DNA of 49,153 bases from Candidatus Gastranaerophilales bacterium (GTDB taxonomy: Bacteria > Cyanobacteriota > Vampirovibrionia > Gastranaerophilales > Gastranaerophilaceae): assembly GCA_947588745.1 (NCBI GenBank), contig CANPYW010000013.1:1-49153 (forward strand), written 5' to 3'. Both the position numbers and the translations under genes were made by a program. This document shows, one piece after another, positions 1-49,153 of the stretch. The number at the start of each line of letters is the position of its first letter. The stretch's first letter is position 1. A model generated the notes under the pieces. The model made no database searches. It was not told the origin of the DNA and saw nothing but the letters and a program-made list of their open reading frames with translations.

Positions 1-200
1 GACAAACCAATCCGCATTACGGGGCAAAAATAATATGTACAGACGGCAAAATCAAATCAAACAAACCCGCCGCATGAGCCACCTAAAACCGCAACAAAAA
101 ATTACGACAAACCAATCCGCATTACGGGGCAAAAATAATATGTACAGACGGCAAAATCAAACAAACCCGCCGCACGAGCCACCTAAAACCGCAACAAAAA
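1..200. repeat. Two-copy direct repeat, ~105-bp unit
   Basis: Copy 1 (1-105) starts GACAAACCAATCCGCATTAC and is followed directly by copy 2 (106-200). Copy 2 is almost identical but lacks one ATCAA pentamer and has a T-to-C change (CGCATGAGCC against CGCACGAGCC). The array runs off the left edge, so the copy number is unknown. One plus-strand frame is open through both copies to 304, giving a basic peptide with MYRRQNQ repeated. That frame runs through a terminator hairpin and the 5-bp deletion is not codon-sized, so a coding role is doubtful. Confidence 0.85.
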
Positions 201-259
201 CCCGCACAAGCATAAAACTCAACAATCAATTATTTTATAAAACTCATTTTCGTTTCTTT

Positions 260-293
260 AAAGTTCCGCAAGTACTGCGGAACTTTTATTTTG
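260..293 (+). terminator. Intrinsic terminator
   Basis: An 11-bp perfect stem, AAAGTTCCGCA (260-270) and TGCGGAACTTT (276-286), closes a 5-nt loop AGTAC and is followed by TATTTT. The T-rich side is downstream on the plus strand. It would therefore end a transcript entering from the left edge of the window, where the gene is not visible. Confidence 0.8.
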
Positions 294-309
294 ATGAGTG
301 TTAAATTTT

Positions 310-1116
310 TTATAAATAACATTTTCTTTCTTGACCTGTTACGCCTGCATAAAGTTCGAAGAATTGCTTAGCCGGGCTTGAATTGATTTTCGTGAATAAT
401 ACTTCTTCTATCTGGAAAAATCCGACTTCCGATGACATTTCAACATCAATTTTTATGGGTCTTTTTTCTCCCCGTCTTATACTAACGTGTGTAATTGCGT
501 TTGCCGAATATTTATGAATATCGCCGACTTGGGGTGTATGATTCATAGCTAAAGGTATTCTTGCTCTGCCTTTTGTCATATCACATCCGTCTGCTATTAA
601 TAATATACCTGCTTCTATAGAGTGTATTTTTCTTGTAGACATGTGTCCTATAATTGATTCTATTGCTAGAGATTTAATAACAACTCTTTTATGTATGTCA
701 TCCGGAAAAGTTACATGTAAAAACTTATCAATTAATGGTAGTGCAAGCATAACAGACATTTCTTCGTGACCTTGTCGTCCAACCATCATACCAAGGTCGT
801 GCATTAAACAGGCTGTAACTACAGCACAAAGACTGTCTTCAAAAGTGCCGACTTCTTCTATTTCTAATGATGTTTTGATTCCGCATTCATTAAGAATTGT
901 AAGCATTTTTATTGCATTGATTGCTACCTGCCGCATGTGAACAGGCCCGTGGTCATTATAACCCAGTCTTTTAATTGATACATTGTTTGCATAATCTTGC
1001 ATTTCTTGTAATTCTGTATCATCCAAAATCCTTTTAACAAGTTCGCTACAGGTTGTATAATTTTTTAGTTTTTCTAAAATTTTATTTTCTGTTGCTATTT
1101 CTTTTACTGATTTCAT
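310..1116 (-). CDS. HD-domain metal-dependent phosphohydrolase (COG3294-like)
   Basis: A 268-residue cytoplasmic protein with no signal peptide. HD-superfamily features are visible in order: N-D-H-G-P-V-H near residue 54, the MHDLG metal-binding pair near residue 105, a later conserved histidine in IIGHMST, and DGCDMTKGRARIP. The DGCDMTKGRARIP motif is one I associate with the poorly characterised COG3294 HD family. The substrate is unknown; HD proteins hydrolyse phosphomonoesters or nucleotides, or degrade alarmones. The start is ATG at 1116 with an AAGGA ribosome site upstream on the minus strand. It stands alone, divergent from rimP. The HD fold is fairly certain; the function is not. Confidence 0.8.
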   Translation of the reverse strand: MKSVKEIATENKILEKLKNYTTCSELVKRILDDTELQEMQDYANNVSIKRLGYNDHGPVHMRQVAINAIKMLTILNECGIKTSLEIEEVGTFEDSLCAVVTACLMHDLGMMVGRQGHEEMSVMLALPLIDKFLHVTFPDDIHKRVVIKSLAIESIIGHMSTRKIHSIEAGILLIADGCDMTKGRARIPLAMNHTPQVGDIHKYSANAITHVSIRRGEKRPIKIDVEMSSEVGFFQIEEVLFTKINSSPAKQFFELYAGVTGQERKCYL

Positions 1117-1348
1117 TTCGTTATTTCCTTTATATTATTATACATTAATTAATTCTCTAAGCAATTTCTCATTAAAAAATTTTTTATTGATATTACTAAT
1201 TTATTAGGGGTTAAGTGAGAATAGTTTTTCACTTCTTCAGAAATACATCTTAATTCTGAGCAAGTTATAGAATATATTTATATGATGTTTAATAAATCTT
1301 TACTTTAAAAAAAATTATATTATGTTATTATATTATTATGTTGATTAG

Positions 1349-1374
1349 AGAAACGGTTTACCGTTTCTTTTTTA
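1349..1374 (+). terminator. Terminator-like hairpin in the rimP-nusA leader (possible attenuator)
   Basis: AGAAACGG (1349-1356), loop TTTA, then CCGTTTCT (1361-1368) followed by a run of T to 1373. It lies 38 nt before the rimP start codon and downstream of A/T-rich promoter-like sequence (TATATTATG and TATTATATTATTATG at 1316-1340). There is no plus-strand gene upstream for it to terminate, as the neighbour is on the minus strand. A regulatory role in the operon leader is therefore plausible. Confidence 0.55.
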
Positions 1375-1411
1375 TTAATATTCGGTTTAATTTGAAAGGA
1401 GAGTATAAGTT

Positions 1412-1945
1412 TTGAACAAAGACAGACGCAGTAACTCTCAATTAAGCAGTAATACTCAATTTGAGTATATTAATAAACGAGAATTAACTGAAAAAATTCA
1501 ACCTGTAATTGACAATACTTTAATGCGTTTTGGATTTATTCCCGTTGAAACGGAGCTTGTTAAAGAAAGTCACAGATGGTTTTTAAGAATTTTTATTTAT
1601 TCCAAAGAGCGTGGTGTTACTTTGGATGATTGTGAAAATGTTTCAAGGAGTCTTTCTGATTTTTTGGAAGAACTTATTCCTTTTAAATATAATTTAGAAG
1701 TCAGTTCTCCCGGTGTGGAAAGAAAAATTAAATCAGATAAAGAATATATAATTTTTGCCGGTAAGGATGTAAATATCAAGTTAAAAGAGCCGATTGATGA
1801 CTCCTGTGAAAAGCAGTTTGTGGCTAAAATTGTTGATTTTGATGAAAATGAAGGATTAACCGTTTTTTCATATAAAGATAAAAAAGATGTAATCATAAAA
1901 AAAGAAAATATTATATCTGCAAAATTATATTCGAGTGAAATATAG
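1412..1945 (+). CDS. rimP: Ribosome maturation factor RimP
   Basis: RimP helps assemble the 30S ribosomal subunit. The 177-residue protein has the family signature LEVSSPGVER near residues 95-104 after an N-terminal alpha/beta domain, and a C-terminal SH3-like barrel. It has about 20 extra polar residues before the conserved core. The start is TTG at 1412, chosen because AGGAG lies at 1398-1402 and no ATG fits upstream. It is followed after 11 nt by nusA, the usual rimP-nusA pairing. Family assignment is firm. Confidence 0.93.
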   Translation: MNKDRRSNSQLSSNTQFEYINKRELTEKIQPVIDNTLMRFGFIPVETELVKESHRWFLRIFIYSKERGVTLDDCENVSRSLSDFLEELIPFKYNLEVSSPGVERKIKSDKEYIIFAGKDVNIKLKEPIDDSCEKQFVAKIVDFDENEGLTVFSYKDKKDVIIKKENIISAKLYSSEI

Positions 1946-1956
1946 GAGAGAGCGAA

Positions 1957-3192
1957 ATGATTAAAATAGGAACTGCATTGTTTGAAGCTTGCGAAGAACT
2001 TGAAAGAGAACGAGGCATTTCAAAAGAAGTAATAATTTCTTCTTTATGTGATGCTTTGGTTACGGCATATAAAAAACATATTAAACAAAAAGAAGTACCT
2101 AATGTTGAAGCTATTTTAGATGAACAATCCGGTGAAATTGGTGTATTTAGAACAAAACTTGTTGTTGAAGATGTTCAAGACCCTGATTTGGAAATATCAT
2201 TGGAAGATGCGAAAGAAATAGATGATGAAGTTGAACTTGAAGATGAAGTTAAAATAGAAGTTACACCTGAGAATTTCGGCAGAATAGCTGCACAAAGTGC
2301 TAAACAGGTTATTACTCAAAGAATTCGTGAAGCTGAACGTAAAATGGTTCTTGATGAATTTATGGAGAAAAAAGGTACTTTAACAACCGGTATTATTCAA
2401 CGTATAGAAAATCGAAATGTTATTGTAAGTATCGGTAAAACGGACGCTGTTATGCCAGTTAAAGAACAAATTCCTGGTGAATACTATAAACCGGGTAACA
2501 GAATAAGAGTTTTTGTTTTAAATGTAAAAGAAACGTCCAGATTACCTCACGTTATCGTTTCACATGCTCACGCTGAAATCGTTCGTGAATTGTTTGAACT
2601 TGAAGTTCCTGAAATTGAGGACGGAATTGTAGAAATTAAATCAATATCACGTGAGGCAGGTTACAGAACAAAAATTGCCGTTGTAAGTAATGACCCTGAA
2701 GTTGATTCCGTCGGAGCTTGCATAGGCCCCAGAGGAAGCAGAATTCAAACGATTATAGGTGAACTCAAAAATGAAAAAATTGATATTGTAAGATATTCTG
2801 ATGACCCTGTTGAATATATCGTTAATGCTTTATCTCCGGCAAAAATTTTATCGGTTGATATTTTGGCTGATGATGAATATTCAAAAGAAGCCTTTGTTAT
2901 AGTCCCCGATGATCAGTTAAGCCTTGCAATCGGTCGTGACGGTCAAAATGTTAGACTTGCACATAAATTAACAGGTTGGAAAATTGATATAAAGAGTAAA
3001 TCTCAAGCTGAAAAAATGGAATTTGCTCCTCAGCCTTCCTCTCAAGAAGAAATATCTGATGATGTAATTGATGATACGGATGATGAATTATCGGAAGAAA
3101 TTAGAGAACAGGAAGAATACGCCATAGATGAGGAAGATATGGCTGTTTTAGAAGAAGAAAACGAAAAAGATGTGTCTGTGTCTGAAGAATAA
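1957..3192 (+). CDS. nusA: Transcription termination/antitermination protein NusA
   Basis: NusA binds RNA polymerase and modulates pausing, termination and antitermination. The 411 residues show an N-terminal polymerase-binding domain, an S1 domain (around 135-200, TTGIIQRIENRNVIVSIG) and two KH domains. CIGPRGSRIQTIIGELKNEK marks the first KH domain and LAIGRDGQNVRLA the second. The last ~60 residues are very acidic and there are no E. coli-type C-terminal repeats, as in many non-proteobacterial NusAs. An AGGAG ribosome site precedes the ATG. The gene is followed directly by a strong terminator, not by the infB-containing operon continuation found in many bacteria. Confidence 0.96.
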   Translation: MIKIGTALFEACEELERERGISKEVIISSLCDALVTAYKKHIKQKEVPNVEAILDEQSGEIGVFRTKLVVEDVQDPDLEISLEDAKEIDDEVELEDEVKIEVTPENFGRIAAQSAKQVITQRIREAERKMVLDEFMEKKGTLTTGIIQRIENRNVIVSIGKTDAVMPVKEQIPGEYYKPGNRIRVFVLNVKETSRLPHVIVSHAHAEIVRELFELEVPEIEDGIVEIKSISREAGYRTKIAVVSNDPEVDSVGACIGPRGSRIQTIIGELKNEKIDIVRYSDDPVEYIVNALSPAKILSVDILADDEYSKEAFVIVPDDQLSLAIGRDGQNVRLAHKLTGWKIDIKSKSQAEKMEFAPQPSSQEEISDDVIDDTDDELSEEIREQEEYAIDEEDMAVLEEENEKDVSVSEE

Positions 3193-3218
3193 ACATCATA
3201 AATTTTAATACTATATTT

Positions 3219-3247
3219 AAAAATCCGCTTATGCGGATTTTTATTTT
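3219..3247 (+). terminator. Intrinsic terminator of rimP-nusA
   Basis: Stem AAAAATCCGC (3219-3228), loop TTAT, GCGGATTTTT (3233-3242), then ATTTTT. It lies 27 nt after the nusA stop codon. Confidence 0.88.
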
Positions 3248-3258
3248 TGTAAAAATTG

Positions 3259-3288
3259 TTGGACATGATATTTTTTATGTTCTAAAAT
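3259..3288 (+). promoter_or_regulatory. Candidate sigma70-type promoter for the first radical SAM pair
   Basis: TTGGAC (3259-3264) and TAAAAT (3283-3288) are separated by 18 bp. They lie after the nusA terminator and about 30 nt before the ATG at 3321, which has a GAAGGA ribosome site. Confidence 0.5.
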
Positions 3289-3320
3289 ATCTTTGTGTAT
3301 TTTAATGAAAGAAGGAAATT

Positions 3321-4301
3321 ATGTTTGAAGATATAAAAGAAAGCGGATGTTGTTCATTTCCCTTTTCAGTTGCGGAAATTGATTGGGACGGAAATGTATA
3401 TGGCTGTTGTGCAGCATATTTTATAGGTTATACTTTTGGAAATATTTTCGAACAATCTTTCGACGAAATATGGAATGGCCCAAAAGCACAGGAATTCCGC
3501 AGACAGTTCTTAGACAGAAATTTTAATCATTGTAATTTCTCCATTTGTCCTAAAGAATTTCATAAGGATATTAAACCTACTTTAATTGCTGAATATCCTA
3601 AGCGTGTTCAATTAAATTATGATTCTGTTTGTAATGCAAGATGTATATATTGTCGTGACCATCATTTTAAGAATGATGTTTCCCAGTTTGAAGCACATTT
3701 TGACGATATTATTGTACCGATACTTAAAAATGCGGAATTGGTAAATGTTACTGCTTCAGGCGAAGTTTTTGCAAGTAATTATGCAAAAAATTTGATACAA
3801 AAAATCGGTAAAATATATCCAAAACTTAAGTTCTATATTTATACAAATGGTATTTTATGTGATGAAAAGCATTTAAAAGAATTCGGTTTGTGGGATAGAG
3901 TTGATTATTATGTTGTTTCTTTACCTGCAATGACAAAAGAAACTTATGATAAAATTGTTCTTGAAGGTAATTTCGAAAATGTAATTAAAAATGTTAAGTT
4001 CTTAGGAAAACAAAAGAAAGAAAATAAAATTTCTAACTTAATTATTAATTATGTTGTTACATCATTAAATTACAAAGAAATGCCAATGATGGTTGACTTC
4101 GCAAGAGAAAATAATGCAACTGTAAGTTTTGTTACATTAAACAAATTGGAAAATAATAAAAATATTTATGATTCAATAGCGGTTGCTGAGGAATTTCATC
4201 CTGAACATAAAAAATATGTTGAGTTTATTAAAAATCCTATTTTTAAACAACCTCATATTAATAAAACAACTACATTTGATATAGTAAAAGAAACAGTCTA
4301 A
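3321..4301 (+). CDS. Radical SAM protein with N-terminal SPASM-like domain (copy 1)
   Basis: A 326-residue protein with two parts. The N-terminal part (1-80) looks like a SPASM/auxiliary Fe-S domain: C10/C11, GNVYGCC with C29-C30, GNIFEQSFDEIWN, then C71 and C76. The radical SAM core follows with CNARCIYC (C104, C108, C111, the CX3CX2C cluster ligands), then a SGE motif and YTNGI. SPASM domains normally follow the core, so this order is reversed. Family knowledge implies SAM cleavage to a 5'-deoxyadenosyl radical and a second cluster; the substrate is unknown. It is one of four paralogues at 3321-8104, and its stop is one base from the start of copy 2. No precursor-peptide gene is visible nearby. 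Confidence 0.85.
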   Translation: MFEDIKESGCCSFPFSVAEIDWDGNVYGCCAAYFIGYTFGNIFEQSFDEIWNGPKAQEFRRQFLDRNFNHCNFSICPKEFHKDIKPTLIAEYPKRVQLNYDSVCNARCIYCRDHHFKNDVSQFEAHFDDIIVPILKNAELVNVTASGEVFASNYAKNLIQKIGKIYPKLKFYIYTNGILCDEKHLKEFGLWDRVDYYVVSLPAMTKETYDKIVLEGNFENVIKNVKFLGKQKKENKISNLIINYVVTSLNYKEMPMMVDFARENNATVSFVTLNKLENNKNIYDSIAVAEEFHPEHKKYVEFIKNPIFKQPHINKTTTFDIVKETV

Positions 4302-4302
4302 T

Positions 4303-5292
4303 ATGATTGTAATGGCCTGCAAACAACCTTTTACCGCTATTGAAATTAATTCAAATGGTGATGTATTTACATGTTGTCCCAACTATATTAAAATGCGTAA
4401 AATTGGTAATATCTGGCAAAATACATTTGAAGAAATTTGGTATTCGGATTTTGCCAGAGAGCTTCGCAGCAAAATATTGAAAAATGATTTTTCATTATGT
4501 GATATGGATCTTTGCAGACAATATTCTTTGGCAATTATGAATGATGCAATAATTGATAATATGCCTTTGCCTCAGTATGTTACATTGGCTTATGATAAAG
4601 AGTGTAATTTATGTTGTATTACTTGCAGGGATAAAAAATATAATAATACTTCTGAGCAGATTGAATTGTATAATGAAAAAATTGATTCACTTTTACTTCC
4701 TTTGCTTACTGAGGCAAGAATATTGGCATTAAGTGGTTCTGGTGAAGCATTTTATTCAAAGCATAGTCGTTTACTTATACAAAAAGTTGCTGCGTATAAT
4801 AAACAATTAATGTTTAATATTAATACTAACGGGTTATTGTTCAATGAAGCGAATTGTAAAAAGCTTGGAATTTTAGGCAGAATAAATGAAGTTTTTGTAT
4901 CACTTCCTTCTATTAATGAGTCAACCTATTCAAAAATTCAGTTTGGTTCCATATTAAGTGTAGTACTTAGTAACATATCCGAAATGGCTAATATGCAAGC
5001 ACGCAAGCTTATAAAAAAAGTCACCATAAATATGGTGATTTCTAGTTTGAATTATAAAGAAATTCCGGCAATGGTTGAGTTTGCTAAAAATTTTGATATA
5101 GGAGTTACAATTTCTCAATATTATAATTGGGGAACTAATTTAGGAAAAAATTATCAAAAGCTTGCGGTTTGGCTTCCTGAAAACAGTGAATATGCTGATT
5201 TTAAACAGGTGTTAAAGCATACTGATTTAGATTATCCAAAATGTTATTGTTCTCATTTATTTTCCAAAATAGCCGGTAGGGTTTTATCCTGA
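4303..5292 (+). CDS. Radical SAM protein with N-terminal SPASM-like domain (copy 2)
   Basis: A 329-residue paralogue of the upstream gene with the same layout: C6, GDVFTCC (C24-C25), IGNIWQNTFEEIW, C66 and C71, then the radical SAM motif CNLCCITC (C101, C105, C108). A SGEAF motif and NTNGL follow. No ribosome site is obvious. The ATG at 4303 is one base after the previous stop, suggesting coupled translation; an alternative start is the ATG at 4312, which would better match the paralogues beginning M-x-F-C or M-A-C. The substrate is unknown. Sequence identity to copies 1, 3 and 4 is clearly lower outside the motifs, so the copies are diverged and not recent duplicates. Confidence 0.85.
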   Translation: MIVMACKQPFTAIEINSNGDVFTCCPNYIKMRKIGNIWQNTFEEIWYSDFARELRSKILKNDFSLCDMDLCRQYSLAIMNDAIIDNMPLPQYVTLAYDKECNLCCITCRDKKYNNTSEQIELYNEKIDSLLLPLLTEARILALSGSGEAFYSKHSRLLIQKVAAYNKQLMFNINTNGLLFNEANCKKLGILGRINEVFVSLPSINESTYSKIQFGSILSVVLSNISEMANMQARKLIKKVTINMVISSLNYKEIPAMVEFAKNFDIGVTISQYYNWGTNLGKNYQKLAVWLPENSEYADFKQVLKHTDLDYPKCYCSHLFSKIAGRVLS

Positions 5293-5363
5293 TTGATATT
5301 TATTTGCGTATTTATTTTCTTTATAGTTTAATATATAAGTTATTATTTTGTGGAGATTGAGTT

Positions 5364-6104
5364 ATGAATATAAAAGATTATCAGGTTGTATTGCTTGGTG
5401 TGATGATAGCTCTAGGTTCTGTAGTTTCTACGTATATTTTTTCAAAATCTATTATCGCTTTTCAAAAATTGCAAAATCAAACAATTAAAGTAACCGGTAG
5501 TGCGAGCAGAACTGTAAAGTCAGATTACTCTTCCTGGAATTTTAGTTTCTCTACTCAACAGCCTAATCTTAAATTGGGTTATGCAAAAATAATTGATGAT
5601 TCAAAGATTATTAAAGAATTTTTGATTTCAAAAGGGCTTGATGAATCTAATATTGATTTTAGTCAAATATCGAGTTATAAACTCTATAAAAGAGCTCCTA
5701 ACGGCTACAGTGATACTGATGAATTGAAAGGATATAATGTAAGCCGCAGTGTAACGGTTAAATCTTCAGATATAACAAAGTTAACAAATATATCAAAAGA
5801 TGCTGCTGCACTTGTTAATAAAGGCATTGATTTAACTTCAGATAATGTAAATTATTATATTTCCAATTTAGACAATTTAAAAATTGAAACTATTAAAGAT
5901 GCTGCTAAAAATGCAAAAGAAAGAGCAAATAGTCTTGTAAAAGGTACTAATGGGAAAATTGGTGTAATGACCAGTGCAAAAGTTGGTGTATTCCAAATAG
6001 TACCTATTGACTCAACGGCAGTAGAAGATTATGGCATTAATGATACATCTTCAATTGATAAAAAAGTTATAGCTACAGTAAATGCTACTTTTACTGTTAA
6101 GTAG
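5364..6104 (+). CDS. SIMPL-domain (DUF541) protein, membrane-anchored
   Basis: A 246-residue protein. An N-terminal hydrophobic segment (about residues 8-30, VVLLGVMIALGSVVSTYIF) is a signal anchor. It is followed by the SIMPL/DUF541 start (IKVTGSASRTVKSD) and the family's IETIKDAAKNAKERANSLVK stretch. SIMPL proteins are periplasmic or envelope-located and of ill-defined function; some are linked to oxidative or envelope stress. TGGAGA precedes the ATG. It lies between the two radical SAM pairs and its 3' end overlaps the convergent gene at 6097-7113 by 8 bp. Whether it works with the radical SAM proteins is not known. Confidence 0.85.
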   Translation: MNIKDYQVVLLGVMIALGSVVSTYIFSKSIIAFQKLQNQTIKVTGSASRTVKSDYSSWNFSFSTQQPNLKLGYAKIIDDSKIIKEFLISKGLDESNIDFSQISSYKLYKRAPNGYSDTDELKGYNVSRSVTVKSSDITKLTNISKDAAALVNKGIDLTSDNVNYYISNLDNLKIETIKDAAKNAKERANSLVKGTNGKIGVMTSAKVGVFQIVPIDSTAVEDYGINDTSSIDKKVIATVNATFTVK

Positions 6105-7113
6105 CTTTTGAACTGACACTTTCTATTAAGTCATATAATGCAGGCGAAAATTCATTCTTATATTGAATAACTAATGGATTATTTAAAACTCGCAGCAAGT
6201 CTTTGTGCAGAGGATGATTACTTTTAACTACATAAAGATTGTCGGCAATAGTATAAGAACAATTCTCCTGTCTTACTTCCCAGAAACGGGGTTGCACATT
6301 TAATTCTAGAGCTAATTTAATAAAATCAGGAATTTCAGTATAATTAAGCGATGTTACAACAAAATGAATATAGATAGGAAATTCGTAGGTCTTTTTCAAT
6401 TCCGCAAGTTCTCGTAAATTTTTTATTATTTTAGGAAAGAATATTTCACCGTTAGGAACAATTTTGCCATAAGTTTTTGCTGTAGTAGCGTGGAATGACA
6501 TACGTATTTTGGCTATTTTTTCAGGTGTTATATTTAATTCTTTAAAATTATTCTCATTGCAGAAAATACCATTTGTATGGAAATCAAATTTTAATTCCGG
6601 ATATTTTGCTGCGGCTTTTTTTATAACGAGCCTGCTGTGTCTTGAACCAAATGGGTCGCCCGCAGAATTGATAATGAGAACTTTAGCTCCTTGTAGAATC
6701 GGAAGGAAAAATGTGTCAATTTTGGAATTTAAGATTTCCAATTCTTCTTGTGTCATTCTGTTGACTTTATTTCTGCACATTTTACAAGCGATATTACATT
6801 CATAATCATAAACGAATTTAACTATTTTAGGATGTTCAAGCATAATAGGTGTGCAATCAGTATTAAAATCCGAAACAAAATTTTTCTGTTTCAGATAAGA
6901 ACAATTATCATAATCACATAAAGAATAATCATTATTTAATATTCTGGTACGTACATCTACTGCTTTTTCAGAATTCCATATTTCTTCAAAGGAATTTTGA
7001 CCTATATTTCCTATTGCATAATATTTATTCCAATTGGGACAACAGGTATAAACATCACCGTTTATGCCGATTTCAATTTCTTCAAAAGGTCTTTTGCAAA
7101 ATGTTTCACTCAT
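6097..7113 (-). CDS. Radical SAM protein with N-terminal SPASM-like domain (copy 3)
   Basis: A 338-residue paralogue. C6, GDVYTCC (C24-C25), IGNIGQNSFEEIWN, C66 and C71 form the N-terminal auxiliary-cluster domain. The core has CNIACKMC (C106, C110, C113), NSAGDPFGSRHSR and FHTNGI. It is the second gene of a minus-strand pair, 7 bp after copy 4, and converges on the SIMPL gene. The protein has no signal peptide and is presumably cytoplasmic. The substrate is unknown; the conserved SGEPF/AGDPF motif belongs to the radical SAM barrel and does not identify the reaction. Confidence 0.85.
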   Translation of the reverse strand: MSETFCKRPFEEIEIGINGDVYTCCPNWNKYYAIGNIGQNSFEEIWNSEKAVDVRTRILNNDYSLCDYDNCSYLKQKNFVSDFNTDCTPIMLEHPKIVKFVYDYECNIACKMCRNKVNRMTQEELEILNSKIDTFFLPILQGAKVLIINSAGDPFGSRHSRLVIKKAAAKYPELKFDFHTNGIFCNENNFKELNITPEKIAKIRMSFHATTAKTYGKIVPNGEIFFPKIIKNLRELAELKKTYEFPIYIHFVVTSLNYTEIPDFIKLALELNVQPRFWEVRQENCSYTIADNLYVVKSNHPLHKDLLRVLNNPLVIQYKNEFSPALYDLIESVSSKAT

Positions 7114-7120
7114 ATATCCT

Positions 7121-8104
7121 CTATTCTATTTCATTTTTTCTTAATATTTTCAATTCCGGAAATAAAACAACATTATCGCTGTCAAATGCCGGATTATTTA
7201 ATATGTTTATTAAATCCTTATGGTGTTTATGGTTGGCATTTATTATAGAAAATTTATCAAAATTTTTACCCACTTCGGTAACGTCATTTTTCCTTAATGC
7301 CCAAAATTCGGCTATTGCATTATTATTTTTTGCTAAATCAATAAACTTCAACATATCTTTGTAGTTTTCATCGTATACAACAAAAATCATTCTAAATTGG
7401 TTAATTAAATTATTCTCTTTCATTTTTGAATATAATTTAATATTTCGCATAACCTTATCATAATTGCCGTTTCTTACTACTTTATTGTATGTCCACCTTG
7501 TAGCACTGTGAAGTGAAAGAGTAATTATATCGATATTGTTGAATACATTTAATTCTTTAAGTTTTTCTTCGGTGCCTAAGATACCGTTTGTATGAAAATG
7601 AAATTTAAGATTTGGATATTTTTGTATTGCTTTTTTCATAATCATTGTTTCTTTATAGCTGGCAAATGGTTCGCCGCTACAGCCGAATCTTAAAAGTTTA
7701 GCATTTTTAAAAATAGGCAGCCAAATATTTTCAATTTCTTTTTCAAGATTATTTTTGTCATATTCTGTTTTAAAATTTTTATCACGGCAAATGCGGCATT
7801 TAACGTTGCAGGCATTATCGGAACTTATCGAAATTTCTTCGGGGTATTCGTTAATTGTTTCCGAAGTGTATGTCGGTGTTTCGTCGTTAATTTTTCTGTT
7901 ACATAAATCATTACAAAGTGAAAAATCAGAATTTATGATTAATTTTCTTAATTTTTTAATTTTTTCACCATTCCAAATTTCATCAAAAGAAGTTTTATAA
8001 ATATTACCGATTGAATAGTAATTTATAAACTGAGGGCAGCAATTATAGACATCTCCGGTTTCGTAAATTTCAATTCTGTTAAATGGCTGCGTACAAAATG
8101 ACAT
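7121..8104 (-). CDS. Radical SAM protein with N-terminal SPASM-like domain (copy 4)
   Basis: A 327-residue paralogue. C4, GDVYNCC (C22-C23), IGNIYKTSFDEIWN, C64 and C68 form the front auxiliary domain. The radical SAM motif is CNVKCRIC (C99, C103, C106), with CSGEPFASYKE and FHTNGI following. It is the first gene of the minus-strand pair, and GGAGAGA precedes the start. It is divergent from copy 5 at 8218, leaving a 113-bp shared promoter region. Copies 3 and 4 share more barrel motifs with each other (KYP-L-F-FHTNGI) than with copies 1 and 2. Confidence 0.85.
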   Translation of the reverse strand: MSFCTQPFNRIEIYETGDVYNCCPQFINYYSIGNIYKTSFDEIWNGEKIKKLRKLIINSDFSLCNDLCNRKINDETPTYTSETINEYPEEISISSDNACNVKCRICRDKNFKTEYDKNNLEKEIENIWLPIFKNAKLLRFGCSGEPFASYKETMIMKKAIQKYPNLKFHFHTNGILGTEEKLKELNVFNNIDIITLSLHSATRWTYNKVVRNGNYDKVMRNIKLYSKMKENNLINQFRMIFVVYDENYKDMLKFIDLAKNNNAIAEFWALRKNDVTEVGKNFDKFSIINANHKHHKDLINILNNPAFDSDNVVLFPELKILRKNEIE

Positions 8105-8217
8105 TTAATTTCTCTCCTTGCTTAATACTAACATATTCAATTTTTGTTTACAACTTTGTTATTCTTTTTTATGTGATAAAATCTTATTAGTGGATATGTA
8201 AATTTTTTGGAGGTTAA

Positions 8218-9276
8218 ATGTTCGATTTTATAAAAGGAATTATAAATTCACAAAGTAAAATGCAGCAAAGCACTGAAAATAATGAATCCGCAGAGTATTT
8301 ATCCTGCAAGCATTTGCATGGTGGTATAACATTTATGCATAAAGCATTTAGGACTTGTTGTTCTAATAATTTAGGTGTTACATTTGTTGATGATTACAAG
8401 GGTGAAGAAATCAATTGGAAAAAAATAGCCAAAATAAGAAGTAAAGTTATTGAAAATTGTAAAAAAGGCATTCTTCCAGAAAACTGTAAAGGTTGTGTTG
8501 ATTTAGAGTATAAAAACTGGGAAGAGCATAAATTAATCGATAACATTTATATTAATCATTGGGATCATTGTAACTGCGGGTGTGTATATTGCGTAGCGGG
8601 GCAATCTCAATTCTTGGTTTCAGAAACAAGACCCAGTAGATATTACAGATTATTTGAGCATATTCAAGAATTATACAATAACAATATGATATCAAAGGAT
8701 GTTCACGTTGAAATGGTGGGCGGTGATTTAACCGTTTTGGATGAAGCCGATGATATTATCAATTTGTGTTTAGACAATGGTGTAGGTGAAATGGCTTTTC
8801 ATTCATCTTGTATTTTTTATTCAAAAGGTATTGAAAGAGCATTAAAAGAAGCTCCGAGTGTAAGCTTGGATTTCTCGCTTGATTCAGCAGACAGATTGCT
8901 TTATAAAAAGATTAAGAGAATTGATGCTTTTGATAAGGTTGTTGACAATATAAAAAGATATATGAGCTGTTCTGAAAAAGCTAAAGAGGCTTTGATTGCA
9001 AAATATATAATTGTTGACGGACTTAATGATTCTGTTGAAGAAATCGATAAATGGTTAAAACTTATTCATTCTTTGGGTATAAAAATGGCTAAAGTTGATG
9101 TAAATTTCAGAAAATATTTCCCAGAATTTGGTCATTCAAATCCTACAGTTCCACAGCATTATTATGATATGATGGAACATTACAAAAAAACAATTGATGA
9201 ATTTGGAATACAGGATAGGTGCTGGGAATTTACAAAACGAGTTCTTAAAGAAGGCGGAATACCTAAAAATTCTTAA
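8218..9276 (+). CDS. Radical SAM protein, second family (N-terminal C/CC/CxxC domain), copy 5
   Basis: A 352-residue protein. The front domain has C30, paired C47-C48 (RTCC), the phrase KGEEINWKKI, then CKGC (C90, C93). The radical SAM core follows with HCNCGCVYC (C118, C122, C125 as CX3CX2C), a GGD motif and LDFSLDSAD. It is clearly homologous along its length to the protein at 35375-36418 (shared DYKGE-I-WKK, CKGC, NHW-x2-CNC). It resembles copies 1-4 in having candidate extra cluster ligands before the core. TTGGAGG gives a strong ribosome site. The substrate is unknown and there is no precursor-peptide gene beside it. A terminator follows. Confidence 0.83.
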   Translation: MFDFIKGIINSQSKMQQSTENNESAEYLSCKHLHGGITFMHKAFRTCCSNNLGVTFVDDYKGEEINWKKIAKIRSKVIENCKKGILPENCKGCVDLEYKNWEEHKLIDNIYINHWDHCNCGCVYCVAGQSQFLVSETRPSRYYRLFEHIQELYNNNMISKDVHVEMVGGDLTVLDEADDIINLCLDNGVGEMAFHSSCIFYSKGIERALKEAPSVSLDFSLDSADRLLYKKIKRIDAFDKVVDNIKRYMSCSEKAKEALIAKYIIVDGLNDSVEEIDKWLKLIHSLGIKMAKVDVNFRKYFPEFGHSNPTVPQHYYDMMEHYKKTIDEFGIQDRCWEFTKRVLKEGGIPKNS

Positions 9277-9280
9277 TAAA

Positions 9281-9308
9281 AAGGAAGTCCAAAAGGACTT
9301 CCTTTTTT
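9281..9308. terminator. Bidirectional intrinsic terminator
   Basis: AAGGAAGTCC (9281-9290), loop AAAA, GGACTTCCTT (9295-9304), with T runs in both directions. It lies between the convergent radical SAM gene (plus) and the SLH gene (minus) and can serve both. Confidence 0.9.
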
Positions 9309-9311
9309 ATA

Positions 9312-11330
9312 TTATTGTTCTTGACATCCAAAAGCGATGGTAACTTTTTCACGAGGGTTAACTGATGAAACTCTCATACCTTTCGGGTCAACTAAATATG
9401 TAAGTTCGTCACCTGTATATTGGAATAAGCCCATTGTACCTGATAAAGCTGTTCTTGTTAAATCAACCGGAGCTTTAACAATAGCTTTACCTACGTCAAC
9501 ATAGCTTCTTCCCGCAGCTTTAAATTGACCTTGGAATATTTCTCCCGTACCTACACCGATACCGCTTACAGTTTGTTCAACTGCATTACTTGCACTTACA
9601 ATTGCACCGCCGACGGTTCTTCCTACATCACCCAATAAACCGCCTGTCCAGGTGAATGGGAATTCAACCAAACGAGCAACTGCATTAGGCTTTTTGATTT
9701 TGTTAACCTGAGCCGTTAACACCTGGTTCGGTAATTGAGTTTTGCATTTGCCGAATTTAATCGTATTAAATGATAATTTTAATGCACCCTGACAATGTTT
9801 TGTAGGTCTTACGACTTCTAAAACTCGACCGTCTACTCTTGAACCGGCCGGGTATTCTATACCTCCTATAGTTACTGAATCTATAGTCGTAGCTGCAAAT
9901 CTGTCACCTACGTTAGCCGATTTGGCACTTATTTCATCGTTAAATGTTAATTGTAAAGTAGGAATAGTAACTGTTTCTTCGGCAGCATAATAAGCTTTAC
10001 GGGGTTGACATCCGCAATCTGCGGTTTTTACTTTATCATTACTGCTATAACCTAAAGCTACTCTTACATTTTCAAGCATAGACGCTATTTCTGCTCTGCT
10101 TGCATCTTTATTCGGTGCTATTTCATTCGGAGATGGGAATTCAGATATCGCACCCGTTTCGATTACTTTTGCTACAGGAATTTTTGCCCAGTTTGGAACG
10201 GTATTACCGTCACAGTAATGACTGATTATTTCGTTTGCTTTACATTCATCCATAGGACAGTTTATTCCTTTAGCCATAATCGAAAATGCTTCTGCTCTTG
10301 AAATAGGTTGATTAGGCTTAAATGTATTATTCGGGTATCCGGCCATTAAACCGTTAGCAACAGCTTTGGCAATGGTTTTATTTGCCCAGTGGTTTGGTGA
10401 AACATCGCTGAACATGTTGTTTGCACAGGTTACATCATCGTTAAGGTTTAATCCTTTAACAGCGAGTGTTGCCATTTCGGCTCTTGAAATAGGCAGGTTG
10501 GGTTTAAAAGTTCTGTCCGGATATCCTGCAATAATGTTATTTGCTGTTAATGAATTTATATCACAGCTTGCCCAGTAACCATCAGGTACATCTTCAAATG
10601 CACTTACAATAGGGGCTGCTGCACCCGTCATTGCAGAGTATTCAAACGGTTCCATATATTTTCTGGTAGCTTCAATACTTGTGTTTGTATGTATTTGAAC
10701 CGGACATCCGGCACCGTCTATATTCATAGGATTGCGGTCTACAGGAATACCTTGAAGGTATGGTGCATCATTCAAACAAGGCATTGGAGCTGCTGCACCT
10801 GTCATACTTCCGTCATTACATCCGCAGCCTATTGCAGGTTCCGGGTTTGAAACAGGTACGCCTTTAAAACCTGGAAGCGAGTCATCACCTAAATATAATC
10901 CGTTATTTCGTTCTCCGACTACCTGATTATTTCCGTATATTGCGTTTGGATATGCATATACTTGTTGTTCAAACTTTTTAGCATCGGATGTGCTCGGGCA
11001 TACTGCACAAGTTGGTGTACTTGGTGCCGGACATTGTGCTATCGGCGGACACTGGTTGCATTCATCTGCTATTGGCTGGCATGTGTCGCATTTCTTTTTC
11101 TTTTCGCAAGGTGCACAAGCTGATTTTTTATGACAAGAACAGCGGTCAATATCTTTATGGCATTTTGGACATTTTGCTGTTTTTGGTGTTACCGGGGAAG
11201 AACATAGCGGACAAGCTGCCACTCTATTATCCGACATATCAGTTGCTGTTTCTTGTGTAAAACCTGCATTAGTACCTGCTAATACGCCGATTGCTACAAC
11301 GGCTGCAAGTGTCATTTTGTTTAATTTCAT
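9312..11330 (-). CDS. Secreted SLH-domain surface protein with cysteine-rich CxxC region
   Basis: A 672-residue exported protein. The signal peptide is at 1-25 (KLNKMTLAAVVAIGVLAG). Residues 40-111 contain 15 cysteines, mostly as CxxC pairs (C40/43, C54/57, C72/75, C81/84, C91/94, C108/111), the first two like a zinc ribbon. An octapeptide-like MTGAAAP occurs twice (176 and 234). Three SLH repeats span about 245-293, 307-355 and 366-425 (IIAGYPDRTFKPNLPISRAE, LMAGYPNNTFKPNQPISRAE). A beta-rich region follows (455-545, with VGDRFAATTID and YPAGSRVDGRV). SLH repeats usually anchor proteins to peptidoglycan-linked polysaccharide; in cyanobacteria-like diderms they connect outer membrane and wall. 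AGGAGGA precedes the ATG. The role of the cysteines outside the cytoplasm is unclear. Confidence 0.88.
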   Translation of the reverse strand: MKLNKMTLAAVVAIGVLAGTNAGFTQETATDMSDNRVAACPLCSSPVTPKTAKCPKCHKDIDRCSCHKKSACAPCEKKKKCDTCQPIADECNQCPPIAQCPAPSTPTCAVCPSTSDAKKFEQQVYAYPNAIYGNNQVVGERNNGLYLGDDSLPGFKGVPVSNPEPAIGCGCNDGSMTGAAAPMPCLNDAPYLQGIPVDRNPMNIDGAGCPVQIHTNTSIEATRKYMEPFEYSAMTGAAAPIVSAFEDVPDGYWASCDINSLTANNIIAGYPDRTFKPNLPISRAEMATLAVKGLNLNDDVTCANNMFSDVSPNHWANKTIAKAVANGLMAGYPNNTFKPNQPISRAEAFSIMAKGINCPMDECKANEIISHYCDGNTVPNWAKIPVAKVIETGAISEFPSPNEIAPNKDASRAEIASMLENVRVALGYSSNDKVKTADCGCQPRKAYYAAEETVTIPTLQLTFNDEISAKSANVGDRFAATTIDSVTIGGIEYPAGSRVDGRVLEVVRPTKHCQGALKLSFNTIKFGKCKTQLPNQVLTAQVNKIKKPNAVARLVEFPFTWTGGLLGDVGRTVGGAIVSASNAVEQTVSGIGVGTGEIFQGQFKAAGRSYVDVGKAIVKAPVDLTRTALSGTMGLFQYTGDELTYLVDPKGMRVSSVNPREKVTIAFGCQEQ

Positions 11331-11348
11331 TTTTCCTCCTTATTCGTC

Positions 11349-11377
11349 AAAGAAATGTTACAGGCAAACATTTCTTT
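11349..11377 (-). promoter_or_regulatory. 5' leader stem-loop of the SLH gene
   Basis: AAAGAAATGTT (11349-11359) and AACATTTCTTT (11367-11377) form an 11-bp perfect stem with a 7-nt loop. It lies 18 nt before the SLH start codon and just upstream of the AGGAGGA site on the minus strand. The flanking T run is on the plus-strand side, so it is not a terminator for SLH transcription. It could stabilise the mRNA or regulate initiation. Confidence 0.5.
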
Positions 11378-11870
11378 TATTTTTTATATTTATTTTTTTA
11401 TCTCTTTCTTATCTTTGAATTATGATATGTTCTGCTATATCTATTCATTACCGCTAATGCTTATTATGTTTGGCTATTATTTTGGTGTTATTAATTTGAA
11501 TAATAATTAGATACGCAATTTTTAACTTACGGGTAATTTATAATCAGTAAATTTTGATTCAAATATTCATATTTAAAGTTGATTTTTTTATTTGAAAAAT
11601 TGTTAGAATTATAATGTGGTTAGATTTTGAATGGCAGCGTTAATGAACTTAAATGAATATTGTTTACTTAATTTCTTAATTAATCCCGATGAATTAAAAG
11701 ATATCTCTTTCTTTTTTATTGATAATATTGAAGAAAATAATCGTAATTCGGCACCCGATTATATTTGTAAAGTTTAATTGTAAAAAATTATTAAAAAATA
11801 TTTAAGTCTAATCATTTATTATTCTTTACTTTCATTATATATTTGTAACAGATGTTCGGGGTATATGTGA
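11378..11870. other. Non-coding A/T-rich spacer between divergent SLH and GH13 genes
   Basis: About 490 bp with no recognisable RNA gene or repeat. It must hold the promoters of both flanking genes. A short open frame (11631-11777, 48 codons, starting ATGGCAGCGTTAATG) has no ribosome site and no recognised similarity. I see nothing else I can support. Confidence 0.6.
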
Positions 11871-14198
11871 ATGAAAGTAGATAATGTAAATCGGGTTGGT
11901 GTATCAGGTATAAAGTCTTTTGCGTGCGATAATGCAGTGCAAAATCATTCTGTCTGTCATCCTCAGATTACCGAGTTGTCTAATTTCTCATATAAACCAA
12001 TATCTTTCGGACGAACCTGGGCTGAGCATAAAAGCTGGGGTGCTTCCGTTAATCCGAAAACTAAATCGGTTAATTTTAAACTTTTAACTTTCCCCGATGC
12101 AAAAAAAGTAACCGTTACCGTCTTAAAAAAAGATGATGAAAAAAAATCCAAAACTTTTGAGCTGGAAAAACAAGAGGGCGGTATTTTTCAAACAAAAAAA
12201 CCTTTGCCGTCAAAACTTGTTTCTAATGGTGATAAATATTATTTTACTGTTTATAAATCTGACGGTAATACCGAAATTGTAAAAGACCCGTATTCTTTTA
12301 AACAGGATACTTTGCTTGGTCCTTCCACCGTTTATGACCATTCTTTATACAATTGGTCGGATGGTGATTGGTATAAGAATAATCCCGACAGAATTTCAAG
12401 GCTCGCAAATTCAAAAAATCAATTGAAATCTTTAAATGAAGCTAAAATATATGAACTTAACACTGCAACAATATCAAAAGACGGTACGTTTAACGGTGTT
12501 AAAGACGTAATAGATAAAATTAAACCGATGGGCTTTAATTCCATAGAAATTATGCCTGTTGAAAATACGTATTCGTTTAACTGGGGATATGACGGGGTTG
12601 ATAAAATGGCTGTTGCGGAACATTTGGGTGGCCCCGACAAATTAAAAGATTTGATTGATTATGCACATAATCAAGGTATAAATGTAATCATGGATATTGT
12701 TCCCAATCATATAGGGCCTGACGGTGCGGCATTACACAGAACGGGGCCTTATATAAAAGGGCCTAATCCGTTTGGTTCGGCACTGAATTTTGAAGGTGAA
12801 AACTCTCAATATGTAAGAGATTATATTGTAAATGCCGCAATTAATTGGATTGACAATTATCATTGCGACGGTTTAAGACTTGATATGACAAAATTTATGG
12901 AATCCGATGTGACCATGAAGCAGATTGCAAAAGAATTAAACTATCATTGTCCCGATGCATTCCTAATAGCTGAGGACGGAAGAAACGATGAAAGAGTCAC
13001 AAGACCTTTAACCGACGTTGATAGTGATTTAAACTCTCACATAAATTCCATTAACAATATAACCGATACCAATCTTGATAATCTCGGTTTTAACAGTGAG
13101 TGGGCATTTCCTTATTATCACGCATTAAAGGATGCCGTATACGGTTCAAGTGATATAGAAGCGTTAAATGAAGCGTGTAATAATTCTCAGCACAATGTAA
13201 AATATGTTATGAGCCATGATGAAATAGGTAATTTTGAGGGTTCAAGATTAATTCCAAAATTAATGGTTCCAATGTTAAATTTGAATAATAACGTTGTTTT
13301 AAATGATAAAGACTTTGAGCGTGCGGAAAAATTAAGTATTAAAAACGGTACTGATTTTGACTCCGCAAAACAAACGGTTATATTCCAAAAAGCTCAATTA
13401 ACTTCCGAAAAACTTGCAATCATGCTTCAGACGGGACAATTGGATAAGTATGATACTTCTGCATTGGATGAAGATGAAGCTGATGAAATAAATGAAAAAT
13501 TTGATGATGAAGTGCTGCAAAAACTCGGAATAAGAGAAAATTCGGGTATAACTTTTAATATGTTAAAAGTTATATATGATGAATGTTTTTCAAAAAATAA
13601 AATGGCATTGGTCAGAACTTATTCCGTTCCCGGGCCAAAAATGATATTTCAGGGGGATGAAAGCTCAGATTTAACACCGTTCAGATTTTTCAGACAATTT
13701 GAATCAATTCCGGATGAAGATTATTTATATGTTGAAAAGGGCTATCAATACGGGCTTCCCGCACTTAATGAATCAAAATTCGGTAATATTGATTATTCAT
13801 TAACGGCACGTCAAAAAATGGGTAAGTATCAGACTTTAGTATCCGACTTGAACAAAATTTCGGATGAAAATCCCGCATTAACAATAGGACATCTGGAAAA
13901 TGACAATGCTGTTTTACATCCTATTTCTCAAGTTTTGGGTACTCACAGCGTATATAAAGATAATGAAATTTTTTCGGTAACAAATTTTAAAGATGCTTCT
14001 TATCCGAGAATTGATGCAACTTCATATTATATTAAATTCCCGAAAGGTAAATGGGTTCAATTGTTAAACAGTGATGATAAAAAATATGGCGGTACGGGCA
14101 GATATAACAATAAAAAAGTCATTAACAGCGACGGGATGAATAACTCGCCCATAAAGCTGGGTGCCTGCTCAACCGTTTTATTTAAGAAAATCGACTGA
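11871..14198 (+). CDS. GH13 alpha-amylase-family enzyme (branching-enzyme / trehalohydrolase-like)
   Basis: A 775-residue protein. After ~45 polar residues ending KPISFG comes a carbohydrate-binding-like beta domain (48-150). The GH13 barrel follows, with MDIVPNHIG, the nucleophile D338 in GLRLDMTKF, acid/base E368 in LIAEDG, and D450 in MSHDE. The barrel resumes at GPKMIFQGDE and ends in a C-terminal beta domain. An insert of roughly 130 acidic, helical residues separates SHDE from MIFQGDE. SFNWGYDG near residue 235 is typical of glycogen-branching or maltooligosyltrehalose enzymes. It probably acts on alpha-glucan; the exact reaction cannot be told. There is no signal peptide. GGGGT precedes the ATG. 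Family certain, specificity uncertain. Confidence 0.85.
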   Translation: MKVDNVNRVGVSGIKSFACDNAVQNHSVCHPQITELSNFSYKPISFGRTWAEHKSWGASVNPKTKSVNFKLLTFPDAKKVTVTVLKKDDEKKSKTFELEKQEGGIFQTKKPLPSKLVSNGDKYYFTVYKSDGNTEIVKDPYSFKQDTLLGPSTVYDHSLYNWSDGDWYKNNPDRISRLANSKNQLKSLNEAKIYELNTATISKDGTFNGVKDVIDKIKPMGFNSIEIMPVENTYSFNWGYDGVDKMAVAEHLGGPDKLKDLIDYAHNQGINVIMDIVPNHIGPDGAALHRTGPYIKGPNPFGSALNFEGENSQYVRDYIVNAAINWIDNYHCDGLRLDMTKFMESDVTMKQIAKELNYHCPDAFLIAEDGRNDERVTRPLTDVDSDLNSHINSINNITDTNLDNLGFNSEWAFPYYHALKDAVYGSSDIEALNEACNNSQHNVKYVMSHDEIGNFEGSRLIPKLMVPMLNLNNNVVLNDKDFERAEKLSIKNGTDFDSAKQTVIFQKAQLTSEKLAIMLQTGQLDKYDTSALDEDEADEINEKFDDEVLQKLGIRENSGITFNMLKVIYDECFSKNKMALVRTYSVPGPKMIFQGDESSDLTPFRFFRQFESIPDEDYLYVEKGYQYGLPALNESKFGNIDYSLTARQKMGKYQTLVSDLNKISDENPALTIGHLENDNAVLHPISQVLGTHSVYKDNEIFSVTNFKDASYPRIDATSYYIKFPKGKWVQLLNSDDKKYGGTGRYNNKKVINSDGMNNSPIKLGACSTVLFKKID

Positions 14199-14200
14199 AT

Positions 14201-14572
14201 TTATTTCGTAAAAAAGTCTTTTTCTATTTTATATGTTGCGGAACCTTTGTTGATGGAATAAGATATCGGAACTTGTATTTTTTGATTGCAAACGTCAATT
14301 GTCCAAAGTTCATTCCAAAATCCCTTAATGTACTTACCATTTTTCATCTTCGCATCATAGGGAAACCTTACGACTTGTGTGTTTGAAATTGAATAATTGT
14401 AGCAGGCGGGATATTTAAAAGATAATTCTTTGTATAAATTTTTCATAATGTCAAATTGCATGGCATCGTTTGCTATCGAATTTCCCTCAACGGGTAATTT
14501 CATATCGTAGCCTTTTGCTTGTACATTTAAAGGCATAAATAATAAAAGAATTAAGATTATTAAATACTTCAT
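14201..14572 (-). CDS. Small secreted protein of unknown function
   Basis: A 123-residue protein with a clear signal peptide (KYLIILILLLFMPLNVQA, cleavage after A-K or Q-A near residue 19). The mature part has two cysteines (in PACYNY and DVCNQK) that could form a disulphide, and ends ATYKIEKDFF. The gene converges on the GH13 gene, with only 2 bp between stop codons, and is divergent from the gene at 14675. I do not recognise the family. Confidence 0.7.
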   Translation of the reverse strand: MKYLIILILLLFMPLNVQAKGYDMKLPVEGNSIANDAMQFDIMKNLYKELSFKYPACYNYSISNTQVVRFPYDAKMKNGKYIKGFWNELWTIDVCNQKIQVPISYSINKGSATYKIEKDFFTK

Positions 14573-14674
14573 AATATCAAATTATAATATTTTTTTATAT
14601 TTTTTCAAATTTTCGGCAAATTTAATAATGTTTTGTTTTAGATATAATATCAATAGTAGTAAAGGAATATGTTA

Positions 14675-15241
14675 ATGAAAATTTCATTTGGTAAATCGCC
14701 TATATTTACATGCTCTGTAAAGCAGCAGTCAAATGACACAAATAGTAAAAATAAAAATAAAGTACACGCAACTTTATATAAATTGGAAAAAAATTCACCT
14801 TCTGATGCTAATACATTATTTTATAGCAGAACGGGTCGTAAACTTTATCGTGATTTTGTGCGTATTAGTAATCGTATTAATTATGCAGATTATTATATAC
14901 TTCAAAATGATGATACCGATGAAATAATCAGTGCCGCTAAGACAAGCCGTTATTATAGATATGATGATAATAATGAAGGTACTGCAACGTTAATAAATGA
15001 ATTATATTATAATTCCGCTTATGAAAATGGTGAAGAACCAATGCTTGCCGGTATTGTAAAAAGTGCGAATGATGTATATGATACAAGTGTTGTTAGTGCA
15101 TTAGATACAGATGAGCTGCCTATATTAGAACAAACGAAATTTAAAAGACAAGAAAATGGTGTTTGGTCGTTACCCCAAACGGATTTTAAAGCTGTAACCA
15201 AAAAAGCGGAAAAGAATTTTCATATAGATTATTTTATATAA
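14675..15241 (+). CDS. Hypothetical protein, possible GNAT-like acetyltransferase, with N-terminal ISFG motif
   Basis: The start is placed at the ATG at 14675 because AAAGGA (14661-14666) sits 8 nt upstream; the in-frame ATG at 14669 is too close to it. The 188-residue product begins MKISFGKSPIF and has no signal peptide. The middle (YYILQNDDTDEIISAAKTSR, then TATLINELYYN and MLAGIVKSANDVYDTSVVSA) loosely resembles a GNAT fold of beta strands and an acyl-CoA-binding helix. The pattern is weak and the canonical Q/RxxGxG/A motif is not obvious. The N-terminal SFG motif is shared with two other proteins of this window. It lies upstream of the trp region; no functional link is evident. Confidence 0.65.
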   Translation: MKISFGKSPIFTCSVKQQSNDTNSKNKNKVHATLYKLEKNSPSDANTLFYSRTGRKLYRDFVRISNRINYADYYILQNDDTDEIISAAKTSRYYRYDDNNEGTATLINELYYNSAYENGEEPMLAGIVKSANDVYDTSVVSALDTDELPILEQTKFKRQENGVWSLPQTDFKAVTKKAEKNFHIDYFI

Positions 15242-15242
15242 T

Positions 15243-15256
15243 TTTACAATTGTAAA
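15243..15256. promoter_or_regulatory. Perfect 14-bp palindrome, candidate operator before the trp leader ORF
   Basis: TTTACAATTGTAAA is a perfect palindrome located directly after the stop of the preceding gene. Promoter-like elements follow it (TATAAA at 15275-15280 and TAGAAT at 15288-15293). It could be a repressor site for the trp region. A short A/T palindrome can also occur by chance. Confidence 0.35.
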
Positions 15257-15321
15257 TAAAACACTGGTAAAAATTATAAAAATGAGTTAGAATAACTAAA
15301 AAGTAAAAAGGGGTGTATATT

Positions 15322-15453
15322 ATGAATATAAAGTCTTATATTTTTAATTTCGTAAAAGTTTTAACCGGCCTTTTTACTTTTTGGCTTTCTGATAATGAAG
15401 AACAATGGGCGTGGTGTCCTGTAAAAGCTGACAATTTTAGGGATAGATATTAA
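15322..15453 (+). CDS. 43-residue ORF upstream of trpE, possible Trp leader peptide
   Basis: ATG at 15322, preceded by AAAAGGGG, to TAA at 15451. The product is 43 residues: a hydrophobic first half (NFVKVLTGLFTFWL) and a polar second half containing QWAWCP. It has three TGG codons (residues 22, 30 and 32), two of them separated by one codon. It lies 125 bp before trpE on the same strand. The good ribosome site and Trp content suggest a translated leader controlling the trp operon, but it is longer than classical TrpL peptides and no strong terminator lies between. It could instead be a small membrane-associated protein. Confidence 0.5.
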   Translation: MNIKSYIFNFVKVLTGLFTFWLSDNEEQWAWCPVKADNFRDRY

Positions 15454-15507
15454 TATTTAGTTTTAAAATATTATATTTGTTTTTCTTTGTTTATTGTCGG
15501 CAAATCA

Positions 15508-15542
15508 GCAGATAGTGAATTTGTGCGTTTACAAATTTCTGC
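15508..15542 (+). promoter_or_regulatory. Imperfect hairpin in the trpE leader
   Basis: GCAGA (15508-15512) pairs with TCTGC (15538-15542) around an inner stem AATTTGT (15518-15524) and ACAAATT (15531-15537), with a bulge TAGTG. It ends 36 nt before trpE and has no T run. An A/T-only stem lies at 15452-15472 (AATATTT and AAATATT) and is followed by TTTGTTTTTCTTTG. Either or both may take part in attenuation or be incidental. Confidence 0.3.
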
Positions 15543-15578
15543 GTTCATTTTATCGTGTAAATAGAAAGAGAGCCAAAT

Positions 15579-17045
15579 ATGTTAAAAATGACTTTGGATA
15601 AAGTTAAAGAATTATCAAAAGATTACAAGTGCGTACCTGTTTTTAAAGAAATATTTTCTGATATGACTACTCCCATACGAGTTTTAAGAATATTAAAAAA
15701 TCAGGATGAACATTGCTTCCTGCTTGAAAGTGTGGAAAAAATGGAAAAAATCGGCAGGTATTCATTTCTGGGGTTTGAACCGTCATTAGAAATTACATGC
15801 CGGAATAGTATACTGAAAATTAAAAGTGCGGAAGATGAAAAAGTTGTGGAAACGAATAAGCCGCAGGATTACATCAAAAAAATACTTGATGAGTATAAAA
15901 GTCCGGTTGTTGAAGGACTTCCGTCATTTACGGGCGGGCTTGCGGGTTATTTTTCTTATGATTTTATAAAATATTTCGAACCCGAATTAAACTTGAATGC
16001 AAAGGATGACGAGTGTTTTAATGATGTTGATTTAATGTTGTTCGATAAAATTATTGCCTTTGATAACGTAAGGAATAAAATTATTTTAATCGTTAATGTT
16101 AAAACCGATGATATTGAAAATAATTATAATAAGGCCGTAAAAGAGTTGGAACGTCTTGCCGATTTAATCAGGAACGGAAAGCCTTATGAAATAAAAAACG
16201 GCAAATTGAAGTCTGATTTCAGGGTATTATTTGATAAAAATTCGTTTTGTAAAATGGTTGAAAAAGCAAAGTATTATATAAAAGAGGGTGATATATTTCA
16301 GGTTGTTTTATCAAATCGTTTTGATGCCGATTATGAGGGAGATTTGCTGAATACGTACAGAACTCTCAGAACGATTAATCCGTCGCCGTATATGTTTTAT
16401 TTCGGAAGTAATAATATTGAAATAGCGGGTGCTTCACCCGAAACTCTTTTAAAACTTGAAAACGGGAGGTTGTATACTTTTCCGCTTGCGGGTACAAGAA
16501 AACGGGGCAGAACACAAGCTGAGGATGAAATGCTTGAAAAAGAACTGCTTTCTGACGAAAAAGAGTGTGCCGAGCATAATATGCTTGTAGATTTGGGAAG
16601 AAACGATACCGGAAAAATATCCGAATTCGGCAGTGTAAAAGTTGAAAAATATATGTCAATCGAACGTTTTTCACATGTTATGCATATAGGTTCAACCGTC
16701 ACGGGAAAAATCAGACCCGATAAAAATCAATTGGATGCCGTAGGTGCGATATTACCTGCGGGTACTTTATCGGGTGCTCCCAAAATCAGAGCTTGTGAAA
16801 TTATTAATGAACTTGAAAACAATAAAAGAGGAATTTACGGAGGTGCAATCGGTTATCTTGATTTTACGGGAAATTTGGATACGTGTATTGCAATACGACT
16901 GGTATTTAAGAAAAATAATAAAGTATTTGTAAGAGTCGGAGCAGGTATTGTTTATGACAGTATTCCCGAAAACGAATATACGGAGTGCATTAATAAATCG
17001 AAAGCGGTTATGCATGCATTAAAAATTTCGGAGGAGGTTTTATGA
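15579..17045 (+). CDS. trpE: Anthranilate synthase component I
   Basis: TrpE converts chorismate to anthranilate, using ammonia supplied by TrpG; this is the first step of tryptophan synthesis. The 488 residues include the tryptophan-binding LLES element (48-51), implying feedback inhibition. The chorismate-binding core shows AGASPETLL, PLAGTRKRG, DLGRNDTGK, GTLSGAPKI, GIYGGAIGY and a C-terminal VRVGAGIVYDS. The length is normal. AAGAGAG lies upstream of the ATG. The stop overlaps the trpG start (ATGA). Assigned to TrpE and not PabB because of its place at the head of a complete trp operon. Confidence 0.97.
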   Translation: MLKMTLDKVKELSKDYKCVPVFKEIFSDMTTPIRVLRILKNQDEHCFLLESVEKMEKIGRYSFLGFEPSLEITCRNSILKIKSAEDEKVVETNKPQDYIKKILDEYKSPVVEGLPSFTGGLAGYFSYDFIKYFEPELNLNAKDDECFNDVDLMLFDKIIAFDNVRNKIILIVNVKTDDIENNYNKAVKELERLADLIRNGKPYEIKNGKLKSDFRVLFDKNSFCKMVEKAKYYIKEGDIFQVVLSNRFDADYEGDLLNTYRTLRTINPSPYMFYFGSNNIEIAGASPETLLKLENGRLYTFPLAGTRKRGRTQAEDEMLEKELLSDEKECAEHNMLVDLGRNDTGKISEFGSVKVEKYMSIERFSHVMHIGSTVTGKIRPDKNQLDAVGAILPAGTLSGAPKIRACEIINELENNKRGIYGGAIGYLDFTGNLDTCIAIRLVFKKNNKVFVRVGAGIVYDSIPENEYTECINKSKAVMHALKISEEVL

Positions 17046-17623
17046 TATTGTTAATAGATAATTTTGACAGTTTTTCGTATAACCTTTATCAATATATCGG
17101 TGAAATAAATTCCGATATAAAAGTTGTAAGGAATAATGAGTTTACGGTTGATGAAATTGAAAAGTTAACCCCCGAAGCAATTGTGATATCACCCGGGCCA
17201 GGTAAGCCTGACAATGCGGGAGTGTGCGAGGATGTAATTCGATATTTTTATGATAAAATTCCCATTCTGGGTATTTGTTTGGGGCATCAGGCTATATGTG
17301 AAGTTTTCGGAGCCAAAATTATTTATGCCGAGAAAATCATGCATGGAAAAACTTCCGAAATTGATATTGATAATACGGCTGCAATATTTAAAGGCTTGCC
17401 GAAACGTATAAAAGTTGCAAGATATCATTCTCTTGCGGCAGATATCAATGAATTTCCGACGGAATTAAGCATAATTGCAAAAACGGACGATAATGTTGTT
17501 ATGGGAGTTAAACACAGACAATATAACCTGTACGGACTTCAGTTTCATCCTGAATCAATATTAACGACCTGCGGAAAAACCATAATTAAAAATTTTTTTG
17601 AAAGTGTGAAAAATGATAAATAA
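17042..17623 (+). CDS. trpG: Anthranilate synthase component II (glutamine amidotransferase)
   Basis: The 193-residue class I glutaminase subunit releases ammonia for TrpE. It opens with LLIDNFDSFSYNLYQY. The nucleophile C79 is in GICLGHQAI and the His-Glu of the triad are in FHPESI near the C-terminus. A GAGGAGG ribosome site lies at the end of trpE. In many bacteria this subunit also serves PabB; only one copy is visible here. Overlaps trpD by 11 bp. Confidence 0.96.
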   Translation: MILLIDNFDSFSYNLYQYIGEINSDIKVVRNNEFTVDEIEKLTPEAIVISPGPGKPDNAGVCEDVIRYFYDKIPILGICLGHQAICEVFGAKIIYAEKIMHGKTSEIDIDNTAAIFKGLPKRIKVARYHSLAADINEFPTELSIIAKTDDNVVMGVKHRQYNLYGLQFHPESILTTCGKTIIKNFFESVKNDK

Positions 17624-18629
17624 TGCAATACAACAACTTATAAACGGAAAAAATTTAAGTTATGAATTAACAAAAGATGTAATGTGCGAGATTACAAACG
17701 GAAATGTTAACGATATACAAATCGCCGCATTTTTGACCGCATTAAAAATGAAAGGCGAAACGGCGGAAGAAATAAAAGCCGCTGCGGAAGTTATGAAAGA
17801 AAAATGTTTAATAACACGCTTGTCCGTTAATAATACTCTTGATATTGTCGGTACGGGCGGCGATATGAGTAATACGTTTAATATCTCAACGGCTTGTGCA
17901 TTTGTTCTTGCGGCAGGAGATGTACCAGTTACAAAGCATGGCAACAGAGCATTAACAAGTAAATCGGGTTCCGTTGATGTGCTTGAAGCTTTGGGAATTA
18001 ATGTTGATAAGACTTCCGAGCAGGAAAAACAAATTTTTGAAAAATTAAATTTATGTTTTATGTTTGCAAAAAATCATCATCCCGCCATGAAGTATGCTTC
18101 AAATGCAAGAAAAAATTTGCCGTTCAGAACTTTGTTTAATATCTTAGGCCCGCTTACAAATCCTGCGTGTGCCAAATCTCAATTGTTCGGAGTTTATGAT
18201 GTTAATCTTGTAAATAAACTGGCACGTGTCATATCATCATTGGGAGTGGAAAACGGACTCGTTATATATGGTAAAGACGGATTGGACGAGGCTTCCGTTT
18301 CGGATGAAACTTATGTTTCGGAATTTAGAAACGGTATAATAACCGATTATATTATTAAACCCGAAGAATACGGTATAAAAAGAGCCGTAAAAAAAGATGT
18401 CGAGGGTGGTAATTCGGCTTATAACGCACAAATAATAAGGGATATTTTTTCGGGAAAAGAAATCGGAGCAAAAAAGGATATTGTTGTTTTGAATTCCGCT
18501 TTGGCTTTTTATGCTTATAAAACCGTGTCAAATATACGTGATGGAGTTTTTCTTTCAAAAGATATAATTGATAAAGGGCTTGCAATGAAAAAACTCAATG
18601 ATTACATAAAACTTTCCAATGAGGTATAG
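17613..18629 (+). CDS. trpD: Anthranilate phosphoribosyltransferase
   Basis: TrpD joins anthranilate to PRPP. The 338 residues contain the PRPP-binding GTGGDMSNTFNIST near residue 79, KHGNRALTSKSGSVD, and NARKNLPFRTLFNILGPLTN. Length and motifs are typical. It starts inside the trpG reading frame and ends directly before trpC, so the genes are translationally coupled. Confidence 0.96.
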   Translation: MINNAIQQLINGKNLSYELTKDVMCEITNGNVNDIQIAAFLTALKMKGETAEEIKAAAEVMKEKCLITRLSVNNTLDIVGTGGDMSNTFNISTACAFVLAAGDVPVTKHGNRALTSKSGSVDVLEALGINVDKTSEQEKQIFEKLNLCFMFAKNHHPAMKYASNARKNLPFRTLFNILGPLTNPACAKSQLFGVYDVNLVNKLARVISSLGVENGLVIYGKDGLDEASVSDETYVSEFRNGIITDYIIKPEEYGIKRAVKKDVEGGNSAYNAQIIRDIFSGKEIGAKKDIVVLNSALAFYAYKTVSNIRDGVFLSKDIIDKGLAMKKLNDYIKLSNEV

Positions 18630-19415
18630 ATGAATATTTTAGATAAAATAGTCGAAAAAACAAAAATCAGAGTGAAAAATTTATATGAAACCGTAAATAC
18701 GATCGAATATAAAAATTCGGCTTATGATGTATGCGGCAAAAAGTACAGGTTTGAAAATGCATTAAGAAATAACAAAATGTCTTTTATATGCGAAATAAAA
18801 AAAGCTTCGCCGTCTAAAGGTATTATTTCCGAGGATTTTCCTTATTTAACCGTTGCAAGAGAATATGAAAAAGCAAATGCCGATGCAATATCGGTATTAA
18901 CCGAACCCGATTTCTTTTTGGGCGATATTAATTATTTGAAAGAAATTGCTCAAACCGTAAATATTCCCGTTTTGAGAAAAGATTTTATTATTGATGAAAT
19001 ACAGATTTATGAGTCTAAACTGATTAATGCGGATGCAATACTTTTAATTTGTTCAATTTTGGATTATGAAAAATTAAAAACTTTTATAAAAATCGCAGAA
19101 AGTTTAGGACTTTCCTGTCTTACGGAAGCTCATGACAAATTTGAAATCGAAACGGCTCTGAAAGCGGGGGCAAAAATTATAGGTGTAAATAACAGAGATT
19201 TAAAGACATTTAATATTAATATACAAAACAGTATTAATTTAAGAAAATTTGTACCCGATGATATTTTATTTGTGTCCGAAAGCGGAATAGAGAGCCGTAA
19301 TCAAATTGAAGAATTGGAAAAGAATTCCGTTAATGCAGTATTAATAGGCGAAACTTTAATGAAATCACCCGATAAAAAACATCAAATACAAATTTTAAAA
19401 GGTGAAGTCAAATGA
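18630..19415 (+). CDS. trpC: Indole-3-glycerol-phosphate synthase
   Basis: A 261-residue TIM barrel that closes the indole ring. CEIKKASPSKG carries the catalytic lysine, followed by ISVLTEPDFFLGD, VLRKDFIID, LTEAHD, IGVNNRDLKTF and SESGIESRNQI. It is monofunctional (TrpF is separate). The start abuts the trpD stop and the end overlaps trpF by 4 bp. Confidence 0.96.
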   Translation: MNILDKIVEKTKIRVKNLYETVNTIEYKNSAYDVCGKKYRFENALRNNKMSFICEIKKASPSKGIISEDFPYLTVAREYEKANADAISVLTEPDFFLGDINYLKEIAQTVNIPVLRKDFIIDEIQIYESKLINADAILLICSILDYEKLKTFIKIAESLGLSCLTEAHDKFEIETALKAGAKIIGVNNRDLKTFNINIQNSINLRKFVPDDILFVSESGIESRNQIEELEKNSVNAVLIGETLMKSPDKKHQIQILKGEVK

Positions 19416-20023
19416 AAATTAAAATTTGCGGACTTAAAAGGATTGAAGATATCGAATATATCAATCAGGCGGGGATTGATTATGCCGGATTTATTTTTGC
19501 GGATAATTCAAAAAGAAAAATTGCCCCTGTCTGTGCTTCAACTTTGAAAAAAGTTTTAAATAAAAATATTAAATCCGTCGGAGTCTTTGTAAATCAGGAT
19601 ATCGCTTTTATTATGGAATTAATCCGTACAAAAATTATTGATTTGGTTCAATTGCACGGAAGTGAAGATAACAACTTTATTCGTGAATTAAAAAATATTT
19701 CCGGAATTGAAATAATTAAAGCATTTAAAGCAGATGACCGGCTTGCTTTTAATATCGCTCATACAACGGCTGATTATGTTTTAACGGATTCCTCAACACA
19801 AAACTCTTTTGGCGGTACGGGCATGACGTTTGACTGGGGATTAATCCCCGAAACTAATAAAAAAATTTTTTTGGCGGGCGGAATTAATATTTCAAATATT
19901 GATTTTGCTTTAAAACAAAAAGTATATTGTCTTGATATAAATTCCGGAGTTGAAACCGACGGTTGTAAAGACAGACAAAAAATTATCGAATTAACGGAAA
20001 GAATAAGGAAAAATAATGAATAA
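19412..20023 (+). CDS. trpF: Phosphoribosylanthranilate isomerase
   Basis: A 203-residue TIM barrel catalysing the Amadori rearrangement of phosphoribosylanthranilate. KIKICGLKR holds the catalytic cysteine (C6 region), [10 protein letters not shown] forms the phosphate-binding part, and VQLHGSE and the late LDINSGVET are family signatures. It overlaps trpC by 4 bp and trpB by 8 bp. Confidence 0.95.
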
Positions 20024-21203
20024 TAATACTAAATTCGGAGAGTTTGGCGGACAATACGTTCCCGAAATTCTTATGAACGAAATAAAGAACCTTGAAAAAT
20101 CATACGAATATCATAAAAATAACGGCAGTTTTATTTCCGAACTGGATGATTTATTAAAAAATTATGCGGGACGTCCGTCTTTGTTGTATTTTGCCGAAAA
20201 CATGACAAAAGATTTGGGTGGAGCAAAAATATATCTTAAAAGAGAAGATTTAAACCATACGGGTTCGCACAAAATTAATAACGTTTTAGGTCAGGCTTTA
20301 CTTGCAAAAAAAATGGGAAAAAAGCGTATAATAGCGGAAACCGGAGCCGGACAGCACGGTGTTGCTGCCGCAACCGCAGCAGCATTATTGGGTTTGGAAT
20401 GTGAAATTTTTATGGGTAAAGAAGATACACTGAGGCAATCATTAAATGTATACAGAATGGAATTACTGGGTGCAAAAGTGCATACCGTTGAAAGCGGTAC
20501 TCAAACATTAAAAGATGCTGTTAATGAAGCTATGCGTGAGTGGTCAAAAAGAACGGAAGATACACTTTATGTAATAGGTTCAGTTATGGGGCCTCATCCT
20601 TTCCCGATGATTGTAAGAGATTTTCAAAGTGTAATAAGCAGAGAAGCACGTGAACAGATTTTGAAGCTTGAGGGAAAGCTGCCGTCTGCTGTAATAGCTT
20701 GCGTGGGCGGAGGCAGTAACGCAATGGGAATGTTTTATAATTTTATAAACGATAAGAGCGTAAAACTTATCGGCTGTGAGGCAGCAGGTTTGGGAGTAAA
20801 TACCGATAAGCACGCAGCAAGTATGACAAAAGGAAGAATGGGAATTTTTCACGGAATGAAATCAATATTTTGCCAGGATGAGTACGGACAGATAGCTCCC
20901 GTTTATTCGATATCCGCAGGACTTGATTATCCCGGAATAGGCCCCGAACACGCTTATCTTAATTCAATCGGTCGAGCATCTTATATCGCTGTAACTGATG
21001 ATGAAGCCGTTTGTGCGTTTGAGTATCTTTCAAAAACAGAGGGAATAATACCTGCAATAGAGAGTGCTCATGCGGTTGCTTATGCAATGAAAACGGCTCC
21101 TTTAATGAAAAAAGACGAAATAATTATTGTTTGTTTATCCGGCAGAGGCGATAAAGATGTTGCCGCCATAGCAAAATACAGAGGAAGGAAGATTAATGAG
21201 TAA
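20016..21203 (+). CDS. trpB: Tryptophan synthase beta chain
   Basis: A 395-residue PLP enzyme condensing indole with serine. It starts with [11 protein letters not shown]. The PLP lysine is in [11 protein letters not shown] near residue 87. [10 protein letters not shown], the phosphate-binding [10 protein letters not shown] and the C-terminal CLSGRGDKD are typical of the TrpB1 type that pairs with TrpA. Overlaps both neighbours by 8 bp. Confidence 0.97.
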
Positions 21204-21993
21204 TATATCGAATGCATTTAAAAACGGTAAAGCATTTATAGGCTTTTTAACGGCAGGTGACCCCGATATTGAAACCACAAAGCAATGCATATTAAAAATG
21301 GAGGAAGCGGGAGCCGATTTGATAGAAATAGGCATTCCTTTTTCCGACCCCATTGCGGAGGGAAGCGTAATTCAATCTGCAAATATAAGGGCATTAAAAT
21401 CAAATACCTTTTTGGATAAAATTTTTGAAGCGGTAATCGATTTAAGGAAAAAAACGGATATCCCGATTGTGTTTTTAACTTATATTAATCCTGTTTTTAA
21501 TTACGGTTATGAAAGATTTTTTTCCGATTGTAAAGAGTCAAAAACGGACGGCCTTATCATTCCCGACTTACCTTTTGAAGAAAAACACGAAGTTTCCGAT
21601 TATGCACGAAATAATGATATTGATGTAATTTCATTAATTGCACCTACTTCCGATAACAGAATAAAGCAGATAGCAAAAGAGGCTTCGGGTTTTATATATT
21701 TGGTATCTTCAATGGGAGTTACGGGAGTAAGAAGCGAAATCACAACCGATTTGAAAACAATTGTCGGTTTAATACGGGAACAAACCGATATACCTGTTGC
21801 AATAGGTTTTGGAATAAATACACCGAAACAGGCAGCATATTTATCAAAGATTTCGGACGGTGTAATTGTCGGAAGTGCAATAGTTAAAATCATTGAACGG
21901 TACGGAAAAAATTCGCCCGAATATGTGTATGAATATGTAAAATCAATGAAAAATGCAATAAAATCAAATATGTTGTCTAATATATCTATATAA
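21196..21993 (+). CDS. trpA: Tryptophan synthase alpha chain
   Basis: A 265-residue TIM barrel cleaving indole-3-glycerol phosphate and channelling indole to Trp[27 protein letters not shown] (catalytic Glu), the catalytic Asp in [12 protein letters not shown], and [10 protein letters not shown] are visible. It is the last trp gene. The 3' end (21918-21956) is echoed by a similar stretch at 23370-23420, downstream of mtaB. Confidence 0.97.
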
Positions 21994-22005
21994 AAGTTAT
22001 TATGA

Positions 22006-22033
22006 TTACCAAAATTTATATTTAAAATATAAT
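22006..22033 (+). promoter_or_regulatory. Candidate promoter giving a leaderless mtaB mRNA
   Basis: TTACCA (22006-22011) and a perfect TATAAT (22028-22033) are separated by 16 bp. The ATG of mtaB is at 22041, seven bases after the -10 box, and has no ribosome site. Transcription would start at or beside the start codon. Confidence 0.5.
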
Positions 22034-22040
22034 ATTTTAT

Positions 22041-23330
22041 ATGAAAAAGTTTATTATTAAAACATTGGGTTGTAAAACAAATCAGGTCGAATCTGCTTTA
22101 ATGGCCGAAATACTTTCCTGTAACGGTTTTGTTGAAACGGATAAGATACCTGAGGCAGATTATTATATTTTAAATTCCTGTTCCGTCACTCATATTGCGG
22201 ATACAAAAAATCTCTCTTATTTAAGACGTGCAAAAAGAGAAAATCCCTCAATAAAAACCGTTGTTACGGGGTGTATGGCACAGCTTGAAAAAGATAATCT
22301 GATTAAAAATAATATTGCGGATTATGTTATCGGAAATTATGAAAAAAATGATATAGCAAATATTCTTCAAAAAGAAAATAATATTATTGTTTCGGATATA
22401 TTTTCTCATAATACTTTTCGTTATGAAAAACTGTATCAAACCCAAAGAACACGAGCTTCCGTTAAAATTCAGGACGGTTGCAACAACCGCTGCTCATACT
22501 GTACAATCCCTTTTGCAAGAGGAAAAAACAGGTCAAACTCAATAGAAAATATTGTTGAACAAATTAATCTTTTTGCTTCCGAAAATTATTACGAAACGGT
22601 TTTAACGGGTATTCACATCGGTCAGTGGGGCAGTGATTTTAACCCTCGAAAAACTCTAAAATCTTTACTGGAAGAAATAGAAAAAACAAATATAAAAAGA
22701 TACAGATTGGGTTCTTTAAATCCGATTGAATTGTCGTTTGATTTTATAGATTTTTTATCCTCATCTTCAAAATTTTGCCCTCATTTTCATCTTTCGCTTC
22801 AATCGCTTTGCAATAAAACTTTAAAGAATATGAACCGGAATTACACCGTTAAACAAGTGTTTGAACTCGTTGATTATATAAACTCAAAATTTCAAAATGT
22901 ATTTATCGGAAGCGATATTATTGCGGGGTTCCCTAACGAAACGCAGGATGATTTTGAAATTACCCGCAAAAATCTCGAAAAATTAAATTTGACCAAAATA
23001 CACGTTTTCCCTTATTCAAGAAGAAAAAACACAAAAGCGGATACTATGCCTAATCAAATATGTGAGAGCGAGAAAAAAAACAGGGTTAAAATTATCGGGG
23101 AAATTTCAGAGCGTAAATTAAAAACATTTTATGAAAATAATATTGATACGGAAAATGAAGTTATTATTGAAAAAAAACGGGATAAAAAGACAAAACTTTT
23201 AAAGGGCGTGACAAAAAATTATATTAATGTTTTGATTGATAACGATGACAAATATAAAGACAGCGTTCAAAAAATAAGGCTTTTATCCGTTTGCGAAAAT
23301 TTTAACGGTATGTTTGCCGAAATTATATGA
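22041..23330 (+). CDS. mtaB: tRNA t6A37 methylthiotransferase MtaB
   Basis: A 429-residue radical SAM methylthiotransferase that converts t6A to ms2t6A at position 37 of ANN-decoding tRNAs. The N-terminal MTTase domain has its three cluster cysteines in TLGCKTNQVES, LNSCSVTHIAD and VVTGCMAQ. The radical SAM motif is CNNRCSYC, followed by IPFARGKNRS. A TRAM-like C-terminus completes it. KTLGCKTNQ and the CSYCTIPFARG form favour MtaB over MiaB or RimO. No ribosome site is seen before the ATG. It lies 47 bp after trpA. Confidence 0.9.
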   Translation: MKKFIIKTLGCKTNQVESALMAEILSCNGFVETDKIPEADYYILNSCSVTHIADTKNLSYLRRAKRENPSIKTVVTGCMAQLEKDNLIKNNIADYVIGNYEKNDIANILQKENNIIVSDIFSHNTFRYEKLYQTQRTRASVKIQDGCNNRCSYCTIPFARGKNRSNSIENIVEQINLFASENYYETVLTGIHIGQWGSDFNPRKTLKSLLEEIEKTNIKRYRLGSLNPIELSFDFIDFLSSSSKFCPHFHLSLQSLCNKTLKNMNRNYTVKQVFELVDYINSKFQNVFIGSDIIAGFPNETQDDFEITRKNLEKLNLTKIHVFPYSRRKNTKADTMPNQICESEKKNRVKIIGEISERKLKTFYENNIDTENEVIIEKKRDKKTKLLKGVTKNYINVLIDNDDKYKDSVQKIRLLSVCENFNGMFAEII

Positions 23331-23369
23331 TTTTAAAACGTAAATTTTGAATGTTACTGAAAATTGCTG

Positions 23370-23420
23370 CGAATATGTGCAGGAATAATTGTATAAATAT
23401 ATAAAATCAATGAAAAATGC
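23370..23420 (+). repeat. Fragment resembling the 3' end of trpA
   Basis: CGAATATGTG (23370-23379) and, after about 12 extra bases, a 29-bp stretch (23392-23420) match trpA 21918-21927 and 21928-21956. The 29-bp part matches at 27 of 29 positions, with the last 18 bases identical (AAAATCAATGAAAAATGC). Read in the trpA frame it gives EYVQE, a stop, then YIKSMKNA, against [13 protein letters not shown] in TrpA. It looks like a decayed partial duplicate. Confidence 0.55.
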
Positions 23421-23457
23421 CTCGAATATAATGGCGGTATTATAAAATAATCGTTAA

Positions 23458-23487
23458 AAAAAGATGCAATTTTAATTGCATCTTTTT
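23458..23487. terminator. Bidirectional intrinsic terminator
   Basis: AAAAAGATGCAAT (23458-23470), loop TTTA, ATTGCATCTTTTT (23475-23487). The stem carries A and T runs on both sides. It separates mtaB (plus) from ilvC (minus). Confidence 0.88.
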
Positions 23488-23506
23488 CATAAAATTAAAT
23501 GTATTT

Positions 23507-24532
<1,026 letters not shown>

Positions 24533-24545
24533 TTATTATAAATTT

Positions 24546-24574
24546 AGTGTAAAACTTAAAGAAATCATAGTCAA
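24546..24574 (-). promoter_or_regulatory. Candidate ilvC promoter
   Basis: On the minus strand TTGACT (24574-24569) and TACACT (24551-24546) are 17 bp apart, about 45 nt upstream of the ilvC start. Confidence 0.5.
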
Positions 24575-24596
24575 TAAGTTACAATTTTTCAATATT

Positions 24597-24627
24597 TTGA
24601 TTAAATTTCTAAATTTTGCTATATAAT
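24597..24627 (+). promoter_or_regulatory. Candidate ilvBN promoter
   Basis: TTGATT (24597-24602) and a perfect TATAAT (24622-24627) with 19-bp spacing lie about 70 nt before the ilvB start. The leader has no evident T-box or attenuator hairpin. Confidence 0.45.
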
Positions 24628-24697
24628 TTTGCTAAGATATTATGTTTAAAGTTTTATTAATAAGCAATTTAGATAGTTTGAGGAAATGGAGAACGAA

Positions 24698-26431
24698 ATG
24701 TCAGCCGAGTCAACCGTAAGAATAGAAAAAATGACGGGTGCCAGAATGTTTTTGGAATGTCTGCGAAAAGAGGGCGTGGATAAAATTTTCGGCTATCCCG
24801 GCGGTGTTATACTTCACATTTATGACGAATTGTATAATTGTGATTTCATTAAACATTATCTTGTCAGGCATGAACAGGCTGCTGTGCATGCCGCAGAAGG
24901 TTATGCAAGAATTACCGGTAAACCCGGTGTTGTGCTTGTTACATCAGGCCCGGGGGCTTGTAATACAATAACCGGTATAGCAAACGCATATTATGACAGT
25001 TATCCGCTTGTTGTCTTTACGGGACAGGTTGATACAAGACTTATAGGTAATGATGCGTTTCAGGAATCCGATATTGTAGGTATAACAAGGACTTGCTGTA
25101 AGCATAATTATTTGGTTAAAAGTATTGCAGATTTGCCAAGAGTAATAAAAGAGTCGTTTCATATAGCAAGAACGGGTAAACCAGGGCCGGTAGTCGTTTC
25201 TCTGCCAAAAGATATTTTGACTTCAAGAATGGAGTTTGAATATCCCGAAAAGTTAAATTTGCCCGGGTATAATCCGACTTATGAAGGACACCCGATACAA
25301 TGCAGAAAGGCTTTAAAATTATTATGTGAAGCTCAACGCCCCGTTATTATTTCAGGTGGCGGCATTATTCATTCTGAAGCCTGGATGGAAATAAGAGAAC
25401 TTGCAAAAAAATTAAATATTCCCGTTGCTACTACTTTAATGGGAATAGGGACATATCCGCAGGATGATAAGTTATCGTTGGGTATGCTCGGTATGCACGG
25501 TAATTATTGGGCTAATTTAGCGGTAAGCAATTGCGATGTGCTGTTTGCCGTCGGTACAAGGTTTAATGACAGAATTACGGGATGTTTAAAGCGTTTTTGC
25601 AAGGATGCACAGGTTATTCATGTTGATATCGACCCTTGTTCAATCAGTAAAAATGTTCACGTTGATATACCAATAGTTGGTGATGCTAAAAATGTTCTTA
25701 ATTTGATGCTTCACGAATATAATACGGGGAAATACTCTTATGACTATAATATGAGAGAACTTTGGGTAAAACAGATTGAGTCGTGGAAATTAAATAAGGC
25801 AATAAGAGCTGTTGAAAACGGAATAATGAGTCCACAAACCGTTATTGAACATATTTATAATAAGACTAAAAATATGGATACTATTATTGCCACTGAAGTC
25901 GGACAGCATCAAATGTGGACGGCACAACTGTATAAATTCAATAAACCTCGCCAGCTTATTACATCAGGTGGATTAGGTACAATGGGTTTCGGTTTTCCCG
26001 CCGCAATCGGTGCTCAAATTGCTTCACCTGAAAAACTTGTGTTTAATATTGCGGGGGACGGCAGTATTCAGATGAATATTCAGGAACTTATGACTTGCGT
26101 TGATTATAAAATCCCGGTAAAAATTGCCGTTATAAATAACGGATATTTGGGTATGGTAAGGCAGTGGCAGGAAAAAATGTTTAATAAACATTATTCGCAA
26201 ACTCCAATTACCTCTCCGGATTATGTTAAACTTGCGGAGGCATACGGAATTTTGGGACTCAGGATTACAAAAGATGATGAAATCGATGCTGCACTTGATA
26301 AAGCAATAGCATATAACGGCCCCGTAATTATGGATTTTGTTGTTGAACCGTTTGAAATGGTTTATCCGTGGGTGTTAGCGGGGAAACCTTTAAATGAAGT
26401 ATTGTTATCCAATCTTGAAAAGGGAGAATAG
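24698..26431 (+). CDS. ilvB: Acetolactate synthase large subunit
   Basis: A TPP/FAD enzyme condensing pyruvate to acetolactate or with 2-ketobutyrate. The start is the ATG at 24698 (GGAG at 24688-24691); the in-frame ATG at 24686 overlaps the ribosome site. The 577-residue product has the three ThDP-family domains: an N-terminal pyrimidine-binding domain (FGYPGGVILHIYDEL, catalytic Glu in RHEQAAVHAAEGYAR), a central FAD domain, and a C-terminal pyrophosphate domain (GDGSIQMNIQEL, INNGYLGMVRQWQ). It is followed after 2 bp by the regulatory subunit. Confidence 0.96.
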   Translation: MSAESTVRIEKMTGARMFLECLRKEGVDKIFGYPGGVILHIYDELYNCDFIKHYLVRHEQAAVHAAEGYARITGKPGVVLVTSGPGACNTITGIANAYYDSYPLVVFTGQVDTRLIGNDAFQESDIVGITRTCCKHNYLVKSIADLPRVIKESFHIARTGKPGPVVVSLPKDILTSRMEFEYPEKLNLPGYNPTYEGHPIQCRKALKLLCEAQRPVIISGGGIIHSEAWMEIRELAKKLNIPVATTLMGIGTYPQDDKLSLGMLGMHGNYWANLAVSNCDVLFAVGTRFNDRITGCLKRFCKDAQVIHVDIDPCSISKNVHVDIPIVGDAKNVLNLMLHEYNTGKYSYDYNMRELWVKQIESWKLNKAIRAVENGIMSPQTVIEHIYNKTKNMDTIIATEVGQHQMWTAQLYKFNKPRQLITSGGLGTMGFGFPAAIGAQIASPEKLVFNIAGDGSIQMNIQELMTCVDYKIPVKIAVINNGYLGMVRQWQEKMFNKHYSQTPITSPDYVKLAEAYGILGLRITKDDEIDAALDKAIAYNGPVIMDFVVEPFEMVYPWVLAGKPLNEVLLSNLEKGE

Positions 26432-26433
26432 CT

Positions 26434-26937
26434 ATGAAACATACAATATCTGTACTTGTAAAAAATGAAGCGGGTATTCTTTCTTCTGTTTGTGATTTAT
26501 TCTCTACAAGAGGGTATAATATAGAAAGTCTTACTGTTGCTGCTACTGTTGATACAACTTTTTCCCGTATTACAATTGTTACTACAGGTGATGACGTTGT
26601 TATTGAACAAATATGTAAGCAATTAAACAGGTTGATTAATACAATTAAAGTTGTAGAACTACCTAAATCTGCCGATAAGTGTATAGATAGGGAATTAATT
26701 TTATGTAAAGTTACCGCAAAAGATGAAGCAAGAAGTGAAATATTAAGAATTGCGGAGATTTTTGGTGCGAAAATTATAGATGTTTCACCCGATACGTATA
26801 CGCTTGAGTACAGTGGTGATAACAGACAAGTATTAGCAATTATTACTTTGTTAAGACCTCTTGGAATTAAAGAACTTGTCCGTTCCGGACTTGTTGCTAT
26901 AACTAGAGAAAATCAATTCGTTAATCTTAATAAGTAG
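26434..26937 (+). CDS. ilvN: Acetolactate synthase small (regulatory) subunit
   Basis: A 167-residue subunit with an N-terminal ACT domain (HTISVLVKNEAGILSSVCDL, FSTRGYNIESLTV) that binds valine for feedback control. The C-terminal half (about 85-160) activates the large subunit. The length matches the long IlvN/IlvH type. Co-transcribed with ilvB. Confidence 0.95.
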   Translation: MKHTISVLVKNEAGILSSVCDLFSTRGYNIESLTVAATVDTTFSRITIVTTGDDVVIEQICKQLNRLINTIKVVELPKSADKCIDRELILCKVTAKDEARSEILRIAEIFGAKIIDVSPDTYTLEYSGDNRQVLAIITLLRPLGIKELVRSGLVAITRENQFVNLNK

Positions 26938-26992
26938 GTTGTATAGTCAAAAATTGTTTTAAAATGTAATAATAACAAAGAAAGGATTAATT

Positions 26993-27400
26993 ATGAAAAA
27001 ATTATTATCGTTAGTGCTTTTATTGTTTGGTTTTCTCTGTGTTTATAGTCAAAATGTTACTTCCTCAAATTTAGTTTCGAACAGAGCTGAAGCAGCTTCG
27101 TATTCGCAAGTTGAGGCTTTGCATATTTTGGTTCCGACAGAACAAGAGGCAAAGGACATCAGAGCCGAAATATTACAGGGAACCACAAAAAAAGAAATTT
27201 TTGATAACTTTATGAATGCTGCAAAAAAATATTCAAAGTGTCCTTCGGGTAAATCGGGCGGTATTCTTGGCTGGTTTGGTAAAGGTGATATGGTTCCGGA
27301 ATTTGAAAAAGCCGCTTTTAGCCTTCCTCTTGGTGAAGTTTCTGAGCCTGTTAAAACGCAATTCGGCTGGCATTTAATATATGTAATATCTAGAAAATAG
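26993..27400 (+). CDS. Exported parvulin-type peptidyl-prolyl isomerase
   Basis: A 135-residue protein with a hydrophobic signal sequence (KKLLSLVLLLFGFLCVYS). One parvulin (PpiC) domain covers nearly all the rest: VEALHILVPTEQEA, CPSGKSGGILGWFGKGDMV, FEKAAFSLPLGEVSEPV, QFGWHLIYV. It is a minimal, single-domain form without the N-terminal chaperone region of PrsA or SurA. The cysteine at the signal end is not followed by a clear lipobox, so it is probably periplasmic. AAAGGA precedes the ATG. Confidence 0.93.
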   Translation: MKKLLSLVLLLFGFLCVYSQNVTSSNLVSNRAEAASYSQVEALHILVPTEQEAKDIRAEILQGTTKKEIFDNFMNAAKKYSKCPSGKSGGILGWFGKGDMVPEFEKAAFSLPLGEVSEPVKTQFGWHLIYVISRK

Positions 27401-27410
27401 TTTGTTTTAA

Positions 27411-27436
27411 AGAGAGGCAAAATGCCTCTCTTATGT
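27411..27436 (+). terminator. Terminator-like hairpin after the parvulin gene
   Basis: AGAGAGGCA (27411-27419), loop AAA, TGCCTCTCT (27423-27431), then TATGTT. The stem is strong but the T tract is poor. It lies between the parvulin stop and the start of the next gene. Confidence 0.6.
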
Positions 27437-27448
27437 TATTATACTTAT

Positions 27449-28162
27449 ATGAATAAGCAAAATCTTTCTGTAATAATTCCTACAATATATAAAAAACCAC
27501 AGGTGCTTTATAAACTCTTAAAATTAGTTTCTGAAGAGGAGATAATTGATGAAATTATATTAATAAGTAATGCACCTTGCACTATGACTTTGCCGTATAG
27601 TGATAAAATAAAGGTTTTTGAACCTCAAACTAATGCTTATGTTTATACAAGCTGGAATTTCGGTATCAGTGTTATTAAAAACAATAACTTTTTACTTCTC
27701 AATGATGATATATTGTTCGGCAAAAATTTTTGCGAAAAGGTTGTTAATTCCGAAATTTTTTATGATGATAAAACGGGTTTAATTGGACTCGATAACGATT
27801 ATATTAAATTGTTCGATAAATCCTCCGTTGATGATATTGATATCCCCGAATATGAAAATTTGAATATTGAATTTAAACCGCTTGATAGATATATGAATAC
27901 AGGAGATTGGGCAAGTGTATTATTTGGAAGAAAAGAAAACTATTACACTATTCCCGATTGTTTTAATATTTTTTACGGTGATAATTATCTTTTATATCAA
28001 AATAAAATGCGTGAAAAAATAAATTATTCCGTATCGGGAGCTATAGTTAATCATATTCATAATTCATCTTCTACCTCTCCGGAATTTTTTGAAATCAGAG
28101 ATAAAGAACGATGGGCTTGGGCTTTTTATACTTTGAATTATATTAATAAAAACAAATATTAA
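27449..28162 (+). CDS. Glycosyltransferase family 2-like protein
   Basis: The start is placed at the ATG at 27449 (MNKQNLSVIIPTIYKKP). An in-frame ATG at 27422 lies inside the terminator hairpin. The 237-residue protein opens like a GT-A fold (NLSVIIPTIYKKPQVLYKLL) with the metal-binding LLLNDDILFG near residue 90. A C-terminal FYGDNYLLYQN follows. Such proteins transfer sugars from nucleotide sugars; donor and acceptor are unknown. No ribosome site is evident. Its end overlaps the convergent gene by 4 bp. Confidence 0.7.
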   Translation: MNKQNLSVIIPTIYKKPQVLYKLLKLVSEEEIIDEIILISNAPCTMTLPYSDKIKVFEPQTNAYVYTSWNFGISVIKNNNFLLLNDDILFGKNFCEKVVNSEIFYDDKTGLIGLDNDYIKLFDKSSVDDIDIPEYENLNIEFKPLDRYMNTGDWASVLFGRKENYYTIPDCFNIFYGDNYLLYQNKMREKINYSVSGAIVNHIHNSSSTSPEFFEIRDKERWAWAFYTLNYINKNKY

Positions 28163-28632
28163 AATTCTAAACAAAAAATTTTCAGTGCCGATTGTATATC
28201 CGTATTTTGGGATGAAGCAATCGAATATATGTAATTATTGTTCAGTTTAGCTGTATATATGCCGATTGGGGTTTGATGCAGTTTATATTTTGCTTCATAT
28301 AAAGTCCAATTTTTATAAAAGCATTCTAATGTATTTTCTTTTAAGTCAAACTTCATTCTTTTTGCGATTTGTATATAATCTCTTTCTTTTAATTGTTCAA
28401 TATCAAACCCGAGTTCTTTATCGTCAAAACATACGGCAACAATATTTTTTGTATGAGATATACTGAAATGAACATCATTAGAGTATTTGAATTTTGGTTT
28501 CTTATTTATAATTTCAATTTCACTGTTTTCTAGTTTATAAACATTTTTAGCGGCATATTCAATTAAGTATAAACCCGCATAGTGTTGAGTTTTATAATCA
28601 CTTTTAGGAATGTTTGTATAAAAAATATCCAT
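28159..28632 (-). CDS. 4'-phosphopantetheinyl transferase (Sfp-type, short)
   Basis: This enzyme family transfers phosphopantetheine from CoA to carrier proteins. In the 157-residue protein, VHFSISHTKNIVAVCF, GFDIEQLKERD (metal-binding D and E) and NWTLYEAKYKL (the WxxKEAxxK helix, here with Y-E-A) are the three diagnostic motifs. It is shorter than Sfp (about 220 residues), losing part of the N-terminal pseudo-domain. It is the last gene of a three-gene minus-strand operon, 1 bp after the TIM-barrel gene. It may be the general holo-ACP synthase of this organism or be specific to the operon. Confidence 0.85.
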   Translation of the reverse strand: MDIFYTNIPKSDYKTQHYAGLYLIEYAAKNVYKLENSEIEIINKKPKFKYSNDVHFSISHTKNIVAVCFDDKELGFDIEQLKERDYIQIAKRMKFDLKENTLECFYKNWTLYEAKYKLHQTPIGIYTAKLNNNYIYSIASSQNTDIQSALKIFCLEF

Positions 28633-28633
28633 A

Positions 28634-29464
28634 TTATAAACTTAAATAATAATCTTTTAAAATTTTAGTGTCCGTCTCAATATTCGGACTTTCGCAAACA
28701 ACTGCACCTTTGACATTGTATTCTTTAAATACTTTTAACAGGTCTTTGTAGTTCATATCACTTTCTTCAAAAATCAAATGATTTTTTTCGCCTTTTAAGC
28801 CGTACTCAATTCCTGCAATATGTGCGTGAAAATTATTAAAGATGTCATCTCCTAATTCTTTGCCCATAAATTCAAACATTTTTGAAAATTCATCATAAGT
28901 ATTATTTAGCCCGTTATTGCGGGCATGAATGTGTGCAAAATCAACGCAGGGAAGAACTTGTATAAATTCTTTTGATAATTTAACGATTTCTTCCAATGTT
29001 CCCCATTGAGTTCCTTTCCCCGTTGTTTCGGGTCGTATCCATATTTTGTTGCCTGCTTCATCAAGTGCGGTGCATATTTTTTCCATAGATTTATATACTG
29101 TTTGATAAACATCATCAGGTGATTTTTTCATATAAAAAGCGGCATGAAAAGTTATGCTGTATGCTCCTATTTGTTTTCCCATATTTGCTGTATCAATAAT
29201 TCTTGTAATACTTGCATCGATTTTTTCCTGCTCATCAGAATTGAGGTTAATATAATATGGCCCATGGCAGGTTACAAGAGTATTTTCATCTTGAGAAAAT
29301 GCTTTTACGGCATTTTGGTTAGATTCATTCATTTTTACACCGTGAACAAATTCAACCTCAAGTCCGTCTAAATTCAAATTCTTTAAAATTTCCAAGCCTG
29401 CTTTATATCCTTTATTTTCTGTTTGAAGCGGCAGACCTGCCGTTAAAAAATGAAGTTTATTCAC
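28634..29464 (-). CDS. TIM-barrel protein of the endonuclease IV / sugar isomerase family
   Basis: A 276-residue AP-endonuclease-2-like barrel. Metal-ligand-type positions are visible in order: CHGPYYINL, TFHAAFYM, RPETTGKGTQWGT, CVDFAHIHARN, FHAHIAGIEYG followed by GEKNHL, and AVVCESPN. These fit Nfo-type deoxyribonuclease IV or its archaeal-like relatives better than a xylose isomerase. It starts within the 3' end of the formyltransferase gene (8-bp overlap). It could repair abasic sites or act on a sugar phosphate. Confidence 0.75.
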   Translation of the reverse strand: MNKLHFLTAGLPLQTENKGYKAGLEILKNLNLDGLEVEFVHGVKMNESNQNAVKAFSQDENTLVTCHGPYYINLNSDEQEKIDASITRIIDTANMGKQIGAYSITFHAAFYMKKSPDDVYQTVYKSMEKICTALDEAGNKIWIRPETTGKGTQWGTLEEIVKLSKEFIQVLPCVDFAHIHARNNGLNNTYDEFSKMFEFMGKELGDDIFNNFHAHIAGIEYGLKGEKNHLIFEESDMNYKDLLKVFKEYNVKGAVVCESPNIETDTKILKDYYLSL

Positions 29465-30404
29465 TATATAAAATTTCTCCTTTTTGAGGATTTACTCTGT
29501 CAACAAAATCACGCCCCGATGTTATAAATAATCCGTCGTATTGTATTGAATCAAGCTCCAATATGTCTTTTCCGCAGGCAACTTTTAACGAACTTTTTGT
29601 GTCGCAAATTGTTCCGGGGGTATAATTGTGTCCTTTTCTGATAACATAGGCAGAATTAACTCTGAGGATAATTCCGTTATAATATGTAAGTGCACCAATA
29701 AAGGGATTAAGTGCTCGTATAAATCTTTCGATTTCCTCTGCCGATTTATTCCAATCTATAAAAATATTTTTTTTCTCGAATGATAATGTGTCCGCTTTCT
29801 TTAAATTATCGACTTTTTCTTGCGGACGGCGGGGAAAATCGTGTGTTTCATAATAATCTAATGCTTCATACAGCATTGAAGCACACATTTGATTTGTTCT
29901 GTTAAAAAGTGTACCCATTGTTTCGTTTAAATCAAGGTCGAAACAGTATTGTGAAATGATATCCCCCGTATCGTAGTTTTCATCCATAAAATGAAGGGTG
30001 ATTGCAGATTTCGTTTCACCGTTAATAATAACGTGAGAATATGGGTTTGCCCCTCTGTAGTCGGGAAGCTTTGACGGGTGTAAATTGATGAATCCATCTT
30101 TTGTCAATTGCAAAAGTTCCTTCGGGAGCTTTTTGCTAAATGAAGCAACAACACCTATATCGGCATTCAAATTTTTTATTCTTTGCAGAAAACCCTTATC
30201 GCTTAAACTTATATTATATTCGATTATATCAAGACCGAGCTTTTGAGCCGTATTTACCATTAACTTGTTTGTTGAGTCTGTTTTTTCAGGAGGTACAACT
30301 CCCACAATATTAATGCCTTTTGAAACAAGTTTGTTAAGACAAACTATTGCCATATCAGGCATTCCGATAAATAAAACTCTTTTTTTATACTTCGTTTCGC
30401 TCAT
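29457..30404 (-). CDS. Methionyl-tRNA formyltransferase or Fmt-like formyltransferase
   Basis: The start is the ATG at 30404 with CAGGTG 8 nt upstream; the in-frame GTG at 30413 lies within that site. The 315-residue protein has the formyl-transfer core: VVASFSKKLP, INLHPSKLPDYRGANP (Asn and His), and the catalytic Asp in YDTGDI. The C-terminal Fmt-type domain has PGTICD, VACGKDILEL and IQYDG. Standard Fmt has SLLP-x-YRGAAP; the ANP variant leaves open a sugar- or amine-formylating role. If no other fmt exists in the genome this is Fmt. It leads the operon with the TIM-barrel and phosphopantetheinyl-transferase genes. Confidence 0.78.
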   Translation of the reverse strand: MSETKYKKRVLFIGMPDMAIVCLNKLVSKGINIVGVVPPEKTDSTNKLMVNTAQKLGLDIIEYNISLSDKGFLQRIKNLNADIGVVASFSKKLPKELLQLTKDGFINLHPSKLPDYRGANPYSHVIINGETKSAITLHFMDENYDTGDIISQYCFDLDLNETMGTLFNRTNQMCASMLYEALDYYETHDFPRRPQEKVDNLKKADTLSFEKKNIFIDWNKSAEEIERFIRALNPFIGALTYYNGIILRVNSAYVIRKGHNYTPGTICDTKSSLKVACGKDILELDSIQYDGLFITSGRDFVDRVNPQKGEILYSE

Positions 30405-30495
30405 ACTATTCACCTGTTTTTATTATATCAAAAAAAATCTTTTATTTTAAATGTGTTTTTAATAAAATAAAAATATAATTATTAGAGGTGAGTGT

Positions 30496-31761
30496 ATGTT
30501 AGATATTAAATTAATCAGAGAAAATCCTGAAAAGATTAATGAATTATTGAAAAGAAGAAATCCTAATCTTTCAATCGACGGTATTCTTGAAATAGACGTA
30601 AAAAGAAGGCAAGTGCAAACAAAGGCTGATGAATTACGTTCAAAAAGAAAATCTATGTCACAGCAAATTGGCATGTTAAAAAAACAGGGGCAAAATACAG
30701 ATGATATTCAAGCTGAAGTTAAGGCAATGGCTGATGAAATTGCAGAACTTGAAAATAAGGAACAACAGCTTGATACTGAACAGCGTAATTTGCTTCTTTC
30801 AACTCCCAATATACCTGATGAAACAACTCCCGTCGGGTTATCCGAAAATGATTATGTTGAAATTAAACGCTTTTCAGAACCTAGAAAAGTTAATTTCGTA
30901 CAAAAACCTCATTGGGATATTTGTACCGAAAAAAATATAGTTGATTTTGAACGTGGAGTTAAGCTTTCTCAATCGAGATTTTCTTTATATAGAGGAAAAG
31001 GTGCTCAGCTTGAAAGAGCCATAATTAATTTCTTTTTGGACACTCATACTCAAGAACACGGATATGAAGAAATTCTTCCTCCCGTTTTAGTTAATTCAAA
31101 TTCGATGACTGGAACCGGTCAGCTTCCTAAATTTGCACAAGATATGTACAAATGTACCGATGAAGATTTATATTTGATCCCTACGGCTGAAGTTCCCGTT
31201 ACAAATATTTATTCTAACGAAATCTTAAATGAAGATGATTTGCCTAAATATATGACGGCTTATACTCCTTGTTTCAGACGTGAAGCTGGCAGTGCAGGTA
31301 AGGATACCAGAGGCTTAATAAGACAGCACCAGTTTAACAAGGTCGAATTGGTTAAATTGTGTACTCCAGAAACAAGTGTTGAAGAACACGAAAAATTGAC
31401 CCGTAATGCTGAACGTGTGCTTGAATTGCTCGAACTGCCTTATAGGCGCATTGCTCTTTCAACCGGAGATATCGGTTTTTCCGCAAGAAAATGCTATGAT
31501 TTGGAAGTTTGGCTTCCCTCGTATAATGCATATAAGGAAATTTCAAGCTGTTCTAATTTCGGTGATTTCCAGGCAAGACGTGCAAATATTAGATACAGAA
31601 GTAAAACTACAGGTAAACCCGTTTTCGTTCATACGTTAAACGGTTCGGGGCTTGCCGTCGGAAGAACATTTGCCGCAATTCTCGAAAATTTCCAAAATGA
31701 AGACGGTTCGGTTACAATTCCTAAAGTTCTTAGAAAATATACAGGCTGGGATATTCTATAG
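30496..31761 (+). CDS. serS: Seryl-tRNA synthetase
   Basis: A 421-residue class II synthetase charging tRNA-Ser. The N-terminal coiled-coil arm (about 25-105, rich in K/E/Q) binds the tRNA long arm. The catalytic domain shows PTAEVPVTN, motif 2 CFRREAGSAGKDTRGL, ISSCSNFGDFQARR and motif 3 LNGSGLAVGRTFAAILEN. GAGGTG precedes the ATG. The stop is one base before the tmk start. Confidence 0.97.
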   Translation: MLDIKLIRENPEKINELLKRRNPNLSIDGILEIDVKRRQVQTKADELRSKRKSMSQQIGMLKKQGQNTDDIQAEVKAMADEIAELENKEQQLDTEQRNLLLSTPNIPDETTPVGLSENDYVEIKRFSEPRKVNFVQKPHWDICTEKNIVDFERGVKLSQSRFSLYRGKGAQLERAIINFFLDTHTQEHGYEEILPPVLVNSNSMTGTGQLPKFAQDMYKCTDEDLYLIPTAEVPVTNIYSNEILNEDDLPKYMTAYTPCFRREAGSAGKDTRGLIRQHQFNKVELVKLCTPETSVEEHEKLTRNAERVLELLELPYRRIALSTGDIGFSARKCYDLEVWLPSYNAYKEISSCSNFGDFQARRANIRYRSKTTGKPVFVHTLNGSGLAVGRTFAAILENFQNEDGSVTIPKVLRKYTGWDIL

Positions 31762-31762
31762 A

Positions 31763-32392
31763 ATGCAAAAAGGTCTGTTTATTACATTTGAAGGTACGGA
31801 CGGCTCCGGCAAAACCACACAATTAAATTTGATAAAAGAGTACCTTGAAAACAAAGGTTTTGATTGTGTGGTTACAAGAGAACCCGGGGCACTTGATTTC
31901 GGAAAAAAAATAAGAGATATTCTGCTTAATTCTGATGAGAATATTTCAGATAATGCGGAAATGTTTCTTTTTCTTGCCGATAGGGCTCAACATATCGATA
32001 AGTTTATAAAACCAGCTCTGAATGACGGTAAGATTGTTTTGTGTGACAGGCATGTTGATTCGACTTTGGCTTATCAGGGGTATGGGAGAAATCGTGATGT
32101 TGAAATGCTTCGTAAACTTAATAATATCGCTGTTTCCGGTGTGATACCGGATTTAACCTTATTGTTTGATGTTTCAGAAGAAAATGCCGCAAAAAGGCTT
32201 GATAGAGTTAAAGACAGAATGGAATTATCAGGTAAAGAATTCTATAATGCTGTCCGTAGAGGTTATTTGTTGCTCCAAAAAGAAGAACCTCAAAGGATTA
32301 AACTAATTGATGCAAACAATTCTATTAATATTGTGTATAATATATCAAAAGAATTGATAGATGAATTAATTTCTAGAAAGTCAGGTGAATAA
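31763..32392 (+). CDS. tmk: Thymidylate kinase
   Basis: Phosphorylates dTMP to dTDP. The start is the ATG at 31763, one base after the serS stop; the longer open frame upstream lies inside serS. The 209 residues open with GLFITFEGTDGSGKTTQL (P-loop). CDRHVDSTLAYQGYGR (the DR motif and substrate site) and a short LID region (KDRMELSGKEF) follow. Length is typical. Confidence 0.95.
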   Translation: MQKGLFITFEGTDGSGKTTQLNLIKEYLENKGFDCVVTREPGALDFGKKIRDILLNSDENISDNAEMFLFLADRAQHIDKFIKPALNDGKIVLCDRHVDSTLAYQGYGRNRDVEMLRKLNNIAVSGVIPDLTLLFDVSEENAAKRLDRVKDRMELSGKEFYNAVRRGYLLLQKEEPQRIKLIDANNSINIVYNISKELIDELISRKSGE

Positions 32393-32737
32393 ATGTCCAA
32401 TAAAAGTTTTAGACGTTGGTATGATAACGATCCGATATTAAAAGAAGCATTGGAATTACTTCAACTTCAGACTGATGATAATAAAAATGTTGCGGCAGAT
32501 TTTATAATTTCACTTCAAGAACAGGTTGCACAAGATGTTATTGAAAGAATTTACGAAATAACAAAGCAATTTTCAAAAAAAGGCAACAGGTGGTATGATA
32601 GTGACCCTGTAATGCTTAAAGCGATGGAATTATTAAAGGCTGCCCCTCCCAAAACACAAAGAATTGCCGCATTGAAAATATTACTTGCCATGGAAAATGA
32701 GAATATGGAGTCTTTAGAAAACGATAAAAATGAATAA
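32393..32737 (+). CDS. Small helical protein with two RWYD-x-DP repeats
   Basis: A 114-residue predicted cytoplasmic, mostly helical protein of unknown function. Two copies of a unit with period 58 are visible: RRWYDNDPILKEALELLQL (7-25) and NRWYDSDPVMLKAMELLKA (65-83). Each is followed by a hydrophobic helix (VAADFIISL and IAALKILLAM). It starts one base after the tmk stop (TAAATG) and overlaps folE2 by 8 bp, so it is cotranslated with both. This tight coupling suggests a housekeeping role. Confidence 0.8.
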   Translation: MSNKSFRRWYDNDPILKEALELLQLQTDDNKNVAADFIISLQEQVAQDVIERIYEITKQFSKKGNRWYDSDPVMLKAMELLKAAPPKTQRIAALKILLAMENENMESLENDKNE

Positions 32738-33521
32738 TCAGCTTAAGGATATTCAAAATCAAAATGACAAAAGAGGAATAGATATTCAAAAAGTAGGAGT
32801 TAACGGGGTTGAAGTTCCTCTTATTATAGAAAGAAAAAATGCCGAAAATCAGGTGGTATCGGCAAAAGCACGTTTAAGCGTGACGCTGCCTCACAATTAC
32901 AGAGGTACTCACATGTCACGTTTTATTGAGATTTTAAGTGATTATTCAAAAAGAAATCTGTTGGGCGTTGATATTAAAGGTTTATTAATTGATGTCCAAA
33001 AAAAATTAGAGTCAAAATCATCCCACGTTAAATTTGAGTTCAAGTATTTTATTAATAAAAAAGCACCTGTCAGCGAAATAGAATTCCCTGTTGGTTATGA
33101 TTGTTCTTTTCAGGGCGATTTAGATAATGGTGATTACAGGTTTATACTCGGGGTAAAAGTTCCCGTAACTACATTGTGTCCTTGTTCTAAAGAAATATCT
33201 GATTATTCTGCCCACAATCAAAGAACAATGGTAAAAGTTAAAGTTAGTTATAACGAGAATGATATAATTTGGATTGAAGATTTGGTTGAAAAAATAGAAA
33301 GCTGCGGCTCTAGTCCTGTTTATTCTATTTTAAAAAGATGTGATGAAAAGTATGTTACGGAAGCCGCTTATGATAATCCGAAGTTTGTGGAAGATGTTTT
33401 AAGAGATGTAATCTCTTTGCTTGAAAATGATAAAAAGATTACATTTTATGAAGTTGAAGTTGAAGCTCAAGAAAGTATTCACAATCACAATGCCTGGGCT
33501 TGGCAATCAAAGACAAAATAG
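32730..33521 (+). CDS. folE2: GTP cyclohydrolase FolE2
   Basis: The metal-promiscuous alternative GTP cyclohydrolase I makes dihydroneopterin triphosphate for folate or queuosine. The 263 residues show the family's opening (VGVNGVEVPLIIERKN), the metal cysteine region VTTLCPCSKEISDYSAHNQR and the C-terminal ESIHNHNAWA. FolE2 enzymes commonly appear where zinc-independent activity is useful. Overlaps the upstream gene and is followed after 12 bp by the aminotransferase, with GGGAGA as its ribosome site. Confidence 0.94.
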   Translation: MNNQLKDIQNQNDKRGIDIQKVGVNGVEVPLIIERKNAENQVVSAKARLSVTLPHNYRGTHMSRFIEILSDYSKRNLLGVDIKGLLIDVQKKLESKSSHVKFEFKYFINKKAPVSEIEFPVGYDCSFQGDLDNGDYRFILGVKVPVTTLCPCSKEISDYSAHNQRTMVKVKVSYNENDIIWIEDLVEKIESCGSSPVYSILKRCDEKYVTEAAYDNPKFVEDVLRDVISLLENDKKITFYEVEVEAQESIHNHNAWAWQSKTK

Positions 33522-33533
33522 AGGGAGAATATA

Positions 33534-34778
33534 ATGAAAGAGTTATTTAATAATTATGTACAATCGCTGGAAACATATATTATGTTTCAAATAAAACAGG
33601 AAACCCAAAGATTAACCCCTGAACTCAAAGCTAAAGATAGAGCACCTATTTCTCTATCTATGGGTGCACCGGTAGAAAGACCCCCTCAATTTGTGAATGA
33701 TAAGCTGGTTGAAGCAATGCAAGGTGATACCATGCATACTTATACTACTCCGAAAGGGGAAAATTATCTGCTTCAAGCAATTGCTAAAAGAATGCAAAAT
33801 CGGTTCGGGGTTGAGCTTAATCCTCAAACGGAGATATTCTCTTTAATTGGTTCAAAAGAAGGATTGGCAAATATTGTAAGAGCTTTAATAAATGCAACAA
33901 CGGATAAAAACAAGCAAGATATAATATTAATTCCCGACCCCGGTTATGCTTCTTATAAAATTATGGTTGAGGTTTCAGGCGGTATGCCTTATTCTGTTCC
34001 TTTAACCAAAGAAAATAATTACATGCCGGATTTAGAAGAAACGGTTAAAAATCTTGAAAAAGACGGATATTCTATGGATAGAGTGAAAGCATTAATTATC
34101 AATTATCCGAATAATCCTTTAGGGGCAATTTGTACAAAAGATTATTTGAAGAAGGCGGTTGAATTTTGTAAAAAACATAATATTCTTTTGATATCTGATG
34201 CCGCTTATGTTGATTTGACATTTGAAGGTGCACCTAAAGCTCATTCCGTTTTGGAAATTGAAGGTGCAAAGGATGTTGCGGTTGAATTTTTCAGCTTTTC
34301 TAAGCCTTATTCAATGACCGGCTGGAGAATTGGCTGGGTATGCGGAAATGAAGAAGCTGTAGGTGTTTTGGGTAAGCTAAAATCCACTATTGATACAGGT
34401 ATATATAAACCTATACAAAAAGCGGCTTCGGAAATATTAAATTCTAAAATTGGTGATGATTATATTGTTGAAGCGAATAAAAGGTTTGAGAGAAAACAAA
34501 AAATTATAGTTGACGGATTTAAGGAACTCGGATGGGATATGGATAAAATAAATCCACCTAAAGCTACTTTTTATTTATGGCTTCCTATTCCTAAAAAGTA
34601 TAAAACATCAAAGGAATTTACTGATGATGTATTAAAAACGTCGGGAATTGTACTTGTTCCGGGTAATGCATTCGGCAAAAACGGCGAAGGCTGGTTCAGA
34701 ATGTCTATAGTAGCAGCTGAAGAACAAATGCATGAAGTTATAAGAAGATTAAAAGAAGACGGTTTTTATTTTGAATAA
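33534..34778 (+). CDS. Class I/II PLP aminotransferase, LL-diaminopimelate aminotransferase-like
   Basis: A 414-residue fold-type I PLP enzyme. IPDPGYASY, INYPNNPLGA (substrate Asn), ISDAAYVDLTFEG (D222 and Y225), the Schiff-base lysine K257 in FSFSKPYSMTGWRIGW and the C-terminal arginine in GWFRMSIV are all present. The DAAYVDLTFEGAP and KDVAVEF-x2-FSKPYSMTGWRIG wording resembles DapL-type enzymes, which make lysine/meso-DAP directly from tetrahydrodipicolinate in cyanobacteria and relatives. AlaC-type alanine aminotransferases look similar, so the substrate is not settled. Overlaps hisH by 8 bp. Confidence 0.7.
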   Translation: MKELFNNYVQSLETYIMFQIKQETQRLTPELKAKDRAPISLSMGAPVERPPQFVNDKLVEAMQGDTMHTYTTPKGENYLLQAIAKRMQNRFGVELNPQTEIFSLIGSKEGLANIVRALINATTDKNKQDIILIPDPGYASYKIMVEVSGGMPYSVPLTKENNYMPDLEETVKNLEKDGYSMDRVKALIINYPNNPLGAICTKDYLKKAVEFCKKHNILLISDAAYVDLTFEGAPKAHSVLEIEGAKDVAVEFFSFSKPYSMTGWRIGWVCGNEEAVGVLGKLKSTIDTGIYKPIQKAASEILNSKIGDDYIVEANKRFERKQKIIVDGFKELGWDMDKINPPKATFYLWLPIPKKYKTSKEFTDDVLKTSGIVLVPGNAFGKNGEGWFRMSIVAAEEQMHEVIRRLKEDGFYFE

Positions 34779-35364
34779 GACAATTATTATTGATTATAAT
34801 TCTGGTAATTTAAGAAGTGTTGCAAATATAATGTCATTTCTGAAAGTTCCGTTTGAAATATCTTCTGATAAAAACACCATATTGAATGCAAAAAGGTTGA
34901 TATTTCCGGGACAGGGGCATTTTGCTCAGGCAATGGATAATCTTAAAAATAACGGATTGGATGATGTAATCAAAGAGTGCTGTAATAAAAATATTCCATT
35001 TCTAGGAATTTGTATAGGGCTTCAAATACTTTTTGAAAAGAGTGAGGAGGCTGAAGGAGTAGACGGGCTTGGAATATTTAAAGGTGAGGTAAAAAAATTT
35101 ACTTCCGGTAAAATACCTCAAATTGGTTGGAATAAAGTTATACCTGTATCTGATAACAAATTTTTGCAAAAAGATTATTTCTATTATGTAAATTCGTATT
35201 ATGTATATCCTAAAGATAATGATATAATATGTGCATATACAGATTACAGCTGTAAATTTTGTGCTTGTGTTCAACACAAAAACATTATTGCGGTTCAATT
35301 TCATCCAGAAAAAAGTGCCGCCGCAGGAATAAATTTTTTCAAAAACTGGATTAACAATACATAA
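34771..35364 (+). CDS. hisH: Imidazole glycerol phosphate synthase glutamine amidotransferase subunit
   Basis: HisH supplies ammonia to HisF in histidine synthesis. The start is TTG at 34771, giving the family start TIIIDYNSGNLRSV; the first internal ATG would remove it. The 197 residues include PGQGHF, the nucleophile C81 in GICIGLQ, IPQIGWN and the His/Glu of VQFHPEKS. No hisF or other his gene is in the window. Related pseudaminic/legionaminic-type HisH homologues exist, so a non-histidine role is a minor alternative. Confidence 0.88.
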   Translation: MNKTIIIDYNSGNLRSVANIMSFLKVPFEISSDKNTILNAKRLIFPGQGHFAQAMDNLKNNGLDDVIKECCNKNIPFLGICIGLQILFEKSEEAEGVDGLGIFKGEVKKFTSGKIPQIGWNKVIPVSDNKFLQKDYFYYVNSYYVYPKDNDIICAYTDYSCKFCACVQHKNIIAVQFHPEKSAAAGINFFKNWINNT

Positions 35365-35374
35365 AGGATTATAT

Positions 35375-36418
35375 ATGCTTGATAAATTAAAGTCATTATT
35401 TAATAAAACTGAGAAAAAAACATATAAATATGTAAGTTGTGAGTATGTACAACATGGTTTTAATGTCGATTATGAAGATATAAAAATGTGTTGTTTTAAC
35501 TGTCATGAAGGTGGCGGCAGACAAATCCTTATAGATAAATATAAAGGTGAAATGATAGATTGGAAGAAGTTCTTTAAGCAAAAACGTGAAATGAGAGAAC
35601 TTAATAAACAAGGAATTATTCTTGAACGCTGTAAAGGTTGTATATTCTTAAAAGAACGTGAGTGGGATGATGATGATTATATAAATTATATGGTTTTCAA
35701 TCATTGGACTCAGTGCAATTGTAAATGCAAGTACTGTTTTACAAATGAACAATCGGATTTCTTTAATCAAAGAAAAAATTATAATATGTATCCTGTTATC
35801 AAAAAGCTTGCAGATATGGGAATGATTAGAGGCGGTGGAGAAATTGGCTTTGGTGGCGGAGAACCCGCAATTCTTCCTGAATTTGAACCTTTAGTTAATT
35901 TATTGCTTGATTCCGGCTGTGATAATATAAGAGTTCATTCTTCAGGTGTAAAGTATTCACAGGCAATAGAAAGAGGTTTGGAAGAAGGAAAACTTACTCT
36001 TGTTGTTTCTGTTGATTCAGGCACTCCAGAAACTTATGAGAATATCAAAAGAGTGAAATTTTTCGATACTGTATGGAAAAATCTTGAAATATATGCGTCT
36101 AAGCAAACAGAAAATAAATTTAAGGCTAAAACTAAATATATAATATATCCCGGATTTAATGATAATAAAGAAGAAGTAGATAAATTCTTTGAATTAAGCG
36201 ATAAAGCCGGAATAAGGAGTGTTGTTCTTGATGTTGAAGGCGGCTGGTATGAGCATAATAAATATAATGTTCCCGATTATATTTATGAACTTCTTGAGTA
36301 TGCTTGGCAAAAGTCGCAAGATTTAGGTATGCAAAATGTAGAATTATACGACAGGGCAAATCACATGAAATCTCATAAACAAGAATACATTAAAATGAGA
36401 GAAAATGTTTCTGAGTAA
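35375..36418 (+). CDS. Radical SAM protein, second family, copy 6, coupled to a MATE exporter
   Basis: A 347-residue homologue of the protein at 8218-9276. The front domain has C22, C39-C40 (KMCC), DKYKGEMIDWKK and CKGC (C86, C89). The core has CNCKCKYC (C114, C118, C121), FGGGEP and VVSVDSGTPETYENI. The substrate is unknown. It ends 14 bp inside the start of the MATE transporter gene, so the two are translationally coupled. This suggests, but does not show, that the transporter moves a product of this enzyme. AAGGA lies upstream of the ATG. It is also 10 bp downstream of hisH. Confidence 0.83.
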   Translation: MLDKLKSLFNKTEKKTYKYVSCEYVQHGFNVDYEDIKMCCFNCHEGGGRQILIDKYKGEMIDWKKFFKQKREMRELNKQGIILERCKGCIFLKEREWDDDDYINYMVFNHWTQCNCKCKYCFTNEQSDFFNQRKNYNMYPVIKKLADMGMIRGGGEIGFGGGEPAILPEFEPLVNLLLDSGCDNIRVHSSGVKYSQAIERGLEEGKLTLVVSVDSGTPETYENIKRVKFFDTVWKNLEIYASKQTENKFKAKTKYIIYPGFNDNKEEVDKFFELSDKAGIRSVVLDVEGGWYEHNKYNVPDYIYELLEYAWQKSQDLGMQNVELYDRANHMKSHKQEYIKMRENVSE

Positions 36419-37742
36419 CTGCTGTAATAATTATAAATATTATTTTCGTGAACTTTTAATTCTTTCTGTGCCTATATTAATAGGAAATTTAGGTCAGACG
36501 TTAATAGGAACAACAGATGTATTAGTTGTTGCAAGGTATGGAATACAAGCTCTTGCGGCAGTTAGTATAGCTAATTCAATTTTGTTTACTATATTTATAT
36601 TTGGTATAGGGTTTCTTGCTTCAATATCAATTATTTTGTCAAATAAAAGAGGTAAAAAAGAGAAGATTAAACATTATTTATTTCCAAGTATTTTATTTTC
36701 AATTTTTGCTTCGGTAATTTTTATGTTAATTTGTTATTCGACTGTTTTTTTCATAGATAAAGCTGGTTTTGACAGTTCGCTTGTACCTTTAATCAAAAAT
36801 TATATAAAAATCGTTTCATTTTCATTAGTCGGAATTTTTGTTTATCAGGGTTTAAAAGAATTTCTTCAAGCCTACGAAATTGTAAAATTCCCAAACTATG
36901 TGCTTTTATTTTCAGTTATTGTAAATTTAATACTCGATGTAACATTTGTTTTCGGTTATGGCGTAATTCCTCAAATGGGCGTTAAGGGTGCTGCACTTGC
37001 AACATTGACTGTTAGAACATTAATGGGAATTGTAATGCTTATTTATGTTTTCAGATTTATCAATTTTAAAGTCAGGATAGATAAGACTTATTATAAAAAT
37101 ATTATAAAAATTGGCTGTCCGATAGGAATTGCTTTGACGTTTGAGTTTTTAGCTTTTAATATTATAACTATCCTTGTAGGTCGTGAAGCTTGGGTTCTAT
37201 CAGCAGTTCACAGTATTTTAATTACAATATCTTCAGCTACATTTATGGTTCCTTTAGCTGTCTCTACTGCATTATCCGTAAAAGTTGCATATTACTTTGG
37301 TGCAAAAAGGTTAAAGGAATTAAAATCGTATTCTGTTGCAGGGGTAATTATGGGAGCAGGGTTTATGGCATTAGCTGCAATAATATTAGCAATATTTCCC
37401 GTTCAATTAATCAAATTATTTACAGATAATATTGAAGTTATAAAAATATCTATTCCCATAGTCAGTATTGTAGCTGCGTATCAGATATTTGACGGATTGC
37501 AAGTTGTTTTAAGCGGTATTTTAAAAGGATTTAAAAGAACTAAAATCGTTTCTGTTTCTGTAATTTGTGGGTATTGGGTAATCGGTGCTCCAATAGCTTA
37601 TTTATTGGTTGAAAAATTTGCTTTATCATTGCGAGGATATTGGATTGCTCTGGCATTATCGCTATTTTCAATCGGATTTATACAGTCTGTATTTATAAAA
37701 AAAGAGTTTTCCAGTTTCAAATGTATAGCCATTGACAATTAA
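36405..37742 (+). CDS. MATE-family efflux transporter
   Basis: A 445-residue membrane protein with about 12 hydrophobic segments in two similar halves, as in MATE proteins. Family features are LSVPILIGNLGQTLIGTTD at the start of helix 1, GVKGAALAT before the mid-loop, GCPIGIALTFEF opening the second half, and VVLSGILKGFKRTK. MATE proteins export cationic drugs or metabolites, or flip lipid-linked substrates, in exchange for H+ or Na+. The substrate here is unknown. Overlap with the upstream radical SAM gene points to a shared function. Confidence 0.9.
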   Translation: MFLSNCCNNYKYYFRELLILSVPILIGNLGQTLIGTTDVLVVARYGIQALAAVSIANSILFTIFIFGIGFLASISIILSNKRGKKEKIKHYLFPSILFSIFASVIFMLICYSTVFFIDKAGFDSSLVPLIKNYIKIVSFSLVGIFVYQGLKEFLQAYEIVKFPNYVLLFSVIVNLILDVTFVFGYGVIPQMGVKGAALATLTVRTLMGIVMLIYVFRFINFKVRIDKTYYKNIIKIGCPIGIALTFEFLAFNIITILVGREAWVLSAVHSILITISSATFMVPLAVSTALSVKVAYYFGAKRLKELKSYSVAGVIMGAGFMALAAIILAIFPVQLIKLFTDNIEVIKISIPIVSIVAAYQIFDGLQVVLSGILKGFKRTKIVSVSVICGYWVIGAPIAYLLVEKFALSLRGYWIALALSLFSIGFIQSVFIKKEFSSFKCIAIDN

Positions 37743-38335
37743 TTGCCGTTTTCTATTTTTTTTAAAATTTCGATAACCTGCTTATTAAGATTAATATAAT
37801 TTGAATTATTATAGATTATATAATTTGATTTTTTTATTTTGTCATATTCTTTGTCTTGAGAATTTATTATTTTTCTTGCAAAAGCCTCTGTATAGTTATT
37901 TCTATTCATTAACCTTTTTAGTCTGATATCTTCATCAGCAGATACAAAAATAATTTTGTCAAACATTTCATCTTGTTTTGTTTCGAATAAAAGAGGTATA
38001 GATACAAATACAAATTTTTGGTTTTTGTTTTCATCCAAAAATTCATTTACTTTTCTGAATATCCTTTTATGAAGGATACTTTCTAATTTAAGTTTCTTTT
38101 CCGGTGATGAAAAAACTACTTTTCCAAGTTTTATTCTTGATATATAACCGCATTCATCAAGAATATTATCATTTTTAAATGTTTCTTTGATTTCATTTAT
38201 TGCAGAAATATCAGTTGCTAAGATAAAATGGTTAATTTTATCGGTATCAATAACCTTATAACCATTTTTTAAAAGTATTTTTTCTACCTGAGATTTACCG
38301 CCGGCAATATTGCCTGAAATTGCAATTTTAATCAT
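37739..38335 (-). CDS. coaE: Dephospho-CoA kinase
   Basis: Last step of CoA synthesis. The start is set at the ATG at 38335 (MIKIAISGNIAGGKS), six codons into the longer open frame, because this places the P-loop normally near the N-terminus. The 198-residue protein then shows VIDTDKINH, VFVSIPLLFE and RLKRLMNRN. No ribosome site is clear; TATATT sits six bases upstream of the ATG, compatible with a very short leader. Its end overlaps the convergent MATE gene by 4 bp. Confidence 0.9.
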   Translation of the reverse strand: MIKIAISGNIAGGKSQVEKILLKNGYKVIDTDKINHFILATDISAINEIKETFKNDNILDECGYISRIKLGKVVFSSPEKKLKLESILHKRIFRKVNEFLDENKNQKFVFVSIPLLFETKQDEMFDKIIFVSADEDIRLKRLMNRNNYTEAFARKIINSQDKEYDKIKKSNYIIYNNSNYINLNKQVIEILKKIENGN

Positions 38336-38452
38336 AAATATAATATACAACAATATTACTAATTTGTGTATCTTTATTTATTTTTTGACATATCAGCTTT
38401 TTTTATTTAAAGTTATAATAGATGTATTGTCTGTTATGCGGGGTTTTGTTTT

Positions 38453-39175
38453 ATGAAAATCAGAGCTGAACATCTAGTTAAAATCTATAATGACAGAACT
38501 GTCGTTAATGATATATCAATTGAAGTTAATAAAGGTGAAGTTGTTGGCTTATTAGGGCCTAATGGTGCCGGTAAAACAACTACTTTTTATATGGTTGTCG
38601 GGTTAATTAGACCTAATTCCGGTAAAATATATATTGATAATATTGATTTAACAAAAATGACTATGAATATGCGGGCTAATCATGGTATTGGGTATCTGCC
38701 TCAAGAAGCTTCTATTTTTAGAAAATTATCTGTTGAAGATAATATTAAGCTTGTTCTTGAGCTGAATGATAAATTAGATGCCAAACAAAAGCAAGATAAA
38801 CTTGAAGAACTTCTTGATGAATTCAAAATAAGAAAATTAAGGGATACTTCTTCTGTTTCTCTTTCAGGCGGCGAAAGAAGGCGTGTTGAAATAGCCAGAG
38901 CATTAGCCGCAAGTCCGGAGTTTATACTACTTGATGAACCTTTTGCAGGCATTGACCCAATCGCTATAGATGAGATAAAAGATAATATTCGTATTCTATC
39001 CGATAGAGGACTTGGCGTTTTAATTACTGATCATAACCCCAAAGCTACACTTTCTATTACAGACAGAGCTTATGTGATTTTTGACGGAAAAATTAAAATA
39101 CAAGGTTCTCGTGACGAAATTGCAAATGATCAAGTTGCAAGGCAATTCTACTTAGGAAAGGATTTCTCTTTGTAA
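38453..39175 (+). CDS. lptB: LPS export ABC transporter ATP-binding protein LptB
   Basis: The ATPase powers lipopolysaccharide extraction from the inner membrane by the LptB2FG complex. The 240-residue ABC domain has Walker A LLGPNGAGKTT, Q-loop region GYLPQEASIFRKLSVEDNI, signature SLSGGERRRVEIARAL, Walker B FILLDEPFAGIDP and the H-loop ITDH. EASIFRKLSV and GGERRRVEIARAL are typical of LptB. It shares one base with the following permease gene. TATAAT at 38414-38419 may be part of its promoter. Confidence 0.94.
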   Translation: MKIRAEHLVKIYNDRTVVNDISIEVNKGEVVGLLGPNGAGKTTTFYMVVGLIRPNSGKIYIDNIDLTKMTMNMRANHGIGYLPQEASIFRKLSVEDNIKLVLELNDKLDAKQKQDKLEELLDEFKIRKLRDTSSVSLSGGERRRVEIARALAASPEFILLDEPFAGIDPIAIDEIKDNIRILSDRGLGVLITDHNPKATLSITDRAYVIFDGKIKIQGSRDEIANDQVARQFYLGKDFSL

Positions 39176-40281
39176 TGCATATAAAACTTATAGATAAATA
39201 TATTCTTTCTCAAGTGTTTTTATCTTGTATAGGCTGCATTTTGGTTTTTATGATAGTATGGATAATGCCTGAGATACTTTTGAAAACTGTTCAAAGAACA
39301 TTGAACGGTACTTATACCGTTGAAATGGCTTTTTCAATATTATTAAATGAACTTCCTAAAGTTTTAAATATTGCCATGCCTGTAGGAATGCTGTTAGGTT
39401 GTATTTTTACCTTTGATAAATTAAGTAAAGATTTTGAAATAACGGTTATGAGAGGGTTTGGATTTTCCTTTCGTCGAATAATTTTTTCAGTCATTATATT
39501 AAGTATATTTGCTTCTGTATTTACTTTTTTTATCGGTTCAAAGCTATTACCGTTATCCGCTTGTAATTTAAAAGCTATAAAGGGTGAAAAAAACAGGGTT
39601 TCTCAATTCGTTTTTCCTGTGAAAAATAAAGATGAATCAATGAATAAAATTCTTATTGTTTCAAATTTTGATAATAGTAACATCAAAGATGTTATTGTTC
39701 TTAATTTTTACAATAAAAGTGAAAAGGGTTCAAGTTTATTATCAAGCATTTTAGTTTCTGATTTTGTTAAATATGATAATGATAGCTGGGTAATTAATTC
39801 AGCTAAAAAGTATATGATTTCCGAAGAAGGCGTTTTTAAAAATATTGAAGTTGTAAAGAATTTAAAAATATTAGAAAATGAGTCTGCAAAAAATGCATAT
39901 AAACTTATGAAATATTCGGTATATCGTGATAGAGAAATGACAAATGCCCAGATTTCCGAATATATAAAATTATTGAAAAATGAAAGAATGGATGATGAAT
40001 ATAATTTTATGCTTAATAAATATATTCAGCGTTATACTCATTCTTTTATGTGTATTTTATTCGCAATTTTAGGGTGTATGCTTGGGTTCTCAAAACCTCG
40101 TGAGCAAAAATTTGTGGGAATGTTAATTGCGGTAGGTGTAATCTTTTTCTATTATATTACCATTCCGTTTTTTGACCTTCTTGCAGAAAAGGCTCTTTTG
40201 CCATCCTATGTTACATCTATGATTTCGCCTGTTTGTATTTTAGTTCTGATTTGTATCTTAAAAACAGTTAAGGATTTATGA
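39175..40281 (+). CDS. LptF/LptG-family permease (YjgP/YjgQ)
   Basis: A 368-residue inner-membrane protein with N-terminal helices (LIDKYILSQVFLSCIGCILVF; IAMPVGMLLGCIFTF), a periplasmic beta-jellyroll region (about 130-270) and C-terminal helices (IQRYTHSFMCILFAILGCML, then two more). This is the LptF/LptG layout. Only one such gene follows lptB, so it either pairs with a second gene elsewhere or acts as a homodimer. The gene starts at the last base of lptB. Confidence 0.9.
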   Translation: MHIKLIDKYILSQVFLSCIGCILVFMIVWIMPEILLKTVQRTLNGTYTVEMAFSILLNELPKVLNIAMPVGMLLGCIFTFDKLSKDFEITVMRGFGFSFRRIIFSVIILSIFASVFTFFIGSKLLPLSACNLKAIKGEKNRVSQFVFPVKNKDESMNKILIVSNFDNSNIKDVIVLNFYNKSEKGSSLLSSILVSDFVKYDNDSWVINSAKKYMISEEGVFKNIEVVKNLKILENESAKNAYKLMKYSVYRDREMTNAQISEYIKLLKNERMDDEYNFMLNKYIQRYTHSFMCILFAILGCMLGFSKPREQKFVGMLIAVGVIFFYYITIPFFDLLAEKALLPSYVTSMISPVCILVLICILKTVKDL

Positions 40282-40293
40282 TGGGAGTTATGT

Positions 40294-41148
40294 ATGAATG
40301 TTAAAAATATTTTTATATTAATTATTTTTATGACATTATTTATTTTACCTCAAAAAGCTTATGCTTTTAAATTCTTTCAGAGTTGTAAAATCTTTTCTAA
40401 TTATAAATTCTTTTCGAGTTATAAAATAGTTCAAAACCCAGAAGGTGTGTATATTGTAGAATTGCCTTATTCAAAAATAAAAAATAAATTTATACCTTAT
40501 GTTTCAGATACACTTCAAACAAATTCTGATATTTATAATTCAACTAAAGCTAAATTAGTTGTAAATGCTGGTTTTTTCGACCCTAAAAATCAAAAAACAG
40601 TTTCATACATAGTAATAGACGGAAAGACTGTTGTATCGCCGGAAGATAATGAAAATTTAATGAATAATACTGTTTTAAAACCGTATCTTGATAAAATCTT
40701 AAACCGTTCCGAATTTAGAGTATTAGAAGATAAATCACACCATTTGTTTTATGATATTGCATTGCATAATGAAAAAATTCCTGAAGGTTTGACATTAAAA
40801 CATTCAGTGCAGGCAGGTCCAATGCTTTTGCCTGATTTGAATTTGGAAAAAGAGTTTTTTGTTCTTGTTCGTGACGGTAAAATTATTAGTGAATCTGCTT
40901 CTGCTTTGCATCATTATGCAAGAACAGCTATCGGGATTAAAAATAATAATGTATATTTATTTATTGTAACAACAAATGCACCTATGACATTGCAAGAACT
41001 TGCTGAATTAACCGGCAAATGGGGTATGGATAAGGCAATGGCTTTTGATGGCGGCGGTTCAACTTCTTTTGATTCAAAGGAACTTCATGTGATTTCCGAA
41101 AAAAATAATGAAGCAAGAAAATTAAAATCTTTCTTGATTTTAAAATAA
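40294..41148 (+). CDS. Exported phosphodiester glycosidase (NAGPA) domain protein
   Basis: A 284-residue protein. The signal peptide (FILIIFMTLFILPQKAYA) is followed by a locally duplicated segment (KFFQSCKI and KFFSSYKI, 13 residues apart). The NAGPA/DUF2233 domain shows VVNAGFFDPKN, the ARTAIGIK segment and DGGGSTSFDS near the C-terminus. Members remove GlcNAc from phosphodiesters or occur with exopolysaccharide genes. It follows the LPS-export genes by 12 bp, so an envelope-glycan role is plausible. GGGAG precedes the ATG. Confidence 0.88.
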   Translation: MNVKNIFILIIFMTLFILPQKAYAFKFFQSCKIFSNYKFFSSYKIVQNPEGVYIVELPYSKIKNKFIPYVSDTLQTNSDIYNSTKAKLVVNAGFFDPKNQKTVSYIVIDGKTVVSPEDNENLMNNTVLKPYLDKILNRSEFRVLEDKSHHLFYDIALHNEKIPEGLTLKHSVQAGPMLLPDLNLEKEFFVLVRDGKIISESASALHHYARTAIGIKNNNVYLFIVTTNAPMTLQELAELTGKWGMDKAMAFDGGGSTSFDSKELHVISEKNNEARKLKSFLILK

Positions 41149-41154
41149 AAAGTT

Positions 41155-43836
41155 TTAGTTTTTAGGTATTGCTGTTATAAGTTCGCCTTTGTTAGAAAAT
41201 ACGGATTCTATTCTTCCGTTTTCGTATGGAGTATTGATTATAATACGATTAGAACTACCTTCTCCATATATGGATATCGGAGTTTGATTATATATAGATT
41301 TTATTATGCTTTTTAATTTTTCCTTTGTAGTATCATTGTATAATGTTTGGATACTTCCGGGTTGGTTTAATACAGTTCTGTCGATTAATCTTAGTTTAGC
41401 GTGAAGTGTTAAGTTTGGAATTTTATTTTCGTCATTATTAATATTTGTCCAATTATTATCATTAATAAACTCTACAAATTCATTTGGAATACTTTTTGTA
41501 ATGGAGTACATGTAAATAATATCATCGGAATTTACAGGCAGATTTAACCTTGCCTCTTGTAATTTCAATTCTCTTGCTATATTTTGATACGATTCATCAG
41601 TTTTTCCTAGTTGTTTTACTATTTCAAGTGCAATTGAATATGCATTTGCTTTCTTTTGATTATTTGTATAAGTCGCTTTTAATCCGTTTATAAAATTTGT
41701 TTTATCTTTTATATTCAATACTTCAGATAACAAATCATTAACATCTGTTATGTTTTTTATTCCTTTTTCTGCATATTTATTTATATCAATATTAAAAATA
41801 TTATCATTATCTATTCCTCTTGGTATTTTATATTGTTTAATAAACTTGTTTAAAGAATTAATAATATTTGTATATGTTGCAAAATTCATATTATCTGGCA
41901 TTGTCAGCATGTGTTTAATCAAATTATTGTATTCACCTGATGAATTTTTATATTGATTAAAGAATTCATTTAATACATCTAAAGAGTCTATTTCTTTATC
42001 GGCGATTATTTCTGTTAATAAATTTAATTCGCCGGAATTTTTATATTTGTTAATGAAATCTTTTAAGTCATTTTTTGATTTATATAAAAATCCTGTTTTA
42101 TTTAATTTGTTTATTCTTTCTTCTGCTTTGACCGAATTAGTTGATATTATATTTAAGATTTCTAAGCAATGATTTTTGTATTCTTCTGCTTCTTCTGTAT
42201 TGTCAAAGCTTATTTTATTTTGAATAAGAAAATCAAGAGTGCTTTGTTTAGAATTAAAATACTGTTTAAACTTATTAAAATTTTCTTGTCTTGTTTTTAA
42301 CTGTTCCGAATTGTTTTGATGAAATACCGCTAAATCATTTAATGTTTTAATAGAGTCATTGTCGCTAAAATCTACACAATAACTGAATTCTTTATAAATT
42401 TCAAGAGGAGATTTCCCTATAAAATAATCACTTGCATTATTTTTAAGAAAATTTTCTATATATGGTAAAGATTTATAATAATTTTTTTTATTTTGTTCTA
42501 ATATGTTTAAATCTGTTATGCTTTTGTCATCGGAATAACTGAATAAATCAATAAAATCACATAGTTGTTTCGTTGTAAAGTTCGTTTCTCTTGTATTGCA
42601 TAGTGTATTGTAAAAAGCAAGTACTGCATTTGGTGATTTTAGTTTATGTTGTTCTATAAGGTTCAAAAATGTGCAAACTGCTTCTAAATCCTTTTCTTTC
42701 TCGCCTTTTGTGTATATAGCAGTTAATTCGGCATAAAAATTATTAAACAGTTTTTGCGGCTGATTATTATTTATTTTACGGCATATATCTTCTTTAGATT
42801 TTATTACTGATAACACATTATAATCTGAAACTAAAGATTTTTTTGTATATGTGTTAATGTCATCAATTGTGATATTATGTTCTTTTAAATTTTTCGCAAG
42901 TTTGATTTTATTTTCAGGATTATCTATATTTCCAAAAATCGGGATTAATTGATTTTTTGCAGGTTGTTTTAATTTTTTCAAATTAAATAAAACATCTATG
43001 TATCCTTTTAAGTCATCAATATTTTTTTCGTTATTTTTTAAATATAAATAATTAACAATATCACATAATTCTTCATAAACTTGTTCTTTGTCCCTATTTT
43101 CTGTTTTGGGGCTGGATTTTAATATATCATCCAATAATTTAATTTTAGTTGGATATGTTTTTTGCAGATATTCTATTGCATTAAGTTTATCTTCAATAGA
43201 TTCGAAATTATTAAATTCATCTTTTAAATAAGATAATTTTTCATCTATTTCAGATTCGTTTTTAATACCTGATTTTCTTAATATATCTGTATAAGTGTTT
43301 AATTTTTCATAGTTTGGATTTTCTTCATTTTCTTCCATATAAAATAAATATAATAGGAGGTTTGTGTATGAGCTAAAATTTGATTTATTGTTTAAACATC
43401 CATATATCTTTATTGCTTCAATATTTTGCCCTTTGAATGCTTTTTCTGTTTCGGGATTTTGATGAAATGTTCTTAAAAAATTACTAAATTGTGCTACATT
43501 ATTTATATTTGCTTGCTTAAATGTGTCATATATGTATGATTCTTCTTCAAAATCATTTAGTGTAAGCACTTTACCTAAATCTTCAATTTTTCTGTTTCTT
43601 AAATAGTTTAATGCTGCTTTATATCTTTTATTTTGAAATATTTTAATATATTTTTCTATATGTTTTTCGTGGATTAATTTTATAACTATATCTGCAAGCT
43701 CAATTATAGTGTATTCTGCACTTGTAAATATATCTTCTTCATCGTTAAAAATATTACCAAAAGTAGGATTTTTTCTTTGTTGTACAGATAATGAAATATT
43801 TTGCTGTGGGTTAATTTTTTGAAAATTTATTTGCAT
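41155..43836 (-). CDS. Large helical protein of unknown function with N-terminal PTFG motif and C-terminal H-x3-R-x3-R region
   Basis: An 893-residue, very Asn/Lys/Glu-rich protein without signal peptide or membrane segments. It begins MQINFQKINPQQNISL and has NPTFGN at 24-28. Most of the length (60-800) looks like irregular alpha-helical repeats with many spaced L-x2-Y/F-x3-N patterns, possibly a solenoid. The last 85 residues change character: HAKLRLIDR (H812, R816, R820), then strands RIIINTPYENGR and IESVFSNKGELITAIP. This recalls DUF4258/BECR-like RNase-toxin domains, but weakly. It is a single gene between convergent neighbours with GGAAA before the ATG. No function is assigned. Confidence 0.75.
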   Translation of the reverse strand: MQINFQKINPQQNISLSVQQRKNPTFGNIFNDEEDIFTSAEYTIIELADIVIKLIHEKHIEKYIKIFQNKRYKAALNYLRNRKIEDLGKVLTLNDFEEESYIYDTFKQANINNVAQFSNFLRTFHQNPETEKAFKGQNIEAIKIYGCLNNKSNFSSYTNLLLYLFYMEENEENPNYEKLNTYTDILRKSGIKNESEIDEKLSYLKDEFNNFESIEDKLNAIEYLQKTYPTKIKLLDDILKSSPKTENRDKEQVYEELCDIVNYLYLKNNEKNIDDLKGYIDVLFNLKKLKQPAKNQLIPIFGNIDNPENKIKLAKNLKEHNITIDDINTYTKKSLVSDYNVLSVIKSKEDICRKINNNQPQKLFNNFYAELTAIYTKGEKEKDLEAVCTFLNLIEQHKLKSPNAVLAFYNTLCNTRETNFTTKQLCDFIDLFSYSDDKSITDLNILEQNKKNYYKSLPYIENFLKNNASDYFIGKSPLEIYKEFSYCVDFSDNDSIKTLNDLAVFHQNNSEQLKTRQENFNKFKQYFNSKQSTLDFLIQNKISFDNTEEAEEYKNHCLEILNIISTNSVKAEERINKLNKTGFLYKSKNDLKDFINKYKNSGELNLLTEIIADKEIDSLDVLNEFFNQYKNSSGEYNNLIKHMLTMPDNMNFATYTNIINSLNKFIKQYKIPRGIDNDNIFNIDINKYAEKGIKNITDVNDLLSEVLNIKDKTNFINGLKATYTNNQKKANAYSIALEIVKQLGKTDESYQNIARELKLQEARLNLPVNSDDIIYMYSITKSIPNEFVEFINDNNWTNINNDENKIPNLTLHAKLRLIDRTVLNQPGSIQTLYNDTTKEKLKSIIKSIYNQTPISIYGEGSSNRIIINTPYENGRIESVFSNKGELITAIPKN

Positions 43837-43919
43837 TTATTTCCTTTTTTCTATTTATATTAAAACTGAAGAAATATAAAATTGTCATTTTTTTCTATCT
43901 ATTTAAAATTTTTATGAAC

Positions 43920-43956
43920 TACAAAAAACGTTGAATAGATAAACTATTCAACGTTT
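43920..43956 (-). terminator. Intrinsic terminator of manC-dxr-aroQ
   Basis: AAACGTTGAATAG (43926-43938) and CTATTCAACGTTT (43944-43956) form a 13-bp stem with a 5-nt loop. On the minus strand it is followed by TTTTTTGT. It lies 20 bp after the aroQ stop. Confidence 0.9.
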
Positions 43957-43975
43957 AATTATAAAATTTATAAAA

Positions 43976-44419
43976 CTATATATTTTTTTTGCTTAAATAA
44001 TTGTAAATTGCATATAATCCTAGTATATAGCTGTTTGAACCGAAGCCTGAAATTTGTCCTATGCATACAGGGGCAATTAAAGATGTTTTTCTGAATTCTT
44101 CTCTGCTATGAATATTTGATAGATGAATTTCTACTGTTGGAATTTGCACCGCTAAAATAGCATCTCTTATAGCTATGCTTGTGTGTGTATATGCTGCAGG
44201 ATTTATTACTGCACCGTCAAATATACCTTTTGCTTTTTGAATTTTGGTTACAATTTCACCTTCTATATTGCTTTGATAAAATTCAATTTCAGTATTTAAT
44301 TTTGCTGCTTCACTTTTTATGAGTTTTTCTATATCTTCTAAAGTTTGGGTTCCGTATTTATCTGGTTCTCTTGAACCAAGCAAATTCAAATTCGGGCCGT
44401 TTAAAAATAAAAGCTTCAT
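43976..44419 (-). CDS. aroQ: Type II 3-dehydroquinate dehydratase
   Basis: Third step of the shikimate pathway. The 147 residues match the small type II enzyme: [18 protein letters not shown] (catalytic Y22), [40 protein letters not shown] (catalytic His). It overlaps dxr by 4 bp and is the last gene of the operon. Confidence 0.95.
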
Positions 44420-45573
44420 ACTATATCCTTATTATTTATTATGTTTTTGGTTTCAGTTCTTATTTTTTCATCTTCCGATAAAATTTCCTCAATTGTAGGG
44501 TTATTTATCGGTTTATAACTATCATAAACTAATTTTGTTATTTTATAAATATCGGTAAATTTTATCTTTTTATCCAAATACGCCATAACAGCTTCTTCAT
44601 TTGCCGCATTTAAACATACAGTTGCTGTTCCTCCTTTTTTTCCAGCTTCAATTGCAAGCTTTAATGAAGGAAATTTTTCAAAATCCGGTTCAAAGAATTC
44701 AAGCTGCCATGCTTTTATAAAATCAAAGCTTTCTGTTTCAATTCCCTCCGTACGCTCGGGATATGTTAACGCATATTGAATTGGTATGTGCATGCTTGGT
44801 ATTCCGATTTGGGCTATTATACTTCCGTCTTTATATTCAACCGCACTATGCATATAACTTTGAGGATGTATAACAACTTTTATATCATCATATTTGATAT
44901 TGAATAAATGATGTGCTTCAATGACTTCTAAACCTTTGTTCATTAATGTTGCGGAGTCTACCGTAATCTTTTTTCCCATTTTCCACCTTGGGTGTGCTAA
45001 TGTTTCACTTAAATCGGCATTTTCGATTTCTTCTTTGCTCGAACGGAAAAAAGGGCCACCTGAAGCCGTTATTATAAGATGTTTTACCGATTTTGCATTG
45101 TTCAAACATTGAAAAATAGCAGAATGCTCGCTGTCTACGGGTAAAATATTTACACTGTTTTCTTTTGCAAGTTTCATTATAATATCACCAGCCATAACAA
45201 GCGTTTCTTTGTTCGCCAATGCAATGGTTTTTTTCTTTTGAATAGCTTTTATAGTAGGTATTAAGCCTGTTTTCCCTGAAACAGCAACGAGAACTATGTC
45301 TGTTTCATTAAGCTCAGCAATTTGATTTAGTCCTTCATCGCCATAAAAAACAGTAATGTTTTTAAACTTATTTTTTAAATCTTGAGCTGCTTTTGTGTTT
45401 TCTATTGAGATATATTTCGGATGAAATTTTTCTGTTTGTTCTTCCAATAATTTTATATTATTACCCGCAGAAAGTGCTGTTACTTCAAATCTATCATTTA
45501 ATTTTTCAATGACCTCCAATGCTTGAGTGCCTATTGAACCGGTAGAACCAATTATTGCAATTCTTTTTTTCAT
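44416..45573 (-). CDS. dxr: 1-Deoxy-D-xylulose 5-phosphate reductoisomerase
   Basis: Committed step of the MEP isoprenoid pathway. The 385 residues contain the NADPH site [25 protein letters not shown], the metal/substrate region [47 protein letters not shown] and NAANEEAV. Length is normal. It follows manC after one base. Confidence 0.96.
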
Positions 45574-45574
45574 A

Positions 45575-47023
45575 TTATACTCTGCCGTATATATCTTCTA
45601 TTCTTTCTATGTCATTTTCATCCAGAATATCACCTTGTTGTATTTCCAAAACTTTTAACTGTGAATTTGAATGATTTTGCAAAGAATGAATTTCTTCTAT
45701 ATCAATATCAATACTTTCACCGGGGTTTAGTATGTATGTTTCTTCTCCTTTTACAACTGTTGCTTCACCCTCAAGTATAATCCAGTGTTCACTTCTGTGG
45801 TGGTGCAATTGTAAACTTAATTTTGCATCCGGATTTACTACTATGCATTTCGTTAAAAAGCATTGACCGTTTTCATAAACAGTATAGTACCCCCAGGGTC
45901 TGTATACTGTTTGGTGAATTTGTTTTGTTTTAGAATTTTCCTCATTAATTTTAGAATATATTGTTTTTATTCCTGTTTTGTCATTTAAGTCGGAAACAAA
46001 TATTGCATCTTCTGTTGTTATTACTGCTTTATTTTTAAGCCCGATAGTTGCGGTCAATTTTGAAGGTGAATATATCAGTGTGTTTTTGCTGTCAATATCA
46101 ATATTATTACCAATTTTAACATTCTGATTATCATCTTTTGGCAATATTTCATAAATTGCTTCCCATGACCCTATATCTTTCCACGTATTTTCAATGGGTA
46201 TAGTAACGAGCTTTTTTGTATGCTCCATAATTGCATAATCAATAGATATACTTTCAATTTCTTCGTATTCTTTTAACTGTATTGACGGAATTGTTGTTTT
46301 AATTTTTGTTTCAGATATATTTTGATATATCATAGGTTCGAATTTTTTTAGTTCAGATAAAATTGTTTCGGGTGTGAACATATAATTACCTGAATTTATA
46401 TATGCTTTGCCGTTAAGAGTTGATTTAACATCATTTGTAGGCTTTTCTACGAACTTGGTAACTTTGAGTGCCGTCGGCTCTAATTCCTGGATTTTGGTAT
46501 TTTTTCTTACTTTTAAATAACCATAGTTTGTGTTAGTGTTGTCATCAAATATTGTTTCTGTTGAGAATGAAACTATATAGCCTTCCTTTGCAAGTTTTAT
46601 TCCTTTTAAGATTATTTCCGAAAAATTTTCTCTGTTTGTAATTAAGTGGTCGGATGGTGTTACAAATATAACTGCATCTTTTGACGTAAAATTAAGTATA
46701 TCTTTAATAAATTTAGCCGATAAAGCTATAGCAGGAGCTGTGTTTCGAGCTATAGGCTCGGATAATACTTTGTATTCACTTTTTCTTTCAAACTTTTTTT
46801 GAAGTATTTTTAATTGTTCTTTAATTTGAGAAACATATTTTATATTTGTTACGGTGATGATATTTTTATCGTCCGTAAAATTTGCCAAATTTAAAAAAGT
46901 TTTTTGAAATAGTGTATATTCTTCATTGAATTTGAGCATTTGTTTAGGATACATTTCTCTTGATACAGGCCAAAGCCTGCACCCTGAACCACCCGCTAAA
47001 ATAACCGAATATAATTTTGTCAT
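45575..47023 (-). CDS. manC: Mannose-1-phosphate guanylyltransferase / mannose-6-phosphate isomerase
   Basis: A bifunctional type II PMI-GMP enzyme making GDP-mannose. The 482 residues comprise an N-terminal nucleotidyltransferase (ILAGGSGCRLWPVSREMYPK, FVEKPT near residue 205, a hairpin region ending SIDYAIMEHT) and a C-terminal cupin isomerase (RPWGYYTVYE, LHHHRSEHWIILEG, EIHSLQNHS). In the pyrophosphorylase signature GGSG-T-RLWP the Thr is replaced by Cys; this is a mild change. GDP-mannose would feed envelope polysaccharide or lipid glycosylation. First gene of the manC-dxr-aroQ run. Confidence 0.93.
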   Translation of the reverse strand: MTKLYSVILAGGSGCRLWPVSREMYPKQMLKFNEEYTLFQKTFLNLANFTDDKNIITVTNIKYVSQIKEQLKILQKKFERKSEYKVLSEPIARNTAPAIALSAKFIKDILNFTSKDAVIFVTPSDHLITNRENFSEIILKGIKLAKEGYIVSFSTETIFDDNTNTNYGYLKVRKNTKIQELEPTALKVTKFVEKPTNDVKSTLNGKAYINSGNYMFTPETILSELKKFEPMIYQNISETKIKTTIPSIQLKEYEEIESISIDYAIMEHTKKLVTIPIENTWKDIGSWEAIYEILPKDDNQNVKIGNNIDIDSKNTLIYSPSKLTATIGLKNKAVITTEDAIFVSDLNDKTGIKTIYSKINEENSKTKQIHQTVYRPWGYYTVYENGQCFLTKCIVVNPDAKLSLQLHHHRSEHWIILEGEATVVKGEETYILNPGESIDIDIEEIHSLQNHSNSQLKVLEIQQGDILDENDIERIEDIYGRV

Positions 47024-47072
47024 ATAAAGCCCCTGTATATTTTTTAATTATATATTAAAAGTAAATGTTTGT

Positions 47073-47762
47073 TTAATATATTAAGTTTGTATAGTTATCA
47101 AATGCCGATTTATCGATTTCTGCGAAATTATGAATAATTTGTGAAACGTAAGGTATTTTACTGTAAAAATCATCGCTTTCGACTGAAGCTATTGCAATAA
47201 TCCTGCCTATACCTGCAGAATGTGCGGCATTAATGCCGGATAGTGCATCTTCTACCACAATACAGTCTTTAGGATTTAATTCCAAATTTTGTGCGGCGAT
47301 TTTATAAATTTCTGGATTTGGTTTCCCGGGAATTTTTCCGTTTGAATATACTATTTTATCAATGTTAAACCATTTTTGAAGGTTGAATTCTTTTATATAA
47401 AATTCAACATTATCCCATTCTGACATTGTTGCTATTGTTCTTGGAATATTATTCTTTTTTAAAAAATCCAAAAAAAGCTCGGCCCCCGGTGAAAGTATCA
47501 TATTTGATTTATCTTTCAGACACATTTTCCGATACATTTCTTCTTTTTCTTTTGCAAGTTTATTAACCATATCGGGCGTGGGTTTTCGCCCTATTGCATA
47601 TTCTATTATATCTGCGTTTGTTCTTCCGAACATAAAATTTCGCATTTCTTCATCCGTAAAAGAATAACCTCTTAATTCCTTAGAAAAAATACGCCATGCT
47701 TCATAATGCATGTTGGAATCAAAAAATAAAGTTCCGTTAAAATCGAAAATTATGCCTTTCAT
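47073..47762 (-). CDS. HAD-superfamily hydrolase, beta-phosphoglucomutase-like
   Basis: The start is the ATG at 47762 with AGAGG five bases upstream; the in-frame GTG at 47768 overlaps that site. The 229-residue subclass I HAD protein has motif I IIFDFNGTL (D7 nucleophile, N9 where the family usually has the second Asp), a helical cap (FMFGRTNADII), motif II TIATMSE, motif III GKIPGKPNPEIY and motif IV VVEDALSGINAAHSAG. The wording is close to beta-phosphoglucomutase and related sugar phosphatases; the substrate is unknown. The D-x-N motif I may favour a phosphatase of limited mutase activity. Confidence 0.85.
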   Translation of the reverse strand: MKGIIFDFNGTLFFDSNMHYEAWRIFSKELRGYSFTDEEMRNFMFGRTNADIIEYAIGRKPTPDMVNKLAKEKEEMYRKMCLKDKSNMILSPGAELFLDFLKKNNIPRTIATMSEWDNVEFYIKEFNLQKWFNIDKIVYSNGKIPGKPNPEIYKIAAQNLELNPKDCIVVEDALSGINAAHSAGIGRIIAIASVESDDFYSKIPYVSQIIHNFAEIDKSAFDNYTNLIY

Positions 47763-47780
47763 ATTCACCTCTTTTTTATG

Positions 47781-47809
47781 TTATCACAAACTTTTATTTG
47801 ATATAAAAT
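47781..47809 (+). promoter_or_regulatory. Candidate promoter giving a leaderless asparaginase mRNA
   Basis: TTATCA (47781-47786) and TAAAAT (47804-47809) are 17 bp apart. The ATG is at 47816, six bases after the -10 box, with no ribosome site, so the transcript would begin at the start codon. Confidence 0.5.
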
Positions 47810-47815
47810 TGAATT

Positions 47816-48808
47816 ATGAAAGAGCCTGATTATGTTCCTATTGTTAAATATATAAGAAACGGACTTGCCGAGCAGGTTCACTTCGGTTTGGTTATTCACA
47901 TGAATAAAAAAGGTATTATTTCAAAAGCCGGTGAGGATAATTCTTATAAATTTTATCACCGCTCATGTATGAAACCTTTGCAAGCCGCCGCTTTAATAGA
48001 TTTGGAAATCGATAAAAAATACGGTTTATCTCTTGAAGAATTAGCTTTATGTTGTGCTTCTCATACAGGAGATGTTATTCATCAAAATATTGTTTTATCA
48101 ATTTTAAATAAAACGGGTTTCACACCCGAAGATTTATTATTAAAACCGCATAAACCTTTAAGCGTGGAAGAACAAAAAAGACTTATAAAAAATAATTTTG
48201 AAGTAACTTCCATTCATAATAATTGTTCTGGAAAACACGCTGCAATGCTTGCAATTTGTAAAGAAAAAAATTTCCCGTTGAAAAATTATAAAGATTTTGA
48301 AAACCCGCTAAGTTCATATATTATAAATAATGTTTGTAATCTTTGTGAAACGGATTTGTCGGAAGTTGTAATAAGCAAGGACGGTTGCGGCCTGCCCGTT
48401 ATTGCAACTACTCTAGAACAACTTGGCAGAGGTTTTTTAAATCTGTTTCTTAATCCTAAATATGAAAAATTAAAGCAGGCTTTCTTACAATATCCCTTTT
48501 TAATAGGCGGCAAAAACAGATTGGACTCCGATATTATAAATTCCGATAAAAAGAATATCCTAATAGCTAAAGTCGGTGCGTGCGGATTATGTGTAGTGGT
48601 AAACATTCTAAAACAAGAATGCATCGTTGTTAAAGTTGCTGATTCAAATATGGAAGCTCGTGCTATTACGGTAATTGAGGCTTTAAATCAATTAAAATGG
48701 CCGGATTGTGAATTCTCCGGCCTTATAAACAATATTTATTCAAAGGATATATATTCTCAGGATTGTGATTTGTTAGGTTATATCAATCCCTGTTTTAAAC
48801 TTTCTTAA
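47816..48808 (+). CDS. L-asparaginase II (COG4448, rhizobial type)
   Basis: A 330-residue protein with the motifs of the thermolabile, Rhizobium-type asparaginase family, unrelated to E. coli AnsA/B: RSCMKPLQA near residue 52, LCCASHTGDVIHQN, NNCSGKHAAML, SKDGCGLPV, and a late VGACGLCVV. It hydrolyses asparagine to aspartate and ammonia; it lacks a signal peptide, so it is cytoplasmic. The family has conserved Ser-Lys and zinc-binding Cys features, of which the S-x-K patterns are seen here. No Shine-Dalgarno sequence is present. Confidence 0.9.
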   Translation: MKEPDYVPIVKYIRNGLAEQVHFGLVIHMNKKGIISKAGEDNSYKFYHRSCMKPLQAAALIDLEIDKKYGLSLEELALCCASHTGDVIHQNIVLSILNKTGFTPEDLLLKPHKPLSVEEQKRLIKNNFEVTSIHNNCSGKHAAMLAICKEKNFPLKNYKDFENPLSSYIINNVCNLCETDLSEVVISKDGCGLPVIATTLEQLGRGFLNLFLNPKYEKLKQAFLQYPFLIGGKNRLDSDIINSDKKNILIAKVGACGLCVVVNILKQECIVVKVADSNMEARAITVIEALNQLKWPDCEFSGLINNIYSKDIYSQDCDLLGYINPCFKLS

Positions 48809-49153
48809 GCAAATGTTTTAAATGAATCTTCAATATTTTTATCTATAACGCTTCTTATCGAGTCTAAATCGGTTTGAACCGCATTTTCTTCTGTTTGAAC
48901 CTGTTCCAGTCTTAATTCGAGAAGTTTATCTTTCTTTTGTACCGCAAGCATTTGTGATTCATATTCCGATTCTGCTGCCGCATCATCACTTGTATCATAA
49001 ACTTCGGAAAGTGTATTTGAACCTTGCCAAACAACTTCTTCCCATTTATTTGAAGCACTTATCTTTTGGATTGTCCACTCACCGTTTGTAAGCATTTGCT
49101 GTAAATATTCGGGGTCATTTATATTTTCATCATAACAATAACGCTCATTATTT
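48805..49153 (-). CDS. Hypothetical protein, 5' end beyond the window
   Basis: The frame is open from the right edge of the window to a stop at 48805. It reads NNERYCYDENINDPEYLQQM before an internal ATG at 49095, so the true start lies outside. The visible 115 residues end in a Glu/Gln/Leu-rich stretch that looks like a coiled coil (KKDKLLELRLEQVQTEENAV, then DSIRSVIDKNIEDSFKTFA). The segment resembles C-terminal coiled coils of filament or appendage proteins, but I do not recognise a family. Its stop overlaps the asparagine-hydrolase gene end by 4 bp. Confidence 0.7.
   Translation of the reverse strand, partial: NNERYCYDENINDPEYLQQMLTNGEWTIQKISASNKWEEVVWQGSNTLSEVYDTSDDAAAESEYESQMLAVQKKDKLLELRLEQVQTEENAVQTDLDSIRSVIDKNIEDSFKTFA

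Follow-up and report, generated by a model that had tools for sequence, protein, structure and literature searches.

Divergent radical SAM proteins with a predicted N-terminal twitch domain and their expansion in a Gastranaerophilales genome

Genes at the Locus

The window, by which we mean the whole 49,153-nucleotide stretch of DNA that was analyzed, encodes four radical SAM proteins that we call type A, and their genes were the subject of a preliminary description made from the sequence. The two type B genes listed with them in Table 1 are additional relatives in the window, beyond the four described earlier; types A and B together are written A/B. The type A genes were said to form two codirectional pairs that face each other; this is true, and a SIMPL-domain gene lies in between.

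Table 1. Genes of the window that are discussed in the text
Gene product	Position	Strand	Length	Features
Type A radical SAM protein 1	3321..4301	+	326 aa	Predicted N-terminal twitch 3351-3536, then CX3CX2C
Type A radical SAM protein 2	4303..5292	+	329 aa	Predicted N-terminal twitch 4318-4500
SIMPL-domain protein	5364..6104	+		PF04402, 90.6 bits; between both type A pairs
Type A radical SAM protein 3	6097..7113	-	338 aa	Predicted N-terminal twitch 6901-7098
Type A radical SAM protein 4	7121..8104	-	327 aa	Predicted N-terminal twitch 7907-8095
Type B radical SAM protein	8218..9276	+	352 aa	Front C30, C47, C90, C93, then CX3CX2C
Second type B radical SAM protein	35375..36418	+	347 aa	
MATE-family exporter	36405..37742	+		PF01554, 170 bits

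The gaps that flank the four type A genes are 128, 1, 71, -8, 7 and 113 bp, the 1-bp gap being the one between the genes for type A proteins 1 and 2. Such short gaps leave little space for a precursor gene, and the earlier statement that no small precursor-peptide gene is visible holds in the window. The second type B gene and the MATE gene overlap by 14 nt and are unfused. The nearest relatives carry the name Candidatus Gastranaerophilales. The metagenome-assembled genome (MAG) L024 encodes a protein that is 67% identical to type A protein 3 and, in tandem with it, another that is 67% identical to type A protein 4.

Domain Order

The Pfam SPASM profile PF13186 is above its cut-off (21.5 bits) in all four type A proteins of the window. 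The scores for proteins 1 to 4 are 57.5, 43, 50.9 and 46.6 bits, at residues 11-72, 6-66, 6-71 and 4-65, respectively, and with E-values of 1.6e-15 to 5.5e-11 in four out of four proteins, the match is not due to chance. The CX3CX2C motif lies downstream of the front domain in each of them. The order of a front domain followed by the core is thus real, as the preliminary description had it: the SPASM match falls within residues 4-72 and CX3CX2C comes after it. The front motif that the four proteins were said to have in common varies in detail, with GNVY in the first protein and GDVF and EIWY in the second.

The core profile, PF04055 (Radical_SAM), is above its cut-off in two of the four, protein 1 (35.5 bits) and protein 4 (54.7 bits). 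For protein 3 it is below the cut-off (E = 0.057) and for protein 2 Pfam gave no PF04055 match at E<=1. Other radical SAM profiles match all four proteins, with best E-values of 8e-17, 1.4e-17 (model TIGR04317), 9.1e-17 and 3.5e-19 for proteins 1 to 4, and all of these matches are below the models' own cut-offs. TIGR04085, the model of the full SPASM domain, gives the window type A proteins 16-20 bits against a cut-off of 27. The type A profile scores 404 bits with protein 1, which is itself a row of the alignment. As for type B, Pfam finds Radical_SAM alone and no SPASM in the first of the two window proteins; the second scores 134.5 bits with the type B N-terminal profile, of which it is itself a row, and it is also included in alignment A3 of type B. 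For the one type B protein that was compared with the other radical SAM profiles, all matches were to general models of the superfamily and fell short of the cut-offs. By motif, an N-terminal twitch lies ahead of the core in 60 of 76 fetched loci.

Relation to Known Radical SAM Families

The preliminary description suggested an undescribed radical SAM subfamily. As far as the order is concerned this claim fails, because the NCBIfam model NF033640 (N_Twi_rSAM, 'twitch domain-containing radical SAM protein') already represents an N-terminal twitch followed by the core. This model matches the window type A proteins from residue 2-10 on, and it matches the fetched homologues across both domains. 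A Bacteroidetes homologue, the only one of nine proteins given that passes the cut-off of 170 bits, scores 181.8 bits; the window type A proteins have 49.4, 54, 51.2 and 52.4 bits. The order itself is thus known; the type A family of the window lies far below the NF033640 cut-off, and the striking feature is the expansion described below. In the openly licensed literature, no paper was found on the front-twitch order or on the A/B expansion, so within that literature the term uncharacterized holds.

The full SPASM enzymes (PqqE, AlbA, anSME and others) have the core first, and their seven SPASM cysteines hold two clusters. PF13186 covers these enzymes and also the type A front domain, but the front domain of types A and B differs in having only four conserved cysteines. 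In searches of the PDB, the best match of the type A profile is BtrN (PDB 4m7s, 4m7t), the twitch radical SAM dehydrogenase of butirosin synthesis, with E = 1.1e-21 in two stretches that come in swapped order: profile positions 4-79 fall on the C-terminal twitch of BtrN and positions 89-212 on its core. The twitch pattern CX9-15GX4C...C...C is common to both. However, in BtrN the core precedes the twitch, and type A has the reverse order, with a C66-x4-C71 pair where BtrN has CxxC. Like the auxiliary site of BtrN, the putative site in types A and B has four cysteines. According to a review (PMC9012708), SPASM and twitch domains extend the protein at its C-terminal end; it gives the auxiliary cluster of BtrN four cysteine ligands and a likely role as electron acceptor in a two-electron oxidation, and it assigns to twitch enzymes such as MoaA a chemistry other than BtrN-type oxidation. 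The front domain called SPASM-like is therefore a SPASM domain in the sense of Pfam, but it has the four conserved cysteines of a twitch, or half-SPASM, domain and not those of a seven-Cys SPASM domain, and by sequence type A belongs to permuted twitch enzymes rather than to the full SPASM enzymes.

Another family with the same order is PHROG phrog_14086 (radical SAM domain-containing protein), which matches type A protein 3 over residues 4-283 (E = 7.4e-12). It names no function, and this protein was the only match among the two type A and two other proteins used. A phage origin was considered from 31 IMG/VR loci and from one protein, which had no match in a phage collection.

Cysteines of the Front Domain

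In 71 type A rows picked by a motif that partly presets C6, C24 and the core cysteines, C6, C24, C71 and the three core cysteines are invariant and C66 is present in 70. C25, the second cysteine of the 'CC', is present in only 55 of them, so C6, C24, C66 and C71 are the likely ligands; in type A protein 3 these candidates accompany C106, C110 and C113 of the core. Front residues C30, C47, C90 and C93 and the core motif of type B are invariant in all 29 rows of alignment A3, which was picked by motif in the same way. Accordingly, all four twitch positions are cysteine in 70 of these 71 type A rows and in 29 of 29 type B rows.

The count was repeated on rows chosen by profile score. Among the proteins of the genome from which the window comes, 9 of 10 type A and 38 of 39 type B proteins have the four front cysteines (47 of 49 together) and 49 of 49 have the core cysteines. 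The corresponding numbers for the front cysteines in proteins from elsewhere are 110 of 112 for type A and 137 of 142 for type B, and several of the exceptions are misaligned or cut at contig ends. Most likely, the front twitch would bind one [4Fe-4S] cluster via these four cysteines.

Type B and the Core Tree

Type B is, by profile comparison, a sister family of type A with the same four front cysteines; the hhalign match between the two profiles (E = 7.9e-17) spans both these cysteines and the core. When 73 cores are placed in a tree, all type B proteins fall into a single group (100/100). Type A joins proteins from Rickettsiales, Desulfuromonadales, Bacteriovorax, Geomonas and other records (97/87), and the NF033640-like Bacteroidetes proteins (L077, L079, L083 and L098) are apart from it.

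All ten type A proteins of the source genome are nearer to a protein elsewhere (48-91% identity) than to any of their paralogues (36-42%), which indicates that the type A copies are old and distinct. The same comparison for type B gives 21 of 37, a number that is biased because the type B relatives sampled were only those located next to type A genes.

Expansion and Distribution

SPASM matches number 22 in the source genome, which is 2.0 Mb in size and 94% complete, and in 10 of these the domain lies ahead of the core. The genome encodes 10 type A proteins, 39 type B proteins and 23 SGNH-like membrane proteins, and for the latter two counts every candidate was scored. The order was surveyed in 146 genomes. 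With E below 1e-20, type A is matched in six of the seven listed genomes of the same genus and, as one stop-broken copy, in G007; when weaker matches are included, type A is present in 14 of the 146. The order-wide counts for the other two families are lower bounds, at most 32 type B and 15 SGNH-like candidates having been scored per genome. Type B is present in at least 12 of the 146: the same six, where the number per genome runs from 16 to at least 32, and another six in which one or two weak matches were obtained. SGNH-like proteins are present in at least 8, the same six plus G059 and G120. Strong matches to type A, type B and the SGNH-like proteins thus co-occur in the same six of seven listed genomes of one genus. 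G124, which belongs to this genus and is 96% complete, has none of the three among the candidates scored, and the other 139 genomes of the order have at most weak A/B matches, apart from the stop-broken copy. Since the six genomes share ancestry, the expansion should be counted as one or a few events and not as six independent ones. A phylum-wide draw found type B in at least 11 of 292 genomes, with at most 16 candidates scored per genome.

The A/B genes of the source genome are arranged in 19 clusters of 1 to 10 genes each, and a type B gene lies within 5 kb of 9 of the 10 type A genes (0.97 expected). On contig C63 nearly every gene is a type A, type B or SGNH-like gene, and others of the genome stand among housekeeping genes. 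Ten nusA sites were compared, two of which (G123 and G001) end too early to be read. In G128, nusA and the SIMPL-domain gene are adjacent, and in G105 they have two genes between them; neither site has a type A gene. In G109 a single type A gene lies on the far side of SIMPL, and L024 has two type A genes between SIMPL and nusA. It follows from this variation across G128, G109 and L024 that the window type A genes are accessory insertions. The SIMPL-domain gene was considered as a functional partner and rejected because in G128 and G105 it comes after nusA even though type A genes are absent; we judge it to be a bystander, an old neighbor of nusA that is not part of the system.

Patterns of this kind might also be expected if the genes were a largely selfish family that has become dispersed and whose biochemical role is hardly conserved or not at all. 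The single genes and short arrays interspersed with housekeeping genes would agree with this explanation, as would the nusA-SIMPL pair, uninterrupted in G128 and variable elsewhere, and a SucD-like protein that runs on in frame into a type B gene. However, the 49 A/B proteins of the genome have all kept the core cysteines, their 10 type A and 39 type B matches contain zero internal stop codons, and the type A relatives in other MAGs are, as noted above, closer than the paralogues, so that we regard a selfish family as very improbable. The SucD-type B fused frame was also considered as a functional clue and rejected; it is read as a run-on insertion.

Fusions, Neighbors and Possible Substrates

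Three MAGs encode fusions of type A with an SGNH-like protein, in which the SGNH profile matches residues 330-646 (E about 1e-77), and on contig C63 type A and SGNH-like genes overlap. Type B is fused in frame to a MATE protein in G128 and G105 (L169:3040-5319 and L170:1250-3544); Pfam, run on the G128 fusion, gives PF01554 162 bits. In two genomes of genus g7 (G045 and G073) a type B relative is fused to a C-terminal stretch that is a putative hexapeptide acyltransferase; for the G045 protein Pfam calls hexapeptide transferase, and its gene is beside PGA_cap. Another type B relative, in L172, adjoins a family 2 glycosyltransferase. Sixteen homologues from outside the order have 123 neighboring proteins (80 picked by hand, then the remaining 43), which include 21 Radical_SAM matches, three GDSL hydrolases and a set of glycan proteins (glycosyltransferases, Caps_synth, polysaccharide pyruvyl transferase, GDP-mannose dehydratase, CMP transferase and UDP-GlcNAc epimerase), but also non-glycan proteins such as asparagine synthase, pyruvate kinase, Dus and transporters; the counts at these 16 loci are raw and have no background set. 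The type A cluster in the window has no glycan gene as a neighbor.

Together, the fusions and neighbors suggest that the A/B proteins tailor surface glycans, the relevant observations being the type A-SGNH and type B-MATE fusions, the type B-hexapeptide acyltransferase fusion beside a capsule gene, and the glycosyltransferases. The earlier proposal that the proteins act on something other than a neighboring peptide agrees with this.

Peptides encoded elsewhere in the genome are another matter, and the A/B proteins could be RiPP maturases, that is, twitch enzymes that cross-link or epimerize residues of such peptides. Most characterized SPASM enzymes act on peptides, and weak profile matches to WgkB (E = 6.9e-12) and, in the PDB, to SkfB (4.2e-11) fit this explanation. 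We nevertheless consider it unlikely. The search for precursor genes was extended from the window to 344 A/B genes, a number that includes duplicates because loci overlap on shared contigs, and among the 280 small ORFs beside them no family is found in more than two loci, except for one low-complexity group in four. The 435 gaps beside these genes have a median of 19 bp, and 90% are shorter than 150 bp. Furthermore, what the A/B proteins are fused to is a membrane protein, an exporter or an acyltransferase.

A substrate among the membrane lipids, or another non-sugar metabolite, seems no more probable than a peptide. MATE carriers export many small molecules, so the exporter fusions would also suit such a substrate, and the type B core matches tetraether synthase with E = 1.6e-10. 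However, that match is about the same as the one to a sulfatase maturase (3e-10) and concerns the core, which is not specific, and so the link to tetraether synthase was rejected. In addition, among the neighbor families listed no lipid-synthesis gene stands out.

Proposed Function

We put at roughly even the chance that the A/B proteins are permuted-twitch enzymes that oxidize a surface sugar, or a related exported small molecule, and so diversify the cell surface. The cluster held by CX3CX2C would cleave SAM, and the resulting 5'-deoxyadenosyl radical would abstract a hydrogen at a carbon position within a sugar or cyclitol. The twitch cluster would then accept a second electron, completing a two-electron oxidation to a ketone or imine on which other enzymes could act; this oxidation chemistry is predicted solely by analogy with BtrN. 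Most likely, the substrate would be a surface sugar linked to a nucleotide or a lipid, or else a related small molecule that is exported. The SGNH-like and hexapeptide O-acyl enzymes may process it further, and MATE/flippase-type carriers may take it out of the cell. The approximately 49 divergent copies presumably differ in specificity and would jointly diversify the cell surface.

More tentatively, one genus of gut Gastranaerophilales may have assembled a combinatorial surface-chemistry system in which permuted-twitch radical SAM enzymes, about fifty in number, work with about twenty SGNH-like acyl enzymes. A unit of one gene would then contribute a single C-H oxidation, epimerization or cross-link, made on a glycan or an exported molecule, and species would differ in their gene sets; we think it possible, with the doubt on the larger side.

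Radical SAM enzymes reach C-H bonds that are out of reach for most enzymes, and a lineage with about 49 divergent copies of the permuted architecture within 2 Mb might yield much new chemistry on sugars, lipids or peptides. These proteins also provide a natural setting in which to ask if an auxiliary cluster can function from the N-terminal side.

The SGNH-Like Partner Proteins

The SGNH assignment of the partner proteins is weak. A weak GDSL match was obtained for one of the four proteins given, the best PDB match has E = 0.24, and in the 23 rows of the source genome the Ser expected as the GDS-type nucleophile is present in 15, His-Pro of the D-x-H-P end motif in 21-22 and Cys in 21.

These proteins might themselves be what the A/B enzymes modify, in the way that anaerobic sulfatase maturases modify sulfatases, with the conserved cysteine of FGC[S] as a possible target. 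The fusion and gene overlap with type A, the distribution that both have in common, and the presence of Cys in more of the rows than Ser would agree with this. However, GCS is also found in two of the four SGNH-like proteins of G059 and G120, genomes that have no type A match at 1e-10 and no type B match at 1e-8 (three of the four were read, and one has GAS), which weakens the cysteine as a candidate target. Most of the SGNH-like genes of the source genome are, moreover, not close to A/B genes, and we find modification of the SGNH-like proteins hard to believe. As a group they are weakly nearer to A/B genes than expected by chance, with 2 of 23 within 1.5 kb (p 0.27) and 6 of 23 within 5 kb (p 0.026). 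One of them lies tail to tail with an MBOAT acyltransferase gene.

Putative active-site residues and interrupted copies

The FGC motif of the SGNH-like membrane proteins is nearly invariant, with its cysteine present in 21 of the 23 rows of their alignment (A4). The serine next to FGC, normally the nucleophile, is found in just 15 rows of the 23. Because of this, about one third of these proteins, judging from their sequences, may not be hydrolases.

Internal stop codons are present in two SGNH-like matches of the own genome (C3:28435-29349 and C4:47787-48764), and also in G007:C2:79813-80154, the sole type A match among the 146 genomes of the order that is strong and lies in another genus. 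These copies reflect either decay or draft errors.

Fusions and arrays

At L054:6876-8810 (+), a single frame joins a type A protein to another radical SAM protein, one in which the core comes first; the fusion has 645 amino acids and its frame is open at the contig end. The sister family, type B, forms a tandem of five genes on one strand in the own genome (C1:29960-34399), the longest array purely of type B genes among those seen in this analysis. On contig C17 of this genome (L141:2881-4704, minus strand), a SucD-like protein, so identified by eye, continues in frame into a type B protein, giving a 607-amino-acid product; this looks like an insertion of the type B gene at the end of the SucD-like gene.

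Other features

The gene for the large protein in the table adjoins a type B gene (8218-9276). The repeated words common to the two short ORFs are probably part of an interspersed DNA repeat of the own genome.

Other features of the window and of locus L134
Feature	Location	Strand	Basis
Large protein, Cys-rich front and repeats resembling S-layer homology units	window 9312-11330	-	by eye
Short ORF with words MYRRQNQ and TNPPHEPPK	window 35-304	+	
Short ORF with words MYRRQNQ and TNPPHEPPK	L134:5777-6025	+
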